Source: Oidiodendron maius Zn (lineage: Eukaryota > Ascomycota > Leotiomycetes > Myxotrichaceae). From it: DNA of 64,000 nucleotides. The notes beneath the pieces were generated by a model that saw only the letters and a list, made by a program, of their open reading frames with translations, did no database searches and had not been told where the DNA came from. The position numbers and the translations under genes were made by a program. Below are positions 1 through 64,000 of this stretch, piece by piece; within the stretch, counting starts at the first letter, position 1, and each line of letters opens with the position of its first letter. Location of the stretch: the NCBI GenBank assembly GCA_000827325.1, contig KN832871.1, positions 62,001 through 126,000 of the forward strand, written 5' to 3'.

Positions 1-1456
1 TCATGCTCATATGGACGCCATGGTGGACCTTGACTTCTTGTTCTCTGTGCTTTTGGCAACTCCTGGAATGCACATACACTGCCACCATAGATTATCAACA
101 GCAGAGGAACTAGAGGTTGCAGCTGTCAAATTTCGCTTTTTTAAGTCCGAGAAAGGTGAGTAGCCAATTTCAGGATACCAGTCCTGCACCACCCAAGTCT
201 AACTAGCACTAGAGAGCAACACTTCAATATGGAGCCAAGACCATACTCCCGGCATGCCAGTACTTCTTACAAAGGCAGCTGATTGCTTTCCGCATGGCGG
301 CAGGGCAGGGTTTTTGACCTGGCTTAAGAACCGTTGTACTATTACCAATACCGAGTCGATAGAGCATCATCATGGCGTCGATGCTGTCTGGAGAAAATTT
401 TCTTCTGTCTTTACCATTTTCAATACTATAATATTCTATGAGCCTATATTTAGAGCGTTTATGAGGCGAATGATGCAGCAGCTTCTTGCTGACGGGGTTA
501 AGTGGGTTGACCTGAGACTTGCATTCACATTTCGCTACTACAAAGAGGGACATGAGGTGCCAGAAAAGACGTATCACGAACTATTTCGAGTCATGGACGA
601 GGAAATTACCAACTTCAAGGCCTCACAAGAAGGAAATGAGTTTTGGGGGGCTCGCATGATCTGGACGGGGATTCGAGTTCTCGACCAGAGGAAAATTGTC
701 GAAGATATGGACGCTTGTTTGTCAATCAAGCTAGCATATCCCCATCTAATAGCTGGTTATGATCTCGTAGGTCAAGAAGACGGCGGGAGACCTCTAAAAG
801 ACCTCCTCCCAGAGTTGTTCTGGTTTCGGAAGCAGTGCGCTCAAGAAGGAGTTCAGATTCCTTTTTTCTTCCATGCCGGAGAGTGTCTCGGGGACGGCAA
901 TGACACGGATCAAAACTTATTTGACGCAATACTTCTCGGCACCCGGAGGATTGGGCATGGATTCTCCCTGTACAAGCATCCTTTGCTAATTGACATGGTG
1001 AAGGAGAAGAAGATACTTGTCGAGAGCTGCCCAATTTCGAATGAAGTTCTCCGCTTATGTACCTCGGTCATGTCACATCCATTACCCGCCTTGCTTGCCC
1101 GAGGCGTGTCTTGTAGCCTCTGCAATGACGATCCTGCAATATTGGGCCAAGATACGGCTGGGATGACGCACGACTTCTGGCAGGCTTTGCAAGGATGGGA
1201 TAACCTTGGTCTTGCTGGCCTGGGATCCCTTGCTGAAAATAGTGTTCGCTACGCTGCCTTCGAGGATCAGTCAAACGTGGAGTGGATCAATGGCATTAAA
1301 GAAGCATCATTAGGAAGCGGTGTTAGAGCAGAGAGGATGAAACAGTGGTCAGTAGAGTGGGAACAATTTTGCCTGTGGATCGTTACAGAATTCGGGGACG
1401 ATGGGGAGAGTATTAGAAAGATCCGGGAGGGGTCTAATTTTGATGATCAGGATTGA
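1..1456 (+). CDS. ADA2/ADGF-type adenosine deaminase, 3' part
   Basis: This gene is cut by the left edge. Its product should deaminate adenosine to inosine; family members are usually secreted, but a signal peptide would lie outside the window. Exon 1 is open from base 2 to 155 and begins HAHMDAMVD, the metal-binding HxH of the family. An intron follows (156 to about 212, GTGAGT...AG; acceptor 206 is equally in frame). The last exon runs to the stop at 1456 and carries FFHAGE (catalytic Glu and zinc His), RIGHGF, ESCPISNEVL and CNDDPAILGQD, the ordered signature of the ADGF branch. The block around TKAADCFPHGG also fits ADGF rather than the short cytosolic deaminases. No frameshift is seen. 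Family assignment is firm; substrate and location are inferred. Confidence 0.92.
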
Positions 1457-2001
1457 CAAACAACCAATACCATAGATTGGCGATAAACTTAGGCGCTAGC
1501 TAGTCCATCATAGAAGGAAATCAGTACTCTAGAGGTAAAATCCTTCAGGGCATTGTGTGGGTAATTGTTTAAGAGCTCATCAGACTATGACCCCCCGTAT
1601 TCTCCTGTAACGTACTGGAAAACTACTTTGCGTAGGTTATCCTGTCCACAATTCACGGTCGCAGCTACTTCACTAAACACACTATAAGTCGAGATAATGT
1701 AAATAAACTGGATTATTTTGGTGTGATCTATTATGTAGATCTAATGGTGTTGACCACGCTGGAATCATTCGCTATGCAACGCCAATCCATGCCATTTCGC
1801 AACCCGTAATTTTGATTTAAAAGGCGACTGCTCGAATCAGCGTGCTCCAAGATCCAAATAAGCTTACTAAATCATGCCGCTGTCTATGTCTTATACTGAC
1901 AGGGCAAAATTATGTGACACAGATGCCACAACGAACATTTGTGATTGTTACTCGTGGAAAAATCAAAACCAAAACCAACGCCCGTGAAGTTCGCATCAAA
2001 A
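1457..2001. other. Convergent intergenic region
   Basis: The 3' ends of the deaminase (+) and the nucleoporin gene (-) face each other here. The sequence is moderately AT-rich. I see no RNA gene, repeat or supported ORF; the short open frame from 1842 runs into the nucleoporin tail and looks accidental. Confidence 0.6.
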
Positions 2002-5000
2002 TCAAGACGACGGCTTGTTCTCCTCCATAACTTTCCCGAGCTCCTGGGCAAATGCTGGCGTCTTGAGTTGCAAAAGCCAAGTTTCGAGGCCCTTGCCCGG
2101 CTCTCCTGCGGCTGGGAACTTGATTGTCTTCTCGGTTACTTCGTACTTAACCCCAGCGAGAAGACTCTTATTAAGCACAATTGTACCTCTAGGGTCAGCA
2201 CGCAGCAGAATCCTGGTTGCACCAGTCTCTTTATGCTTGAGAACTCGAAGTGGGCCAACCCCCTTGGTCTGCCATGGAGTGTCGCCTGTAGAGGACCATT
2301 GAAGTGCTTTTGCACGGACTTCATGCAACACCTCCTCATCTTCTTCCCCAGGCCCTCCAGCAGTGAGATTAATCTGCTCGTGATGTTCCGTATCAGGGTC
2401 CGCTTCTGCAGCACTGTCTCCGTCTGTAGTCCCTCCTGGAGATGTGGCTCTCGATGTAGTAGCAGAGACAGCGGCGGAAGGGAAGAGAGATGATGTCGTG
2501 GTCGAGAGTCCGCTGCCAAAGTTGAAGCCAACACCGCCTGTAATCGATGGCTTTGAGGTGTTCAAACCGGTGAAAAGGCCGGATGTGGGCTTTGGCGACC
2601 CACCGGCACTGGAGGGTGGCTCCGAGCTGCCGGAATTGCCAAATAAGTTAGCGAAGGGCGTCGCTTGCTTCGTTGGGGTGGCCGCAGTAACATTAACCGT
2701 GGGCGGGCCGAATTTGATCGGGCTGTTCGGCTTCCATGTCTGGTCAGCTGAGGCACCATCAAAAGACCTGGCAAAAGGATTGGTCGTGTTGGCAACGTTG
2801 GTGGTCGAGCTCGGCTGGGTATTTTCTTTCTCATCAGAGATGTGGCGTATGGGATTGCCGCTGCTGTCTCTAGTGATTCGGTCAAAGAGGCTACCTCCAG
2901 GCGTACTAGTTCCTGATGTAGAGGTGGCACCTAAATGCCCAGCACTCTTTGATGCTCCAGATTCAAAGAGTGGTTTCTTTGCAGGTATAATTCCTTGGCC
3001 AGCATCTTCTGGGGACGTCCTTGAGCTGCTCTGCTCGCTACCTGGCTGATAGCTTGGATCCTTGTTCTCAGAATCTTCTTCGTTCTCAGTTTCTTCGTCA
3101 GCACTATCACTATCGCGATTGCCGTCCTTTTGACTATCAGCACCCGAGTCGGCATCAGAGAGGTGGCCAAAGATGTTCTGCCCGAATGAAACGGGCTTGC
3201 CAGACATGTGGCCATCCAATACCGAGCCAGTATTGCTTCCTGCTATGCCAGGAGTCGGCGTACGCGAGCCTGTTGCAGAACTGGACATGCTGCTGGTAGA
3301 GTTTTCTCCAGGAGTGAGCCCAAACAAGGGTTTGGAGGGCGGCTGAGAAGCGTCGTCGCTCTTCTCCGGAGACGCTGAGTCCGAAATAGGTGCATCTGTT
3401 TTTAGTGCTTCAGCTTGGCCGAAAGTAAACTTCCCACCGGTGAAGGTTGCACGCTTGCTTTTGCCAAGTGCTTCTATCGTCTTCAACTCGGATTTTCGCT
3501 TCTCCCTCCATCTAGACTCCCACTCGGCCTCATCTTCGTCAGAATCCATATCCTCAGCCTTGGCTTCTTCCATCAGCTTCTCCTCTGACTTGCTCGCTTG
3601 TTGGCTAAACTGAGCCATGAAATTCACTGGTCCGGTTCCGAAAGTGGGTGGCTTTATAGAGGCTTGTGTCGATACAGTTGTATTTATTGTAGACGCACCA
3701 GAGCTGACTTTGGATCCGAACAAAGTCGACGTCTCAGTAGTCGGCTTAGGAGCAGAAACATTGGCGGTAGATGGAGAAGCAGATGTATTAGGGGCGGCGG
3801 ATGAAGAAGGGAGTGGCAGATTGGAAAACGGATTGAAGCGTGGCTTATCATCTTGGTACGTCGCAGGCAGCGTCTCTACCTTCTTCTCGGGACTAGCCGC
3901 TGCAGGGCTGGCAAGAATGTTCTTGAATATATTTGACGTGTTCGACCCACCAGTTGGTGCGGCAACTGATCTCGGAGTTTTCATTCGTCTCCCTTCCAGC
4001 TCCTCCCTCTCATCATCGTCCTTGGTTAATTGTACTTCCGCTTTTCTCTTACCTCTAGCGGGAGAGGATGAAGCTGCGACGTTTAGAGAGGCAGGGCCCG
4101 AAGATGCCGGGTAAGATAGTTTTGAGGGAGCAATATCGGACGAGAAAGGCTGGCTGCCATTATCCGGAAGCGTTTTGGGTTTGCCAACAACTTGACCTTT
4201 TGTCGGTTGTGTCTCAGTGGTTCTATTTTGATTGGACTTTTCAGAGTCTTGGTGTTGACCAGTCTCCCCCCCATTTTTTGAACTCCAGTCTAGTTTGCCA
4301 CCCATAATCACAACGCGCTGTTCCTGGTAATAACCAATGGCCTTACTGATTTCGGAGCCCATGGCAAGGGTTGTAAAGAAGCCTTGCATTGCCTTGTTGA
4401 GGCAGCGCATACGGTACGCGACGTAAAATTCTTTCCTCTGTTCCTCGTTGAATTTAGCGGGCACAAGTGGCCGCATAAACTCTTCAGTAATGCGGGCTGC
4501 AGCTGCCATCTCGCGATACAAGTGGCTCTTGTCGACATTTGGGGCATTACTGCTATCGACGCCATTGGAAACTGTAGCCGATGTCGGCTGATCCTCTGGA
4601 AGGTTCTGATCTTGTTCGGACACCTCTGGAAACATTACGTCGTGAGCTGGCTGGAGCACAGATTTAGGCGTATCGATTGGCTTATTCAAAGAGAAGAGTG
4701 TTTCACCGCCATAGTTAGAGGCTGCCAAGGCTGTAGAAGGGGCATTTGCAGCACCAAACGATATTGCGGGAGTGCCAACAGTGGAGGCGGGCATCGAAGG
4801 AACTGGCGTGTGAATCTATGAGGGGAGTCAGCGTCACATAGAAAGACAATGGAATAGATTGAATAGCATACCAAGGAAGTGGATGACTGATTGAAGTTGG
4901 ATGATGGTGCCTGATTAAACACTGACAGGTTAGATGCCCCGGTAGTGCCTGAAGTTAAATCCTTTGGCTCGTCGGTACCATTGGCTAGGCTGCGATTGCT

Positions 5001-6368
5001 GTCCAGCTGAGCTAACGACTGCTGAACAGGCTTGTTCAAGGTTCCAAACAAGTCCGGGCCAGACGTGGTCTGGCCGTTTAAACCCGCAAATAAATTGCGT
5101 GCGGGCGTGGTTTGCTTGTTAGAACTCTCGAAAATGGTAGAATTTGTCGTAGCTGGCTTTCCGAAATTCGCGAATATATTAGCCGGAGGTGTTGATTGAG
5201 AGACTGGCTCTTCAGCTGCACCAAACTTTGGTGGGGATCCGTTGCTCGTGCTAGCTGCTCCATTCCCGTTTTGTTGTTGGTCTTGCCCTCCAAATATATC
5301 ACTTGCATTTTGAACCGGCTTCTGATTCCCGAACAATGAGCTAGCAGGAGACGGCGGGAACTTGGCATTGGCGAATATATTGGGCTGAGTGGCTGGCTGC
5401 TGTCCAAATGAAAAGGCACGTCCGGCCGGGGCAGGTGCCTGTTGAGGGGCCCCAAATAAATTGTTCGAAGGCTTGTTGGCAGTTGGAGCAGGAACGGAGT
5501 CTATGCTGGCCGAGGACGTTTTGGTTGAGCTTTGGCCAAAGACAAAAGGTGTGTTGGATGGTGCTGGTTTGTCCTGCGGTGCTGGAGACCCAAAATTGAA
5601 CACTGGACTTGGTGCTGCCGGTTGCGCAATGCCACCGAAAATGTTATTTACCGGCTTATCTTGACCCGGCTGGGCCGTGGAACTGAAGCTGGGGGCTGAC
5701 GAAGAAGGCTGAGATGAGAGAAAGGAGAACGGGTTGTTGGCGGGTTTATTGTCTTCGGCACCAGTGGAATTGAAATCAATCGTAGATGGCACTGTTTCCT
5801 TCGGCGTGCTAGATGGGAAGGTGAACGGACTGCTCTGCGTATTGGCCGTATTTGTAGAGCTGAAATTGAACACAGGCTGCGCTGGTGGCTGTGAAGTGGT
5901 CGACTTGAAGGAAAAAATGTTGTCCGTTGGTTTCGGTTGTGCGCTTGGTTGACCGAAAGGGTTGGGGTTCGAGCTCTGAGTGCCACCAAAGGCATTTGGT
6001 GTGTGGAAGAGTGCCGGTTGGTCGTTTGGGGGCTGGAAGCCTCTATTGCGACGCAAGAGCTCCTCTCCGGTGGTATCTGCCCTTGCATCCGCCTCATTCT
6101 CTGATATATCGGGCGACGAGAAGCTGTTACCAGACGTATTGCCGTTGCCGAACGAAGGTGAAGGAAAGGAGATGCTTCCGGGGGCAGAGAAGTCGAAGCT
6201 GCTCGTGGGTGGTGCTATGCCCCCAAACAACCCACCCGACCCCCCAAACTGCATCGACTGTTGCACGTTTCCATTCGACTTAAGGGGCATTTTCCGCTGC
6301 CTGCCCTTTGGTTGCTTGATAGTTCGTGTGGCCAGTTGTGCGGCGTTAGCGCGTTGTTGACCTTCCAT
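2002..6368 (-). CDS. NUP2: NUP2-type FG nucleoporin with C-terminal Ran-binding domain
   Basis: A nuclear pore protein that binds Ran and importin-alpha and aids import-complex turnover at the nuclear basket. It has two exons, 6368-4872 and 4815-2002, joined in phase 0 by a 56-nt GTATGC...TAG intron, giving about 1436 residues. The first 500 residues are low-complexity Ser/Pro/Asn/Thr sequence with scattered FG, FNF and FSF repeats. Around residue 755 lies KRKAEVQLTKDD, the motif NUP2/NUP50 proteins use to contact importin-alpha. Acidic and FG stretches follow, then a RanBP1-like domain in the last 120 residues (KALQWSSTGDTPW, VGPLRVLKHKETGATRILLR). A basic N-terminus (RTIKQPKGRQRK) is present. 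An in-frame ATG at 6425 is an alternative start. Neighbouring genes are unrelated. The importin motif sits mid-protein rather than at the N-terminus as in yeast and vertebrates. Confidence 0.9.
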
Positions 6369-7160
6369 GGCGACGGCTTCTGGCTCGACGCGACGGGCCC
6401 TTGTAGAGATAAGGCTCTGTATCACAAGTCCCCCTCGGTTGGAGAAGGGTTGAGATTAGGACCTCTGGGGACAGATATAGACCGGCTTGGGACGGGAGAT
6501 GGTCGATAGTAGGACTCGAGGTGACGGATCGCGAGTGGCCTGGTAGACGCTCATGTGGCTGTGGCAGGCTCGAGATGACGGTGTTGTTGGCGTGATAATA
6601 GGCATACACTAAATGCGCGGCATCTCGAATGCTCATGAACTACTCTGGGGCTGAGTATTCGAGATGCGGAAGAGATAAAATCGTGAAGTTGACGTTGGAA
6701 GTAGTCGAAGGCAGGTACGGGCATCCCTGACCTGAAGAAATTCATCACCACGAGGCATCAAGGCACCAAGGCAACCATAAGCCGCCAACAATAGGAACCA
6801 CGAACTAAACCACCCACCATTCGGGGCCGCGCTTCTGGACAATGGACAATAGAGCTATGAGCGAGGACTTTCTATTCACTATTGGATGTGCAGAGTTGTC
6901 CTTGTGATTGGGTTTGTATTTTTGGGGCTGAATAGATTGCTTCACTTAGATTGTACCAAGTCATGCCCGAATGATCTGATGTCATACGCATTCAGCGAGG
7001 GACCTCATTAGTACAAACAACATCAGGAATCGCATGCGCAGACAAGTGCACTAGACGGAACCCGTGCTGTATATACTCAGTTCCTAACAACAGGTTCAAT
7101 CGATTATCGTACCCGCCGTTACAGGCCCTCTCTGCAGCTTGACCTTGGACAACCCCCTTC
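6369..7160. other. NUP2 upstream region / SCP2 downstream region
   Basis: The part nearest 6369 should hold the NUP2 promoter and 5' leader. I see no clear TATA box. Several 60-95-codon open frames on the minus strand (6346-6842) lack any recognisable motif and are taken as chance. Confidence 0.5.
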
Positions 7161-7164
7161 AGGA

Positions 7165-7475
7165 TAGGCTCTCACGGTTAATACAAGAGTTTTATATCAA
7201 GATCTAAGTTACGCTATTAAAAACCTTGACTGTGCCATTTGCTTCAATCTAATCAAGGCTTAGTGATAGCTAGGCGGCTCTTTCCTAATATAGACTCTAA
7301 CTTCGTCACTAAGAGTTTTATACCAAGCGTTTTAGGTTACACTATAGAGCAATCAACTATAATACTTGTTTGCTTTCGCAGTAATTTTTAATTCTTATAC
7401 TTATTATACAAATTCAACACAATCAAAGCTTAGCAACAGCAGGACGGCTTTTGGCTAAAATAGGTTCTAACTTGG
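7165..7475. repeat. Decayed tandem copies of the SCP2 3' end
   Basis: About 60 bases at 7251-7310 resemble 7421-7480, the region that holds the SCP2 stop codon: both contain AATCAAnGCTTAG followed by GGCTnTTnnCTAAnATAGnnTCTAACTTnGTC. A further segment at 7168-7225 matches 7293-7350 (GAGTTTTATAnCAAG then GTTACnCTAT). The native gene therefore seems to be followed by two diverged partial copies offset by 170 and about 126 bases. The copies carry substitutions and small indels and are AT-rich. They do not encode anything continuous. Confidence 0.6.
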
Positions 7476-7981
7476 TCGCCTTCATGACATCACCCTTAAC
7501 CTTCAGCTTGCCAGACATGAACAATCGCTGCGCATTCGCTTTGCCAGCGACCAATTTTCCGAAATCGTCGTCCGAAAGGGCGAGCGTAACTGGCAGGTTC
7601 GCCGGGTTAGCTACGAGTCTCGAGGGGGGAAGATGAGGGACAACGATGACAACGGAATGGCTAGAGAATGCTCCTAGCCTCTTGATATCAAAATATATAT
7701 ATATTTAGACGCACCTGTAGGCTTGTCTCCCAGACCTTTTGTGACTTCACCCTTTGTCCTAAGATCGAGGTTCCAGCTTTCTGTCTCGCCGGCCTTGTTC
7801 TTCAGGGTGAAGGCAAAGACGGCATTGCCTTGCTTGATTGCGTTCTTGCGCTCGGCGTCGCTAGAGGCGAGAGTGCTGTTGATCACGTCGAAGGCCTCGG
7901 AGGCTGGGAAAGCAGCTGCCAGCATGGTAAGCAAAGGATGGCTCGTGTAGTCGCAGGGGATTTACGGTTCTTGAGAGACAT
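7423..7981 (-). CDS. Peroxisomal SCP2-domain sterol/lipid carrier protein
   Basis: A small SCP2-fold lipid-binding protein of about 127 residues that binds fatty acyl-CoA or sterols. It ends PAVAKL, and AKL is a type-1 peroxisomal targeting signal, so it should be a matrix protein linked to beta-oxidation. Three exons: 7981-7966 (only 16 nt, encoding MSLKN plus one base), 7915-7715 and 7589-7423; introns are 50 and 125 nt. Exon 2 gives FPASEAFDVINSTL and NAVFAFTLKNKAG; exon 3 gives TLALSDDDFGKLVAGKANAQ and RLFMSGKLKVKGDVMKATKL, the diagnostic C-terminal half. A second acceptor 21 nt upstream of exon 3 is also in frame and would add seven residues. Intron 2 contains an (AT)n run. The promoter has a CCGAGG hexamer. 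Confidence 0.93.
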
Positions 7982-8171
7982 CTTGTGACGCTTCAGGGAA
8001 TATGCTGGGAATGGGGGAAGAAATAAGAGACGGTGATGGCGATGGCGATGAGAATGAGGAGAGGACGACGATGATAATATGCGAAGCAAAGATTGATTGT
8101 GAGCGGAGACCGTCTGGGGAACTGGCAGCAGCTTGAAGTTTATAAGTGGAAAGGTCGTCACATGGAAAGAG

Positions 8172-8177
8172 CCGAGG
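8172..8177 (+). promoter_or_regulatory. CCGAGG hexamer, possible FarA/FarB site
   Basis: The hexamer CCGAGG (CCTCGG on the other strand) lies about 190 bases upstream of the SCP2 start codon. This is the core recognised by the FarA/FarB zinc-cluster regulators of fatty-acid use in other filamentous ascomycetes. One copy could be chance; the peroxisomal target gene makes it plausible. Confidence 0.35.
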
Positions 8178-8225
8178 CAAATAGAAATGGGAATAGCACT
8201 GAGGCGGGTGCCGTGCTCGGATTCG

Positions 8226-8282
8226 GTACCAGGTACATGACGTAGAGCGAGAAAGCACGGCACAGCATAAGTACCAGGTACA
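8226..8282. promoter_or_regulatory. Two copies of GTACCAGGTACA in the SCP2 promoter
   Basis: The 12-mer GTACCAGGTACA occurs at 8226-8237 and again, identical, at 8271-8282, exactly 45 bases apart. Each has inverted half-sites GTACC-N-GGTAC, the form expected of a dimeric transcription-factor site. They lie about 250-300 bases upstream of SCP2 and 410 or more bases upstream of the U2 TATA box. No factor is known to me for this motif. Confidence 0.4.
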
Positions 8283-8690
8283 AGGGTGTGCTACGTTCAC
8301 TGTGCTTCGGTGGGTTGTGAACAAAAACCCCGTGTCACATGCTATGGGGGAATAGCCTCCTCTCTTTCCATGGTTGATGCTGGAGAGGAGGAGAGGGTGA
8401 CAGAGCTCTTATCCGAGTGCCGGCTGTCTGTTCCATGGTAAGGAGGGAGAATCTGAGGTCGCGACGGTCGCGAGGCTCACCTGGTGCAGTGGTTGAGTCG
8501 GTCTGCCTGAGAGCGCGATGACTCGATGGCGATTGACTCTACCTAAGTCTCTCTCCACATATGCCCTCTCGAAGTTTCCCTGCACCGAGAATTGTGTGAC
8601 TGGCTTGCCGGGTGTTTGCCCGGTTTGCACTTTCGCCAAACGGCACGCTCGCTTGCAGAAGTTTGCACCCCACTAGCGCCATTGGAGAAT

Positions 8691-8698
8691 TATAAAAG
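8691..8698 (+). promoter_or_regulatory. TATA box of the U2 snRNA gene
   Basis: TATAAAAG precedes a long pyrimidine tract (8702-8742) that ends at the proposed U2 5' end near 8743, about 50 bases downstream. A TATA box followed by a CT-rich stretch is the usual layout of a strong fungal Pol II core promoter. No comparable element lies directly upstream of 8809, where an unspliced U2 would have to begin. Confidence 0.65.
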
Positions 8699-8742
8699 AA
8701 GCGCTCTTCTTCCTCTGCTTCCCTTTTTTTTCTTTTCTCTTT

Positions 8743-8990
8743 AGCTCTGTGAGTACTACCCTCTGCACCCCCATACTTTTACATAGCGCCTGTGCTGACT
8801 GTTCCCAGCTTTGCCTTTTGGCTTAGATCAAGTGTAGTATCTGTTCTTTTCAGTTTAATCTCTGAAATTCATCTACTTGATGAAACTTTGATTATACTTA
8901 TTTTTGTCCACCGGGAACTGACCTCCTGGCTTGCCAGTGTCAGATCCCACTGTGTCACTGGTATTACACTGTCTCCAGTTGACGCGACAC
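8743..8990 (+). ncRNA. U2 spliceosomal snRNA, with an apparent intron
   Basis: U2 pairs with the intron branch site and with U6 in the spliceosome core. The body is unmistakable: CTTTGCCTTTTGGCTTAG then ATCAAGTGTAGTATCTGTTC from 8809, with the branch-recognition GTAGTA at 8834-8839. Stem IIa follows, then stem IIb (TTCATC/GATGAA). The Sm site ATTTTTG is at 8900-8906. Stem III (GGGAACTGAC/GTCAGATCCC) and stem IV with CTGGTATTACACTGTCTCCAG (21 nt, split here as CTGGTATTACA + CTGTCTCCAG) end near 8990. The bases directly before 8809 do not match U2. Joining 8743-8748 (AGCTCT) to 8809 restores TCTCTTTGCC, the conserved 5' end that pairs with U6. The mature RNA would be about 188 nt, the usual U2 length. 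The core is certain; the 5' exon and exact ends are inferred. Confidence 0.93.
8749..8808 (+). other. Proposed 60-nt spliceosomal intron inside U2
   Basis: The segment begins GTGAGT, contains the branch site GCTGACT (branch A at 8798) and ends CCCAG at 8808. These signals are as good as or better than those of the coding introns in this window. Its removal rebuilds the conserved U2 5' sequence. It would fall about six nucleotides into the RNA. Confidence 0.75.
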
Positions 8991-9376
8991 CTCTCCATTG
9001 CCGCCTCGGGATAGCCCGGACTGTGAAGAAGAGCTGCTATCATTGGGAATGGGCCGGAGGATTGTAACGTTTTTTAAGTGGCTTAGTGCTTTGTGTGCAG
9101 TAGGACAGCATCCGTAAATATAGACTTGTTTAGAAATTTATTTATTAATACACCTACCTGGAGGTGGCGTAAACGTGGATGAAGATGAAATCGATCTATC
9201 CTGTAGTGATAAATTGAGACCATTTTCTGTGGTCATGAATTAACCCGTATATCATCTACATAACTTGCATGTCTTGAAGACGCTGGTACCGCCACCGAGC
9301 TCCGTTCGCGCTGAGACTTCTCACCAATATAACCTGCCAACTAGCCATCGACGGAGCACTGACGTCCTCGACCGCC
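8991..9376. other. Spacer between U2 and translin
   Basis: Downstream of U2 the sequence is mixed and then AT-rich (9120-9160). It should hold the snRNA 3'-end signal and the translin promoter. No further structured RNA or ORF is evident. Confidence 0.5.
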
Positions 9377-10244
9377 ATGGCGAGCCCTTCGGGAACGATA
9401 GATCCAAAGATCTTCGAGAGTCTCCAGAGCAAGATTGATGATGATGCAGAGGTCAGAGATCAGATCCGCGAAATTCTCCAGGTCCTCGAGAGGCAGGGCA
9501 GAACTGCACAGGCGATCCTCTCTGGTGCCCACTCCACGCCGGCAGCACATCGTAGGTCTCGCCACCTCGTCGAGTCCGTTCCTAACAATCTACAGTCGAG
9601 CCCGTTCTCAAGTCCACCGAAGACGCCATAAGAGGTGAGATTGAAAGCATTGGCAAGCTGGCTAGTGCAACGGCGAAATCTCCTTACTACAAGTAAGCCA
9701 ACCTATCATGCACTCGTGGATCTACTAATATGGATATAGATACAATGGCATGTGGACAAGAGATGTTCAGAATGTTGTGTTCGCAGTTCTCTTCTGCGGG
9801 TGGCTTGGGGGGATGGGTACATTTGGAGTTGCCGTTGAGCCTGGCAAACTCTTCACTATCGAAGAGGTTGGAAAAATCCTGAACGGTATCATCACCACCT
9901 CCCAGCGAAGTCTAAGCTGACATCAAGAAGTTCCCGTGAATCTCAAGGATCAAGACGCTTTCCATATCACCATTGAGGAGTATCTTCAGTCTCTGATTAC
10001 GCTCATAGAAGAGCTTGCGAGACTGGCGATCAATTCTGTCACTCTAGGCGATTATCATCGACCTCTGCAGATCAGCCAATTCGTCAAGGACGTGCACGCG
10101 GGCTTCCAGATCCTGAATCTGAAGAACGATTCTCTGAGGCGTCGGAGTGATGGCATTAAGTACAGTGTGAAAAAGGTCGAGGATATAGTATATGACCTCT
10201 CCCTGCGGAATCTTGTTCCTAGAGCAGAGCCTACAGCACAGTGA
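9377..10244 (+). CDS. Translin, single-stranded nucleic-acid-binding protein
   Basis: Translin forms octamers that bind single-stranded DNA and RNA and, with TRAX, acts in RNA processing in other eukaryotes. Four exons, 9377-9551, 9596-9692, 9740-9885 and 9928-10244, joined by very short introns (44, 47 and 42 nt), give 244 residues in one continuous frame. Family sequence appears throughout: DQIREILQVLERQGR near the N-terminus, EIESIGKLAS, SPYYKYNGMWTRDVQNVVFA, LTLGDY-like VTLGDYHRPLQISQFVKDVH and the C-terminal LNLKNDSLRRRSDGIKYSVK helix. Length agrees with the family (about 228 in humans). No TRAX gene is nearby. The start is the first ATG after a GC-rich leader. Confidence 0.95.
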
Positions 10245-10589
10245 TACCTAGAGTATTTTGAGCTATGGTTATTTACTGAATGTATACGCGGAAGCGCGTT
10301 TACCTAGCTACATGGGTACGACTTAGAAAAGGACGACGAGTGGCAGCATTCCCGAATTGCTGAGATTGAAGCTCAAGCGCATATCCTAATGTTTGCCTTG
10401 ACCATAGCTACTATAATACAATGCCAAGTGCTTGCAAAATGAGTTTTTTGGCTGCCACATGCCACAATCCCTGTGCGGCCACCCCCTCCCCTCCGTAAGT
10501 TCGGTTTCGCTTGATGGTCTACCGTGTCGAGACGTCGTAGAAAAAAGGTCCTGTGTTCGACGACGAACACATCCGGGAAACCCACCAGG
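10245..10589. other. Spacer between translin and GPI11
   Basis: This 345-base stretch holds the translin 3' end and the GPI11 promoter and leader. An ATG at 10524 is in frame with GPI11, but its 22-residue Arg/Lys-rich extension does not look like part of that membrane protein. Nothing else is seen. Confidence 0.5.
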
Positions 10590-11395
10590 ATGCCTCTCAT
10601 CGACCCAGTCACTATGTCGAGCACTGGACAGCCTTCTCCCTCAAAGTTTTCTTTGCCAATTGAGCTGCTGCCCACGGGCCTGGCGCCCATCTTCACCCAC
10701 ATCCACCCGGTGCTGCTGCTCTCAGCATACTACCTGCGATTCCCAGCTCTGGTAGCAGATCCTACATCCACACTACTCAACTCACTCGCGCCCCTCGCAG
10801 TCGTTCAGATGAGCTACGCAGTAATCTGCCTGCCTGCCACAGGAACCAGTCCGCGACCCCCGAAGAAGGCCAAGCCCGGCTCGAAGAAGACAAACACCAA
10901 CGACACATCCTCGGCCAAACCTCTCGTGAGCTCCCCCTGCATATTGTCCAGGTTCAATTATTTGGTTTCTGACGATGCAGTAACATATTCCAGACAGCGT
11001 TCCTCGCCCTCCTCCTCTCCCTCCTCTCCATTCCCGTCCTCGCGGCCATCCAAGTCCTATTTGGGGCGCCAATTACGACGCACATCCCGCAGACTCTTCT
11101 CAGCTCCGCGCACCTGGCCCTCCTAGCTGTCTTCCCTCTGGTATACGTGCACGGATCGAGTAGCGCGAGGTGGAGGGAGATCATCTCGGTGTACAGCCCG
11201 ATTGACGAGGTGTTTGGTGCCGCCGTTGGATGTTTCGTAGGAGCCTGGCTTGGGGCAGTCCCGATCCCGCTAGATTGGGACAGGGAGTGGCAGAAGTGGC
11301 CAGTAACGATTGTTACTGGAGCATATACAGGATACGTCGTCGGAAAACTGGCTGGTGGCAAGCTGTTGAAGGGCAAGCGCATAGAGCTAGATTGA
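10590..11395 (+). CDS. GPI11: GPI11/PIG-F, GPI-anchor ethanolamine phosphate transferase subunit
   Basis: An ER membrane protein that supports addition of ethanolamine phosphate to the GPI precursor, working with the GPI7 and GPI13 catalytic subunits. Two exons (10590-10925 and 10994-11395, phase 0, 68-nt intron) give 245 residues. Several hydrophobic segments are present: around HIHPVLLLSAYYLRF, LNSLAPLAVVQMSYAVICL, FLALLLSLLSIPVLAAIQVL and HLALLAVFPLVYV. The family C-terminal block is clear: YSPIDEVFGAAVGCFVGAWL, then PIPLDWDREWQKWPVTIVTG. A Lys-rich cytosolic linker (residues ~90-110) separates the two halves, as in other fungi. The protein ends in a basic tail (GKRIELD). Confidence 0.93.
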
Positions 11396-11847
11396 GCTGT
11401 TTTACGTAGTACGATATATATAGAGAGAAGGCCATTGATGCCACATAATAACTACTACATGTAGCCTCAGCTGTGAAATGGAAAAGGGGCAGCTTCTGTT
11501 TGTCTAGACAGGCATGTTTAGTCCCAGCGTGTTAGAAAAGAGTTCGCCAACAACGGTGGCGTCAATTTCAATGCAATCGGAAAGCTCGTTGCATCCTTAG
11601 CACGTTTGGTTGATATTCAAAAGATACGGCTTCAAAAGGTGAATTTAGGTGACTGAACATCCACAATAATTCAAAGGCAGGTGGGAAAATCCTACGTCCC
11701 TCATTCATGTGTTCAATATAATGCAAACGATCTGGACAATACAATACTTTGATTTTGGATATCTGTAAAATACCGCGCACGACCTTCGTGAAGCTTCGTG
11801 TCCAAAGATGCTCTAATATGTTCCATGCAATTGTATACCTTTCCCAT
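11396..11847. other. Convergent spacer
   Basis: The 3' flanks of GPI11 (+) and the permease (-) meet here. No repeat, RNA gene or supported ORF is seen. Confidence 0.5.
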
Positions 11848-13788
11848 CTACACAATCCAGGCCCAGACCTTCTCGGCGAAGTTCCTCGGTATATACTCCG
11901 GCCATACCTCAGCGTCAAGAGCGGCCCTGCCAGTCGTAATGTCAGCAGTACCGGGATCGCGCCAACTTGGCCGCTTAACAATCTTCCAGCCTAGGTAAAG
12001 GATGAAGAAGATAGGTATGCCGATGTAGGCGGCAAAGAAATCTAGATCTAGTTAGTATGTCGAACGATAGTTGAGACTTCAGATACTAACTTGCAACGTT
12101 CCAGTTTCTATGATTCTCGCCAGTGAAGACATGGAACCCGTTGAAGACAATGATTACGGCAAAGAAGAAACAGGCAATCCAGGCGGCGTATGGTTGAAAG
12201 GGGCTTTTAAATGACAGAGTGTTGCGATCAATACCCTGTGCCTTGAGCGCCTTGTGGAATTGAATGTAGGCAATGCAAATAGAGCACCATGTGAAGAGGA
12301 CGCCAATTGTCGTCAAGTTCTGGAACCACTGGAATGCTGACGAAGGGCCACCAGGAGCCACCGAGAGGTACGTTAGGCCAGAAATTGAGGCCGTGGCAGC
12401 GACACACCAGTAAGGCACACCATGGCGGCTACATTTCAGAAGGAACCGCGGGGCCTGCTTATTCTGGGCTAGAGCAAAGAGATACCGCGATCCGGCATAC
12501 AAGGCTGCATTGCCAGATGAGGAGGCAGATGTCAAGATAACGGCATTTATGATCGATGGCAAGATTGGAATTCCAGCGTTGATGATGCCAATAACCCACG
12601 GTGACTGGGCGGCTCCCGGCTTGTTATTGGCTTGAGCAGACAGTAAGTTAGGGTCATTGGAGGATACTAGAACTCCGACTGCTAGAGCGCCCAGGACATA
12701 GAAGAGCAAAATTCTCCAGAAGACTCGGCGGACCGCCTTTGGAATGTTCTTGCGAGGGTTCTCTGACTCGCCAGCAGTGACCGCGACTATCTCTACGCCT
12801 TGGTAGGCGAAGGCGGCATTCACCAACACCGAGAAGAATCCCAAGAACCGGCCGAGAGATCCCGTAGAAGTGTACTCCTTTAGAGGCCCCGGGTGTTTCC
12901 AGAATCGGAAGCCCAGGCGGTCGTGCTTCGGTCCTCCACCAAGATCCACGATCAGGGCCATGATTAGAAGACCGATAATAGTAATAATTTTGATGGCGGC
13001 GAAGACAAATTCGGCTTCGCCATAAATAGAGACTGCAAAGATATTGAGAAATATGACGAGCGCGATAAGGATCGTGATCCAGGCGGCGACGTTGATCTGG
13101 TCCGCGCCAGACCAGAACTGAATAACAACTGATGCGGCAGATATCTCGGCGCAAACAGTGATCGCGCACAAGTACCAGTTCTGTTACGGAGATAAAAGTC
13201 AGTATTCGCATATTCGCGATAAACAAAGGGCAAAGGTGGCAGCTGGGGATGCCTGGACGGATACGCAAGGGAAAATTGCCAGGAAGCAGACTCACATTCC
13301 ATCCAACCGCAAATCCTAGAGCATCATCTGCATAGCGGGCACAGAATTGCGGTATGGCACCGGGCAAAGGGAGCCAGGTTGCCATCTCACCCAAGCTTTG
13401 CATCATACCCCAGATGGCAATGCCAGTGAATGTGTAGCCCATTAGAACAGACAGGGGGCCGGCACGAGTGAGAGCACTTCCAATGCCCAAGAATAGGCCC
13501 GTCCCGATGGTGCCTCCAATGGCAATGAATTGAATTTGCCTGGACTTGAGACTGAAGAGGCCATAGTCAGTATTGATGCTTCAATCAGTCTGATAACACT
13601 TGAACATACCCTCGAGTTACGTAGCCATACTTCTCCGCGGTTTCGATGTCTCCATAAAGTTCTGCAGCTTCCATCAAACGAGCATCCTTCATCTCCACAC
13701 TCTGAGGGGTATCAATTGGTGTAACATGATCAGGACCTTTCTCGGCTTCGATCTCATTGACGGTGTAGATACCTTTACCCTTGTCCAT
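11848..13788 (-). CDS. Amino-acid permease of the fungal AAT (APC) family
   Basis: A plasma-membrane proton symporter for amino acids. Four exons, 13788-13610, 13551-13296, 13180-12091 and 12041-11848, with introns of 58, 115 and 49 nt; all phases close. A hydrophilic N-terminus of about 60 residues is followed by TRGLKSRQIQFIAIGGTIGT, the start of TM1 and the substrate-binding GGTIGTGLF loop. Next come GEMATWLPLPGAIPQF and GFAVGWNNWY, then TM segments to VTAGESENPRKNIPKAVRRV, a well-conserved family block. The protein ends soon after IGIPIFFILYLGWKIVKR. About 12 membrane segments are expected. For the last intron I chose the acceptor that leaves nine bases after the branch site; another acceptor six bases upstream adds two residues. 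The substrate cannot be read from sequence. One GATAAG lies in the promoter, too little to claim nitrogen control. Confidence 0.93.
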
Positions 13789-16700
13789 ATTTGTAGGTTC
13801 TGATCAACGACAATTCGTGTAGAGAAATTGAAGGCAGAACAAGAAGGAAGGGGCAAGGTTCAAAACGCGAACAAGGAGAATACTGGATGATTTATATCCC
13901 GCACGTCATGCAAGAAGGAAAGAAGATAAGGATGGGCATGGTGTATGGGCACTGGAATAATAATAGTACTCCTACGCTTCAGTCGACGACGCTTGACAGA
14001 TCCCCATTTGGCAAAGAGTCGCACATGAGGCAAATTACCTCCGTAGTAGAGCATCCGGGCAGCCCATCGCTGCACATACCTACCCATCTTGCAGCCGCAG
14101 ACGACTTCGGTAGGCCGACATGAAATCACAGAGCCAATGCTGACCTCCTCGACGTCCGTCCCACGTTGTATCACGCACACGCACGGGCTAGAGACCCCTC
14201 TCTAACCTTACCAAGTGGTAGGGCTGGTCAGAGCTCCAGCACGCGATGTCTGGACGCTGGACTGATAGCAGACCCAAATGCGAGCCATCGGAGAAGTAAT
14301 ATGCAATCCTAGAAGCTGTCGAATCCCTAGCTGAAAATCACCTCTCTAGGGAGGAATAGTCCCGGTCTCAGTGCCCCGTTCGAATAAAAAGAGATTTCTC
14401 GTCGATCACATCACCTCATGTACAATGTAGTGTGCATTATATATTGAAAACAATGACGAAGCTATTGGGGCTCAACAGGGCTAGAACCGCCCATCCAGAA
14501 TGGAGTTTGGCACGTTTCTCCAGGAGTACCTGGATATCGGCAAAGCGGCACACTGTCAACGGCAAATGGAAACGGACAGGGTGCCCGAGATAGGGCCCGA
14601 AAGAGCGCACAATGCAGCAGTCTGCTCCGTATGCGTGCTGGTCAGAGCTGAGATGGTCCAATGCCCATCACCCGACTAGCGGGGAGGAAAAATGGACGGC
14701 GTGGTATTTTTAGCAGCAGCGATAGCGGCATCTATCCCCTGCTCTCGAAACACGGCAGATGTATATTCGGTCAGTCGGCGAAGATACCTGCTGTTCCTCG
14801 TTCTGAACGCCAATGCTTGTGCATCCTCGATGGGCGGGCGATCTTCCCTAGCTGGTGGGAAAGCTCTAGCAGAGAGCCATGTTCATCGACACCGGACCAT
14901 CGGCAGCAAGGCGATGCGGTGACTGACTGGCTGTCAAGGAAGACTGGCTGGGGCTCTGCTCTCCTCTGTGGGTGAGCAATAGGTCCTTTTGACCTTGTTC
15001 TGCCCTGTAGGTCACATTGTGAAGAGCTATTTTTATACGTGCATCTTGGCTAGTATGCATGCATTTGTTTTCCTTGTTCCGTCGGGACAAAAAGAGTGTT
15101 GCCCTTGGCCGAGAGCATATCTCTAGCAGCAATGGGCACATTCGCGGGGAAGGTCAGGGTTCCCATGTATAGAAATCAGGTAAAAATAGATGTCGATAAT
15201 ATTGGCTTGCCACCTTCGGCGTCACAGAGGGATTACGAGGCGCTTGAATCGGAGCAGCCTGTGGATCATCTCCCAGAGCCGGGTTATTGTATGTGAGAGT
15301 GTACGTTCAATCTCTCTGTGCTTTAAACTTCAATCTAAAACCTAGGATCTATGAAGGGAAAGGAATGATCCCAGACATTGAGGGCATCCGACTTTCGGAT
15401 GCAGAAGTTAAGGAAGAGAGCCAGAGTAGTCTTTATTTACGTCCAGTCATCTTTATCAGCAATCAGATACTTCCGTGCTTAGGTGTTTAGTCCTATCGAA
15501 AGCAACTTTTCGCATCAAGATCTATCTGCCCTTGGACTGGCTGAGTTTCACATTCAGTTCTACGGTTATTTTGCCTTGGGCAAACGAAGATCCGATGTTT
15601 TAAGTCATTTCAAACTATACCTTAATCCTTCTAAATAACCGATTTTCTGATTTATCTATATATATTTTTTTCGACCCTCCCTGTTGTCAAGCACTCTTCA
15701 AACCCACGCCCTCCTCGGCACATTCACGATGCCAGCGGTGCATTTGTTCATGCCAGAGTACCATTCGCCATGCGAGTCGAACTGTTGACATTGATGTGAT
15801 GAAGCTGCATACCAGCAATATTGACCAGCATGTTTGGGGCTCCTCGCTGAAGTCCCGAGCCGCCCTTACGATGGTACTCTCGTCTCCGCGAGGGAGAGCC
15901 CGACGAGAGAGATGTGCCTCCATCATTGAGATGGAAACCGGGGCTAGATCATTCTTCAGTTTATCTTGGTCAAAGGCGCGCGATTCAGCCCCTTGCACCC
16001 CGTACAGCAAGGCAAGGAGAAAAGGCCAACCTGTACGACCACATCTCCCATCTCGCCGCCCTTTGTTGGCATATATATATATATAACCATGGTGCCGTAT
16101 GAGGGGCCTTGTTGTATCCCTCCCCGAAGCATTGTGCTCAACTCTTGTTGTTCTCTCGCGCACCACCTGTGTCGCTGCCCACCCAAACTGTTCCCCGTGG
16201 ATGCTTCCTTGTTGAGCTACTTTCCAGCATCAATGGCACCTGTCTCCTTCCCTTCCTCTCCCCCGCGTGCAGTGTATGGCGGGAGTTCAAAAATAATGCC
16301 CAGTCTGGCATTTCCTAATTCTCTAGATAAGGCCGTGCTTGCCTGCTCAAGACGCGTCTCCTACTTCAAGGAGCAGATAGCGGCTCTTCTCTTCTCTCTA
16401 GATCCTTCGTACATCCTTCTCCAGGGATCTACTTTCTCTTCACTCTTCTCTTTCTTCCTTTCTAACGGCCACCAAAGGCCTGGCCCCCCTGACTACATAA
16501 TAATCTCGGCGACACGGGACCTGGGACTTGGCCATCTGGAGTTCCTACCACGCTCCCACCTCGGCGTGTTCTCCATCCACCCTTTTCTCGCGTTCTCCTT
16601 AAGGCAGTGTTGGTTTATCCTTGGCAAAGTCCCAAGAAGGACCTGTGCATATCTTTCATTCACTCCAGCTCGAGAACCGCAGTGTCGATCTTATGCTTGT

Positions 16701-16795
16701 CCCTTTATCTCGCTCGCCAACCGGAACGGCGTAGAACTCGCCTTTCAGATCCCCAACCACAACTTCCTTCCCTCAAAATCCACACACCTTCCATC
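13789..16795. other. 3 kb gene-free divergent region
   Basis: This separates the permease (-) from the 2EXR gene (+). No protein family, RNA gene or transposon is recognisable. Content includes (TA)n tracts near 15657-15671 and 16072-16084 and a long pyrimidine-rich stretch from about 16130 to 16790 that reads as promoter and 5' leader. The longest open frame (15966-16799) is discussed under rejected items. Confidence 0.5.
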
Positions 16796-16856
16796 GTAAG
16801 TGGCCATGCTCTCAGCACTTTACCTCCAAATATCCACGCTAACCACACAAACCTAG
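16796..16856 (+). other. Probable 5'-UTR intron of the 2EXR gene
   Basis: GTAAGT at 16796, branch CGCTAACC near 16837 and CCTAG at 16856 make a 61-nt intron that ends 14 bases before the start codon of the next gene. It implies that transcription starts well upstream, in the pyrimidine-rich leader. Confidence 0.6.
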
Positions 16857-16870
16857 GACAGACAACCACC

Positions 16871-17980
16871 ATGGGTACCAAGCGCCGCCGGAAGAGAGCT
16901 GATCTAGAGGTGGTTAAGACTGAACGTGATGATCGCCGTGCAGATCGGTATAATGATGATACCCTCGATCTCTCAGATAACGAGATGGCCATCGCGCTCG
17001 AGAAGTTCGTCACCGCTCCAATCAGCCGCTATCGTCGAGCCAGAACTCGCGGGTCTTCTCGAGACACCAACGCCCAACGCCCTTTCAGGTTCCTAGATCT
17101 ACCCCCTGAGCTGAGAGACATGATTTATCGATACCTCCTGGTGTCTAACGCCCCTCACTCTATTGGTCTTGATGCGGGAGGCGTGGTCTTTCAGCCCGGT
17201 GGCATTGAGACAGCTATTCTTCTCGCCAGCTGGATGGTACGTACCTGCTTTATTTGAGAGCGTTGGTTCTAACGCGACAGATCACAGGTGTACAATGAAG
17301 CTGTTGCGGTTCTCTACGGACAGAACAAGTTCACAGTTCTCTTTTGTATGAGCTTGTCTTATGAGCCCGGTGTTTTCTATCGAGTCGATGACCCTCGCAC
17401 CGCATTTGCGACTTCTCGTCACCTGCGCAACGGCCGATCTATCGATATGGTTACCCACAAGGGCCTCATCTACAAAGATATCTTCTCCCGCCTCCGGAAA
17501 GTTGAATTCCACGTAGATATTTTCGACAGGACCCGTATGTGCGACCACGCTACAATCATGGCAATCCACATCTCTCGCGGTATCTTAGCGAAACTTGTCG
17601 ACACGATTAGGGAGTGTTCATCGTCAGATATGGGTGCTCTTCGAACCCCGAACACAAACTGGTATCTCGTTCTCCATTCAACCGGCATAATTGGATATGG
17701 CACTCTACTCAACACGATCCAGCCGCTCCTCAACTCCGTCATTATAGAGACGGTCCGACAAGGCTTGTTGAAAGTTCACCTCGAAGGCATGTTCCCTCGA
17801 AACTGGGAGTCCATCTGCAACGAGTTGATGGGCCCCTACTTTTCGGCTGAGGATGTTTATGTGTTCGACGATGCTGGTCTGGACCCGGCCGAATTGAACG
17901 TTCAATTTGGCCATTATGACGATGAGGGCATTGAAGAGGATGAGAACGACGACGAGGACGGTGGTGTTGACGGATACTAA
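16871..17980 (+). CDS. 2EXR/F-box-like domain protein, function unknown
   Basis: A fungal-specific protein of about 352 residues. Two exons, 16871-17236 and 17288-17980, are joined in phase 0 by a 51-nt intron; the acceptor at 17287 avoids an in-frame stop that the earlier AG would create. The N-terminus is basic (GTKRRRKRADLE) and could serve nuclear import. RPFRFLDLPPELRDMIYRYL at residues ~75-95 is the typical opening of 2EXR/F-box-like proteins, followed by the expected YNEAVAVLYGQNKF block. The C-terminus is very acidic (runs of D and E ending GGVDGY). Proteins of this type are numerous in Pezizomycotina and mostly uncharacterised; a role in ubiquitin ligase recruitment is only suggested by the F-box-like motif. 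Confidence 0.88.
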
Positions 17981-18227
17981 GGTTAGATAAGTGCCTCTGG
18001 GGGCAGCAGACACCTGGAACATGGAATCATCAATGCTAGGATCCTTGTACATAATGCTATCACCGAAGATATGCTGATACCCGGAGTTCATATCAAGGTA
18101 GCTACCAGGGATTGGTGCATTCTTGAAATTGCCAGCTTGAGTGTGATACCGTGAACGATTGAACGGTGTAATAGCATGGTTTGTACGCAAGTCACATTCT
18201 ACAAAGACAATGGTTAAGTAAGTTCTA

Positions 18228-19376
18228 TTACGCATCTGCGTTGACCGTCATATCTCCCATGACCCTTTCAACTTTGACGCTCTCTCTCTTCTCAAGAACT
18301 TCTCTGCCACTGCCATCCGTTACGATCCTCTCCTCCTTCGTCTTCCTCCCAATATTTACCTTTGCCCTCTCGGCCGATTTACATAAACCCTTGAGACCTA
18401 GGTCGCATTCCCCGCATTTTCGCCCCACGGACAAGCAGACAGTCTGCCCAAACCCAACTAGCAGCCAGTTTATTTCGTGCCACAGCTCTTGTGGAAGCCA
18501 CGCCTGTAGAGCCAAGCGAGTTTCTTCCGGCCCTTTCGTCTTGTGCCAGCCCCAAAGATTCGTGATGCGATGCACATGAACGTCGACTCCAATGCCCTCG
18601 GTCCTTCCCCAAGCGACGCTGAGGCATAGGTGTGCCATCTTAGGTCCCACCCCCGGAAGCGATACCAATCCTTCAATCGTATCAGGGATATCCCCGCCCC
18701 AGTTGTCCCTCAGTATCTCCGCTGCGGCCTTAATATATTTCGTCTTGTTGTTGTGGAAACCCACTGCCCAGATCAGCTCATTCAGGAGCTTGGGATCCAC
18801 AGCGAGTATGTTCTCCAGATTCAGCCCTCCGGGGGCTCCCTCCTTATGCGGGGGCAGTTCTGTGTATAGTCGCTTCATAGCGAGCGCGTTCGTGGTGTCT
18901 TTAGTTTGGGAAGACAGCATTAAAGCAGTCAAGGTCTGATACCTCCTGACCTTCGGACTGGCATCCTTCTCCGCCAACCTCTCACACCCCATGGTATCCA
19001 CGGCTGCGTTCTGCGCGGGGCCCGTAAGGCGCATCTCCTTCACGGCAGCGTAGACCTCCTTCCAATCATTTGGCGCATGGATTTCCACCTCTCCATTCTC
19101 TTCATTCTTGACCTGCCTTGCCGGCTTTCGTACTCTGCGGTGATCGAGCACTGGAGAGGTGGTAATACTCTCGTCGATTTCCTTCTTGACCGCGACACTC
19201 CTGCCCGGTGAGGTTTTCATGGGAGTGCGAGGCGTGCGTTCGCGTTTTTGTCTCTTCGGAGGTGGAACGGCATCTTCGACGTCGAGACGGGAGACAGACG
19301 ATCGCGTGCTGCGTCGTGCTGCAGCCGCTGCGAGTACCAGCTTTGTGGTCTCTTGGGAGATTCGTGAGGTCCTCAT
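18228..19376 (-). CDS. NTH1: Endonuclease III-type DNA glycosylase/AP lyase
   Basis: Removes oxidised pyrimidines and nicks abasic sites in base-excision repair, in nucleus and/or mitochondrion. A single exon of 382 codons. A basic N-terminal tail of about 120 residues (RSTRSSVSR, PPPKRQKRERTP) precedes the catalytic core. TALMLSSQTKD starts the core; the helix-hairpin-helix LPGVGPKMAHLCLSVAWG carries the catalytic Lys, and GVDVHVHRI the catalytic Asp. The iron-sulphur cluster cysteines are present as C-x6-C-x2-C-x7-C, two residues longer in the last gap than bacterial Nth. The C-terminal extension (about 50 residues, Lys/Arg/Glu-rich) is typical of fungal forms. It converges on the 2EXR gene, about 250 bases away. 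Confidence 0.95.
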   Translation of the reverse strand: MRTSRISQETTKLVLAAAAARRSTRSSVSRLDVEDAVPPPKRQKRERTPRTPMKTSPGRSVAVKKEIDESITTSPVLDHRRVRKPARQVKNEENGEVEIHAPNDWKEVYAAVKEMRLTGPAQNAAVDTMGCERLAEKDASPKVRRYQTLTALMLSSQTKDTTNALAMKRLYTELPPHKEGAPGGLNLENILAVDPKLLNELIWAVGFHNNKTKYIKAAAEILRDNWGGDIPDTIEGLVSLPGVGPKMAHLCLSVAWGRTEGIGVDVHVHRITNLWGWHKTKGPEETRLALQAWLPQELWHEINWLLVGFGQTVCLSVGRKCGECDLGLKGLCKSAERAKVNIGRKTKEERIVTDGSGREVLEKRESVKVERVMGDMTVNADA

Positions 19377-20479
19377 GGTAACTGAGGGAGAGTTGCTTGT
19401 CTTGTGGTACAGCAGTTAGCTTCATGAAGCTCCCCTGATTACGCTTCGCTAAAATATTAGAACCCCTGGATCTAGACAAGGTAATACTGCAGTACACCAC
19501 CACGGACAGAGCCCCTTCAGAAATTTATACAAAAGGTATATAGGCGTCAAAACTAGGACAAATTAAAGTCACAGAGAGAATACGTATTGCATAATTAAGA
19601 ATTAATCCTCTGGAGGAATACCTGTGTCTATTCCGGAGAGACGAGTACGAACATGGGCATACAACTTGCAACCCCACAGCCAGCTCTGACTCTAGAGATA
19701 GATTTATATAGCCTAAGTCTCATGGTACCTAAGAAGGGCAATAAAGGTCATTTTACATTGCACAGTCGATAGAGCAGATAAGGTTTAAAGTATTGTAACG
19801 CTTCTCCTGGCTTCGCCCTACTATTCGTGGCCTCGGCTGCAAGACTGGATGAACGCTCATTAAAAGCGGGTAGATATCTCGTGCCGCCATGTTCCCGAAA
19901 CCCATAAAAAACCTTACAGTTTTCTTCTATTTTGCAGTATGTCTTGCTTTTCTCTTTGAGATTTCGAGATGATAGGGTCTAAATTTCTGTTAGGGCTCGA
20001 ACTCTAAAGCATAATACCGTTTGACAGGTCCAAAAAGGGCAACAAACCCCCATTTTTGCCGGTCGAAAAGAGAAGGCTCTGTGGACCACCTTGAAAACTT
20101 TTATATAAGTAGGTATGTGATCTGGCTGAAGCTCCGAGTTAAGAAAAGAATATCATAAATACACACACACCTAGTGGTGCTCGTCACATCACTACCTTGC
20201 CAGTGCTAGCAGCTTGCAGGAGTGCACAGATCTTTGCTAGAGCTCATTTGTGGAATGTGTAAACCATTATTTACTATGACTACTTTTCTTCTTACTCCTC
20301 TATGTATTATCCTTGTTCACAAAATTTGTACTAGGTTTGCAAGCTACCTCAGTTGCTGAACGAGCGTCATCCGTGCTTTGACTGGTGCATCCATGCATCA
20401 TTATGGATCCTTACAAAACGGTATTTAATTTTATATAAATCAAAGCAGACATACGGCACAATGCTCTTAGCTCGAGATT
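19377..20479. other. Divergent AT-rich spacer, NTH1 to amine oxidase
   Basis: From about 19500 the sequence is AT-rich with many stops in all frames and a short ACACACAC run near 20162. It should hold both promoters. No transposon ends or repeats are recognised. Confidence 0.5.
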
Positions 20480-22142
20480 ATGGTCGAAAAGAGATTGAAT
20501 AATTTGCTAATCATTCGCCAGCAACGCTCCAGAGCGTCTTCAAGGCCAAGAATATGCATAGTCGGTGCCGGGGTTTCTGGTCTTCGCTGTGCAGATATAT
20601 TACTTCAACATGGATTTGATGTTACTATATTAGAAGCAAGGGATAGAATTGGAGGTCGCGTCTGCCAAGCAAAGCTTCCTTCAGGACAACGTATCGATAT
20701 CGGGCCCAACTGGATACACGGCACGGATGACAACCCAATTATGGATTTGGCAAAAGAAACTAACACCGTTACTTATGCTTGGGGAGAAGGCTTCAAGGAG
20801 ATATTTGACGAATCCGGTAAGGCCTTAGAAGAGTCGAATAAGTTACATGGCGAGATGTGGGATATTGTGCTCGAGGCGTTCGAGTATTCTGCAAAGAACA
20901 CTTCCACAATAGATCCACAATTAAGTTTGTATGACTTCTTTGAGGAGAAAGTAAAAGAAAGATTCCCAGATGCAACGAAACATGAGCATCAAAGGAAGAT
21001 CGTGATGCAGTTCAGCAGAATGTGGGGTGCCATGGTGGGCAGCCCAGTCCATCAGCAGAGTTTAAAGTATTTTTGGCTAGAAGAATGTATAGAGGGAGGT
21101 TCGTTGCTTTTCTTCATACTTAAACTCGAACTCGGAGCACTTGCTGCGGAAACCAATATCACCTTATTGAAGGAGACTAACAGTTACTAGAAACTTTATT
21201 TTGTGCAAGCACTTACCAGAAAATCATGGAGCACATCGCTAAGCCAGCTCTGGACATGGGCCAAGTCAAGCTTTCCACGAGGGTCAATCACATCGATGCC
21301 AGGGACAGTACTATTGCCGTCCACACAGAGGATGGGAAGCAATTCCATTGTGATGAGGTTGTTATGACGGCGCCTCTTGGATGGCTCAAGTTACACAAGG
21401 ATACTTTCGTACCCCCTCTGCCTCCGCACTTCACTCAGGCAGTCGATGCTATCGGATATGGCTGCCTTGAAAAGGTTTGATCTGCTATCCATCCGGCGTA
21501 CTTTGTTGAATGATAGGATGAGCTCACTGTGCACAGGTGTATATAACGTTTCCAAAAGCATTCTGGTCGGAGGGCTACACAATTCGAGAAAACCAGCCGT
21601 CTCCAGGTTTTACACACTGGTTGCCCCCTTCATATTCCCTGGACACAAATCCAAACCGCTGGAATCAAGAGTCTGTTGACTTGGCGAGTCTTCCTGATTC
21701 CTGCTCTCATCCTACGCTTTTATTCTACATATTTGGCGACCAATCGAAAGCCTTCTCAAAAGTCTTTGCTGCATTACCTTCACAAGATGCGCAAGAGGCT
21801 TACCTGACTAAATTTTTTAAGCCTTATTATTCTCTACTTCCACACTACGTCGACATGTCTCCAGACTGCACCCCTGTATCATGCATTGCCACAAACTGGG
21901 TCGCTGACGAGTTGGCCGGGTATGGCAGCTACTGCAACTTTCAAAAGGGTCTTCAAAATGGCGACAAATATATCGAGATTATGAGGGAAGGTCTGCCAGA
22001 TCGGGGCCTCTGGTTTGCTGGTGAACATACTTCGCCGTTTGTTGCGCTGGGAACCATTAGTGGTGCATATATGAGCGGGGAGGCCGTCGCAAAGAGGATT
22101 GTAGGGGCATATGACAAGGCCATTGTGAAGAGCAGTCTGTAA
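20480..22142 (+). CDS. FAD-dependent polyamine/amine oxidase
   Basis: Oxidises polyamines or related amines, producing an aldehyde, an amine and hydrogen peroxide. Three exons, 20480-21098, 21191-21474 and 21537-22142, give 502 residues. The N-terminal Rossmann motif is ICIVGAGVSGLRCADILL, followed by EARDRIGGRV and DIGPNWIHG, typical of flavin amine oxidases. The C-terminal FAD-contact motif is WFAGEHTSPFVALGTISGAY. The first intron has an unusual donor, GTTCGT, but a good branch (GACTAAC) and a TAG acceptor, and only that choice gives TLFCASTYQKIMEHI in frame. The protein ends KSSL; SSL resembles a weak peroxisomal PTS1, which would fit peroxide production. It belongs to the polyamine-oxidase group rather than the histone demethylases (no SWIRM domain). 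Exact substrate unknown. Confidence 0.92.
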
Positions 22143-22843
22143 TGGAGAGTTCGAACATTTGCGAGCAATCTGATATGGAATGCGCAGGATATACCTTAAC
22201 GTAAGGCAGGGATATATTTTGTAGTATGAAGAAGGAACTCATTCTTTGTGGCTTCTCCGGGGGCAGATACACGAGGAACCACATTCAGTATAAAGATATC
22301 TCTAACAGTTTCTTACAATTTACCCAGCATTTGTACCAGGCTCCAATGGACGACTCATCGCCAAGTGGTTTCAAAGCTTCGATCTGGTACACACCGCCCT
22401 CTGACAGTGCAGGTGTCAGAGCTTTCCAGGACCCTTTCGGCGGGTATAAGCGTATGGAAACAGATCCCTTTGGCCTTAAATTGGATGAATGATGAGGACT
22501 CAGCCTGTACCGATAGACGATGAGATGTTACGCAACTGGTGGTGTTCACAACGGTACAACTTTCTACCGTCGCCGATCGTCCGTTAACACCGTAAAGCCC
22601 GCAGCCGTTCCAACCTGCACCATTGACATTGCCCCTCGGCGGCACGATCAGCGGCACAACCTTGCAAGCATGCGGGTGGCTTTGACTTTGAGGCACTGCG
22701 AAGATATGAAGCGCCGTCTTTATATCTAGCCGGCCCTCCCGCCGCCGCCAAGCATCCAGCTGGGCTCAGAAAACACGTCGGGCCGCCCATCCTCCACCCA
22801 AAGGGCATTTCTTTAAGTAAAGACTCGTGACGAAGCTGTGGGG
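22143..22843. other. Spacer between amine oxidase and PGC1-like gene
   Basis: About 700 bases holding a 3' flank and a promoter. Several open frames of 70-113 codons on both strands overlap each other and show no family motif. No structured RNA is seen. Confidence 0.5.
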
Positions 22844-23995
22844 ATGGCTGAATTCGATCCCTTGTTGGCGGAAAAGCTGGAGTTCTCACCAGGTATTGTG
22901 TCGCTGCTCCCAGAATCTTGTGTACCCAGATATACTGACGATGATTTAGCTAAGTTCATCCTCGCAAAAAATGGCAAACCCCAATGTATCGGACACCGAG
23001 GGTACAAGGCAGCGTTCCCCGAGAACACCATGGCCGGTTTCCGGGGGGCCGTCGAGATTGGGGCGCACGCCATCGAGACGGACGTCCACATATCGAAAGA
23101 CGGGGTTGTGGTTCTATCCCATGTAAGGGGCGGTGCGGAGCGCTGGAAACCCCCTCGTGCTTATACATATATGTTAGGATGCCAACCTTAAGCGATGTTT
23201 TGGGGAGAAGGAGAAGATCATCGATTGCGACTGGAGCTACCTAGAGACGCTGCGGACGCTGAGGGAGCCCCACGAGCCCATGGCGCGGCTCAAGGATCTG
23301 CTCGGGTACCTCACCAAGCCTGGGTTGGAGGACATCTGGGTGTTGTTGGATATCAAGAGTGCTAATAATCCTGAGGAGATAATGAAGTTAATAGCCTCTA
23401 CCCTTGCAGAGGTCAAGCCATCCACCCCTTGGAATCAACGAATCGTGCTGGGTTGTTGGGCGGTAAGTTTGGATTAGTTACACAAAATGCTTATCACTAA
23501 TCTGAAAAGGCAAATTTCCTCCCTTTCTGTGAGGAATACCTCCCTGGATACCCCATAACGCATATTGGCGTCAATATCTCCTATGCTCGGCAATTTTTGA
23601 AAGTGCCGAATGCGTCCTTCAACATGCTGCAGAAGATTATGGTGGGGCCTTTTGGGGAAGCTTTCCTAAGAGATGTTAGGGCGGCAGGGCGGTCAATCTT
23701 CTTCTGGACTGTCAACGATGAACTGTCCATGAAATGGAGCATCTACAAGGGAGCCGATGGGGTCATTACGGATGATTCCAAGAAGTATTTGGAGGTTTGC
23801 GAGAAGTACCAAGGCGAGAGGGTCAATCAGACCGTGTCATCTTTGATGATGGTTGTCTTACTCAATGTGCTGGTTGCTGTATTTTCAGTTGTCTTCAGAG
23901 CAAGATTCGTAAAGGTCGCAGAAGTCAAGAAAGCTAGAGTGCGGCAGAGGGATGAGAGGAGCAAGTCCTCGCCTACCAGTAATAATGCAGGATAG
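22844..23995 (+). CDS. GDPD-family phospholipase, PGC1-like, tail-anchored
   Basis: Likely a phosphatidylglycerol-specific phospholipase C type enzyme like yeast Pgc1, which controls phosphatidylglycerol level. Exons are 22844-22892, 22950-23122, 23178-23462 and 23510-23995. The GDPD signature is complete: QCIGHRGYKAAFPENTMAGF and AIETDVHISKDGVVVLSHDA (catalytic His, metal-binding Glu and Asp), then VLLDIKSAN, FFWTVND and GADGVITDD. A single hydrophobic segment near the C-terminus (LMMVVLLNVLVAVFSVVF) fits a tail anchor, as in Pgc1. The first intron, 57 nt with TACTGAC branch, is a multiple of three and free of stops, so it could instead be coding; family alignment would settle this. The start is the ATG at 22844. 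Confidence 0.9.
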
Positions 23996-24437
23996 AATAA
24001 CTACTAGTATTATCTTCCTCTCGCTCCTCCCCTTCTGTACACTCTTGGCGGGCATCAAGTCATCGCTTATCAACAGTATGTACCCATATTCACCACCAAT
24101 CTCACAACTTACACAGTGCCTTATGCAAACCAGCACATCAAGTCCCATTCACGTCGCAAAACTAACACCCCATCGACATTTTGATGTGTGGCATAGTTGT
24201 GGACTATACGATCTGCGCGTAGGCACACCACGGAGCCAAAGATCCATTGCGATCCAAAAGTGCTTGCACAACACGTACAACAAGATGCATCATGGAGCAT
24301 GCCCAAAATCCATTCGCTTTGCTTCAGCACCAACTAATCCAACCATACACCCCAGTGAACGAAGACTGGGTAAATACTTGCCAAATGAGGAGACTGGCGA
24401 CGTCAAGGATGTGCTACGCACTCAAGGAAAGAAGACG

Positions 24438-24851
24438 ATGGGCAGCTTCAAGAGGCTCGTACGATCAGTCAGCCAGATAGGTCTGAATAGGAAGAGCAGC
24501 GAGGAGAAGCTAGCACGAAATGTCAGCAAGAAGGCTTTATTCAGAACGAGCAGTGAGAGGAAGCTCGTGAAACGACAGCCAAGCCGCCATCTAGAGACAG
24601 TTGATGTTGCTCCACCAGCTGTGGTGATGACGAGCGAACAGCTGGCCGAGCAATACAGGAGCCTTCTCGATGTCCACCCATCACTCCAGGACACGGATGA
24701 TGAGCCTCCTCTCAGTCCTTCATTGTTGTCGCTGGATATCGAGACGAGCACGACTTGGTCAAGACTGATCTCGACGGCGCTGGGAACTGCCGGGTCAGAG
24801 GTCTGGCGGAAGGGATGGACCGCAGGGCCAGAGATGAGCGAGGAGGGGTAG
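24438..24851 (+). CDS. Small basic hypothetical protein
   Basis: I do not recognise this protein. The frame is open from 23952 to 24851, but the part before 24438 overlaps the PGC1-like 3' end and looks non-coding, so I take the ATG at 24438 (137 residues). The first half is basic with a short internal repeat: RKSSEEKLA and then RTSSERKLV, 20 or so residues apart. A more acidic middle (DTDDEPPLSPSLLSLDIE) and a C-terminal segment (SRLISTALGTAGSEVWRKGW) follow. It may be one exon of a longer spliced gene. Same strand as its upstream neighbour. Coding status is uncertain. Confidence 0.4.
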   Translation: MGSFKRLVRSVSQIGLNRKSSEEKLARNVSKKALFRTSSERKLVKRQPSRHLETVDVAPPAVVMTSEQLAEQYRSLLDVHPSLQDTDDEPPLSPSLLSLDIETSTTWSRLISTALGTAGSEVWRKGWTAGPEMSEEG

Positions 24852-25288
24852 TAGGAAGACTGCAGAATCACACAGAGAGGCCATTCCGTGACCCGTCACG
24901 CAGGTTGAAGGCAGGGAATTGCAGAAAGAAAACTATCATGCAAGGGAGTGAGGCGAGAAGATATCCACCGAGATCTACAACTAGTCGCCGGACCAGTGGA
25001 TCAAGATTATGGTACATAGGAGATTAGAAGAATACTTCTTGATGATGAATATACTCGAAATCTGCGAACACTTCACTACCTCTTCATGATCACGCATATT
25101 GCAAATTCCATGGGTTTTGTTCAGGGGGTGGTGTGTTCATAAAGGGGGAAATGTCTATATCTAGACGCGGAATGGTTGCTCCTAGGGCCGAAAAAAAAAA
25201 CATTTAACGACAAAGAATGGGAGCAAAAAGATACCCTCATATGCTTCAAGGCATGAAAAAAAATAGAGCTCAAAAAGCAAAAGGGGAG
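24852..25288. other. Spacer upstream of the tRNA 3' end
   Basis: No gene is seen. A poly(A) run at 25191-25201 and another A-rich stretch at 25256-25263 lie on the plus strand; read from the tRNA strand these are T runs that could end Pol III transcription, although the first T run sits about 25 bases beyond the tRNA. Confidence 0.4.
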
Positions 25289-25381
25289 CACTCCAAGTGG
25301 GACTCGAACCCACAGCCTCGAGATAACTCGTCTAATGGAGCAAAGTAGAAGTCTCGCGCGCTACCATTGCGCCATTGGAGC
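25289..25381 (-). tRNA. tRNA-Arg(UCU) with a 21-nt intron
   Basis: Reads AGA codons. The acceptor stem is GCTCCAA/TTGGAGT with discriminator G at 25289; the D arm is GCGC-AATGGTA-GCGC; the anticodon stem is CGAGA/TCTCG with loop CTTCTA...A, giving anticodon TCT at 25349-25347; the T arm is GTGGG-TTCGAGT-CCCAC. A 21-nt intron (25345-25325) interrupts the loop after position 37, the canonical place, and contains AGA that can pair with the anticodon in the pre-tRNA. No CCA is encoded. The sequence resembles fungal tRNA-Arg(UCU). Confidence 0.95.
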
Positions 25382-26439
25382 AGACATTTGCCGATTAAAA
25401 TCCTTATTTAGGTATATGCGACCCACGGTGAATGATCCGCGTCCTAGGCGAGGATGGGCGGTGTGCAGGGTCATTAAGTAATCCGACAATTTCCGTCAGG
25501 AGCCGGAAGGGAGGAATCGCCACTGCCAGATGCTTGGGACAAAAGGAAGAGTAGATATCCGACACCTTACTGGAACTTACTACATTACAGACTTACTACT
25601 ATAACTAGTACAGGATCCGAGTCAGGTGATGGTCATGGATGGAGTGGGTCAGGTGACGATCTCGCCCTCTCCTTTCTTCTCTACGGAGTAGAGCGTGGCA
25701 AAGACGTCGTGAAAGGGCTTACGGATCTCGCTCCCAACTGCTGAACGGTGTGCTGCTGGCCATGTCTCGTGCCTGACTGAGACCGATGCCGCTGATCAAC
25801 CGCCTCCAGACCCTTCGGTGGGACTCCACTCTGCGCTCCCCCAGCGTTGCTCAACCTGTCGGTCTGCCCTGTTGAGGAAACAGAAATGGGTTTGCCGCCC
25901 AGTTGGGTTTCATTAGTCACGTCCGGCCCAGGTCCGAGTTGCGGCCATGGCGATGGAGATGATGGGCCCGGGTGGTGGCTCAAAGGGGGTCAAGAAGTCG
26001 TCTTTAGTAAGAGACTACCAGCGGAGGAAGGGTAGGCTGAACATATATACTGTACTGCCACCATATACAAGTGTATAGGTATCTTTTCTGTGTAATCTTC
26101 CTCTCATCTCCTCCTTCTCCTTCTCCTTCTCCTTCTTCTTCCTCGGCTTCTTCTCTATCCATCTCCCTCTTCCTCCTGCTCTCAGCCTCTCATCTCGACT
26201 CTGTCCCCCCGGCCGCCTCCGTGGCCACTTCACCCTCGGCCCCAGGATACGAAGCAGTAGCCTCGTCACCAACAGCCCAGCAGCCGCCACGACGCCTAGT
26301 CCTCCTTCGCTGTCGATAGCTTCGCCGCGCCTCTTATCTCACCCTGCCTGCCCCCATCCACCTCATCACACGACATTGCCGCCGACCAACCCCTTCATCC
26401 AACTCTCCACCACCACCACCAATCTCCAGAACACTCACC
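25382..26439. other. Promoter and pyrimidine-rich leader of the AN1 gene
   Basis: From 26095 to about 26190 the plus strand is almost pure C/T, including a (CTCCTT)n-like run at 26108-26140, followed by a C-rich leader up to the start codon. This is the common form of a strongly transcribed fungal 5' leader. No other gene is seen. Confidence 0.55.
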
Positions 26440-27091
26440 ATGTCTCGATCCGCCTCTCCAGAGCTGTCCGCCTCCGCTGAGACCATGCAGATCTTCGTCA
26501 AGAACGTCTCGGGCGACAGTAGGTCTCCTCTCCCTTTCCTCGCCCCGATACGAAACCAACATACTGACGAAGGTACTCCCGCAGCATTCCCTCTCACCGT
26601 GTCCCAAGATCTCTCCGTCCAGAACCTCACAACCCTCCTCTCTGTGCGGACATCCCGCCCCGAGGCCGACCTCCGCCTCATCTACGCAGGCAAGCACCTT
26701 TCGCCGTCACGAACGCTCTCCGACTACCATATCCAGCGGGAGTCGACACTGCACCTGGCCTACCCCATCCTAGGCGGGATGCCACCCAAGAAGATCCGGT
26801 GCAACTACAAGGACTGCAAGGAGGGCGCCCAGCGCATTATCGGCGACTGCGGCTTCTGCAACGGGCACTACTGTGGCAAGCACCGGCTCCTCGAGGACCA
26901 CAAGTGCGATGGCTTGGAAGACGTAAGTGACTCCCCTGCATCTGTTACCTCCGCCGGCCCCAGCTGGTGGCTCGTCGGGCTCGATGGAATTGTGGCTGAC
27001 ATGATCCGCGAAACAGTGCAAGAAGGAGTCCCACGCGCGGAACGCCGCTCAGTTGAACGCGGAGAGGACACAAGTGATCAAGGGCATCTAG
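26440..27091 (+). CDS. Ubiquitin-like domain fused to AN1 zinc finger
   Basis: A protein of about 167 residues combining an N-terminal ubiquitin-like domain (from MQIFVKNVSGDS, residues ~16-95) with a C-terminal AN1 zinc finger, as in the ANUBL/ZFAND4 group; roles in proteasome-linked stress handling are inferred from that family. Exons are 26440-26518, 26573-26922 and 27017-27091. The AN1 ligands read C-x4-C-x10-C-x2-C-x4-C-x2-H-x5-H-x-C, from CNYKDC to DHKC. The ubiquitin-like part ends YPILGGMPPKK, a Gly-Gly followed by Met where a deubiquitinase could cut. The last exon adds CKKESHARNAAQLNAERTQV and ends KGI. The first intron (54 nt, TACTGAC branch) is a multiple of three without stops, so its retention would insert 18 residues into the ubiquitin-like fold. 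Confidence 0.9.
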
Positions 27092-27490
27092 ACCACTCCC
27101 ATCCTGCGACGGCTGCAACTGCTGCAGCCACCACTTTGTAGATTTGAATTTCACTGGCAAGGGGAAGGCGTTAAGATTATCGGCGTCAATTCGTCATCCA
27201 TCATCATTATCATTAACAACATCATGTACTCACACCATGTTGGCGCGGGACTGGGTCGACTTTTTAGCGGGCGTGGGAACGACTACTCCCGAGGCCATTT
27301 GTTCTGCCTAGATAATGATATTCCATTTTACGATACATCTCCCTCTCCATGTGTGACCCTTATTTTGTGACTTCCACACCGCCTCCCGGTTCCATACTCA
27401 ATATGTTCTACTCTACATGGCGCTTCATTCCTGAGTAAATCTCTCTCCCCCTTGCCCCTTTGCCCCTAAAAGCCCAAGAATCGCCAATTC
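27092..27490. other. Convergent spacer, AN1 gene to formaldehyde dehydrogenase
   Basis: Holds the two facing 3' flanks. It includes (ATC/ATT)-rich sequence near 27196-27225. No gene or repeat of note. Confidence 0.45.
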
Positions 27491-29015
<1,525 letters not shown>

Positions 29016-29479
29016 TTTCCTGGTATGATCACTATAGTCTAATAAAGTTTAATACGAGAACAGAATATTCAGGGAGGTTTACGGAGCGTGGTTGCGGAGA
29101 TTGGGGTTGAAAGAGCTGGAAAGTTTTCGACGTATTCCGGGGGAGGGGTAGTTTCGTCATCTTCGGCATCTTAGCTCTCTGGCTCGGGGATATGTCGCAG
29201 ACTTCAAACCTTCCGGCTTCCGCCGCATGGGACGAATTACCTTTCTAGGACGGTGAAAACCCTTCTCTAGCTATCCGTGACAGCTAGTTATTACACGTGG
29301 AACATGGCGCGGGACGCATATCCTCTTTAGGAGTATTCTTGCTGCCTGCATATATAGGGTGTGAGATTATCTCTACCAGCAGCCGGCAGCCGACCCACTA
29401 CTGCTGAGACTCTTTACAATCATTTCTATTGACGTAGCTCGTAATATATATATCTAACCGCAGAGGCTGAATATATGAT
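29016..29479. other. SFA1 promoter / SAC2-like 3' flank
   Basis: About 460 bases between two genes on the same (minus) strand. No regulatory motif stands out and no gene is seen. Confidence 0.45.
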
Positions 29480-32400
29480 TCATGCCCAGACCATCTTCTT
29501 CAGCTGGTGACCGAGCTGCTCAAAGAGGCCTGTACTCCTTCTGGCTTCTTCCCTTGTTATTATACTACCCAGCTCCATGATAGGCGTCTTCTCAGTCCTT
29601 CTCTGGAGCGCAAGGCGCTCAATCTCCGTACAGATCGACTTGACAGTCTCGATCTCGCTCAAGCTGGGTCCATCCTGACCGGCTGTAACTGCAGACTTGG
29701 AAGGTAGGGCCTTCCACGCTAGTATTCGACTGGCAGGCTGAGAAGGGTGGCGTCCTATTAATCCCGACAATCCACTGGTAATGGGAGTGGCGGGTGTGTT
29801 CGTGGACTGATCCCTCTCGTCTCGACCCTGGGAGGTCGACATTGACCTGGTGTTGATCCGGGTAACATCGTTTGTTCCAGCTTCGTACGTTATAATAAAC
29901 CCGACATTCCTTGTTTCGTCTGCTTGAGGGGCAGATAGCGTAGATGTAATATACGGTCCATATTTAAGGCTTTTTATATGATCCAGTTCCACCCTCTCAA
30001 AGGATATTACCTTCTCCATATTCCAGTCAAACCTCGCCGCGTAGAGAGCAGAGTCCGTTAATAACAGTACTGCCTCCTCCAGGGTTGTGGACTTGAATGT
30101 ATTTGGAAGCCGAGGAGTGAGAAGCGCCCATCCTCCTATAAACTCTTCGTGCTCATCTGCTACCACAAGCTTCTGGCTCACCTCGATGGCTTGCTGCCGC
30201 ATCTTCTGCATGGATACCCCAGGATCGCCGGTCATGAGATTAGCTTCAAAGTCTTCCCAGACGAGGACAGTCACGTTGCCTAGGAGGAAGTCTATGGCAG
30301 CTTGGCTGAAATAATCATTTACAATGCTGTCAAGAATAGTCAGTATTGTAGGAGTAGAAGACATCGTTACTACATACCCGCTGTAGAACCTAGAAATGGA
30401 AAGTCCCATATCGTTCAAGGCGCCCTTAAAATCTCGCTTTCTCGTCCGAGTGAAGTCTCCTTTCATTGCCGCAGTCGAAGCATACTGCTTGGATACGGCA
30501 TCGCCATTGTCTGCCCACAAGGTATTGAACCACTGTGTAGTTTGATCCACTTGGAGACTCATATCTATGCCTTCGGTCTTTAATTGCATTTCGAGTGCTC
30601 GTCTCGCACAAGCGCTTTGGACAATATTGGTCCGATCCAGGCAGTCCATGCAATTAGTCCTCAAAACTCCACTTTGCTTTGATATAAGTTGGCACTCAGA
30701 CTCGACCGTATAGCCAAACTCATCTAACTTACTTGCTAGAGAGCCCATAAGCAAGCTGACGTTCTCGAACTTCATGCCCCGACACACGGCATGAAAGTCA
30801 AACCACTCGAAACCGATCGAATATCCATTGTTGCTAATCATTTCGTTTAAACGTTCTATATTTGTTGCATACGAATCTCCAACTACAGCTTCCGGCCCAT
30901 GCTTTTCAACCAGCGAAGCAACTTGTATTTGCCCGTATCTATCTGATAAATTTTTAAAGTGCTTCTCAAAAGCTTGGAAATTGGTCCCTGCTGAATGATG
31001 TATCTGCGGCACTGGCTTGAAGGAGTACGGCGACTGAGAAAAGAAGATTGGCACGCTGCCACGGATCTGAACGAAAGAGTATATGTTACTTGACGAGGTC
31101 CATGACGGGTCTGACAGGATCTGCTCCGTCTCAACTCCATTGGCGGTGTTGCCTTGTTCATCTATACCTCGACGAAGGTACCTAAGACCAGCACGCTTGA
31201 CTGATCTTCGGGAGATCAGTGTCATTAGAAACGGTCTAATGGTATTACCAGCCTCTTTTGATTCCTTTCTCTTAGGCGCATCCGGTTCAGCTGAGTCTGG
31301 AACCCCCGGTGATTGAACACCCACTGAGAGGTCGTTCATTTCCATAGATGTTTTCTCTTCTCCATCCATACCAATTATGGGCCTTGGTGGGTTGGTATCC
31401 ATTTCAAACAAACGTTGCCCAACAAATCCTTGCATGAGGGGCAACACAAATGGCGTCTGACCGGCATCTATAAAAGGCTGTATGACATGATGGTTCCAGA
31501 AAAAGAGAGGGTCAACTTCCGTGTATAATGGTAAGTCGGAGTTGGTTACTCTTCGAGTTGCCACGCTCCTAGTAATATCATAATCGTAAGAAAAGAAGAA
31601 GCTATGAGATGTGCCGAACATAATCTTGGTCGTCCGCAGTAACTTTGGCAAAAGGGTACTTGCAACATCACGGCTGGGACTCTTCTCTTCTTCAAGCTTT
31701 GTCAAAGTCTCAGTAACAGTCGGAGGCTGTCCTCCTCCTTCTGCATTCTGGCTTGATAGACTGGTTGGCGTTTGCACGGCAGCACTTGTTTCAGACGCAG
31801 ACATTCCCAGATTTCGTCTCTGGCCCACAGTCCAGCCTTTTCTTGAAAACCATTTTTGGGCAAAGCGGCCATAGTCTCCCTTCTTAGCAATGACGTCTTG
31901 CGCAATACTGCTCCTCCGGTTGTGTTCTCCGAGACTCTGGCTAGATTGCGAGGACAATGGGGTCCCCGGTCCAGCATCTATAACCTCATCATCTATATCA
32001 CCACTCAAGTCCGCTGAAATATCTTCGTCGTCACTGTCGGTGTCGCTATTGTCTGTGCCATCCTCCACGCTCCTCTTCAAGAGACCTCTCTTTGTCTGTG
32101 ATATTGCTGACTCGGCGGCTACCTTCGAACTCAAAGGCGTCAGGGCGACCTCCGTAATAACATAGACAGGCTTTCCTTGTATCTGTGCCACTTGCTTCCG
32201 GCGTGTTATCGAGATTAAATAGGAGGACTTCGAAACATCTAATAGGCCTACAAGCAAGTCAGTTCCTTAGGTCTGGGGGAGCTAATAATATGGTCAGGAG
32301 GAAATATCGTGCTGCCAAAACACACCAACAATGCCAAATGATTCGAAGCTCTTTCCAGTTTCGCTGCCTTCGCCGTCTTCCTTCAATGCAGGTCCTATGC

Positions 32401-32521
32401 TCCTGTCTCTGTACGCGATCTTCGCGGCTGGTGCGGGGCCTTGACCTCTTTGTGCCAGAGGTTGTAGCACAAGACCATCAACTGCCGCAAAAATAAGGAT
32501 TTTCCGCACAATGCCAGGCAT
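29480..32521 (-). CDS. SAC2/INPP5F-like phosphoinositide phosphatase
   Basis: Expected to remove a phosphate from phosphoinositides on endosomal or related membranes. Exons 32521-32326, 32247-30378 and 30326-29480 give about 970 residues. The SAC domain opens with FGIVGLLDVSKSSYLISITR and holds the catalytic CMDCLDRTN (CX5R-T) around residue 595, within LRTNCMDCLDRTNIVQS. An inserted acidic, Ser-rich region (residues ~110-210, SDTDSDDEDISADLSGD) is likely disordered. Downstream, GGWALLTPRLPNTF and the following 200 residues fit the hSac2 homology domain. No C-terminal membrane segments are seen, so it is not SAC1. The 51-nt last intron is in frame and stop-free; its removal gives RFYSGIVNDYF, which matches the family better than the unspliced reading. 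Confidence 0.9.
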
Positions 32522-33126
32522 TCTAGCGGATTTTGCTTATACCAGGGCCATGGATAGTCGTAGAGAGAGACGAGGCCCTACCAGTGTTGATAATCCAAGG
32601 TTTGTGCTCTGCTGTGATCTCCGGGCAGATGATCTCACGGCTCCACGGCTTACCTAGGCAAAAAGCAGGCTGGAAAAGCACCGAAAAGGTAAAAAGGTCC
32701 TCACAATAGCGGCAATATCTAAATTTTTATGAATATAATTCTAGGAGAATTACTTAAGAAAGGCGATCACAAAAATACAAAAATACAAAAATACAAAAAT
32801 ACAAAAATACAAAATTACAAAATTACGAAAATTATGGCTGACCTCCTTTAGAATGCTGGCATGCTCATGACCAAGTCAGATGCGCGGCAAAGCACATGTC
32901 TCTATTTTCACGTTCCAAGACAGCTGTCACAACGAGCAGCGCCTGAACATCTTTAATCATAATGCCTCGACATGAGCCTATGCTTTCCCTGCCGATAAGG
33001 AAATAGGTGCGAGGCAACAGAGAACGGGAGCTGCCGCTAGGAGAGAGAATTTACAGGTGTTCACAAAGATTTATCCCGGAAAAAATTTCAATCTTCATCC
33101 TGAGAACGCAGCTCGCCATTCTCGAA
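32522..33126. other. Divergent promoter region
   Basis: Shared by the SAC2-like gene (-) and the BMT6-like gene (+). The centre is AT-rich and carries the 8-bp tandem repeat listed next. Confidence 0.5.
32771..32826 (+). repeat. 8-bp tandem repeat (AAAAATAC)n
   Basis: Five exact copies of AAAAATAC (32771-32810) are followed by two copies of the variant AAAATTAC (32811-32826). The array sits in the middle of a bidirectional promoter. Confidence 0.9.
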
Positions 33127-34326
33127 ATGGGGAAGAATGGAAGATTTGGCAAAGACTATGGGAAAGTTGTTGGCAAGGACTCACCATCACGACCAGGTTG
33201 GAAAGGTCCTGGATATGTCAAGAAGTCAGAGCCTCCGGCAAAGGCGAAGGCAAAAACTTCAAGTCCGGAAAGCCTCAACGTTGCTTCAGAGCCGGTAATT
33301 CCAAGTGAACTGCAACAACTCCTCTTGGATATTTTTAGAAATACGTTTCCTGAAATTTTGGCTGCAGATACTCTTCAGTCTATGTTACAAGATGTCAAGA
33401 CGGCGCTATATGACCGTGATTTCAGCAGGGCATTTGGAAAGCCAGAGTTCCTCACCGCATACTCTGTTCGATGGAGTCCAAGTCGAGCTCTCTGTTATCT
33501 TTTCATCCTGGCTGGTATCCAGGAGCTACTCGCGCAATTAATGTGTCTAGATGCCGAGGAACAGAAAGACTTGGCTTCTCCCAGCACCCGAAAGTCGAGT
33601 CTAAAGGTAGTCTGCTTCGGAGGGGGAGCAGCTGAAGTAATTGCTTTCGGTGGCTTTCTTAAGTTCTTACACAATACAATGAGTACAGATACAACTGTTG
33701 CCGAAGAGCTTGTGAACCTGTCTCTCTCTGCCAGCGGTCCTAGCATTAATCTACATCTTGTGGACACAGCGCAGTGGGGAGACGCGGTTCAGATGCTCAG
33801 CAGTGGCCTTCATACACCTCCGCCTCTATCTAAGTATGCAAGTTCGGCAGCAAGAGAAGCAAACTCAGCCCTCCTACCTGCCGGAAGTATCACAACCACT
33901 TTCCAGGCCAAGGATATCCTCGACTTGAGCCAAGACCACCTGAATTATATCATAGGAAAACGGCCGATTCTTCTGACACTGTTCTTTACTCTCAACGAGC
34001 TTTATGCTGCTTCCATTGGGAAGACAACTGCTCTCCTTCTGAAACTAACCTTGGTTGCCAAGCCTGGCACGCTGCTCCTGGTCGTCGACAGCCCTGGAAG
34101 CTACTCTGAGACAACCGTCGGCAAAGACGCGAAGAAATATCCCATCCAATGGCTTCTGGACCACGCATTACTTGAAACCGAGAAGAGCAGGGGTGAAGAG
34201 AGCACGGCAAGTTGGAGAAAGCTATTTTCCGACGACTCTCGTTGGTTCAGATTGCCCGACGGCCTACGATATCCTATACCATTGGAGAATATGCGGTATC
34301 AGATTTCTCTTTATCAGAGACTTTGA
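33127..34326 (+). CDS. BMT6: BMT6-type 25S rRNA uridine-N3 methyltransferase
   Basis: A SAM-dependent methyltransferase of the family that includes yeast Bmt6, which methylates one uridine of 25S rRNA in the nucleolus. A single exon of 399 residues starting at MGKNGRFGKDYGKVVG; an upstream in-frame GTG at 33007 would add 40 residues without similarity and is ignored. The N-terminus is basic and Ser/Lys-rich. YSVRWSPSRALCYLFIL around residue 115 and the SAM motif LKVVCFGGGAAEVIAF (residues ~155-175) are characteristic, with the acidic post-motif LHLVDTAQW next. The C-terminal LPDGLRYPIPLENMRYQISL is also conserved. Target position is inferred from the family. Confidence 0.85.
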   Translation: MGKNGRFGKDYGKVVGKDSPSRPGWKGPGYVKKSEPPAKAKAKTSSPESLNVASEPVIPSELQQLLLDIFRNTFPEILAADTLQSMLQDVKTALYDRDFSRAFGKPEFLTAYSVRWSPSRALCYLFILAGIQELLAQLMCLDAEEQKDLASPSTRKSSLKVVCFGGGAAEVIAFGGFLKFLHNTMSTDTTVAEELVNLSLSASGPSINLHLVDTAQWGDAVQMLSSGLHTPPPLSKYASSAAREANSALLPAGSITTTFQAKDILDLSQDHLNYIIGKRPILLTLFFTLNELYAASIGKTTALLLKLTLVAKPGTLLLVVDSPGSYSETTVGKDAKKYPIQWLLDHALLETEKSRGEESTASWRKLFSDDSRWFRLPDGLRYPIPLENMRYQISLYQRL

Positions 34327-34397
34327 TTGGCGACAGAAAATGTCATATGGTTACAAGTTGAGAAATACATTGGCTATTCATAAATCATTAATCATAA

Positions 34398-36104
34398 CTA
34401 ATACCGACTGAACATCAACGGTACCAAGGTGGAATTACTGTCATTGCCAATGAATCCCTTGGACCTCCAGGCACCTGAACACGTATTCTTGAGAAGTTCC
34501 GTGGGGCTCTTCTTGCCATAGCTCTTGCCCAGTTGCCTCAGGACGGCTTCCTTTGCACGCTGTAGCATCATAACACGTTTGTCAGGATCATCAGCAAGCT
34601 CCCGTTGGGCCGCCTCCTTCCTAAAATCACGTTGAACGCCTTGGACGTTCGGGTCGAAAACTGTGGGTTCTAGCGTGTCCAAGGTCTCAATGGCTTCAGG
34701 AAGGGTGGCCAGGATGGGGCTGGATATATCGAGATGACCAGCTAGGTGATTAGGCTTGCGCTTGCGACGTCGACGGTGCTTCTTGAGCTTGGTCGGCGAG
34801 ACAGGCGGTGTCGCCATGTCGACGACGGGATCCGGTGCCTCAAATCCGATGTCGATTATGTGGTCAAAGGCTTCCCGGCTACGTACGCTTTCCAAGCTCG
34901 AAGTGCTGTCCACATCAGAATTCGGCTGGGAGGTCCACTCTTCGCTCGCGCTGGACTCGGCCTCAGTCTCAGACAGAGGCGCAAGCGCCACTTCCCAAGT
35001 GCCTGCGTTGGTCAAGAAGACATTATCAAAGTCAAACTCCCGAACCACACGGCGATGCGCAGAGACAAAGTCGGCAGCCTGCTCTGCTGCCATACTTGCA
35101 TTGCGAAGCTGCATGTAGCGCAGTTTCGGGAATGTCATGGCTTTCCGAGGAGGGGCAGCCGGCAGTGGAGACATGGGCGATGTGACCTCGGCGAACAGCT
35201 TGGCGGCTGCCTTTGGTGGGGCGAAGAGGGGATCCGTGAACAATGTGAATGGGCAGGGGCCTCTCCTGCCATTCCACCCAAAGCCGACCTTCTCGAGGCT
35301 AGGTGAGAAGGACCGGATGTAGTCATCCAGAATCTTGAGGTGATCTAGCCCAGGGCTAGGGCCATAGAAGTCCCAAGAATCCATGACTATGTGAAGTTTC
35401 TTGATCTGCTTCCACCGACGACCTGCAGACGGTGTGCAGCCAAAGCCGGACGCGTGGCGCAGGTAGTGAAGCCCGGATGGGTGAATGTGGTTGAGCGAGA
35501 GCTTCTCAAAGTGAGGGAGGGGTGACCGCTCTATGGCTATGCGAAGGCTTATGAGGGCGTAGTCGACGACATCTCGTCGATACCTTTGAGCGGGATCCTG
35601 GCCCGGGCATGATATGGAGAGGTGTCTGAGATTCGGCATGTGCGACAAGGCATTGATGAACGCCGGCACATTGGTCGCCGCATGGAAGAGGGGTGGATAC
35701 TGTTGAGTCAAGATATCGCCCAGTTCCGGCGAGCCATATTTCGGCCTCTGGATGACCGACGCTACCGAGGTGTGAGGCGTATATAAGAAGTTGATCTCCC
35801 GGCCGGTCATCGGGTTCAGGAGAGGCGGCAAGAAGGTTGCTTCTGAATGAGGCATGGAAAAGGTCAGGTGCTGGATGTGATGTCCGATCCGCGTCAATGC
35901 CTCGAGGCGCGACTGTCTAGTGAAGGCACTTGGAGTGAAGGTCAAGCGGATCCGGGTGAAGAGCGTTTTGGTGGTGAGCTCGCAGCACTTGGATGCCACG
36001 AGTCTTAGAGAGCACAGCGTTTCTGTGTCCATATGTGAGAGAAGGGTCGAGCGAATACCTTCGTCCCGCCAGAGGCGGAGCAAAGATGGGGATTCAGTGG
36101 CCAT
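34398..36104 (-). CDS. F-box protein with leucine-rich-like C-terminal part
   Basis: Probably a substrate adaptor of an SCF ubiquitin ligase. A single exon of 568 residues from the ATG at 36104; an in-frame ATG at 36197 would add 31 residues. The F-box-like segment is at residues ~15-55 (STLLSHMDTETLCSLRLVAS). MPNLRHLSISCPG and PHFEKLSLNHIHPSGLHYLR look like spaced leucine-rich strands used to bind substrates. A disordered Ser/Glu-rich stretch follows and then a strong basic cluster (LKKHRRRRKRKPN), which could be a nuclear localisation signal. The last 80 residues (FRKEAAQRELADDPDKRVMM onward) look helical. No specific orthologue is recognised. Confidence 0.8.
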   Translation of the reverse strand: MATESPSLLRLWRDEGIRSTLLSHMDTETLCSLRLVASKCCELTTKTLFTRIRLTFTPSAFTRQSRLEALTRIGHHIQHLTFSMPHSEATFLPPLLNPMTGREINFLYTPHTSVASVIQRPKYGSPELGDILTQQYPPLFHAATNVPAFINALSHMPNLRHLSISCPGQDPAQRYRRDVVDYALISLRIAIERSPLPHFEKLSLNHIHPSGLHYLRHASGFGCTPSAGRRWKQIKKLHIVMDSWDFYGPSPGLDHLKILDDYIRSFSPSLEKVGFGWNGRRGPCPFTLFTDPLFAPPKAAAKLFAEVTSPMSPLPAAPPRKAMTFPKLRYMQLRNASMAAEQAADFVSAHRRVVREFDFDNVFLTNAGTWEVALAPLSETEAESSASEEWTSQPNSDVDSTSSLESVRSREAFDHIIDIGFEAPDPVVDMATPPVSPTKLKKHRRRRKRKPNHLAGHLDISSPILATLPEAIETLDTLEPTVFDPNVQGVQRDFRKEAAQRELADDPDKRVMMLQRAKEAVLRQLGKSYGKKSPTELLKNTCSGAWRSKGFIGNDSNSTLVPLMFSRY

Positions 36105-38097
36105 AGCTTGCGCATATTCGGGTAAGAAAGGGGCTGGTGAGATGGATTTGATGGAAGATGGATGGAGATGATATGAGTGGAGATTTCCGAAAGACAAGAA
36201 TAATATAGACGATCAACTATCAAGAAGAGCAGCTTATGGCAGAGTATATACGAGGCGCTGAGATGAGTTGAGGACTTCCATACCCAAGGGGGCTCGACGA
36301 TATACTCCTTTTGCCTGCGCTGCTGCAAACGAAAATGAGGAGGATGGGGAGAGGTGCAACCCGTTCACCGGGCCTGAATATAACCTTCGATCGCGCGAAC
36401 TGTCGCTATCGCTCCCCCGCCCTCTGAATTCCCCTTATCCTCCTCTGCCATCGCGCGATAGACGCTTGTGACTCACCGTCGAGCTCTCATCGCCGGTCGA
36501 GATGCATTCCATTGCATCGACATCCCCCAGAAAACACGAAAGTGCCACGATCGCGAGTGGGCTAGCTAACGTGGCAGCCGTGTCTACTGGACTGACTGAA
36601 GAGGCGGGCGCACTACACTGGCCGAGGGCAGCACCGCAATGCAGCGACTTGCATGCCCAGAGACGTTTGTTTCGACGATGGCCAGTAGAAGGCCGTTGAA
36701 ACGTCCAACCTGCAGCCGACACCCACGCGGGGCTGGAGAGCGACACCCCGTCCATCGCGAACCAAGCGCGAAACACACGCGGCAGTCGGAGACGACGAAC
36801 GTGGCAGTCCCGAGTCGCACGGAGACGCGATTCAGAGCTGCCGACTGGACCGGACGATCAAGAAACGCGGGATGAGCGATTTTCCATCTGGATGCACCTT
36901 GCGGGGATCCGTGACAAGCCGGGAGAAGGAAATCGCCAGAAATTGCTATCACGTGACAATACGTTTTCAATACTGTAGCACCTCGATGGTTCTCATGTGA
37001 TGGAATGTCACGTGTCACCATTCCACGTGTTTCTCTTCCTCTAGCCCGAGCCGGTTCCCGCAAAAGGCTGACTGTGGTGGTGCCTGCCGTACCTGTGGCA
37101 GAATTCTTGATGATGAAGCACTACGATCTGCTTTCTCCTTTGGACAACAAGCATGACCGTCTTATCAGGATGGACTCATTACTCACATAGGTGATGTATC
37201 AGGGCTGTAATTGGAGCTACGAAATACCCTTCAAAGAGAATCGATCTGGTCCTGTACAGTACAACCCGAAATCTCTGACATCTCGCTTCCTGCCCATGTC
37301 AAGATGTCAAGGGAGAGCACAATAGCTGGTCAATATATATGATAGCACGGCCTGAAAAGGAGCTGCTTTGGGCGATCGTCATGTCCATGATCTTTCTGAA
37401 GCTCAACACAATCAGCCCGGGGCCAAATCATTGCCTGTTTCAGTGCGTGGCCAATCCCCTATTCACCGTAGTTCAGCCCTTCTCCCGCCCGTTCCTTCAT
37501 CTCCAGGGTCTGGAACCATGACCGCCTTCTAGAACCGAGAGCTCAGGAACGCGCCGGACTGGCCAGCAGGCAAAACGTCTTGGTCAAGGTGAAAATCTCA
37601 AGTCGCAACGGAAGAAAATCGCTCAAGCCACGCAACAGTTCGTCCACACGACAACCGACTCTGGTTCCGCGTCGCCATCACTGCAAGGGGACGCATCGTA
37701 AGCGTTGGCCTTTCCCAAGAGCGTGCGCAAGCACAGCCTTCCCAGCCGCATCAGCCAAGTAGCCTCGTACCATTTGCTTCCGCGTCCTCACTGCTCCCTT
37801 AAGCCAGACCTGCGAACCTTCTGGGACAGTGCAGAGACTCTTCACCCGAGCTCAGCCAGTCGACGTGCGACTTGCACCTCGAGAACATCTCGTAGCACAC
37901 GGCTGCGAAGCCCCGGCCGCTGGAGATAATCCGGAACATGCGCCGGATCTTCTGATTCTGACCCCTCCGCCTCCTGGATTGTCCGCGCGGGCTCCTTCAA
38001 CAGATATCGCTACACCACAGAGACACGGGAGGGTGGAGGCCGCAACATACCGTATGCGAGGACTTGCGGGAACCATATTTGGCTGGAGGGAATCGCC
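36105..38097. other. 2 kb divergent region upstream of the histidine kinase
   Basis: Separates the F-box gene (-) from the SLN1-type kinase (+). The SLN1-proximal 500 bases are C-rich, as expected of a leader. Short overlapping ORFs on both strands show no motif. No RNA gene is found. Confidence 0.45.
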
Positions 38098-41000
38098 ATG
38101 CGGATCGGGATTCGAGAGCAATTGGCGGCTGTGGTGCTGGTGACAGCACTGGTGCCGCTGGCAGTCCTGGCCATCGCAACGTGGGTGAACAGCCAGAAGT
38201 TTGTCTCTCAGGTCACGGCAAATTCACTCTCGCTCACCGCGAGTCTCAAGGCCGCCCAGGTTACCTCGGATCTCCTCCTGATCCAGTCGACTAGCGCTAC
38301 CCTCACCTCCCGTGTGATCTTGCAGAATTCCATCAAGAGTTTCTACCAACAAAATACGGCGGTGAATTGGACCGCCGCTTCAGATGACATTTCGGATGCC
38401 TTGGAGAGCGGAGGGCTGTCTGCACTTCTACAGGTCACTGTCTTCTCTCGAAATGGAACCGGATATCCTCATGGAATACTTAACGTCACTGCGAGCAATA
38501 CTGGCATTACACTTCCCAGCCAGTACTCTAATGGCTCCCTGGTCATGCTTGGAGATGGTGGGCCGGGCTACCCAGCAGAGCTTTATCCCAGTCTTACCTA
38601 CAGTACTACTTCTATCTCAGACCCGATGGATCCCAATATCAACGGGACTACAGTCACCGCCTTTGGCGACTTTGTTCTCAACAATACGTCGAAACTCGTT
38701 CTTGGCCCGTTACAGATTAACGAGTCCTTTGCGCTGATATCTCTTACTCAGCCGATTATCGACAACGCAAATTCTTATTATGTGTTGGGATACATGACAG
38801 TTATTTGTGCCGCAACATTTCTGCTCGAAGTCGTTCAATCCCGAGCAGGATTGGCCAATACCGGAATCGTGCTTCTTGTTGGACCAGATCGACCGACCAA
38901 TTTGTTTCAAAATGCTGATAGACCTGCTACCGCGAATTACCATCCTAGTATGAATGCTATCGATTCTGCCATGGTCCGATATGTATTTTCTCCCACCCCG
39001 GCCCCAGGTCAGGAAGACAGACACTCTATTTACAATGCTAACTTGGCAAAATACGGCATGGCAAATTTCACTGAAGGCCAATTTCATGCTGTAGCCGATG
39101 GATTCAGCACCCTGGACATATCTATTAATAATGCTAGCACTCTGTTGACGACCAACAATGAGAACAACGCGAGCGTTTCGGTGGGCTATGCAAGACCTAA
39201 TACCAATTTGGTTGACTGGCTTCTCATTGTTGAGCAGAGCCACTATGAGGCTTGGAGTCCAATATACCAGCTCAGGAACATTGTGCTAGCCTGTGTGTTC
39301 GGAGCTGTCGGTTTGGTACTTATATTTGTCGTACCATTCGCCCATTACAGTGTCCGGCCAATACGACGCTTACGGGAGGCTACAAAGAAATCCATTGCCC
39401 CTCCCTGCTCGTCGCCAAATGCAAGTGACTGCTCAGACCACGACGAGCCAGGGATAAACGCTCCAGCTGACGAAGAGAACGGCTTCTCTGGACGCTCAAA
39501 GAAAGGATTTGTTGTCCGCTTAAAACATCTGACAACTACTGGGAGACGGAAGTCTAAGGCTGAGAGAGAAGAGGAGAAGCGTAGGAGAGGGTTTAGAATT
39601 CCCGCCAAGGTTCAAGATCGCAAACATTTGATTCAAGATGAGCTTAGTGATTTGACCGGTATGGAGGCCGTTTCTTCAATTTGTCGCGTATGCTAACTCA
39701 TGGGTAGCCACCTTCAACGACATGACCGATGAGCTCCTCCGTCAGTACACTAGCCTCGAGTCCAAGGTTGCGGCACGAACTCAAGAGCTTGAAATCAGCA
39801 AGAAGGCTGCTGAGGCGGCGAATGAAAGCAAAACTCTCTTCATCGCCAACATTTCTCACGAGCTAAAGACACCTCTTAACGGCATCCTAGGCATGTGTGC
39901 TGTGTGCATGGGCGAAGATGACCTGCCAAAGATAAAGCGCTCGCTACAGGTAGTCTACAAATCTGGAGACTTGCTACTGCATCTCCTCAATGATCTGCTG
40001 ACTTTCAGCAAAAACCAGATTGGGCAGCAGCTAACGTTGGACGAGAGAGAATTTCACTTGTACGACATCAAAACACAAATCTTGACCATATTCACGCAAC
40101 AAGTGCAAGAAGGGCGTATCAAATTCGAGGTCAAATTCGTTAGCGCTGAAACTACTCCTAACTCGGATTCGCTAAAGGGAAAACCCCCGCCTGCTCTTGG
40201 ACCAAATGGGATTGGCAGGCTCAAGGACATGAGGTTCGTCATTTCTTCAAGCTATCATAAGCATTAGAGTGGAAGTTCTTGCATTCAGCCAGCCAATATT
40301 CCCTTCCTTATCAAGACTTCATTCCATTCCATTCTCTTAGAGCCGTGCTCTGACTGACGAGCCTACAGACTTTGGGGTGACCAGCACAGGATCCTCCAAG
40401 TACTCATCAACCTAGTTAGCAATTCTTTGAAATTCACGCCCGAAGGAGGCAAGGTCTCCGTTAGGATACGGTGCCTGGGTGACGCTGAGCCATCGACCGA
40501 AGGAGGCACCCGTGCTTCTTTGGGATCTAAGCATGGCTCACAACGTGATTCAAAGCGATCGCGCAAAGGGTCAGAATCAAATAATTCTCAAGTCTCTAGA
40601 AATATATCCAGTGCGAGCAATGCACAGAAAGCAGCAAAGGGCACGGCACTTCTTATCAACCCGATGGACCCGAACGCAGCAGCCAGATTTCAAGGCGCAG
40701 AACGTTCCAGCACCCCACCTCCAGCCCATGCAAAGGCTTACATCTTCCAATTCGAAGTTAGCGATACAGGGCCTGGCATCCCAGCCAACCTCCAAGAGCG
40801 CGTTTTCGAGCCATTTGTACAAGCTGATCTAGGCCTCTCAAAGAAATATGGAGGTACAGGACTCGGCCTGTCTATATGCGCGCAACTTGCCACTCTTATG
40901 GGCGGTGATATAACACTTGTCAGCAGCGAAGGGGCAGGAAGCACCTTTAAGATGCGGGTTCCCTTGAAGCATATTAAATCTCGAGCCCCAAGCACAAGCA

Positions 41001-41846
41001 GTTCAGATGTCGCAGCTGTGTCGCGGCCTGAAAGCATCTACTCTGCCTCCCCTCCAGATGACTCGCTAAGAAGAACATCATTTGAGGGAGGCACCAGTGG
41101 CTCCGTGAGCTTCAAAGACACTCAACCTCGCCTGGTTGGGCTCAGCCAACCATTCTTTGCATCTAGCAGTGGTGCCAGCCCCGCAACAGGAAAGGTTCCA
41201 GATGACCAACTCAGCGCGCTCAGCAGCGTGGCTAAGGAATCTGGCACGAAGGTTCGCGTTCTAGTAGCGGAAGACAATCTTGTAAATCAGGAGGTCGTGC
41301 TTCGGTAAGCGTCCAGTCGAGAATGCTGTTTGAAGTAATATGGCTAACTCAATTCCAGAATGCTAAAGCTAGAGGACATATACGATGTAGTTGTGGCCAA
41401 AGATGGCCAAGAAGCATATGAGATGGTCAAGGCAAGCATGGCCGAAGGCCAGTTCTTTAATCTCATCTTCATGGATGTCCAGATGCCCAACCTCTCCGGC
41501 ATTGAGAGCACGCGTCTAATACGTCAAATGGGATACTCTGCTCCAATAGTTGCCCTGACTGCGTTCGCGGAAGAGAGCAACATGAAGGAGTGCTATGATA
41601 GCGGAATGGACATGTTCCTAAGGTAAGGGATTCTGAATAACATTTGAATCATGATACTGATTTCTATACCTCAGTAAACCCATTCGACGACCTGCATTGA
41701 AGCAAGTCCTTAAGAAATTTGCCACCATACCTGAGGAGGCAGAACCTGCTACTACTCCTGAAAAGGAAAAAGATGATCCTGCACCTATTCCAACCCCTAC
41801 GCCACCTCCAGCGGCCCATCTTGCAAATGGAACTGCATCTGAATAA
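38098..41846 (+). CDS. SLN1: Group VI hybrid histidine kinase, SLN1-type osmosensor
   Basis: A plasma-membrane sensor that feeds the Ypd1-Ssk1-HOG pathway; in yeast the kinase is active at normal osmolarity. Five exons, 38098-39658, 39708-40233, 40369-41304, 41359-41622 and 41675-41846, give 1152 residues. TM1 is at ~9-29 after [10 protein letters not shown]; the large external domain (~30-390) has many N-x-S/T sequons; TM2 is at ~393-416, followed by a basic HAMP-like linker. The H-box [17 protein letters not shown] carries the phospho-His near residue 570, the N-box is [16 protein letters not shown], and the G boxes are VSDTGPGIP and GGTGLGLSI. The receiver has [13 protein letters not shown] and the phospho-Asp in IFMDVQMPN near 1046. 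The second intron has a GTTCGT donor and is 135 nt, longer than most here. Confidence 0.95.
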
Positions 41847-43112
41847 CGCCCCTCGGCTATGATATCGAAGCATTAGCTTCTACACTGCGAATACGCAGTA
41901 TACACCAATGCCCTTTCATATCCATTCATTCACTCGCTATGATGTTGTGGTGGCTACTAATAGTTCCATCGCCTTCAACTACCTTTGAGACCATATAAGC
42001 CTCTCATGTTGTTTGCTCTGTGCTGCACTCACCCGAAAACAGAGAGCTCCGTGTCCATATATATAACGGAGGATCAGTCCTGGACACGACTTTACAGGCC
42101 ACGGTTCAACAACGAGAGGCCTAAGTGAAGGAGAAGCATACACAGTTGACAATGTGAATGAAGTTTGATCGCATCAGTCATACCATCAACGACAATCGGC
42201 ATGTCCGCAATAGCATAATGTCGTCAGTAGTTGTCCTGTGTCCGCAACAGTGATACTCTCGAAGGCAGTCATGCGAAAGTCAAGCACTGGTGTTGTCGTC
42301 GCAAGTAACTATGTCGCCTTTATATCAGTTTCTCTGTCAAAAGTCGAACACTCTGATTGGAAGTCGTTTTTGTCCGCAACTCGATCTCTCATGAACATCG
42401 GAAGTGCACTGCCTTTTGTACCACTCGTTCGTCAGGAGGAAAATGGCGGCATCAAGTGCCAAGATCGATCTTGGATACAAATTTACGGATACATATTCCC
42501 TGTACTTTAGTTTCTTGTACATTTTATTTACCATTTCGCTTGTAATACTGCAATTTGCAGATGCAATGGAGTCTGGGACCGCGAGGCAGAATCTACAGTT
42601 TGTAGCCATAGGCAGGCCCGCTCGGAATTTGGAGTTTAAGGAGCGACACTGTATAGACCTGAGTAATCTAAACTACACTTAAAGCATTCATGATTAATCA
42701 AATTCTATCCATTAAAGATCTTCTACTTTGTCTGATGCTAACAGCTAAAGATAGCTATGTGGTTTGCAGGATAAGTGTGTTTCCGGACGAGAGAGTAATA
42801 GTTCAAATAACATTGAGGTAGCATCAGCTGTGCTTAGATCAGGGGACAACTGCAGTTCATTTCATTCCATCTCGAAATTTCATGTCACCTTAATAAGGCT
42901 ACTCAGCGCATATGTCACTTCACCATTTCACATGTAGGTATCAACAAAGTTATGGGATTGTTACTTTCAGATTTGACGCATACCTCCAATATTGAATTCC
43001 CCAACAAGGAGATATCGATGCAGAATTATAAGCCTCGGTACTCCATCCACATGAGCGCCAGATATCCCAAATCTAATGCGCGACTATACGCATCTCCCCC
43101 AGTCCCACAAAC
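41847..43112. other. Convergent 1.3 kb spacer
   Basis: Between the SLN1 (+) and SNU13 (-) 3' ends. A (TA)n stretch lies near 42058-42066. Open frames up to 92 codons around 42240-42680 show no family motif. No RNA gene or repeat is recognised. Confidence 0.45.
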
Positions 43113-43551
43113 TTAGATCATGAGTCTCTCGACCTTGTCCTTCAAGCTCCTGATCTGGTTCATCAGATCACTCGCCTCGTTGGTGGTGATGCTGGCAGCG
43201 ATGACGGCCCTGCTGACGCCGCATGCGCGACCTAGGGCGGTCTTTGAGGGGACATAGACGTAGGGCACGTTCTTGTCCTCGCAGAGCAGTGGCAGGTGGA
43301 GTAGGATAGCGAGGGGCGCGGTATCGGCAGCGAGGATGATGATCTCGGAGATGCCACGGTTGAGAGTCTTGGTGGCCTCGTTGGCTCCCTTCTTCAGCTG
43401 TTTGTAGTGGGAGGCCTGCTGGACGATATCAAGGATCTCTTGACTGAGAGCTGCGTCGGCGGTGGGCCAAGCTAAAAAAAAACTTCAGAAGTTGGAGGGT
43501 TGCTGAAATGTGGTGGTACTCACCAGCAGATCCGTTCTGTTCTTCAGCCAT
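43113..43551 (-). CDS. SNU13: SNU13 / 15.5K kink-turn-binding protein
   Basis: An L7Ae-family protein that binds kink-turns in U4 snRNA and box C/D snoRNAs, so it serves both the U4/U6.U5 tri-snRNP and rRNA modification. Two exons, 43551-43524 (28 nt) and 43471-43113, with a 52-nt intron, give 128 residues; yeast Snu13 has 126. Exon 1 encodes MAEEQNGSA. The core reads [19 protein letters not shown], then [20 protein letters not shown] and [20 protein letters not shown] (the RNA-binding helix and loop), and [16 protein letters not shown]2 is less likely because it has an N-terminal extension absent here. The intron ends in a run of nine A on the plus strand, i.e. a strong poly-T tract before the acceptor. 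Confidence 0.95.
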
Positions 43552-43939
43552 AACTTTTATTGGCTCTCACTAGATGGGAAATATCCTAAGTGTAGCTGTA
43601 GCTGGCAGGGTTCCTTGCGTTGGCTCGCCCTGTTGCTGTCGACGTCGTGGTGGTTCTGAAAAGTGAGGAAATCGTTATATTTTTCTCATCGGGTCAAATA
43701 ATTCAGAGAACTTGTTCGCATATGTACTAGCGCAAATTCATATGCACTAGCTCTAATATCGCCTAGCGTATTCGTAAAGGTAGGAACCACAACTCTCTTC
43801 AAAGTCGTCGTCGCCATCAACACATTCATCCGTCAGCTCAACCCCCATCTCGAGAGCCTTCCTGCCGTTGAATAGCACTCTCCTTACCCTACCTCTACAG
43901 CTATCCCCATAATACGAGCTCTTCAGCGCTTTGCCAAAG
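43552..43939. other. Divergent promoter, SNU13 and V-ATPase c
   Basis: A 388-base region that should hold both promoters. A 243-base open frame on the minus strand (43753-43995) overlaps the first V-ATPase exon and is taken as chance. Confidence 0.45.
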
Positions 43940-44747
43940 ATGTCGAACTGGTGAGTGTCCTCTCTCCTGGTCCGCATCTGCCTTGGTAGACTCAAGTCTG
44001 CTGCTCAATTACTTCTTACACTTGTTATGCATCTACTGACACAATATCTCTAGCCCCCCCTACTCGGTTAGTGATCCTCGGGCCCATCTTAAGAGATCCC
44101 ACACGGCCGAAAGCCTCTGTGCTTGGAGCCTGGAGTCTTCCATCCTACCATCGATACACCTTGCTGATGCATACTATAGCCATTCTTTGGCGCCATGGGC
44201 TGCGTGGCAGCTATTGTCTTTACTTGCTTTGGTGCTGCGTATGGAACGGCTAAGTCTGGTGTTGGAATTTGCGCAATGGGTGTCCTCCGACCCGACCTGA
44301 TTGTCAAGAGTAAGACAGAGTAGGCCGTCACAAGCACGCATTGCCTTTACTGATTTATTATGCTAGACATCGTTCCTGTCATTATGGCTGGTATCGTCGG
44401 TATCTACGGATTGGTCGTGTCTGTCTTGATCGTCGATGGATTGGCCCAAACCGTGTCTCTGTATACGTCCTTCCTGCAGCTCGGCGCTGGCCTCAGCGTC
44501 GGCCTAGCTGGTCTAGCTGCAGGCTTCGCTATTGGCATCGTCGGAGATGCTGGTGTGAGAGGCACCGCCCAACAACCTCGACTCTTCGTCGGCATGATCC
44601 TTATCCTCATTTTTGCCGAAGTCTTGGGTAAGCAACTCGGATTTCGCCTGTATCAGTAATAATTGCTCACACGTGTCAGGTCTTTATGGCTTGATTGTTG
44701 CTCTTCTGATGAACTCCAAAGCCACTGTTGACGCCACCTGTACTTAA
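43940..44747 (+). CDS. VMA3: V-type ATPase proteolipid subunit c
   Basis: Forms the rotating proton-carrying ring of the V0 sector in vacuole and Golgi membranes. Five exons: 43940-43950 (11 nt), 44054-44066 (13 nt), 44180-44309, 44367-44627 and 44680-44747; phases close to give 160 residues, exactly the yeast Vma3 length. The start reads [16 protein letters not shown] and the four helices follow: [60 protein letters not shown] and [20 protein letters not shown]. The Glu in FAEVLG of the last helix is the proton-binding residue. Similarity to subunit c is closer than to c' or c''. The first two exons are so small that ORF-based prediction misses them; they rest on phase and on the expected N-terminus. 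Confidence 0.95.
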
Positions 44748-45426
44748 GTGGACCAATTTGAAGACTCGAGGCCGGAGAGCCAGATGACAATATGTGGATG
44801 CTAATCACATTCTCTCTGCAATTGCCTATGAAAAGGGGCTGGGTTGGGTAGTTGGATGATACAATGTTGAGGAGGGGATGGCCTTGTCATAACCGGAAAT
44901 TTGTGTACTTTTGCTTGTATGACAAGCTGGCGTTCTTGCAGCATAGAAGTAGAGTCAGGTTTGGAAGTGGATATGGCCTGTACGGCCAGTGTAAGCTATA
45001 GTTGAAATTACCGGCATAGGCAACATTTCGTAACTCAAGCCCAATTGGAATATGCAGTCTTCGGGTGATCTAGGGACATGTACTCTCACATCGATTTCCG
45101 GGATTTGTTTTACCCGCTTTAGGAGCTGTCCGAGGCATATACGGTAATCGTGGATGGGGGTATTCAGGGAAATCCCACTCTTTAACTCCCATCATAAGTG
45201 GAGACGTCACGAGATTCTCACCTGTTAAAGGTTGAATTAACCTCCATATGCCCTACTCGCCGTTTATAACCCCAAGCATAAATACCTCCCACCAGAAGCC
45301 CCCAACCAACATTGGAGCAACACACCACCAGGGTAGGCATTGACCACAACTGGTTTTTCCACATTGGGAAACACGAACCTTGAGATATATCACCACCTCC
45401 AAGGGAGATTAGCCGCGGAAAGAGCC
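44748..45426. other. Spacer, V-ATPase c to CMD-like gene
   Basis: Holds a 3' flank and a promoter. An ATG at 45340 is in frame with the next gene but its extension lacks family similarity. Nothing else is evident. Confidence 0.45.
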
Positions 45427-46168
45427 ATGCGTCTTCCCTACGCGGATCCAAGCACGTTGACCTCGGCCGAGGACATAGCCGTGGTGACTCGCGTCGAGGC
45501 GCGACGGGCACCGCGTCCCTTGCAGGCGTTGGACCTGACACTTCTCCACGCACCCAAGGTGGCCGACGGGTGGAACAGCTTCCTGGGCGCGATCCGGACG
45601 GGGACGAGCCTGGCGGCCGACGTGAGGGAGACCGCGATCTGTCGGGTGGCCGTGTGCAACGAAGCGTGGTACGAGTGGGCGCACCACGCACCGCTGGCGA
45701 AAGACGGAGGTGTGAGCGAGGAGGGCATGAGGATCTTGGGAGAGGCCGACTTGGGGGGGAGGAGCAGCGGCGCGGGGTTGACTGAGAGGCAATGGGCGGT
45801 CGTGGCATATGCAGATGCCATGACGAGAGCCGTGGCAGTCGAGCAGGATGCGTTTGACCGGCTCAGGAAGTACTTCTCAGAGCAGGAGGTGGTCGAGCTT
45901 ACGGCTACGGTGAGTGCAAATGCAATTCATTCCCCACGGTCCCATATTTGGTGAGGAGAGGAAAGCGGTTGGTGTTGGAGATCACTATCACGACGTTTGC
46001 TGAACCGTCTCTTTCTCTACGCAGGTGGCTGCGTACAATTGCGTTAGCAGATTCCTCGTCGCGCTTAACGGTACGTATAATATCCGTCTCGTGATGCGAT
46101 TCTGGAGAGCTGATCCCGCGTGCGCAGTTGGGGAGAAGAACGGTTCCCGGCCAGCCGTGTCGTTCTAG
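45427..46168 (+). CDS. Carboxymuconolactone decarboxylase/AhpD-like protein
   Basis: A small helical protein of the CMD/AhpD superfamily, 189 residues; such proteins act as decarboxylases or as thiol-peroxidase partners, and the fungal ones are largely uncharacterised. Exons are 45427-45909, 46025-46070 and 46128-46168 (introns 115 and 57 nt). The start MRLPYADPS is preferred over the ATG at 45340 because fungal relatives usually begin with MRLPY. The core shows LLHAPKVADGWNSFLGAIRT and RETAICRVAVCNEAWYEWAH; the two Cys and nearby His fit the family active site. WAVVAYADAMTRAVAV and the final VAAYNCVSRFLVALNVG complete the repeat. The gene is GC-richer than its flanks. Confidence 0.85.
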
Positions 46169-48594
46169 AACTGGATGCCGTCTGTTTCCCAGCGCTTAAC
46201 ATATCCCCATTCCTCTTCGAAGCTCGAAGCAGCAGCACGGCCGTTGTGCACGTGGAGACCACATGTATCCCGTCTCCTAGAGTACAGGAAGGCGGAGGCC
46301 GGTCGGGTCCTCAAGATAGTGGTGTAACTGTGTCGGGGATAGTAGTCATGGCCCCAACCGCGGTGGCGGGCAGCGTATGGAACTGATATCTCACCTTTCC
46401 ATCTGCATACAGTCCCGAGCCGCTGGCACATATTTGCCCAGGTAGGCAGTAGCAGGACTTACGTGGTACTACTAGTCCTACCTTGTCGTCCCTCTCCTTG
46501 CCGTCCCCTACCTTTGTCTCCCATTCCCCTAGCTCTGTGTCTCTCCCGACCAGGCCTAAGCTCCCCTTCCCTGCTCCGATCCAGACTCCCACAGCTTCAT
46601 CCCACCAGCCCGCCTGTGCGGGGTCGGGACGAGCTCTGGCCTCCTTACTCAGTGCTTAGACGACCAATCCGCATGAGGTGATATCTACGTCAGGGCAAGA
46701 GTGATAGGGCAAATGCGAAATGCGAAAGCGGCACGGCTTGTCAGGACGGAGGGGAGGGGTCGGTCGAGCTTCCACTTCAGAACATCGAGATTCCCTAAAG
46801 ATTCCCTATCGCGAATCGAGTCAGAGAAACGCTAGGCCTTACCTGCGCATGACACGCAGCAGTCTAATCTACGCAGTACAGCGCGGCGAAGGGCGCATTT
46901 AATTTCCTGCATCTCGAGCCAAAAAGGCTCTTCGAGATGCCTCTGTTGGGGTTGCACACAACGACGCCAATGTCTGTCGACGAGATGGCAATACCCCATC
47001 GAACATAGAGCAAGCTACAGGATCTAGAACAGGGTCCACTCTCGCCCCCGAGTCCAGATTCTTAGTCTACGCTGTCTGTCGCCGTGTGGATTTTCGCCAC
47101 ATACGTGCAATGCATTGCCGGGCGGCCAAGACGTCGACACGCGCCCAGAGCAGGGCGTCGGGAGGATTGGCTCTTCGGCGCGAATTAGAAGTTCGATGCG
47201 GCATGGCTATCTTAGGGCCATCTTGGGGCGAATCTTAAGTGGTGTCTCACCTGCTCGTGCGTCTTGCCCCCCTCGTTCGGCTCATGTCTCGGCGGGGTCT
47301 GGCCGGCAGACCAAAATGCAATGATCCCATGGCCTCGGTGGCAATATATCCCGCCGTCCGAGGATTTGAGAGCTCCAGCTAGGCAGAAACATCGAGGACA
47401 TTTCTCGTTGGGTAGCAAAGCCAAGAACAACGCCGTGGGTTGTGGCGTAAAAAGAGACAGCTGCTTTTTAGCCTTTAACCGAAGGATCCCCCGCGTGGCC
47501 CTAACACGAGGGATCCTCCGTCCAGTCTGACGAGGAGAAAACGTAAACATACCTCTCGAGGTGTACGAGCCAGCTGTGTGATGTCTCGTTCTGGCAAGCC
47601 GACGTCGATGCAAATTTCCTGCGCTGCTGTGCTGAGTGTGTTCGGAGCCGAGCCGGAAAAGGGGAAAGGGGGGGGGATCTCTGTTCAACGGAAGGTGTTG
47701 TAGGATTTGGCTCCACCGCCAGCGTGTCGATTCATGGGGAGGGCAGCTCTCGTCTATATGACATACTGGGACGTTGGAAGAAGCTGTCGGGGAGACCGTC
47801 TTCAGAGAAGCGTTGCCCCATGCTCCTTAGGTGGCATTGGCGCGAGCAGAGTCAGCAATACTCCATGCAGAGCCATGTAAGTCCGCAGCTTGGCCGTTCA
47901 CGATTCGCTGAGAGGGCCAGTGCTCTAGTAATGTAATCAACTGAAATTTGTGTGTGCGTCGTTAGGTAATGCATCCACTGCGACGAGTTCGCCGTCTGAG
48001 TGGGCAGCGGCGGACATCCGTGCATCCCACGTTCGCTGCCCCCGGCCGCGTTGCACCAGCCCGTTTGTATGATACACCTTCGAGGGGCCTCGTCCCGGGA
48101 TCCTGCTCTGTTTGGGCATTCGGGCCAGCCTCTTGGAGCACGATCGTTACCGCTTCTCGCACTAGATCGACGGCCGGTGATTGGGCTGACCATGACGTTC
48201 GCGAGTAAATGATGAGCGTCAGAGCGGTATGCGGCGATGCTCAAGTACGAAGTGCAGGCCCCGAACTCCCTGGGCACTCCTGGGCACTCCTGGGCACTCC
48301 TGGGCACTCCTGGAAGCCCGTGTCATCTCGACCACTCCATGAACGGCACTAGCCCCGCCAGAGCAGTTCATCCCCGGGGGTTAAGGGGCTTTGCCATAAG
48401 CTATTATCTTCCTCTCGAGCGAAGGAGGCGGCGAGAAGTGGTCCAATCTACATAACAGCAGCCTGCAGCAAAAAGGCCCGAGGAGTATCCCTCTTCCGTG
48501 GTATTCTGGTGTTTCGAAGTCCAGCCTCAGGAGCCATCACGCACTTCCAGTACACATATTGAAGGCTTCTTGAACTCCTAAACGGCCCTCTACC
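46169..48594. other. 2.4 kb gene-free region before the bZIP gene
   Basis: No family, tRNA or transposon is recognised. It holds an imperfect inverted repeat around 47485-47516 (GGATCC at both ends) and a 10-bp tandem repeat near the bZIP gene. Much of it is probably a long regulatory region and 5' leader. Several 130-160-codon open frames on the minus strand have no motif. Confidence 0.45.
48271..48310 (+). repeat. 10-bp tandem repeat TGGGCACTCC x4
   Basis: Four exact, uninterrupted copies of TGGGCACTCC, with a fifth partial copy (TGG) after them. The array lies about 290 bases upstream of the bZIP start codon. Confidence 0.92.
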
Positions 48595-49395
48595 ATGACC
48601 ACTGACTACGGTACCGGCTACCCCAATAGTCAGTCGTATCTGAAGCCAGCTGAGATGGGCGCGGGCTTGTATGACGGGACCTCAAGCGAGTCCTCTGCAG
48701 CCTCCCCCCTATACAACAATGTAAGGCCCAGAAGGAGAGCCATCCCACAACGCCACGCCAGAACTAACGCTCATGACAGGGCGTGGATAACATCTACAAC
48801 GAGCATGTCCCTGGATTCTTGCGGCATGCGTACCCGGTGCAGGATCCCGTGACGGCGGCCGCCATGGGGCTGATCCCCGTGGAGTTGGACATCGAGGGAC
48901 TGTACGAGACGCAAGATCGTCGACGGAAGAAGAGCACGAGCGACAAGGTCGTTCCACCACACGTCCACTCGGTAGGTAGCAGATGATCGGCCTCTCCATG
49001 AAAAGCAGAGCAAACGAGACGAAAGAAGCATTGACTGACGGCTGTCCCAGCGCCGACGGGCTCAGAACCGAGCCTCGCAAAGGGCGTTCCGTGACAGGAA
49101 AGAGAAACGCATGAAGGAGATCGAGGAGAAACTTGACGAACTGCAGGGGCAGCACAGCGACCTGACGCGGTCGTATGAGGCGCTGCAGGTCGAGTATGCC
49201 AGTGTGAAGCAGGAGCTGGACCAGCTGCGGAGAAAGAACGAGAGCCACTCCCCCGAGGATAGCAGCTATGCGGCCTCGAGCATCAGAGAATGGGAAGAGT
49301 GTCAAACGGAGCCCACTGACCCGTTGTTATTTGACGTGTCGGCGTTCTGCTACGAGCCAGAAGATGAGGCCGAGCAGAAGGGGGAAAGGGGGTGA
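48595..49395 (+). CDS. Yap/AP-1-type bZIP transcription factor
   Basis: A nuclear DNA-binding protein of 220 residues. Exons are 48595-48720, 48780-48971 and 49051-49395, introns 59 and 79 nt. The basic region (starting near residue 107) is RRRAQNRASQRAFRDRKEKR, in which NxxxQRAFR is the signature of fungal Yap-type bZIPs, followed by a leucine zipper of about four heptads (ELQGQHSDLTRSYEALQVEY). The N-terminal part is Ser/Tyr/Pro-rich and the C-terminus acidic (EPEDEAEQKGERG). No cysteine-rich redox domain like that of Yap1/AP-1 is present, so it is closer to the short KapC-like members. Targets unknown. Confidence 0.9.
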
Positions 49396-49999
49396 AGGGG
49401 GTAGAAGGGGGAAATCGGCAAAATTGGGACGCATCCATCAGGGTTGGGCCTGGCTGGGAGGGAGGGAGTTTTGGGGTTATATCTATATATCTCTCTCTAT
49501 ATGACTATATGATTATATACACACATGCGTGTGGACTTCAGGGTTACATAAAATACACCATGCATGCAGCCCTACCTACCTGTTCGACGCCAAGAGTCGG
49601 CACTTCAGGATAGGGTACAGTCATCGTCAGCTCAGCACCAAGGTGTTGTCTTTGGCATGCTTTAGGTAAGGCCCTGCGCCCGCATCCCTCATCTAGTCAA
49701 GAGATACTTACTGTACCTGCTGTCGGGCACCACTGGCCCTCCTGTCCTCGACTCCTGGGCCGCCCGGCACGTGGTGGTTCAACCCAGGCTGCACGATCCT
49801 TAGTGAGACCGGACTGACGCTTGCTTTCTGCCACTCGTCCTGCCCCAAACCCAAAACTCCGGCGGTCGCTTGGCCCCTCAACACGACATCAACAATTCCT
49901 CCTCCTGATTCCTCCATCTTTTTCTTTCCTCTTCTCCCCACTCTTTCAACCTCTCTATTCTCTGCCCCTTCCATCGCATCTGCCGTATCCATCGCCATC
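49396..49999. other. bZIP 3' flank and transketolase leader
   Basis: Contains a (TATC/CT)n-rich patch at 49478-49520 and, from 49850, a pyrimidine-rich leader running to the transketolase ATG. No gene seen. Confidence 0.5.
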
Positions 50000-52580
50000 A
50001 TGGCCTATTCTGAAGTTGATAAGGTGGCCATCAACACCATTCGACTGCTCGCCGTGAGTTCCCCCCCACCCACGACCAATTTTGTTGCCCCGCCATAACG
50101 ACACCAAATGAGCTTCTGCCACCACCACCATCTCAATGCGCTTAATATCTACTGACTGCTTGCTTCACAGGTCGATGCCACCTTCAAAGCCAGCTCCGGC
50201 CACCCCGGAGCCCCGATGTATGTGTTCCATGCTCGATCCCGCCTCGTCCGCCCCTCGTTGACAAGCTCTGCTCTAGGGGACTGGCTCCGGCTGCCCACGT
50301 CCTGTTCAATCGCATCATGACATACAACCCCAAGAATGCAAATTGGGTCAACCGCGATAGATTCGTGCTCTCGTAAGCCTCCAATTTCTGATTTATCGAC
50401 TCCATCCTCCTATTTTCGTTCCGTCCCAGCCAACGCCGCGTTGGGACACTTCTTGGCGCAGCTCTGCAATGGCTGGAGAAATTCCGACACAATTGAAAGC
50501 TCTAAATCATTCGGGCTCTATAATGAAATGCCATTTGAGCAATTTTTCCGGGGCTCATTGGCCCTCTGGACCTGCCGAAAAGGCCTACATAGCCCATACT
50601 GACCCTTCGATAGCAACGGCCATGCTTGCATGCTTCAATATGCCCTCCTCCATCTGGCAGGCTACAAGATGTCCCTTGATGATCTCAAGGCATTCCGCGT
50701 GAGTCTATACTCTTACTCCTTGGCAATGGCACAGTTTAACTAGATTCCGCATACAGACAGTTGACAGCGCTACCCCCGGGCACCCTGAATCTCATGATAC
50801 AGAAGGCGTTGAAGTTACAACTGGGCCACTTGGACAAGGCTTTGCCAATGCTGTTGGCCTTGCCATTGCCGAGCGACATACCGCTGCCGTATTCAACAAG
50901 CCCGGCTTCGACCTGATCAATAACCACACCTATGTCTTCTTGGGCGACGGATGCATGATGGAGGGTGTGGCCAGTGAGGCTGCCTCCGTGGCAGGACATC
51001 TCCAGCTCGGTAACCTCATTGCCATCTATGATGATAATCACATTTCTATTGACGGCGACACCAACTGCTCCTTTACCGAAGATGTTGCCAAGCGATTTGA
51101 AGCCTACGGCTGGCATGTTGTGGTCGTTGATGACGGTGACCACGACCTGGAGGGGATTGAGGCTGCGATCAAGAAGGCCCAGGCCGTGACTGACAAGCCA
51201 TCCCTTATAAAGTTGAAGACCACAATTGGCTTCGGCTCCAAGCAACAGGGTACCCATAGTGTGCATGGCTCTGCGCTCAAGCCCGACGATATCACGCAGG
51301 TCAAGATTCAGTTCGGGTTTGATCCTGAGAAGACATTTGTCGTCCCACAGGAGGTGTATGACCTGTACCATAAGCGCAGCGCCCACGGCGCTGCCAGGGA
51401 GCAGGAGTGGGAGCAACTGTTGGCCAAGTACAGCCAAGCTCACCCTGCTGAGGCAGCAGATCTGAAGCGCCGCTTGTCTGGACAGCTTCCAGAAGGATGG
51501 GAGAAGAGCCTGCCAACCTACGCTGCAACCGATGCTGCTGTAGCTACCAGAAAGCTCTCTGAGACCGTCCTCACCAAGGTCGAGGCAGTTGTGCCAGAGC
51601 TCCTTGGCGGTTCGGCCGATCTGACCCCCTCAACATTGACAAGATGGAAGGCGGCTGTTGATTTCCAGCCTCCGTCCCTTGGTCTGGGTGACTGGTCTGG
51701 ACGTTATATCAGATATGGTGTTCGTGAGCACGGTATGGGTTCTATCATGAATGGTCTTGCTGCATACGGAACTGTCATCCCGACCAGCGGCACCTTCTTG
51801 AATTTCGTCTCATATGCTGCCGGCGCTGTCCGTCTCTCTGCCCTTTCTCAGGTCCGAGTCATCTGGGTTGCCACTCATGACTCCATCGGTCTTGGAGAGG
51901 ATGGACCCACTCACCAACCTATTGAGACTCTGGCACACTTCCGCGCCCTTCCAAACTGCATGGTTTGGCGCCCAGCTGATGGTAACGAGACCAGTGCCGC
52001 ATACTATGTTGCGTTGACCTCAAAGCACACTCCAAGTATCCTTGCTCTCTCGCGACAGAACCTGCCACAACTCGAGAATTCAACAATTGCTCATGCGATC
52101 AAGGGTGGTTATGTTGTCCACGAGGCTGCAAATGCCAACATTACACTCGTGTCTACCGGTTCCGAAGTTGGCATATGTGTCGATGCCGTCAAGTATCTCA
52201 AGGAGCACCACAACCTGACAGCGCGTGTAGTTTCCCTTCCATGCTTTGAGGTCTTTGATGCTCAGTCAAAGGAATACAGACTCAGCGTGCTCCCCGACGG
52301 CATCCCATCTCTGTCCGTTGAAGTCATGTCAACAATGGGTTGGGAGCGATATACCCATGAGCAATTCGGCCTCAACCGGTTCGGTGCAAGTGGTGGTTAC
52401 AAGGATGTTTACAAGGTAAGAGATCTACATTTATTTGTAAGACAATGCTGATGCCCTGTACAGAAGTTTGAATTTACTCCCGAGGGCATTAGCAAGCGTG
52501 CTGTTGCTACTGTTGAGTTCTACAAGGGAGTTTCAAACCTCCGCTCTCCTGTCAACCGTGCATTTCAACAACTTATTTAA
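50000..52580 (+). CDS. TKL1: Transketolase
   Basis: A thiamine-diphosphate enzyme of the non-oxidative pentose phosphate pathway, moving two-carbon units between sugar phosphates; cytosolic dimer. Six exons, 50000-50053, 50171-50217, 50277-50372, 50614-50698, 50757-52415 and 52464-52580, give 685 residues, the normal length. The N-terminal [19 protein letters not shown] and the cofactor motif [20 protein letters not shown]...DDN are intact, as are [11 protein letters not shown] of the pyrimidine domain and the C-terminal [12 protein letters not shown] block. Intron 3 is 241 nt, the longest coding intron in an otherwise compact set. The strong pyrimidine leader and codon use agree with high expression. 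Confidence 0.97.
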
Positions 52581-52910
52581 TCCGGGTCATGAGACTATGT
52601 TGTTGAACTGAACGATGTGGATATGAGCATATAACTTACCGATAGAAAAATGATTACTCGATACCTGTAGAATGGCCGCTTTCACTCGTGATTTCTCAAT
52701 ACAAGCCTTATAACTAAGCTTGATGAATGTCTGTGTTAGATACAGCTCTTGGTATCTTGCTTATAACCCTGGCCCTAAGTATATACATGAGACTGGGGCA
52801 CTGGCTGGCAGGGGATGGTAGCTTGCTTCTGCTTTCCGTCCTTCCCTTTAAACGTCCTGGGATCCGCTAATTATGAGGATGAATTCGATGGCCATAACAG
52901 GCCATGCCCT
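52581..52910. other. Convergent spacer
   Basis: The 3' flanks of the transketolase (+) and the next minus-strand gene meet here; nothing else is seen. Confidence 0.5.
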
Positions 52911-53594
52911 TCAATCACCATCACCTTCAGCAATAGCCTCCCGCAGTTCTGGCTCCTCTCGCATAAATTCCTTCTGGAACTCTCGGCCCATCCTCTCCAG
53001 CCTTGCAGCCGCTCTCCTCGCTTCCATGGTATCTCCTGCGCCGGCTGCCACCACGGTGGCTACAAGCAGCGGCGGCAGTAACATTGCTCCATCGTCCTCT
53101 GCGGCCGGCGCCTCCTCTCCAGCACCCAAACCGCTCTCATAAGTCTCGCCATGCGTATCTCCATTCACCAGCTTACCGTCCTCGTCTCCCTGACCAGCCG
53201 TGCTAGTATCGTCCGTCGTACCACTCAGTGACCTCAAGTCTTCCCTCGCCTGGCCCACTATATCTCTTCCGGACCCCAATGCTGCATGCGCCTGCCGTGA
53301 CTGCGGCCGAGGGGAGCTCTGGGGATTCAGATACGAGTGCAGGATGACGGGGCCGGAAGAACCCGTCTCGATCAGGATGCGCTGGGGCAGGCCCAGGTCC
53401 AGACGAGAGGCCGAGTCATACGCCGCGAGCGCCGCGGTGGTGAGGGAGGAGAGCGCCTGCGCCTGCGCCTGCGATTGAGCCTGCGACGGCTTGTCGGTGG
53501 GTGGCGGGGATCTCGCCGAGGAGATCAGAGGCATGAGGGCACGGTCGGCGAGGTGGATTGCGATCCGGCTGCCTGACGCTGGGGAGTTCGCCAT
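52911..53594 (-). CDS. Hypothetical fungal protein, possible roadblock-like fold
   Basis: I do not recognise a named family. From the ATG at 53594 it encodes 227 residues; an upstream in-frame ATG at 53789 would add 65 low-similarity residues. RIAIHLADRALMPLISSA near the N-terminus and ALAAYDSASRLDLGLPQ then RILIETGSSGPVILHSYL suggest an alternating helix/strand fold of the roadblock/LC7 kind found in Ragulator-type complexes, but this is only a guess from pattern. A Gln-Ala run (SQAQSQAQAQA) lies between. The C-terminal half is acidic and Gly/Ser-rich with one hydrophobic stretch (MLLPPLLVATVVAAGAG) and a charged helix. It is divergent from the coiled-coil gene, whose start is 264 bases away. 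Confidence 0.65.
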   Translation of the reverse strand: MANSPASGSRIAIHLADRALMPLISSARSPPPTDKPSQAQSQAQAQALSSLTTAALAAYDSASRLDLGLPQRILIETGSSGPVILHSYLNPQSSPRPQSRQAHAALGSGRDIVGQAREDLRSLSGTTDDTSTAGQGDEDGKLVNGDTHGETYESGLGAGEEAPAAEDDGAMLLPPLLVATVVAAGAGDTMEARRAAARLERMGREFQKEFMREEPELREAIAEGDGD

Positions 53595-53857
53595 GGTAAC
53601 TGAGAACCCAAGGCCCTGGCTGCGTCGAGCATCTATCGCTGAGATTGAAGCCGTTGAAGGCTTCGATGATGTAAGGTTCAAGTGTCTGTGGCTTCCGCTC
53701 GCCAGATATTGCGGATGTGGTTTAGCGTAAGGCTGCTTGGGGCTGCCACCTTTTGGATTCAAAAGTAGCTGTCCGCAAAGCTCAATCATCTACAAACATC
53801 GAACCTGAATTGTCGCGAATTGGAGAACACGACGGCTCTCAATACTAGCAGGACGCC

Positions 53858-55715
53858 ATGGCTGACGCTGCGGAAAAAGCAAAAGCTGAAAAGATCGCGG
53901 CTGCAAGGAAAAGAGTACGTTCCTGGATTCGGAGCGATTAGTACAGAGAAGACGCGCTGACGGTCCCTGCGTATAGGTTGAGCAATTAAAGAAGAAGTCA
54001 ACGGCGAAAAAGTCCGACGCGAAGAAAGATGCAAAGCTTGAAGCGGCAGAAGCCTCAATGGCGGATGAGAAGCCAGAAGACAAGGCTGCAGAGCAAGATG
54101 CTGGGGTAGGAGTTGAAGCAGACGAGGATGCTTCGAAAGAGGTAGAAATCGACGATGCCAAAGATGCTGAAGAAACAGTGGCCGATTTAAGCAAAGTACC
54201 ACGGCAACGAGGGCATTCGTCTTCAATATCTCAGCAGTCTAAGATGCGTTCGTCCTCGTTCCGGGCATCATCTGGACCACTCTCACCCAGCGAGTTCCCG
54301 CCGGAGGAGAATACTGCTCCCGATATTTACCGGAAACAAGCTATTAGAATTGAAGAGCTGGAGAAGGAGAATAAGCGACTTGCAAAAGAGGCTAGTGATG
54401 GCGAGAGGCGTTGGAAGAAGGCAGAGGAGGAGTTAGAAGAGCTGCGAGAGATCGAGGGTGACTCGAGTTCAAAGGCAAAGGATACATCATCTACTGCAGA
54501 ATCTTCAGGGCAATTGGAGAAGCTGGTATATTTTAATCCCCCGCAATATTTGAGGATAGCTCTGACAATATTATGTAGCAAGCGGAAATCGCTGCCCTGC
54601 AACGTCAAAATTCTCAACTCCAATCTCAGGCATCACGCACTTCGCGGCACGACTCGCCCCCTTCAATGTCTCTAACAGTGTCGCCAGAATTGGAGGCTGC
54701 CTTACAATCAAAGAACTCAACAATTGAATCTATGGAAATCGAGATCTCAAATCTACGGGCACAGCTAGATCGTGTGGCTTCCGGGTCGTCAGTTGAAAAG
54801 GAACAGATCACGGCCCTGGAAGAAAAGCTGGCCAGGAGTGAGCGGTCAGCCGCTACCGCACAGCACGAACTGACCGACCTAAAGAAGAATCTGGAGCGAA
54901 CGACAGAGAAGGCTGTCAAGGAAGGAAGCGAGCGCACATCAGCCGAGACAAAGCTACGGACGCTAGGACGGGAGGCGGAGGAGGCTAAAGCCCACAGCGA
55001 CGGCTTGCAAAAGAAAGTCGATTCATTGGAGAAGAAAGTGGCAACATTAGCGACGCTGCACAAGGAACATGACGCACGCTTCCAAGCACAGAGGCGAGAG
55101 CGAGAAAAGGCGGAGAAGGACGCTGCCGACGTCAGATCCAAACTTGCCGGCACTGAAAACGAAAATCTCCGTCTAAAAGAGGAGAGGGATCGCCTAAAGA
55201 AACGGGACGCTGAAGGAATTGACGATGATGGAGTGGACGAGCTGGAAAATGAAGAAAGACAACGCCTGGAGAAGAAGGTCCGGGACTTGGAAGCGGAAGT
55301 GCATGAGTTGAGGAGTGGCATCTGGCGAGAACGCAGAAAAGAATTAGGTAGTGGGGAGCACGGCGTCACAAGTCCTGGGTCCAAGTTCACCGATGTGGAT
55401 CTTGGGGGCGGACTGTCACCAAATGGAAGGAAGGGCGCTCAAGGAAAGGGGATTGGGGATTTCTTCACCAGTGGGTTCAATGCCATCACAGGAGCTGCTC
55501 CGGCCGGAAATGATGACGGGCTGCTGGATGATGATGGAGGGCTGGATTTCGATGAAGACGCCTTTCGTCGGGCGCACGAGGAGGAGGCAAAGCAGCGCAT
55601 AGAGCGGATCAAGGAAGTGAAACGCGGGCTGAAGGATTGGGAAGGCTGGAGGTTGGATCTAGTGGACAATCGAAGAGGCGGAGGAGAGGGAGTTGGGGAG
55701 ATCTTTGAGATCTAA
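53858..55715 (+). CDS. Long coiled-coil, golgin-like protein
   Basis: A protein of 580 residues in three exons (53858-53914, 53977-54525, 54579-55715), introns 62 and 53 nt. It opens with a charged helix (MADAAEKAKAEKIAAARKR). Long heptad-rich segments cover residues ~150-205 and ~220-450, for example IRIEELEKENKRLAKEASD and EKEQITALEEKLARSERSAA. The Ser-rich stretch RGHSSSISQQSKMRSSSFRA is probably a phosphorylated linker. A C-terminal non-coiled part contains GIGDFFTSGFNAITG and an acidic tail. Such proteins are annotated in fungi as M-protein-repeat or golgin-like; no GRIP or GRAB domain is obvious. A tethering or scaffold role is inference only. Confidence 0.85.
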
Positions 55716-55744
55716 CAGATTATGGCGAGTCCAAGCTTTTGTGT

Positions 55745-56130
55745 ACAGTGAAGAACGGGCCACATCCGCATCTACATGAAATAGAACGCATGAACACCCC
55801 ATCCCGCCTCCGTGCATTCGCATGTTGGATGCCAGTTTCTACCACACCGTAATACTCGGCCAAGCTTGTCTTCATGGTCTCCATGACGTGGGCGGGGATT
55901 AGATGCTCCGGGTCGGAGATATTAACCGTCGGCGAGGGCGAGAGGCTATGGTCCCGGCCATTGATCTGTCTACCGTGATGGAGGGCCAGTCAGGACGTTT
56001 GGACGACCATTTCGTCCTCGATCTCCTTCACATGTAACCATCCATCCTGGCAGCCTCCTCGCGGGACGCAGCCACAGTGGGCTTGATATTGATCAGAGTG
56101 GGAACCATCCTCGGCACGGGCTCCCACCCA
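55745..56130 (-). pseudogene. Decayed coding relic on the minus strand
   Basis: Read on the minus strand, 56125-56020 gives a protein-like stretch (VPGWEPVPRMVPTLINIKPT, then VAASREEAARMDGYM) that ends at a stop. A second frame continues at once with HVKEIEDEMVVQTS, a stop, and then LALHHGRQINGRDHSLSPSP followed by DPEHLIPAHVMETMKTSLAE down to about 55850. Codon composition resembles a real gene, yet at least one frame change and one stop break it, and no splice sites repair them. I do not recognise the ancestor. Confidence 0.4.
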
Positions 56131-56160
56131 GGGACCGGTGAGGGCGGTATGCTTCATAGC

Positions 56161-56178
56161 AGGACTCTGCAGAGTCCT
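56161..56178. repeat. 18-bp perfect palindrome
   Basis: AGGACTCTGCAGAGTCCT equals its own reverse complement, centred on CTGCAG. It lies just upstream (on the minus strand) of the coding relic. Confidence 0.85.
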
Positions 56179-57254
56179 AATGTTCTCGGTGGGTAGGTGT
56201 TGTTCTTTGCCCCTCCACCGGGGCCGCGCGCACAGGCTCAGGTCACCTCAGGGAGGCTGTGCTGGATTGCGCGAGTCCGATTCGCGGGATTCCGGCCCCC
56301 AACCACGATGTCCTGCAGGCCCGGTAAGGCTGCAGGAGTAGAAGGGCGTTCTGCTCACCGACTCTATTCCTAAGCCCCGACTTGGTTTCCGCTCTTTGGT
56401 CCTGCCGTTGGCCTCTCAGATGCCTCGGATGCTTGCCCACGGCCCTATCGCACCCCACACGTCGCGGTGAATAGAGCTTGCCGGCCACGGTTGTTGCAGT
56501 ATGTCTGTCGGGAAGATCTGGCACTTGCTTCTTCTAGACACTGTTCCTCCATCGAAGGGACTCGGAAACACCGCTTCTCTCAGCGACCCCTCTGTTGTTT
56601 ATTAGTACAGGCAGAACCACGTATGCGGTGGAGTATGACGATATCCAATTCCACTTTCACATATATCTTCTCGCTCCTCTGCGTTGCGTGTCATGGAGAT
56701 CAAGTGTTCTCAAGTCTGATAGAGCCCGTGAGCAAGTGATCGGGATAAGACTAGACGTCGTTTTGAAGTTTATTTTGAGCAGCGAATGGCATTCTTCAAG
56801 TCCTGACTGCGCATTAATTCTGTCTTCTATTCCTAGACCACTTTGTCAAGCATCGTCAGTCAGTCCCTCACCCGCCAGCTTCAAGCCCAGCTGTGGTTGA
56901 GATAGTGCCGTGCTGTCATTATCCCGATCATCTCACCTCGGGCTTGAAGTCGTCTGCTCTCTTGACCATTGTCTGCGACTTGAGTGATATCGATTCTGCA
57001 ATTACCTCCTACTTGTGTGACATGGCACATCTTGTCGATCCATCTGCCACTCCTCGAACCCTCTCTCCCTGCAGTACCACATCTATCTAAACTCCAATCT
57101 TCTGTCAACGACTTCTCAAGAAGTCCATTGAACAGCCCCCCTACCCTAGCATCGACCTGGGGTACTTTTTCGAAAGTCTCGCCACCAACTGCAACCGATC
57201 CTCTCGGAAAGAGGGCTGACGTGAATGCTTGCCTTAACTTCTAGCGTGAGCAGC
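56179..57254. other. Upstream region of the C2H2 gene
   Basis: No gene is supported. CTTAAC followed by TTCTAG at 57232-57243 looks like the end of a 5'-UTR intron, 11 bases before the ATG I chose for the next gene. Confidence 0.45.
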
Positions 57255-59441
57255 ATGTTCGACATGCCTGTGTCTTCCAAGATGTCCCTCGCCACTACTC
57301 AACCGCCGTATACACCTCATGTTCACAAGCCGCGCGGATACTCGCATGGCTCCATCCTTTGTTACTGCGCTGCTCTAGCACGGCCGCGGGTCGGCTATTA
57401 TGGTAAGCATGCATTCCCTTAGCCATCCTGTACATATCGTCTTGCGTTTCGTTGGACTCGGCGTTGGAAGACGTTTAGAGCGCATCAGTGTGTTTAGTGT
57501 GTAGTCAACACAGGTAGGAAGAATGACCCTGCTGGGGAAATAGTAAAGACAAAAGACAAACGAGAGAAAGGAGGTACGCGAGAGGAAGAGAAGCATAGTG
57601 AATATGCGAGGAGATGTATATGAGAGAACGCGGATGAAGTTCTCTCACTTTCAAGTCTTCACGCACTCGTTCACATACACCTACTCTCTCTCTCTCTCAC
57701 ACACACAAAACTCACTGACGAAGACACCACAGCTTCCCCAGAGATATCAGTGAAGATGGAACCGAACCCAGACAACCACAGCCTGATGAATGCAGGCACC
57801 CACTCCCAGTCCCCCACACACAGGCACTCGCAAGTACACGCCTACGCCGATGCGAACAGTCACGGCCAGTCGACCCGGCCAACTGGTGACTGGAGCTGGC
57901 CTCGTCCAACAGCTGTTCGTCCGCAGGCCGGCCAGGCTGCTGCGCCTGACACTGGTTGTAATAGCGCAGGTGAGTCAAAACTGACTGCCTGGGAGGCAGA
58001 CCTCGCCATTCATGTGACTATGTTTATGCTAATATACATATAAATAAGGAGGTACCGCCCCGGCCGCGCACGGGTTCTATGGCACATTCTCCCCCGTCAC
58101 GGTCACAGCAGACACTCGTCGCTTCTCCAGCCTCGACCTCAGCAAAACCAGCAACAGAAGCAACCAGGCGGGCCTTGTGCAAACCCTGCCTCCTTCTGCC
58201 TCAGCGGTGAGTGTAGCCTTCCAGGATTTCCCACGCCATCATTTGTGGCTGTGCATTCGCTTAAACCATCTCCGCATAACATCATTCGTTGCTAATCAAC
58301 AGTGCTGCCTAAGGCTGACATAAACACGATCACCTCCGGCGGCTTTGCACAACATCATCAGCATTGCGACGTCCCTCGCCACCATCCACCGCAACAATCT
58401 CAACACTTCATTCCCGATCGCGCTTGGAATCCGTCCTACGCATATACCGACAACATGTCGCTCTCCTACGAGTCCCGTTCGTCCTTCATGCCGGAGTCCG
58501 CCTACCCGTCGCAGATGAATATGCTGCAGCAGGAACAGGACGATATGCACCAAGAACAGCACCCTCGATATCCCTCGCCACCTCCTCCGCTCTCCGAGAA
58601 CCCGTATCACCCATCCCACTTGAATGCAGCTGCGGACGATGGAATGGATGTCGCGAATCTTCCCAGTCATGAACCTGAGGCACCGTCCTCGCCTGGCCGC
58701 TCCAAGCCTATCCCGAAGCCTGATCGCGAGGTCACCAAAGGTCCGAACGGACGCTTCGTATGCGCGTACGAGAACTGCACGGAAGATGTCCGAGAGTTTG
58801 GGCGAAAGGTAAGCTTGTGACGGCGCGTTTTCCGCGCGTTCTCCTACTGATGAGTGAACAGTGCGAGTGGTCAAAACACATGGACAAGCACGACCGCCCA
58901 TACAAGTGCCCAGCCGAGGGTTGCGAGAAGCTTCCGGGCTTCACGTATTCCGGTGGTCTCCTCCGCCATGAGCGCGAGGTTCACAACAAGCACGGCGGCC
59001 CAAGAAAGCAGCTCAACTGCCCCCACATCAACTGCAAGCGTCACACGGGCAAGGGTTTCTCACGACAGGAAAACCTCAACGAGCACTTGAGGCGCGTCCA
59101 TACTGATGCGGGCTTGCAAGATGCAGAGGTCACCGAGGACGAAGAAGATACCAAGACGGGCGGCAAGAGAAAACGCGCAGCTCCAACTCGTGGCAGCGGC
59201 GACGACCTTCGCGAGGAGATGAAGCGTCTGAAGGCCGAAAATGAGGAGCTACGACGCCAGTCGGAGGCACAGACTGCACAGACTAATGAGATGATGCGTC
59301 AGATTCAACAGGTTGGCTGCCACCCCTCCCTAACTCCCCACGCGAACGTGAGCATCAATTCTAACAAAAAAAAAGCTACAACAAGCTCAACTCCAGTCGC
59401 AGCTGCAGCATGCGCGCATGCCTCAAGCCAGTATGCTGTGA
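57255..59441 (+). CDS. C2H2 zinc-finger transcription factor
   Basis: A nuclear protein of roughly 530-540 residues. Proposed exons: 57255-57402, 57733-57969, 58049-58206, 58314-58808, 58862-59311 and 59376-59441. Three adjacent C2H2-like fingers lie in exons 4-5: CAYENCTEDVREFGRKCEW...H, YKCPAEGCEKLPGFTYSGG...H and LNCPHINCKRHTGKGFSRQ...H. A basic cluster (GGKRKRAAP) and a short coiled coil (LREEMKRLKAENEELRRQSE) follow, then a Gln-rich end (LQQAQLQSQLQ). The N-terminal half is disordered. The first exon is my inference: it splices in phase over a 330-nt intron with an ACTGAC branch; without it the protein would start at the ATG at 57756. The junction 58206/58314 needs an AAG acceptor because the nearer CAG shifts the frame. 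Confidence 0.82.
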
Positions 59442-60104
59442 GCGGCAATGCAGTTTGCCTGTATTCTTTCAAAGAACAACTATACCTCTAGCATTTGCGG
59501 CGTTACTGGCAGGGCGTAATATATGGACCAAGGGCAATCAACGGGCAGGACTGGGGCCATTCATACTCTCTTCTCGGCGATGGATTCCCCGCGAAACTCT
59601 CCTAGATTGCACATAACTTGTATTGTGTACGAAATAAGCAATAGTACTTGACCCTTTAGAATGACGTTGTAATTCTTCACAGCCTGAGGCAAAACTGTGA
59701 TTCTCAACCTCAGTATCCAGACATCAACGCATCAACACCCCGTCAGCCACAACTCACTAAAGATCCCAGTCTGATTATATGAGCAGAAGCAAGCCGATTC
59801 AATCCTTTTTAATACCTTGCGTTGTCGTCTTGCTCGGTTTCTATTTTGCTCTGTTCTCAAGTTTCTATTATGCTCTATTCACGGGTTTCCATTAGAGCAG
59901 TTCTCAAATACGTGACGCATAGATTCTTGTAGCATGTCAGCAATTCCAACGGAGCAAGTCGCTCCTCTGCTCATCTCAGCTTGTATGACCATAGTAGTTA
60001 TTAATTTCATACTTCAAAGTACCTACTATTACCCTATTCCGGTATGGATGCTTCTAACAGGTGAGTTTATATAGTCTGGACTCAAAATCTCTAGCTGCCT
60101 TCTC
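59442..60104. other. Convergent spacer
   Basis: Contains a pair of short direct repeats near 59845-59890 (TTTCTATT..GCTCT...TTCTCAAGTTTCTATTATGCT-like wording repeated three times with changes). No gene is seen. Confidence 0.4.
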
Positions 60105-61530
60105 TCACTGTCCGACGACTCGCTCTATCTCGGCGCTCACGCCTTCCACAATACTCCTCGTCACCTTCCTCTCCATCATCCCTTCCTGCCAACTAAACCC
60201 CAGATTTAAACACCCGTCACAGCCCGTGATGACACCAATCGAGAACACCGCCCCGGCCGCAAACGCACTCCTACTAAACCCAAACCCGCCCATCTTCCAC
60301 GCTCCGCTCCCTGCCTCATCAACCTTAACCACGCCTAGATTCGAGATTTCGAAAGTCGAATCCCGCTCCTGGCCCACCATGGAGAGAAACAGCTCTCTCA
60401 TATCTCCGCGCTGCTTCATCCGCGCCACATTCATGAACTGTCCGCTGCTCGGCTGCCCACTGCTCGCGAGATAAGTAGAGATCACATCTCGAGTTCTCTG
60501 GGCCTCTTTCCAAAGAGTCTCCACAGATAGGTTCTCTCGGCAGTAGTATATCGGCATAGTGTCAATCCAGACGCCCATGTCGTCGTCGGTGACCCTGTCG
60601 CGCGGCAGAAAGCGGCGGATGTTAACTGGGATGGTGCCTTTGAACACGCGAGCGTCGAGAGGGAGGACTTCCGCTAGGGTGCGGGCGATGAGGACAGAGA
60701 GGGTGGATGTGAGTGTGGTAGAACGAGCTCGGCAGGTGTGCAGGAACTGAGATGTGAGATCTTTCGGGATAATGAGGGTTTGGATCACGGTTCTCATAGG
60801 GACGTGAATAAGACCAGCTGTCCAGGGGTTGGAAGGCGTGGATGAAGGAGGTGCGGGGATTGGAAGAGGATGGAGAAGTTCAAGATTGAGCAGGAGGGTC
60901 ATCGTAGGCGGCGATATAATCTTGCTCTTCAAGGGAAGTGGAGTGGCCATGAGGGCTGAGTAGAAGTGCTTTTGGAATACAATGCCAGATGCTCCATCGC
61001 CTAGAGCATGGTGGTAGATGAAAGAGGCCACAAACTTATTCTCTGATTCGGGATCGCTGAGAATGAACAGTCGCCAGAACGGCAAACTGCCATAGTGTGC
61101 CTTGAAGTTGGTATTATGCTGTTTTTCCAACAGGCTATCTAGTTCTGGATCTTCGCTCTGCCCATCAAACGACTTCTGGCGCGAGGTGAACACCACAGCA
61201 TCTTCAAGATTGATCTTGGGCAGACGGGCAAAGTAGGGAGTGGGAGAGTCTTCATCTACAGGAATGGTAGAGAGTATGGGGTGATGCTGGATCACCTCTG
61301 ACAGAGCTGAGAAGATGCTCTCTCGTAGATCGGTTGGACCGTCTGATTCATAGGTGTATGAAGTTGATATACCAACGTTTAGGAAGAATCCAAGATGATG
61401 TCGCGCCGAAGAGAACTCCTCGAGTTTTCCTGGATGCGTTAGTAATGGTTCTGCGATCAGTTGCTACGCGGGACTCACCAAGCGGCCTGAGCTTCTGGAG
61501 TTGGTGAACATCTACGACTGAAGTAGCCAT
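60105..61530 (-). CDS. Alcohol-acetyltransferase/condensation-fold acyltransferase
   Basis: Transfers an acyl group from CoA to an alcohol or amine; in yeast relatives (Atf-type) this makes acetate esters. Two exons, 61530-61479 and 61429-60105, with a 49-nt intron, give 458 residues. The N-terminus MATSVVDVHQLQKLRPLG, then KLEEFSSARHHLGFFLNVGI, matches the family. The active-site motif HHxxxDG is intact as FIYHHALGDGASGIV (residues ~165-180). TLTSTLSVLIARTLAEVLPL and IPVNIRRFLPRDRV belong to the second half, and SAFAAGAVFSIGVITGCDG is the family block before the C-terminus. No signal peptide or clear membrane helix. No biosynthetic cluster surrounds it, so the acceptor substrate is unknown. 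Confidence 0.87.
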
Positions 61531-62420
61531 CTTAATACAGATTGACGAATTGTTTATAGACAAAAATCAAGTAGATGAGAAAAGAAAGAAATTACTTGCG
61601 GGCGGGCTTAGAATTCACAACTCTTTCAATTCTGTTGCATGTAGTACTGCTGAAACAGGAGGGAACCGAACTCCAGAGGAGATCATGGCGGAATTTTGCA
61701 CGTTTTATGGCAATTCAAGTGCGTAAATTCGAGATGGGCGATTTTACGCTATATTAGCCTTATGAGTCACTGTCTCATTGCATAAATTGAAGGCTGTTAA
61801 TTGGTTGGTTGGAAATCGAGGTTTGGAGGCTTCTTGTATATCTTTTGCCATATCAGCCGAAGGGCCGCATAGACAGACCCAACACCCCAAGTCTCTTCGT
61901 GTCTCGCCCCTTGTAATGGGAGAAATTAAGAGGCCTATCCAAATAAAACTTGGCCTCTGCTAGAACTGTGACTACAGGCATTTAACAAATGTACTTGTAC
62001 AACTGCAATTACAACCAGATCTATCTGTTCCGGCGTTGGCGTGTATTTGTTCGAAAGGGTGAGTTTTATTAAGTATCATCCCTATTCTAGTATATGTAGA
62101 CAAAGATCACAAAAATCAAGTCCCACGAGACGTGGTCGTAGTGATAGCGCAAAGCATTTTCACCAGACCCACGTCTCAGTCCGATACGCCGTCCCAGCAA
62201 TGGCGTAGCAGCACTGTTGCTGTCGGAGGTCTTTGCCCCCGAATGAAAGCATATCTAAACGCTGAATGGGTATCATCGCTGCAAAATCAATGCAAAATCA
62301 AAATTGCAAAGGCAAAATCAACAGAAGGTTGAGCTTCCCGCACGAAACAGTAATTGAACTCCTCCTCCTTAAACAACCTGTTGAAGATTTTCCACGTCAT
62401 CACTATGTAGACCAGCTGGA
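61531..62420. other. Spacer between acyltransferase and MFS gene
   Basis: About 890 bases, AT-rich, with the short repeat CAAAATCA occurring four times at 62282-62325. No gene is supported. Confidence 0.45.
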
Positions 62421-64000
62421 CTACTTCCACCACCTCCTTTCGAAGCCCCTCTGTTGGAGCTCTCGCCTAGATGCACCGCCATCAGCATCTGGAATTGCAT
62501 CGTCGAGGACTTTACCGCTAGGATTGTTCCCCACGATCTTGAGAAGGATAGTCATGACTACACTGCTAAGGATACTGACGCACAAAATACCGATCATGGT
62601 CAAGTTGCTCTTTCGATACTGATGTGGGCCCGGTTGCGAGTCTGCAGGCCAGCCAGTATATAACGCATAGGTGGTCATGATGCTGCCGAGGTTACCAAGA
62701 CCAGAGACGAGAGCCGACGCCGCAGCGACGCCTACTTCCCCATGCCGATGTTGGAAGATTTGGCCGGTCCAGGCCATGCAGATAGGTACCGTGGGGCCTA
62801 GCCCAAAGCCAACCATGAGCAGCCCACCATAGCGGCTCCATGGTTGGGAGTACGGCGCAAATGTAGTGGTTAGGAGGCCTGCGATTTGAACGCAGACCGC
62901 AAGCGAAAAGAACAAGGGGCGGTAGTTGTTAAGACGATCCGAGATAGGAGTGACAAGAAGAATAGCAATGAGGTCCATCTGGGAGTTGTTAATATATGTG
63001 ATGTTGTAGAGTAAGATATATAACTTACAATCCAGATAGGTGCAAACAGCAAGCTGAGAGTGGTCCCTGAAAAGTCCGGATTTATCCCTGAAATGATAAC
63101 CGTCCCATATAACTGTGTCCCGATGCCCACGCCAACGACTCCAAAGTACATCAATATCAGGGGCCACAGACGCCAGTCAGTAAGTACATGTCCAAGATCC
63201 CCGAGGCCCCATGGACGAGCGTGATAGACTCTAGTCAAGTCCCGATAATGAAGCTCTGCATCCTCACCCTTGAGAAGTGGCGGGCTAGCAGGCAACCACC
63301 TCATCAGTCCTTGACGAACTCTCGCCTCTCCAGGAGGAAGGGGCCGGTCAGGCAGCCACCAAAGCAGGACGACGCCGAGAACCACGGCCAAGACGCCATA
63401 TATTAGGAACATCCATTGGAAGCCTGCCAGACCTCGAACTCCATCCATCTGCTCAAATCCAGCTGAGACGAGTCCGACAACGGCTGCAGACACCTGCGCT
63501 GCGGTGAAGTACTGCCCGATCCGCTTGCCGGCGCGGTTCGCCGGATAGAGAATGGAAATGAAATATGCCATTCCAGGCCACATCCCCGCGATGACGAGAC
63601 CCAGCAGAAACCGCAAAAGACTAGATAGTAGTATTAGCGATCCCTGTTTTCAGTAAAGCCCAAAAGCTACAAATTCTAAGAAACCCACAGTAAACTCCAA
63701 GCAGCCTTGACCGCCGCGAAGCACGCCCCGATAATGCCCACCGCCAACACGATCCTCGACATCCACACGCGGGGACTCAACCTCGTCATAATCAGGTTCG
63801 ACGGGAAATCGAAGACCACGTAGGCGACGTAGAATAGGGCCAATGCGGTGGAGGTCTCCTTGGGGGTCAGGTGCAACACCTGCTCGAGATCGTGGCCGGC
63901 CGAGGAGTTCATGGTCTGCGCCAGGCCGACATTGGAGCGGATGGCTGAGCATAGGAAGTACAGGGTCCAAAAAGCTGTGGAATTGATAGCTTGTCAGTCT
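62421..64000 (-). CDS. MFS transporter, Dal5/allantoate-permease type, 3' part
   Basis: A 12-TM plasma-membrane transporter of the anion:cation symporter family, moving allantoate, vitamins or other organic anions. The 5' end lies beyond the right edge. Visible exons are 63974-63689, 63620-63029 and 62978-62421, with introns of 68 and 50 nt and an acceptor at 63975-63976 whose intron runs out of the window. The conserved loop after TM2 is FDFPSNLIMTRLSPRVWMSR, followed by LRFLLGLVIAGMWPGMAYFI. A GEARVRQGLMRWLP central loop precedes the second half; LLVTPISDRLNNYRP and GFGLGPTVPICMAWTGQIF mark TM8-10. The C-terminal tail is hydrophilic (RRELQQRGFERRWWK). Substrate unknown. Confidence 0.9.

Follow-up and report, generated by a model that had tools for sequence, protein, structure and literature searches.

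The window, a stretch of 64,000 nt from a host genome of 45.9 Mb in 58 contigs, contains a U2 snRNA gene, which the Rfam model RF00004 matches at positions 8802–8993 over its full length (model positions 1–192) with 153 bits against a gathering cut-off of 46. The first seven bases of this match, TTCCCAG, are identical to the model consensus at 2/7 positions, and clear U2 homology runs from CTTTGCC at 8809 onward. This agrees with a sequence-only reading of the locus, which had held that the bases before 8809 are not U2. From 8809 to 8993, the gene comprises stem I, the branch-recognition sequence GTAGTA (8834–8839, by eye), the Sm site ATTTTTG (8900–8906, by eye) and the 3' stem-loops. On the upstream side, and likewise on the forward strand, lie a TAGCGC hexamer (8674–8679), a TATA box of the sequence TATAAAA (8691–8697) and a 25-nt pyrimidine run (8718–8742), which ends at the putative transcription start. 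The hexanucleotide AGCTCT (8743–8748) would then be a capped first exon forming part of the U6-pairing strand (helix II), and the 60 nt between it and CTTTGCC (8749–8808) carry the motifs of a spliceosomal intron. The positions assigned beforehand to AGCTCT, GTGAGT, the branch site, CCCAG and CTTTGCC were all confirmed in the sequence. The spliced RNA would measure 188 nt with the 3' end at 8990, the end chosen in the sequence-only reading and the basis of its estimate of about 188 nt, or 191 nt with the Rfam boundary at 8993.

The putative intron reads GTGAGT...GCTGACTGTTCCCAG, with AGCTCT directly 5' of it, and has GT-AG ends with a GTRAGT-type donor (GTGAGT) and CCCAG at the acceptor. Its branch site GCTGAC (8794–8799) fits the consensus RCTRAY, and the branch A at 8798 is located 10 nt from the intron end. 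This consensus is placed 6–36 nt before the acceptor, according to a passage in PMC5832005. The dinucleotide preceding the donor is CT, where AG is usual. To estimate chance expectation, a strict motif (GTRAGT, CTRAC, YAG) and a relaxed version of it were counted in dinucleotide shuffles. In shuffles of the 118 nt upstream, the strict motif ended exactly at 8808 in 15/200,000 cases and the relaxed motif in 630/200,000. In the real window, with both strands counted, the 127,764 positions include 5 ends of the strict motif and 96 of the relaxed one; the five strict occurrences compare with a mean of 1.33 and a maximum of 4 per window in 30 shuffles. The motif is thus rare yet occurs elsewhere too, and whether it marks an intron has to be decided from other evidence.

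One such line of evidence comes from the promoters of sibling genes. As references we used U1a, U1b and U4, whose starts were taken as position 1 of the respective Rfam model, and the U3 snoRNA, whose start was set by eye; both U1 matches score under the Rfam cut-off (50.8 and 47.1 vs 69.5). The distance from TATA to start is 55 nt in U1a and U1b, 44 nt in U4 and 42 nt in U3. For U2 it is 52 nt if the start lies at 8743 and 111 nt if it lies at 8802, that is, at least 111 nt for a start at either 8802 or 8809. Similarly, the pyrimidine run before the start measures 23, 24, 17 and 19 nt in U1a, U1b, U4 and U3, compared with 25 nt for U2 at 8743 and 0 nt at 8802 or 8809. In U1a, U1b and U4 the start base is an A directly after this run. 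Among the 93 TATAWA sequences on both strands of the window, the one at 8691 alone is followed, 30–64 nt further on, by an A directly after 15 pyrimidines, while 14 As in the window are preceded by at least 15 pyrimidines. The geometry of U1a, U1b and U4 therefore fits a start near 8743, as had been proposed from the TATA box and the CT-tract. U3 adds consistency and does not count as an independent promoter control, because its start was set by eye and its Rfam match begins inside the presumed intron of that gene. The hexamer TAGCGC is found 5' of TATA in four of the five compared genes (U2, U1a, U1b and U3) and is absent at U4; taken alone it is weak evidence, since the U2 intron contains it as well (8784–8789) and the two strands of the window together have 15 occurrences.

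Downstream of U2, on the same strand, a probable 3' processing element at 8995–9032 consists of CCATTG, a hairpin and TGAAGAAGA. The general arrangement, CATTG followed after 20–25 nt (a hairpin in U2) by TGAAGAAGA, is shared with U1a (L007), U4 (L009) and U3 (L020), so that YGAAGAAGA is present in four of the six genes. U1b (L008) has a variant, and none was found at U5. The shared element has the appearance of a signal for the 3' processing of fungal snRNAs. The only U5 match (L006:1501–1621, minus strand) does not follow the promoter pattern of U1, U2 and U4: its 3.1-kb locus contains neither a pyrimidine run of at least 15 nt nor the 3' element, and the closest TATAWA on its upstream side lies at a distance of 397 nt.

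A further line of evidence is the pairing of U2 with U6. With 8748 joined to 8809, the sequence around the junction is UAGCUCUCUUUG, and the tail of one U6 gene, U6b (L005), contains CAAAGAGAAGCUA, the partner of the joined exons. We take the 5' part of U6b to resemble that of budding-yeast U6. The joined U2 sequence forms 12 pairs with this tail, with one bulge, at −14.6 kcal/mol; one of these pairs involves base 8742, which precedes the putative start. Counted from 8743, 11 pairs at −13.3 kcal/mol are left, compared with −6.0 kcal/mol for unspliced U2. Removal of 8749–8808 had been said to rebuild the helix II strand, and the joined form does indeed pair with the U6b tail, suggesting that the spliced form is under selection. 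Of the 169 upstream junctions tested, 8748 ranks first with U6b, with near-equal values at 8707 (−13.4) and 8791 (−13.1), and random 10-mers from the window equalled it in 140/20,000 cases. With the second U6-like gene, U6a, the best junction is 8753 (−13.2) and 8748 comes second at −11.3, a value matched by 237/20,000 random 10-mers. Helix II pairing by itself is not decisive; it gives strong support only in combination with the other evidence.

In addition, we looked at introns in the neighbourhood of U2 and in other small RNA genes of the same genome. The next gene 3' of U2 encodes a translin (best match among solved structures a Translin, 2e-75). It contains three introns (44, 47 and 45 nt), of which one has the same GCTGAC as U2, and its spliced product equals the database protein P0001 over 243/243 residues. 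Among 120 of its 860 homologues, the best named one, at 84% identity, is from Amorphotheca resinae, and most of those ranking next come from other Leotiomycetes; a metagenomic protein is 99% identical. By this one protein, the host would be a leotiomycete near Amorphotheca resinae.

The U6b gene (L005:1452–1662; G000 C1, 2364923–2365133) has two apparent introns, at 1482–1530 (GTTAGT...CTAAC...TAG, 49 nt) and 1573–1626 (GTAAGT...TAG, 54 nt) of L005, one lying 7 nt before ACAGAG and the other at the base of the internal stem-loop. Used as a query, its joined exons match U6a without a break over positions 25–108 of 108 (87%), and U6b itself exon by exon. As only six query bases precede the first junction, the match to U6a gives firm support to the second junction and weak support to the first. 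U6a itself (L004:1501–1603, minus strand; G000 C3, 851693–851795) is intronless and has TATATA upstream, a T-run and a degenerate 5' stem; by sequence it could be a retrocopy, an older intronless gene or an active second gene. The U3 snoRNA (L020, minus strand; G000 C7, about 1789557–1789810), which has the same promoter type as U2, contains a 72-nt intron-like insert 14 nt from its start as set by eye. Introns in U3 are described as usual in Pezizomycotina and have been reported in Leotiomycetes in a passage of Canzler et al. 2017 (PMC5832005). By eye, the U1, U4 and U5 matches of this genome contain no insert. With its 60 nt, the U2 intron falls within the lengths of the seven introns compared, U2 included, of which those of U6b and U3 are putative like the U2 intron. 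In U2, the insert interrupts the U6-pairing strand; in U6, one insert is next to the ACAGAGA box and the other where the internal stem-loop begins.

Neither the Rfam model nor DNA comparison revealed a second full-length U2, with the best 46 of 841 candidates scored in the 58-contig assembly. With the joined U2 sequence as query, no intronless copy that could be a trace of splicing was found; three other places match, and all of them start at query position 92. These other U2-like places are 3'-half copies, and one partial copy, L002, passes the Rfam cut-off narrowly (47.4 vs 46). The three copies (L021:5379–5517, L022:4263–4400 and L023:4208–4345) are 81–85% identical to window positions 8894–9034, including the 3' element. 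They are situated on G000 C3 within about 40 kb, each after GGCATA/TATGCC repeats. L021 and L023 also have a stretch of 0.9 kb in common (68%), whose orientation with respect to the U2 copy is opposite in the two; in L021 this stretch overlaps an open reading frame that is HNH-nuclease-like by eye. L022 contains an open reading frame (6278–7408, minus strand) resembling a Tc1/mariner-type transposase by eye, with 41-nt inverted repeats on either side at 6183–6223 and 7508–7548. Elsewhere, a pattern of the conserved U2 core was found at no locus in viral contigs and at two in genome contigs, both plant-like by eye and none fungal, and neither contains an insert at the corresponding place.

If the locus held no intron, U2 would start near 8802–8809 and the GT...AG stretch would be a coincidence in its leader or promoter. 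The covariance model can indeed set the first U2 base at 8802, intron-like motifs do arise by chance at the level found in the shuffled windows, and the TAGCGC inside the insert lies upstream of 8802, though without a TATA after it. However, a start at 8802 or 8809 would leave the TATA box more than 110 nt away and the start without a pyrimidine run, unlike in U1a, U1b and U4, and in shuffles the strict motif rarely hits the exact end 8808. The weak pairing of unspliced U2 with U6 points in the same direction. Promoter geometry and U6 pairing together led us to reject such a start, and we consider it improbable that the gene has no intron. A different possibility is that transcription starts at 8743 and the insert is mostly retained; an RNA longer by 60 nt would then function in the absence of helix II, and splicing would be partial or serve regulation. 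In budding yeast, helix II is redundant or can be dispensed with, and the insert leaves the branch-recognition sequence, the Sm site and the 3' stem-loops of U2 intact. Nevertheless, the splice signals are strong, and the complementarity of the joined form to the U6b tail speaks for the spliced RNA as the selected product, so that predominant retention appears very improbable.

The U2 copy in the window might also be silent or a pseudogene, with the real U2 elsewhere, as an assembly of 58 contigs may lack sequence and the search scored the best 46 of 841 candidates. This possibility had been raised beforehand as a test of the intron, in the form of a silent copy beside an intact second gene. 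The other matches are 3'-half copies only, and the copy in the window has a promoter of the sibling type, a conserved core, an Sm site and the 3' element; we therefore rejected a silent copy, which we regard as a most improbable explanation. What the sequence-only reading had taken as a U2 gene interrupted by a spliceosomal intron is favoured by the U6 pairing, the sibling promoter geometry, the lack of a second full-length U2 among the candidates scored, coding introns with similar branch sites in the neighbouring gene and further small RNA genes that apparently bear introns. We thus assign a probability of roughly 0.92 to the interpretation that the locus is a working U2 gene, the only full-length one found, with an ordinary U2-type intron six bases from the cap. 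From sequence, we infer its transcription start, the actual splicing and the use of the spliced RNA.

According to this interpretation, RNA polymerase II would start at A8743 and transcribe the intron as well as the 3' element. U1 would bind GTGAGT, about three bases from the cap, and pre-existing U2 would bind GCTGAC in the pre-U2 transcript. The spliceosome would then remove 8749–8808 and ligate AGCTCT and CTTTGCC, which would make the U2 side of the U2/U6 helix II complete again, and the RNA would subsequently be trimmed near 8990–8993. The making of U2 would depend on existing U2 only if the unspliced form were inactive. Given the partial redundancy of helix II, unspliced U2 may still be partly active, and the apparent circularity would then be less strict.

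Considering U2 and U6 together, one possible view, which we hold with less than even confidence, is that both RNAs of the catalytic core are made only by splicing, that their introns were reverse-spliced into the spliceosome's own RNAs, and that U2 and U6 output is tied to current splicing capacity in a closed loop. Likewise, we propose only tentatively that a six-base capped exon is near the lower limit for donor recognition. For specialists, the surprise would be this cap-proximal exon and the fact that U2 and U6 both apparently bear introns in one ascomycete. If the U2 transcript is spliced, about three bases would separate U1 at the donor from the cap, and the gene would offer a natural test of a minimal capped first exon. 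Splicing of these transcripts would also make splicing a requirement for producing main RNAs of the spliceosome itself, a self-dependence whose feedback would be measurable. According to an old proposal, snRNA genes acquire introns through reverse splicing, and a spliced U2 would add an ascomycete data point at a U6-pairing position.

Introns in snRNA genes as a kind have been known since 1989–1993. Those in U6 of Schizosaccharomyces pombe were reportedly described by Tani and Ohshima in 1989 and 1991. An intron in this spliceosomal RNA gene is also mentioned in a passage of PMC8917221, which describes U6 as a Pol III transcript, and introns in fungal U6 are attributed to Canzler et al. 2016 as cited in PMC5832005. 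The U6 introns of S. pombe and other fungi are, like the present one, spliceosomal introns in a spliceosomal RNA gene, whereas the host RNA here is U2, which is of Pol II type judging by its promoter. Fungal U3 introns are likewise spliceosomal introns in a small RNA gene, but U3 acts outside the spliceosome and entails no self-dependence. In the open-licence literature searched (titles and abstract openings, with 15 of 9,210 entries in one listing), no intron in an ascomycete U2 came up. As far as searched, three features are new: an ascomycete as host, a location within the helix II strand and a capped exon of six bases. The closest counterpart is the U2 gene of Rhodotorula hasegawae, which carries an mRNA-type intron according to Takahashi et al. 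1993 (Mol Cell Biol 13:5613) as cited in PMC2586383. Both genes would thus have an mRNA-type intron in U2, R. hasegawae being a basidiomycete yeast. The R. hasegawae intron is reported to be about 60 bp long and to lie just downstream of the branch-site recognition region, whereas the one found here would interrupt the 5' strand of helix II, six bases from the cap.
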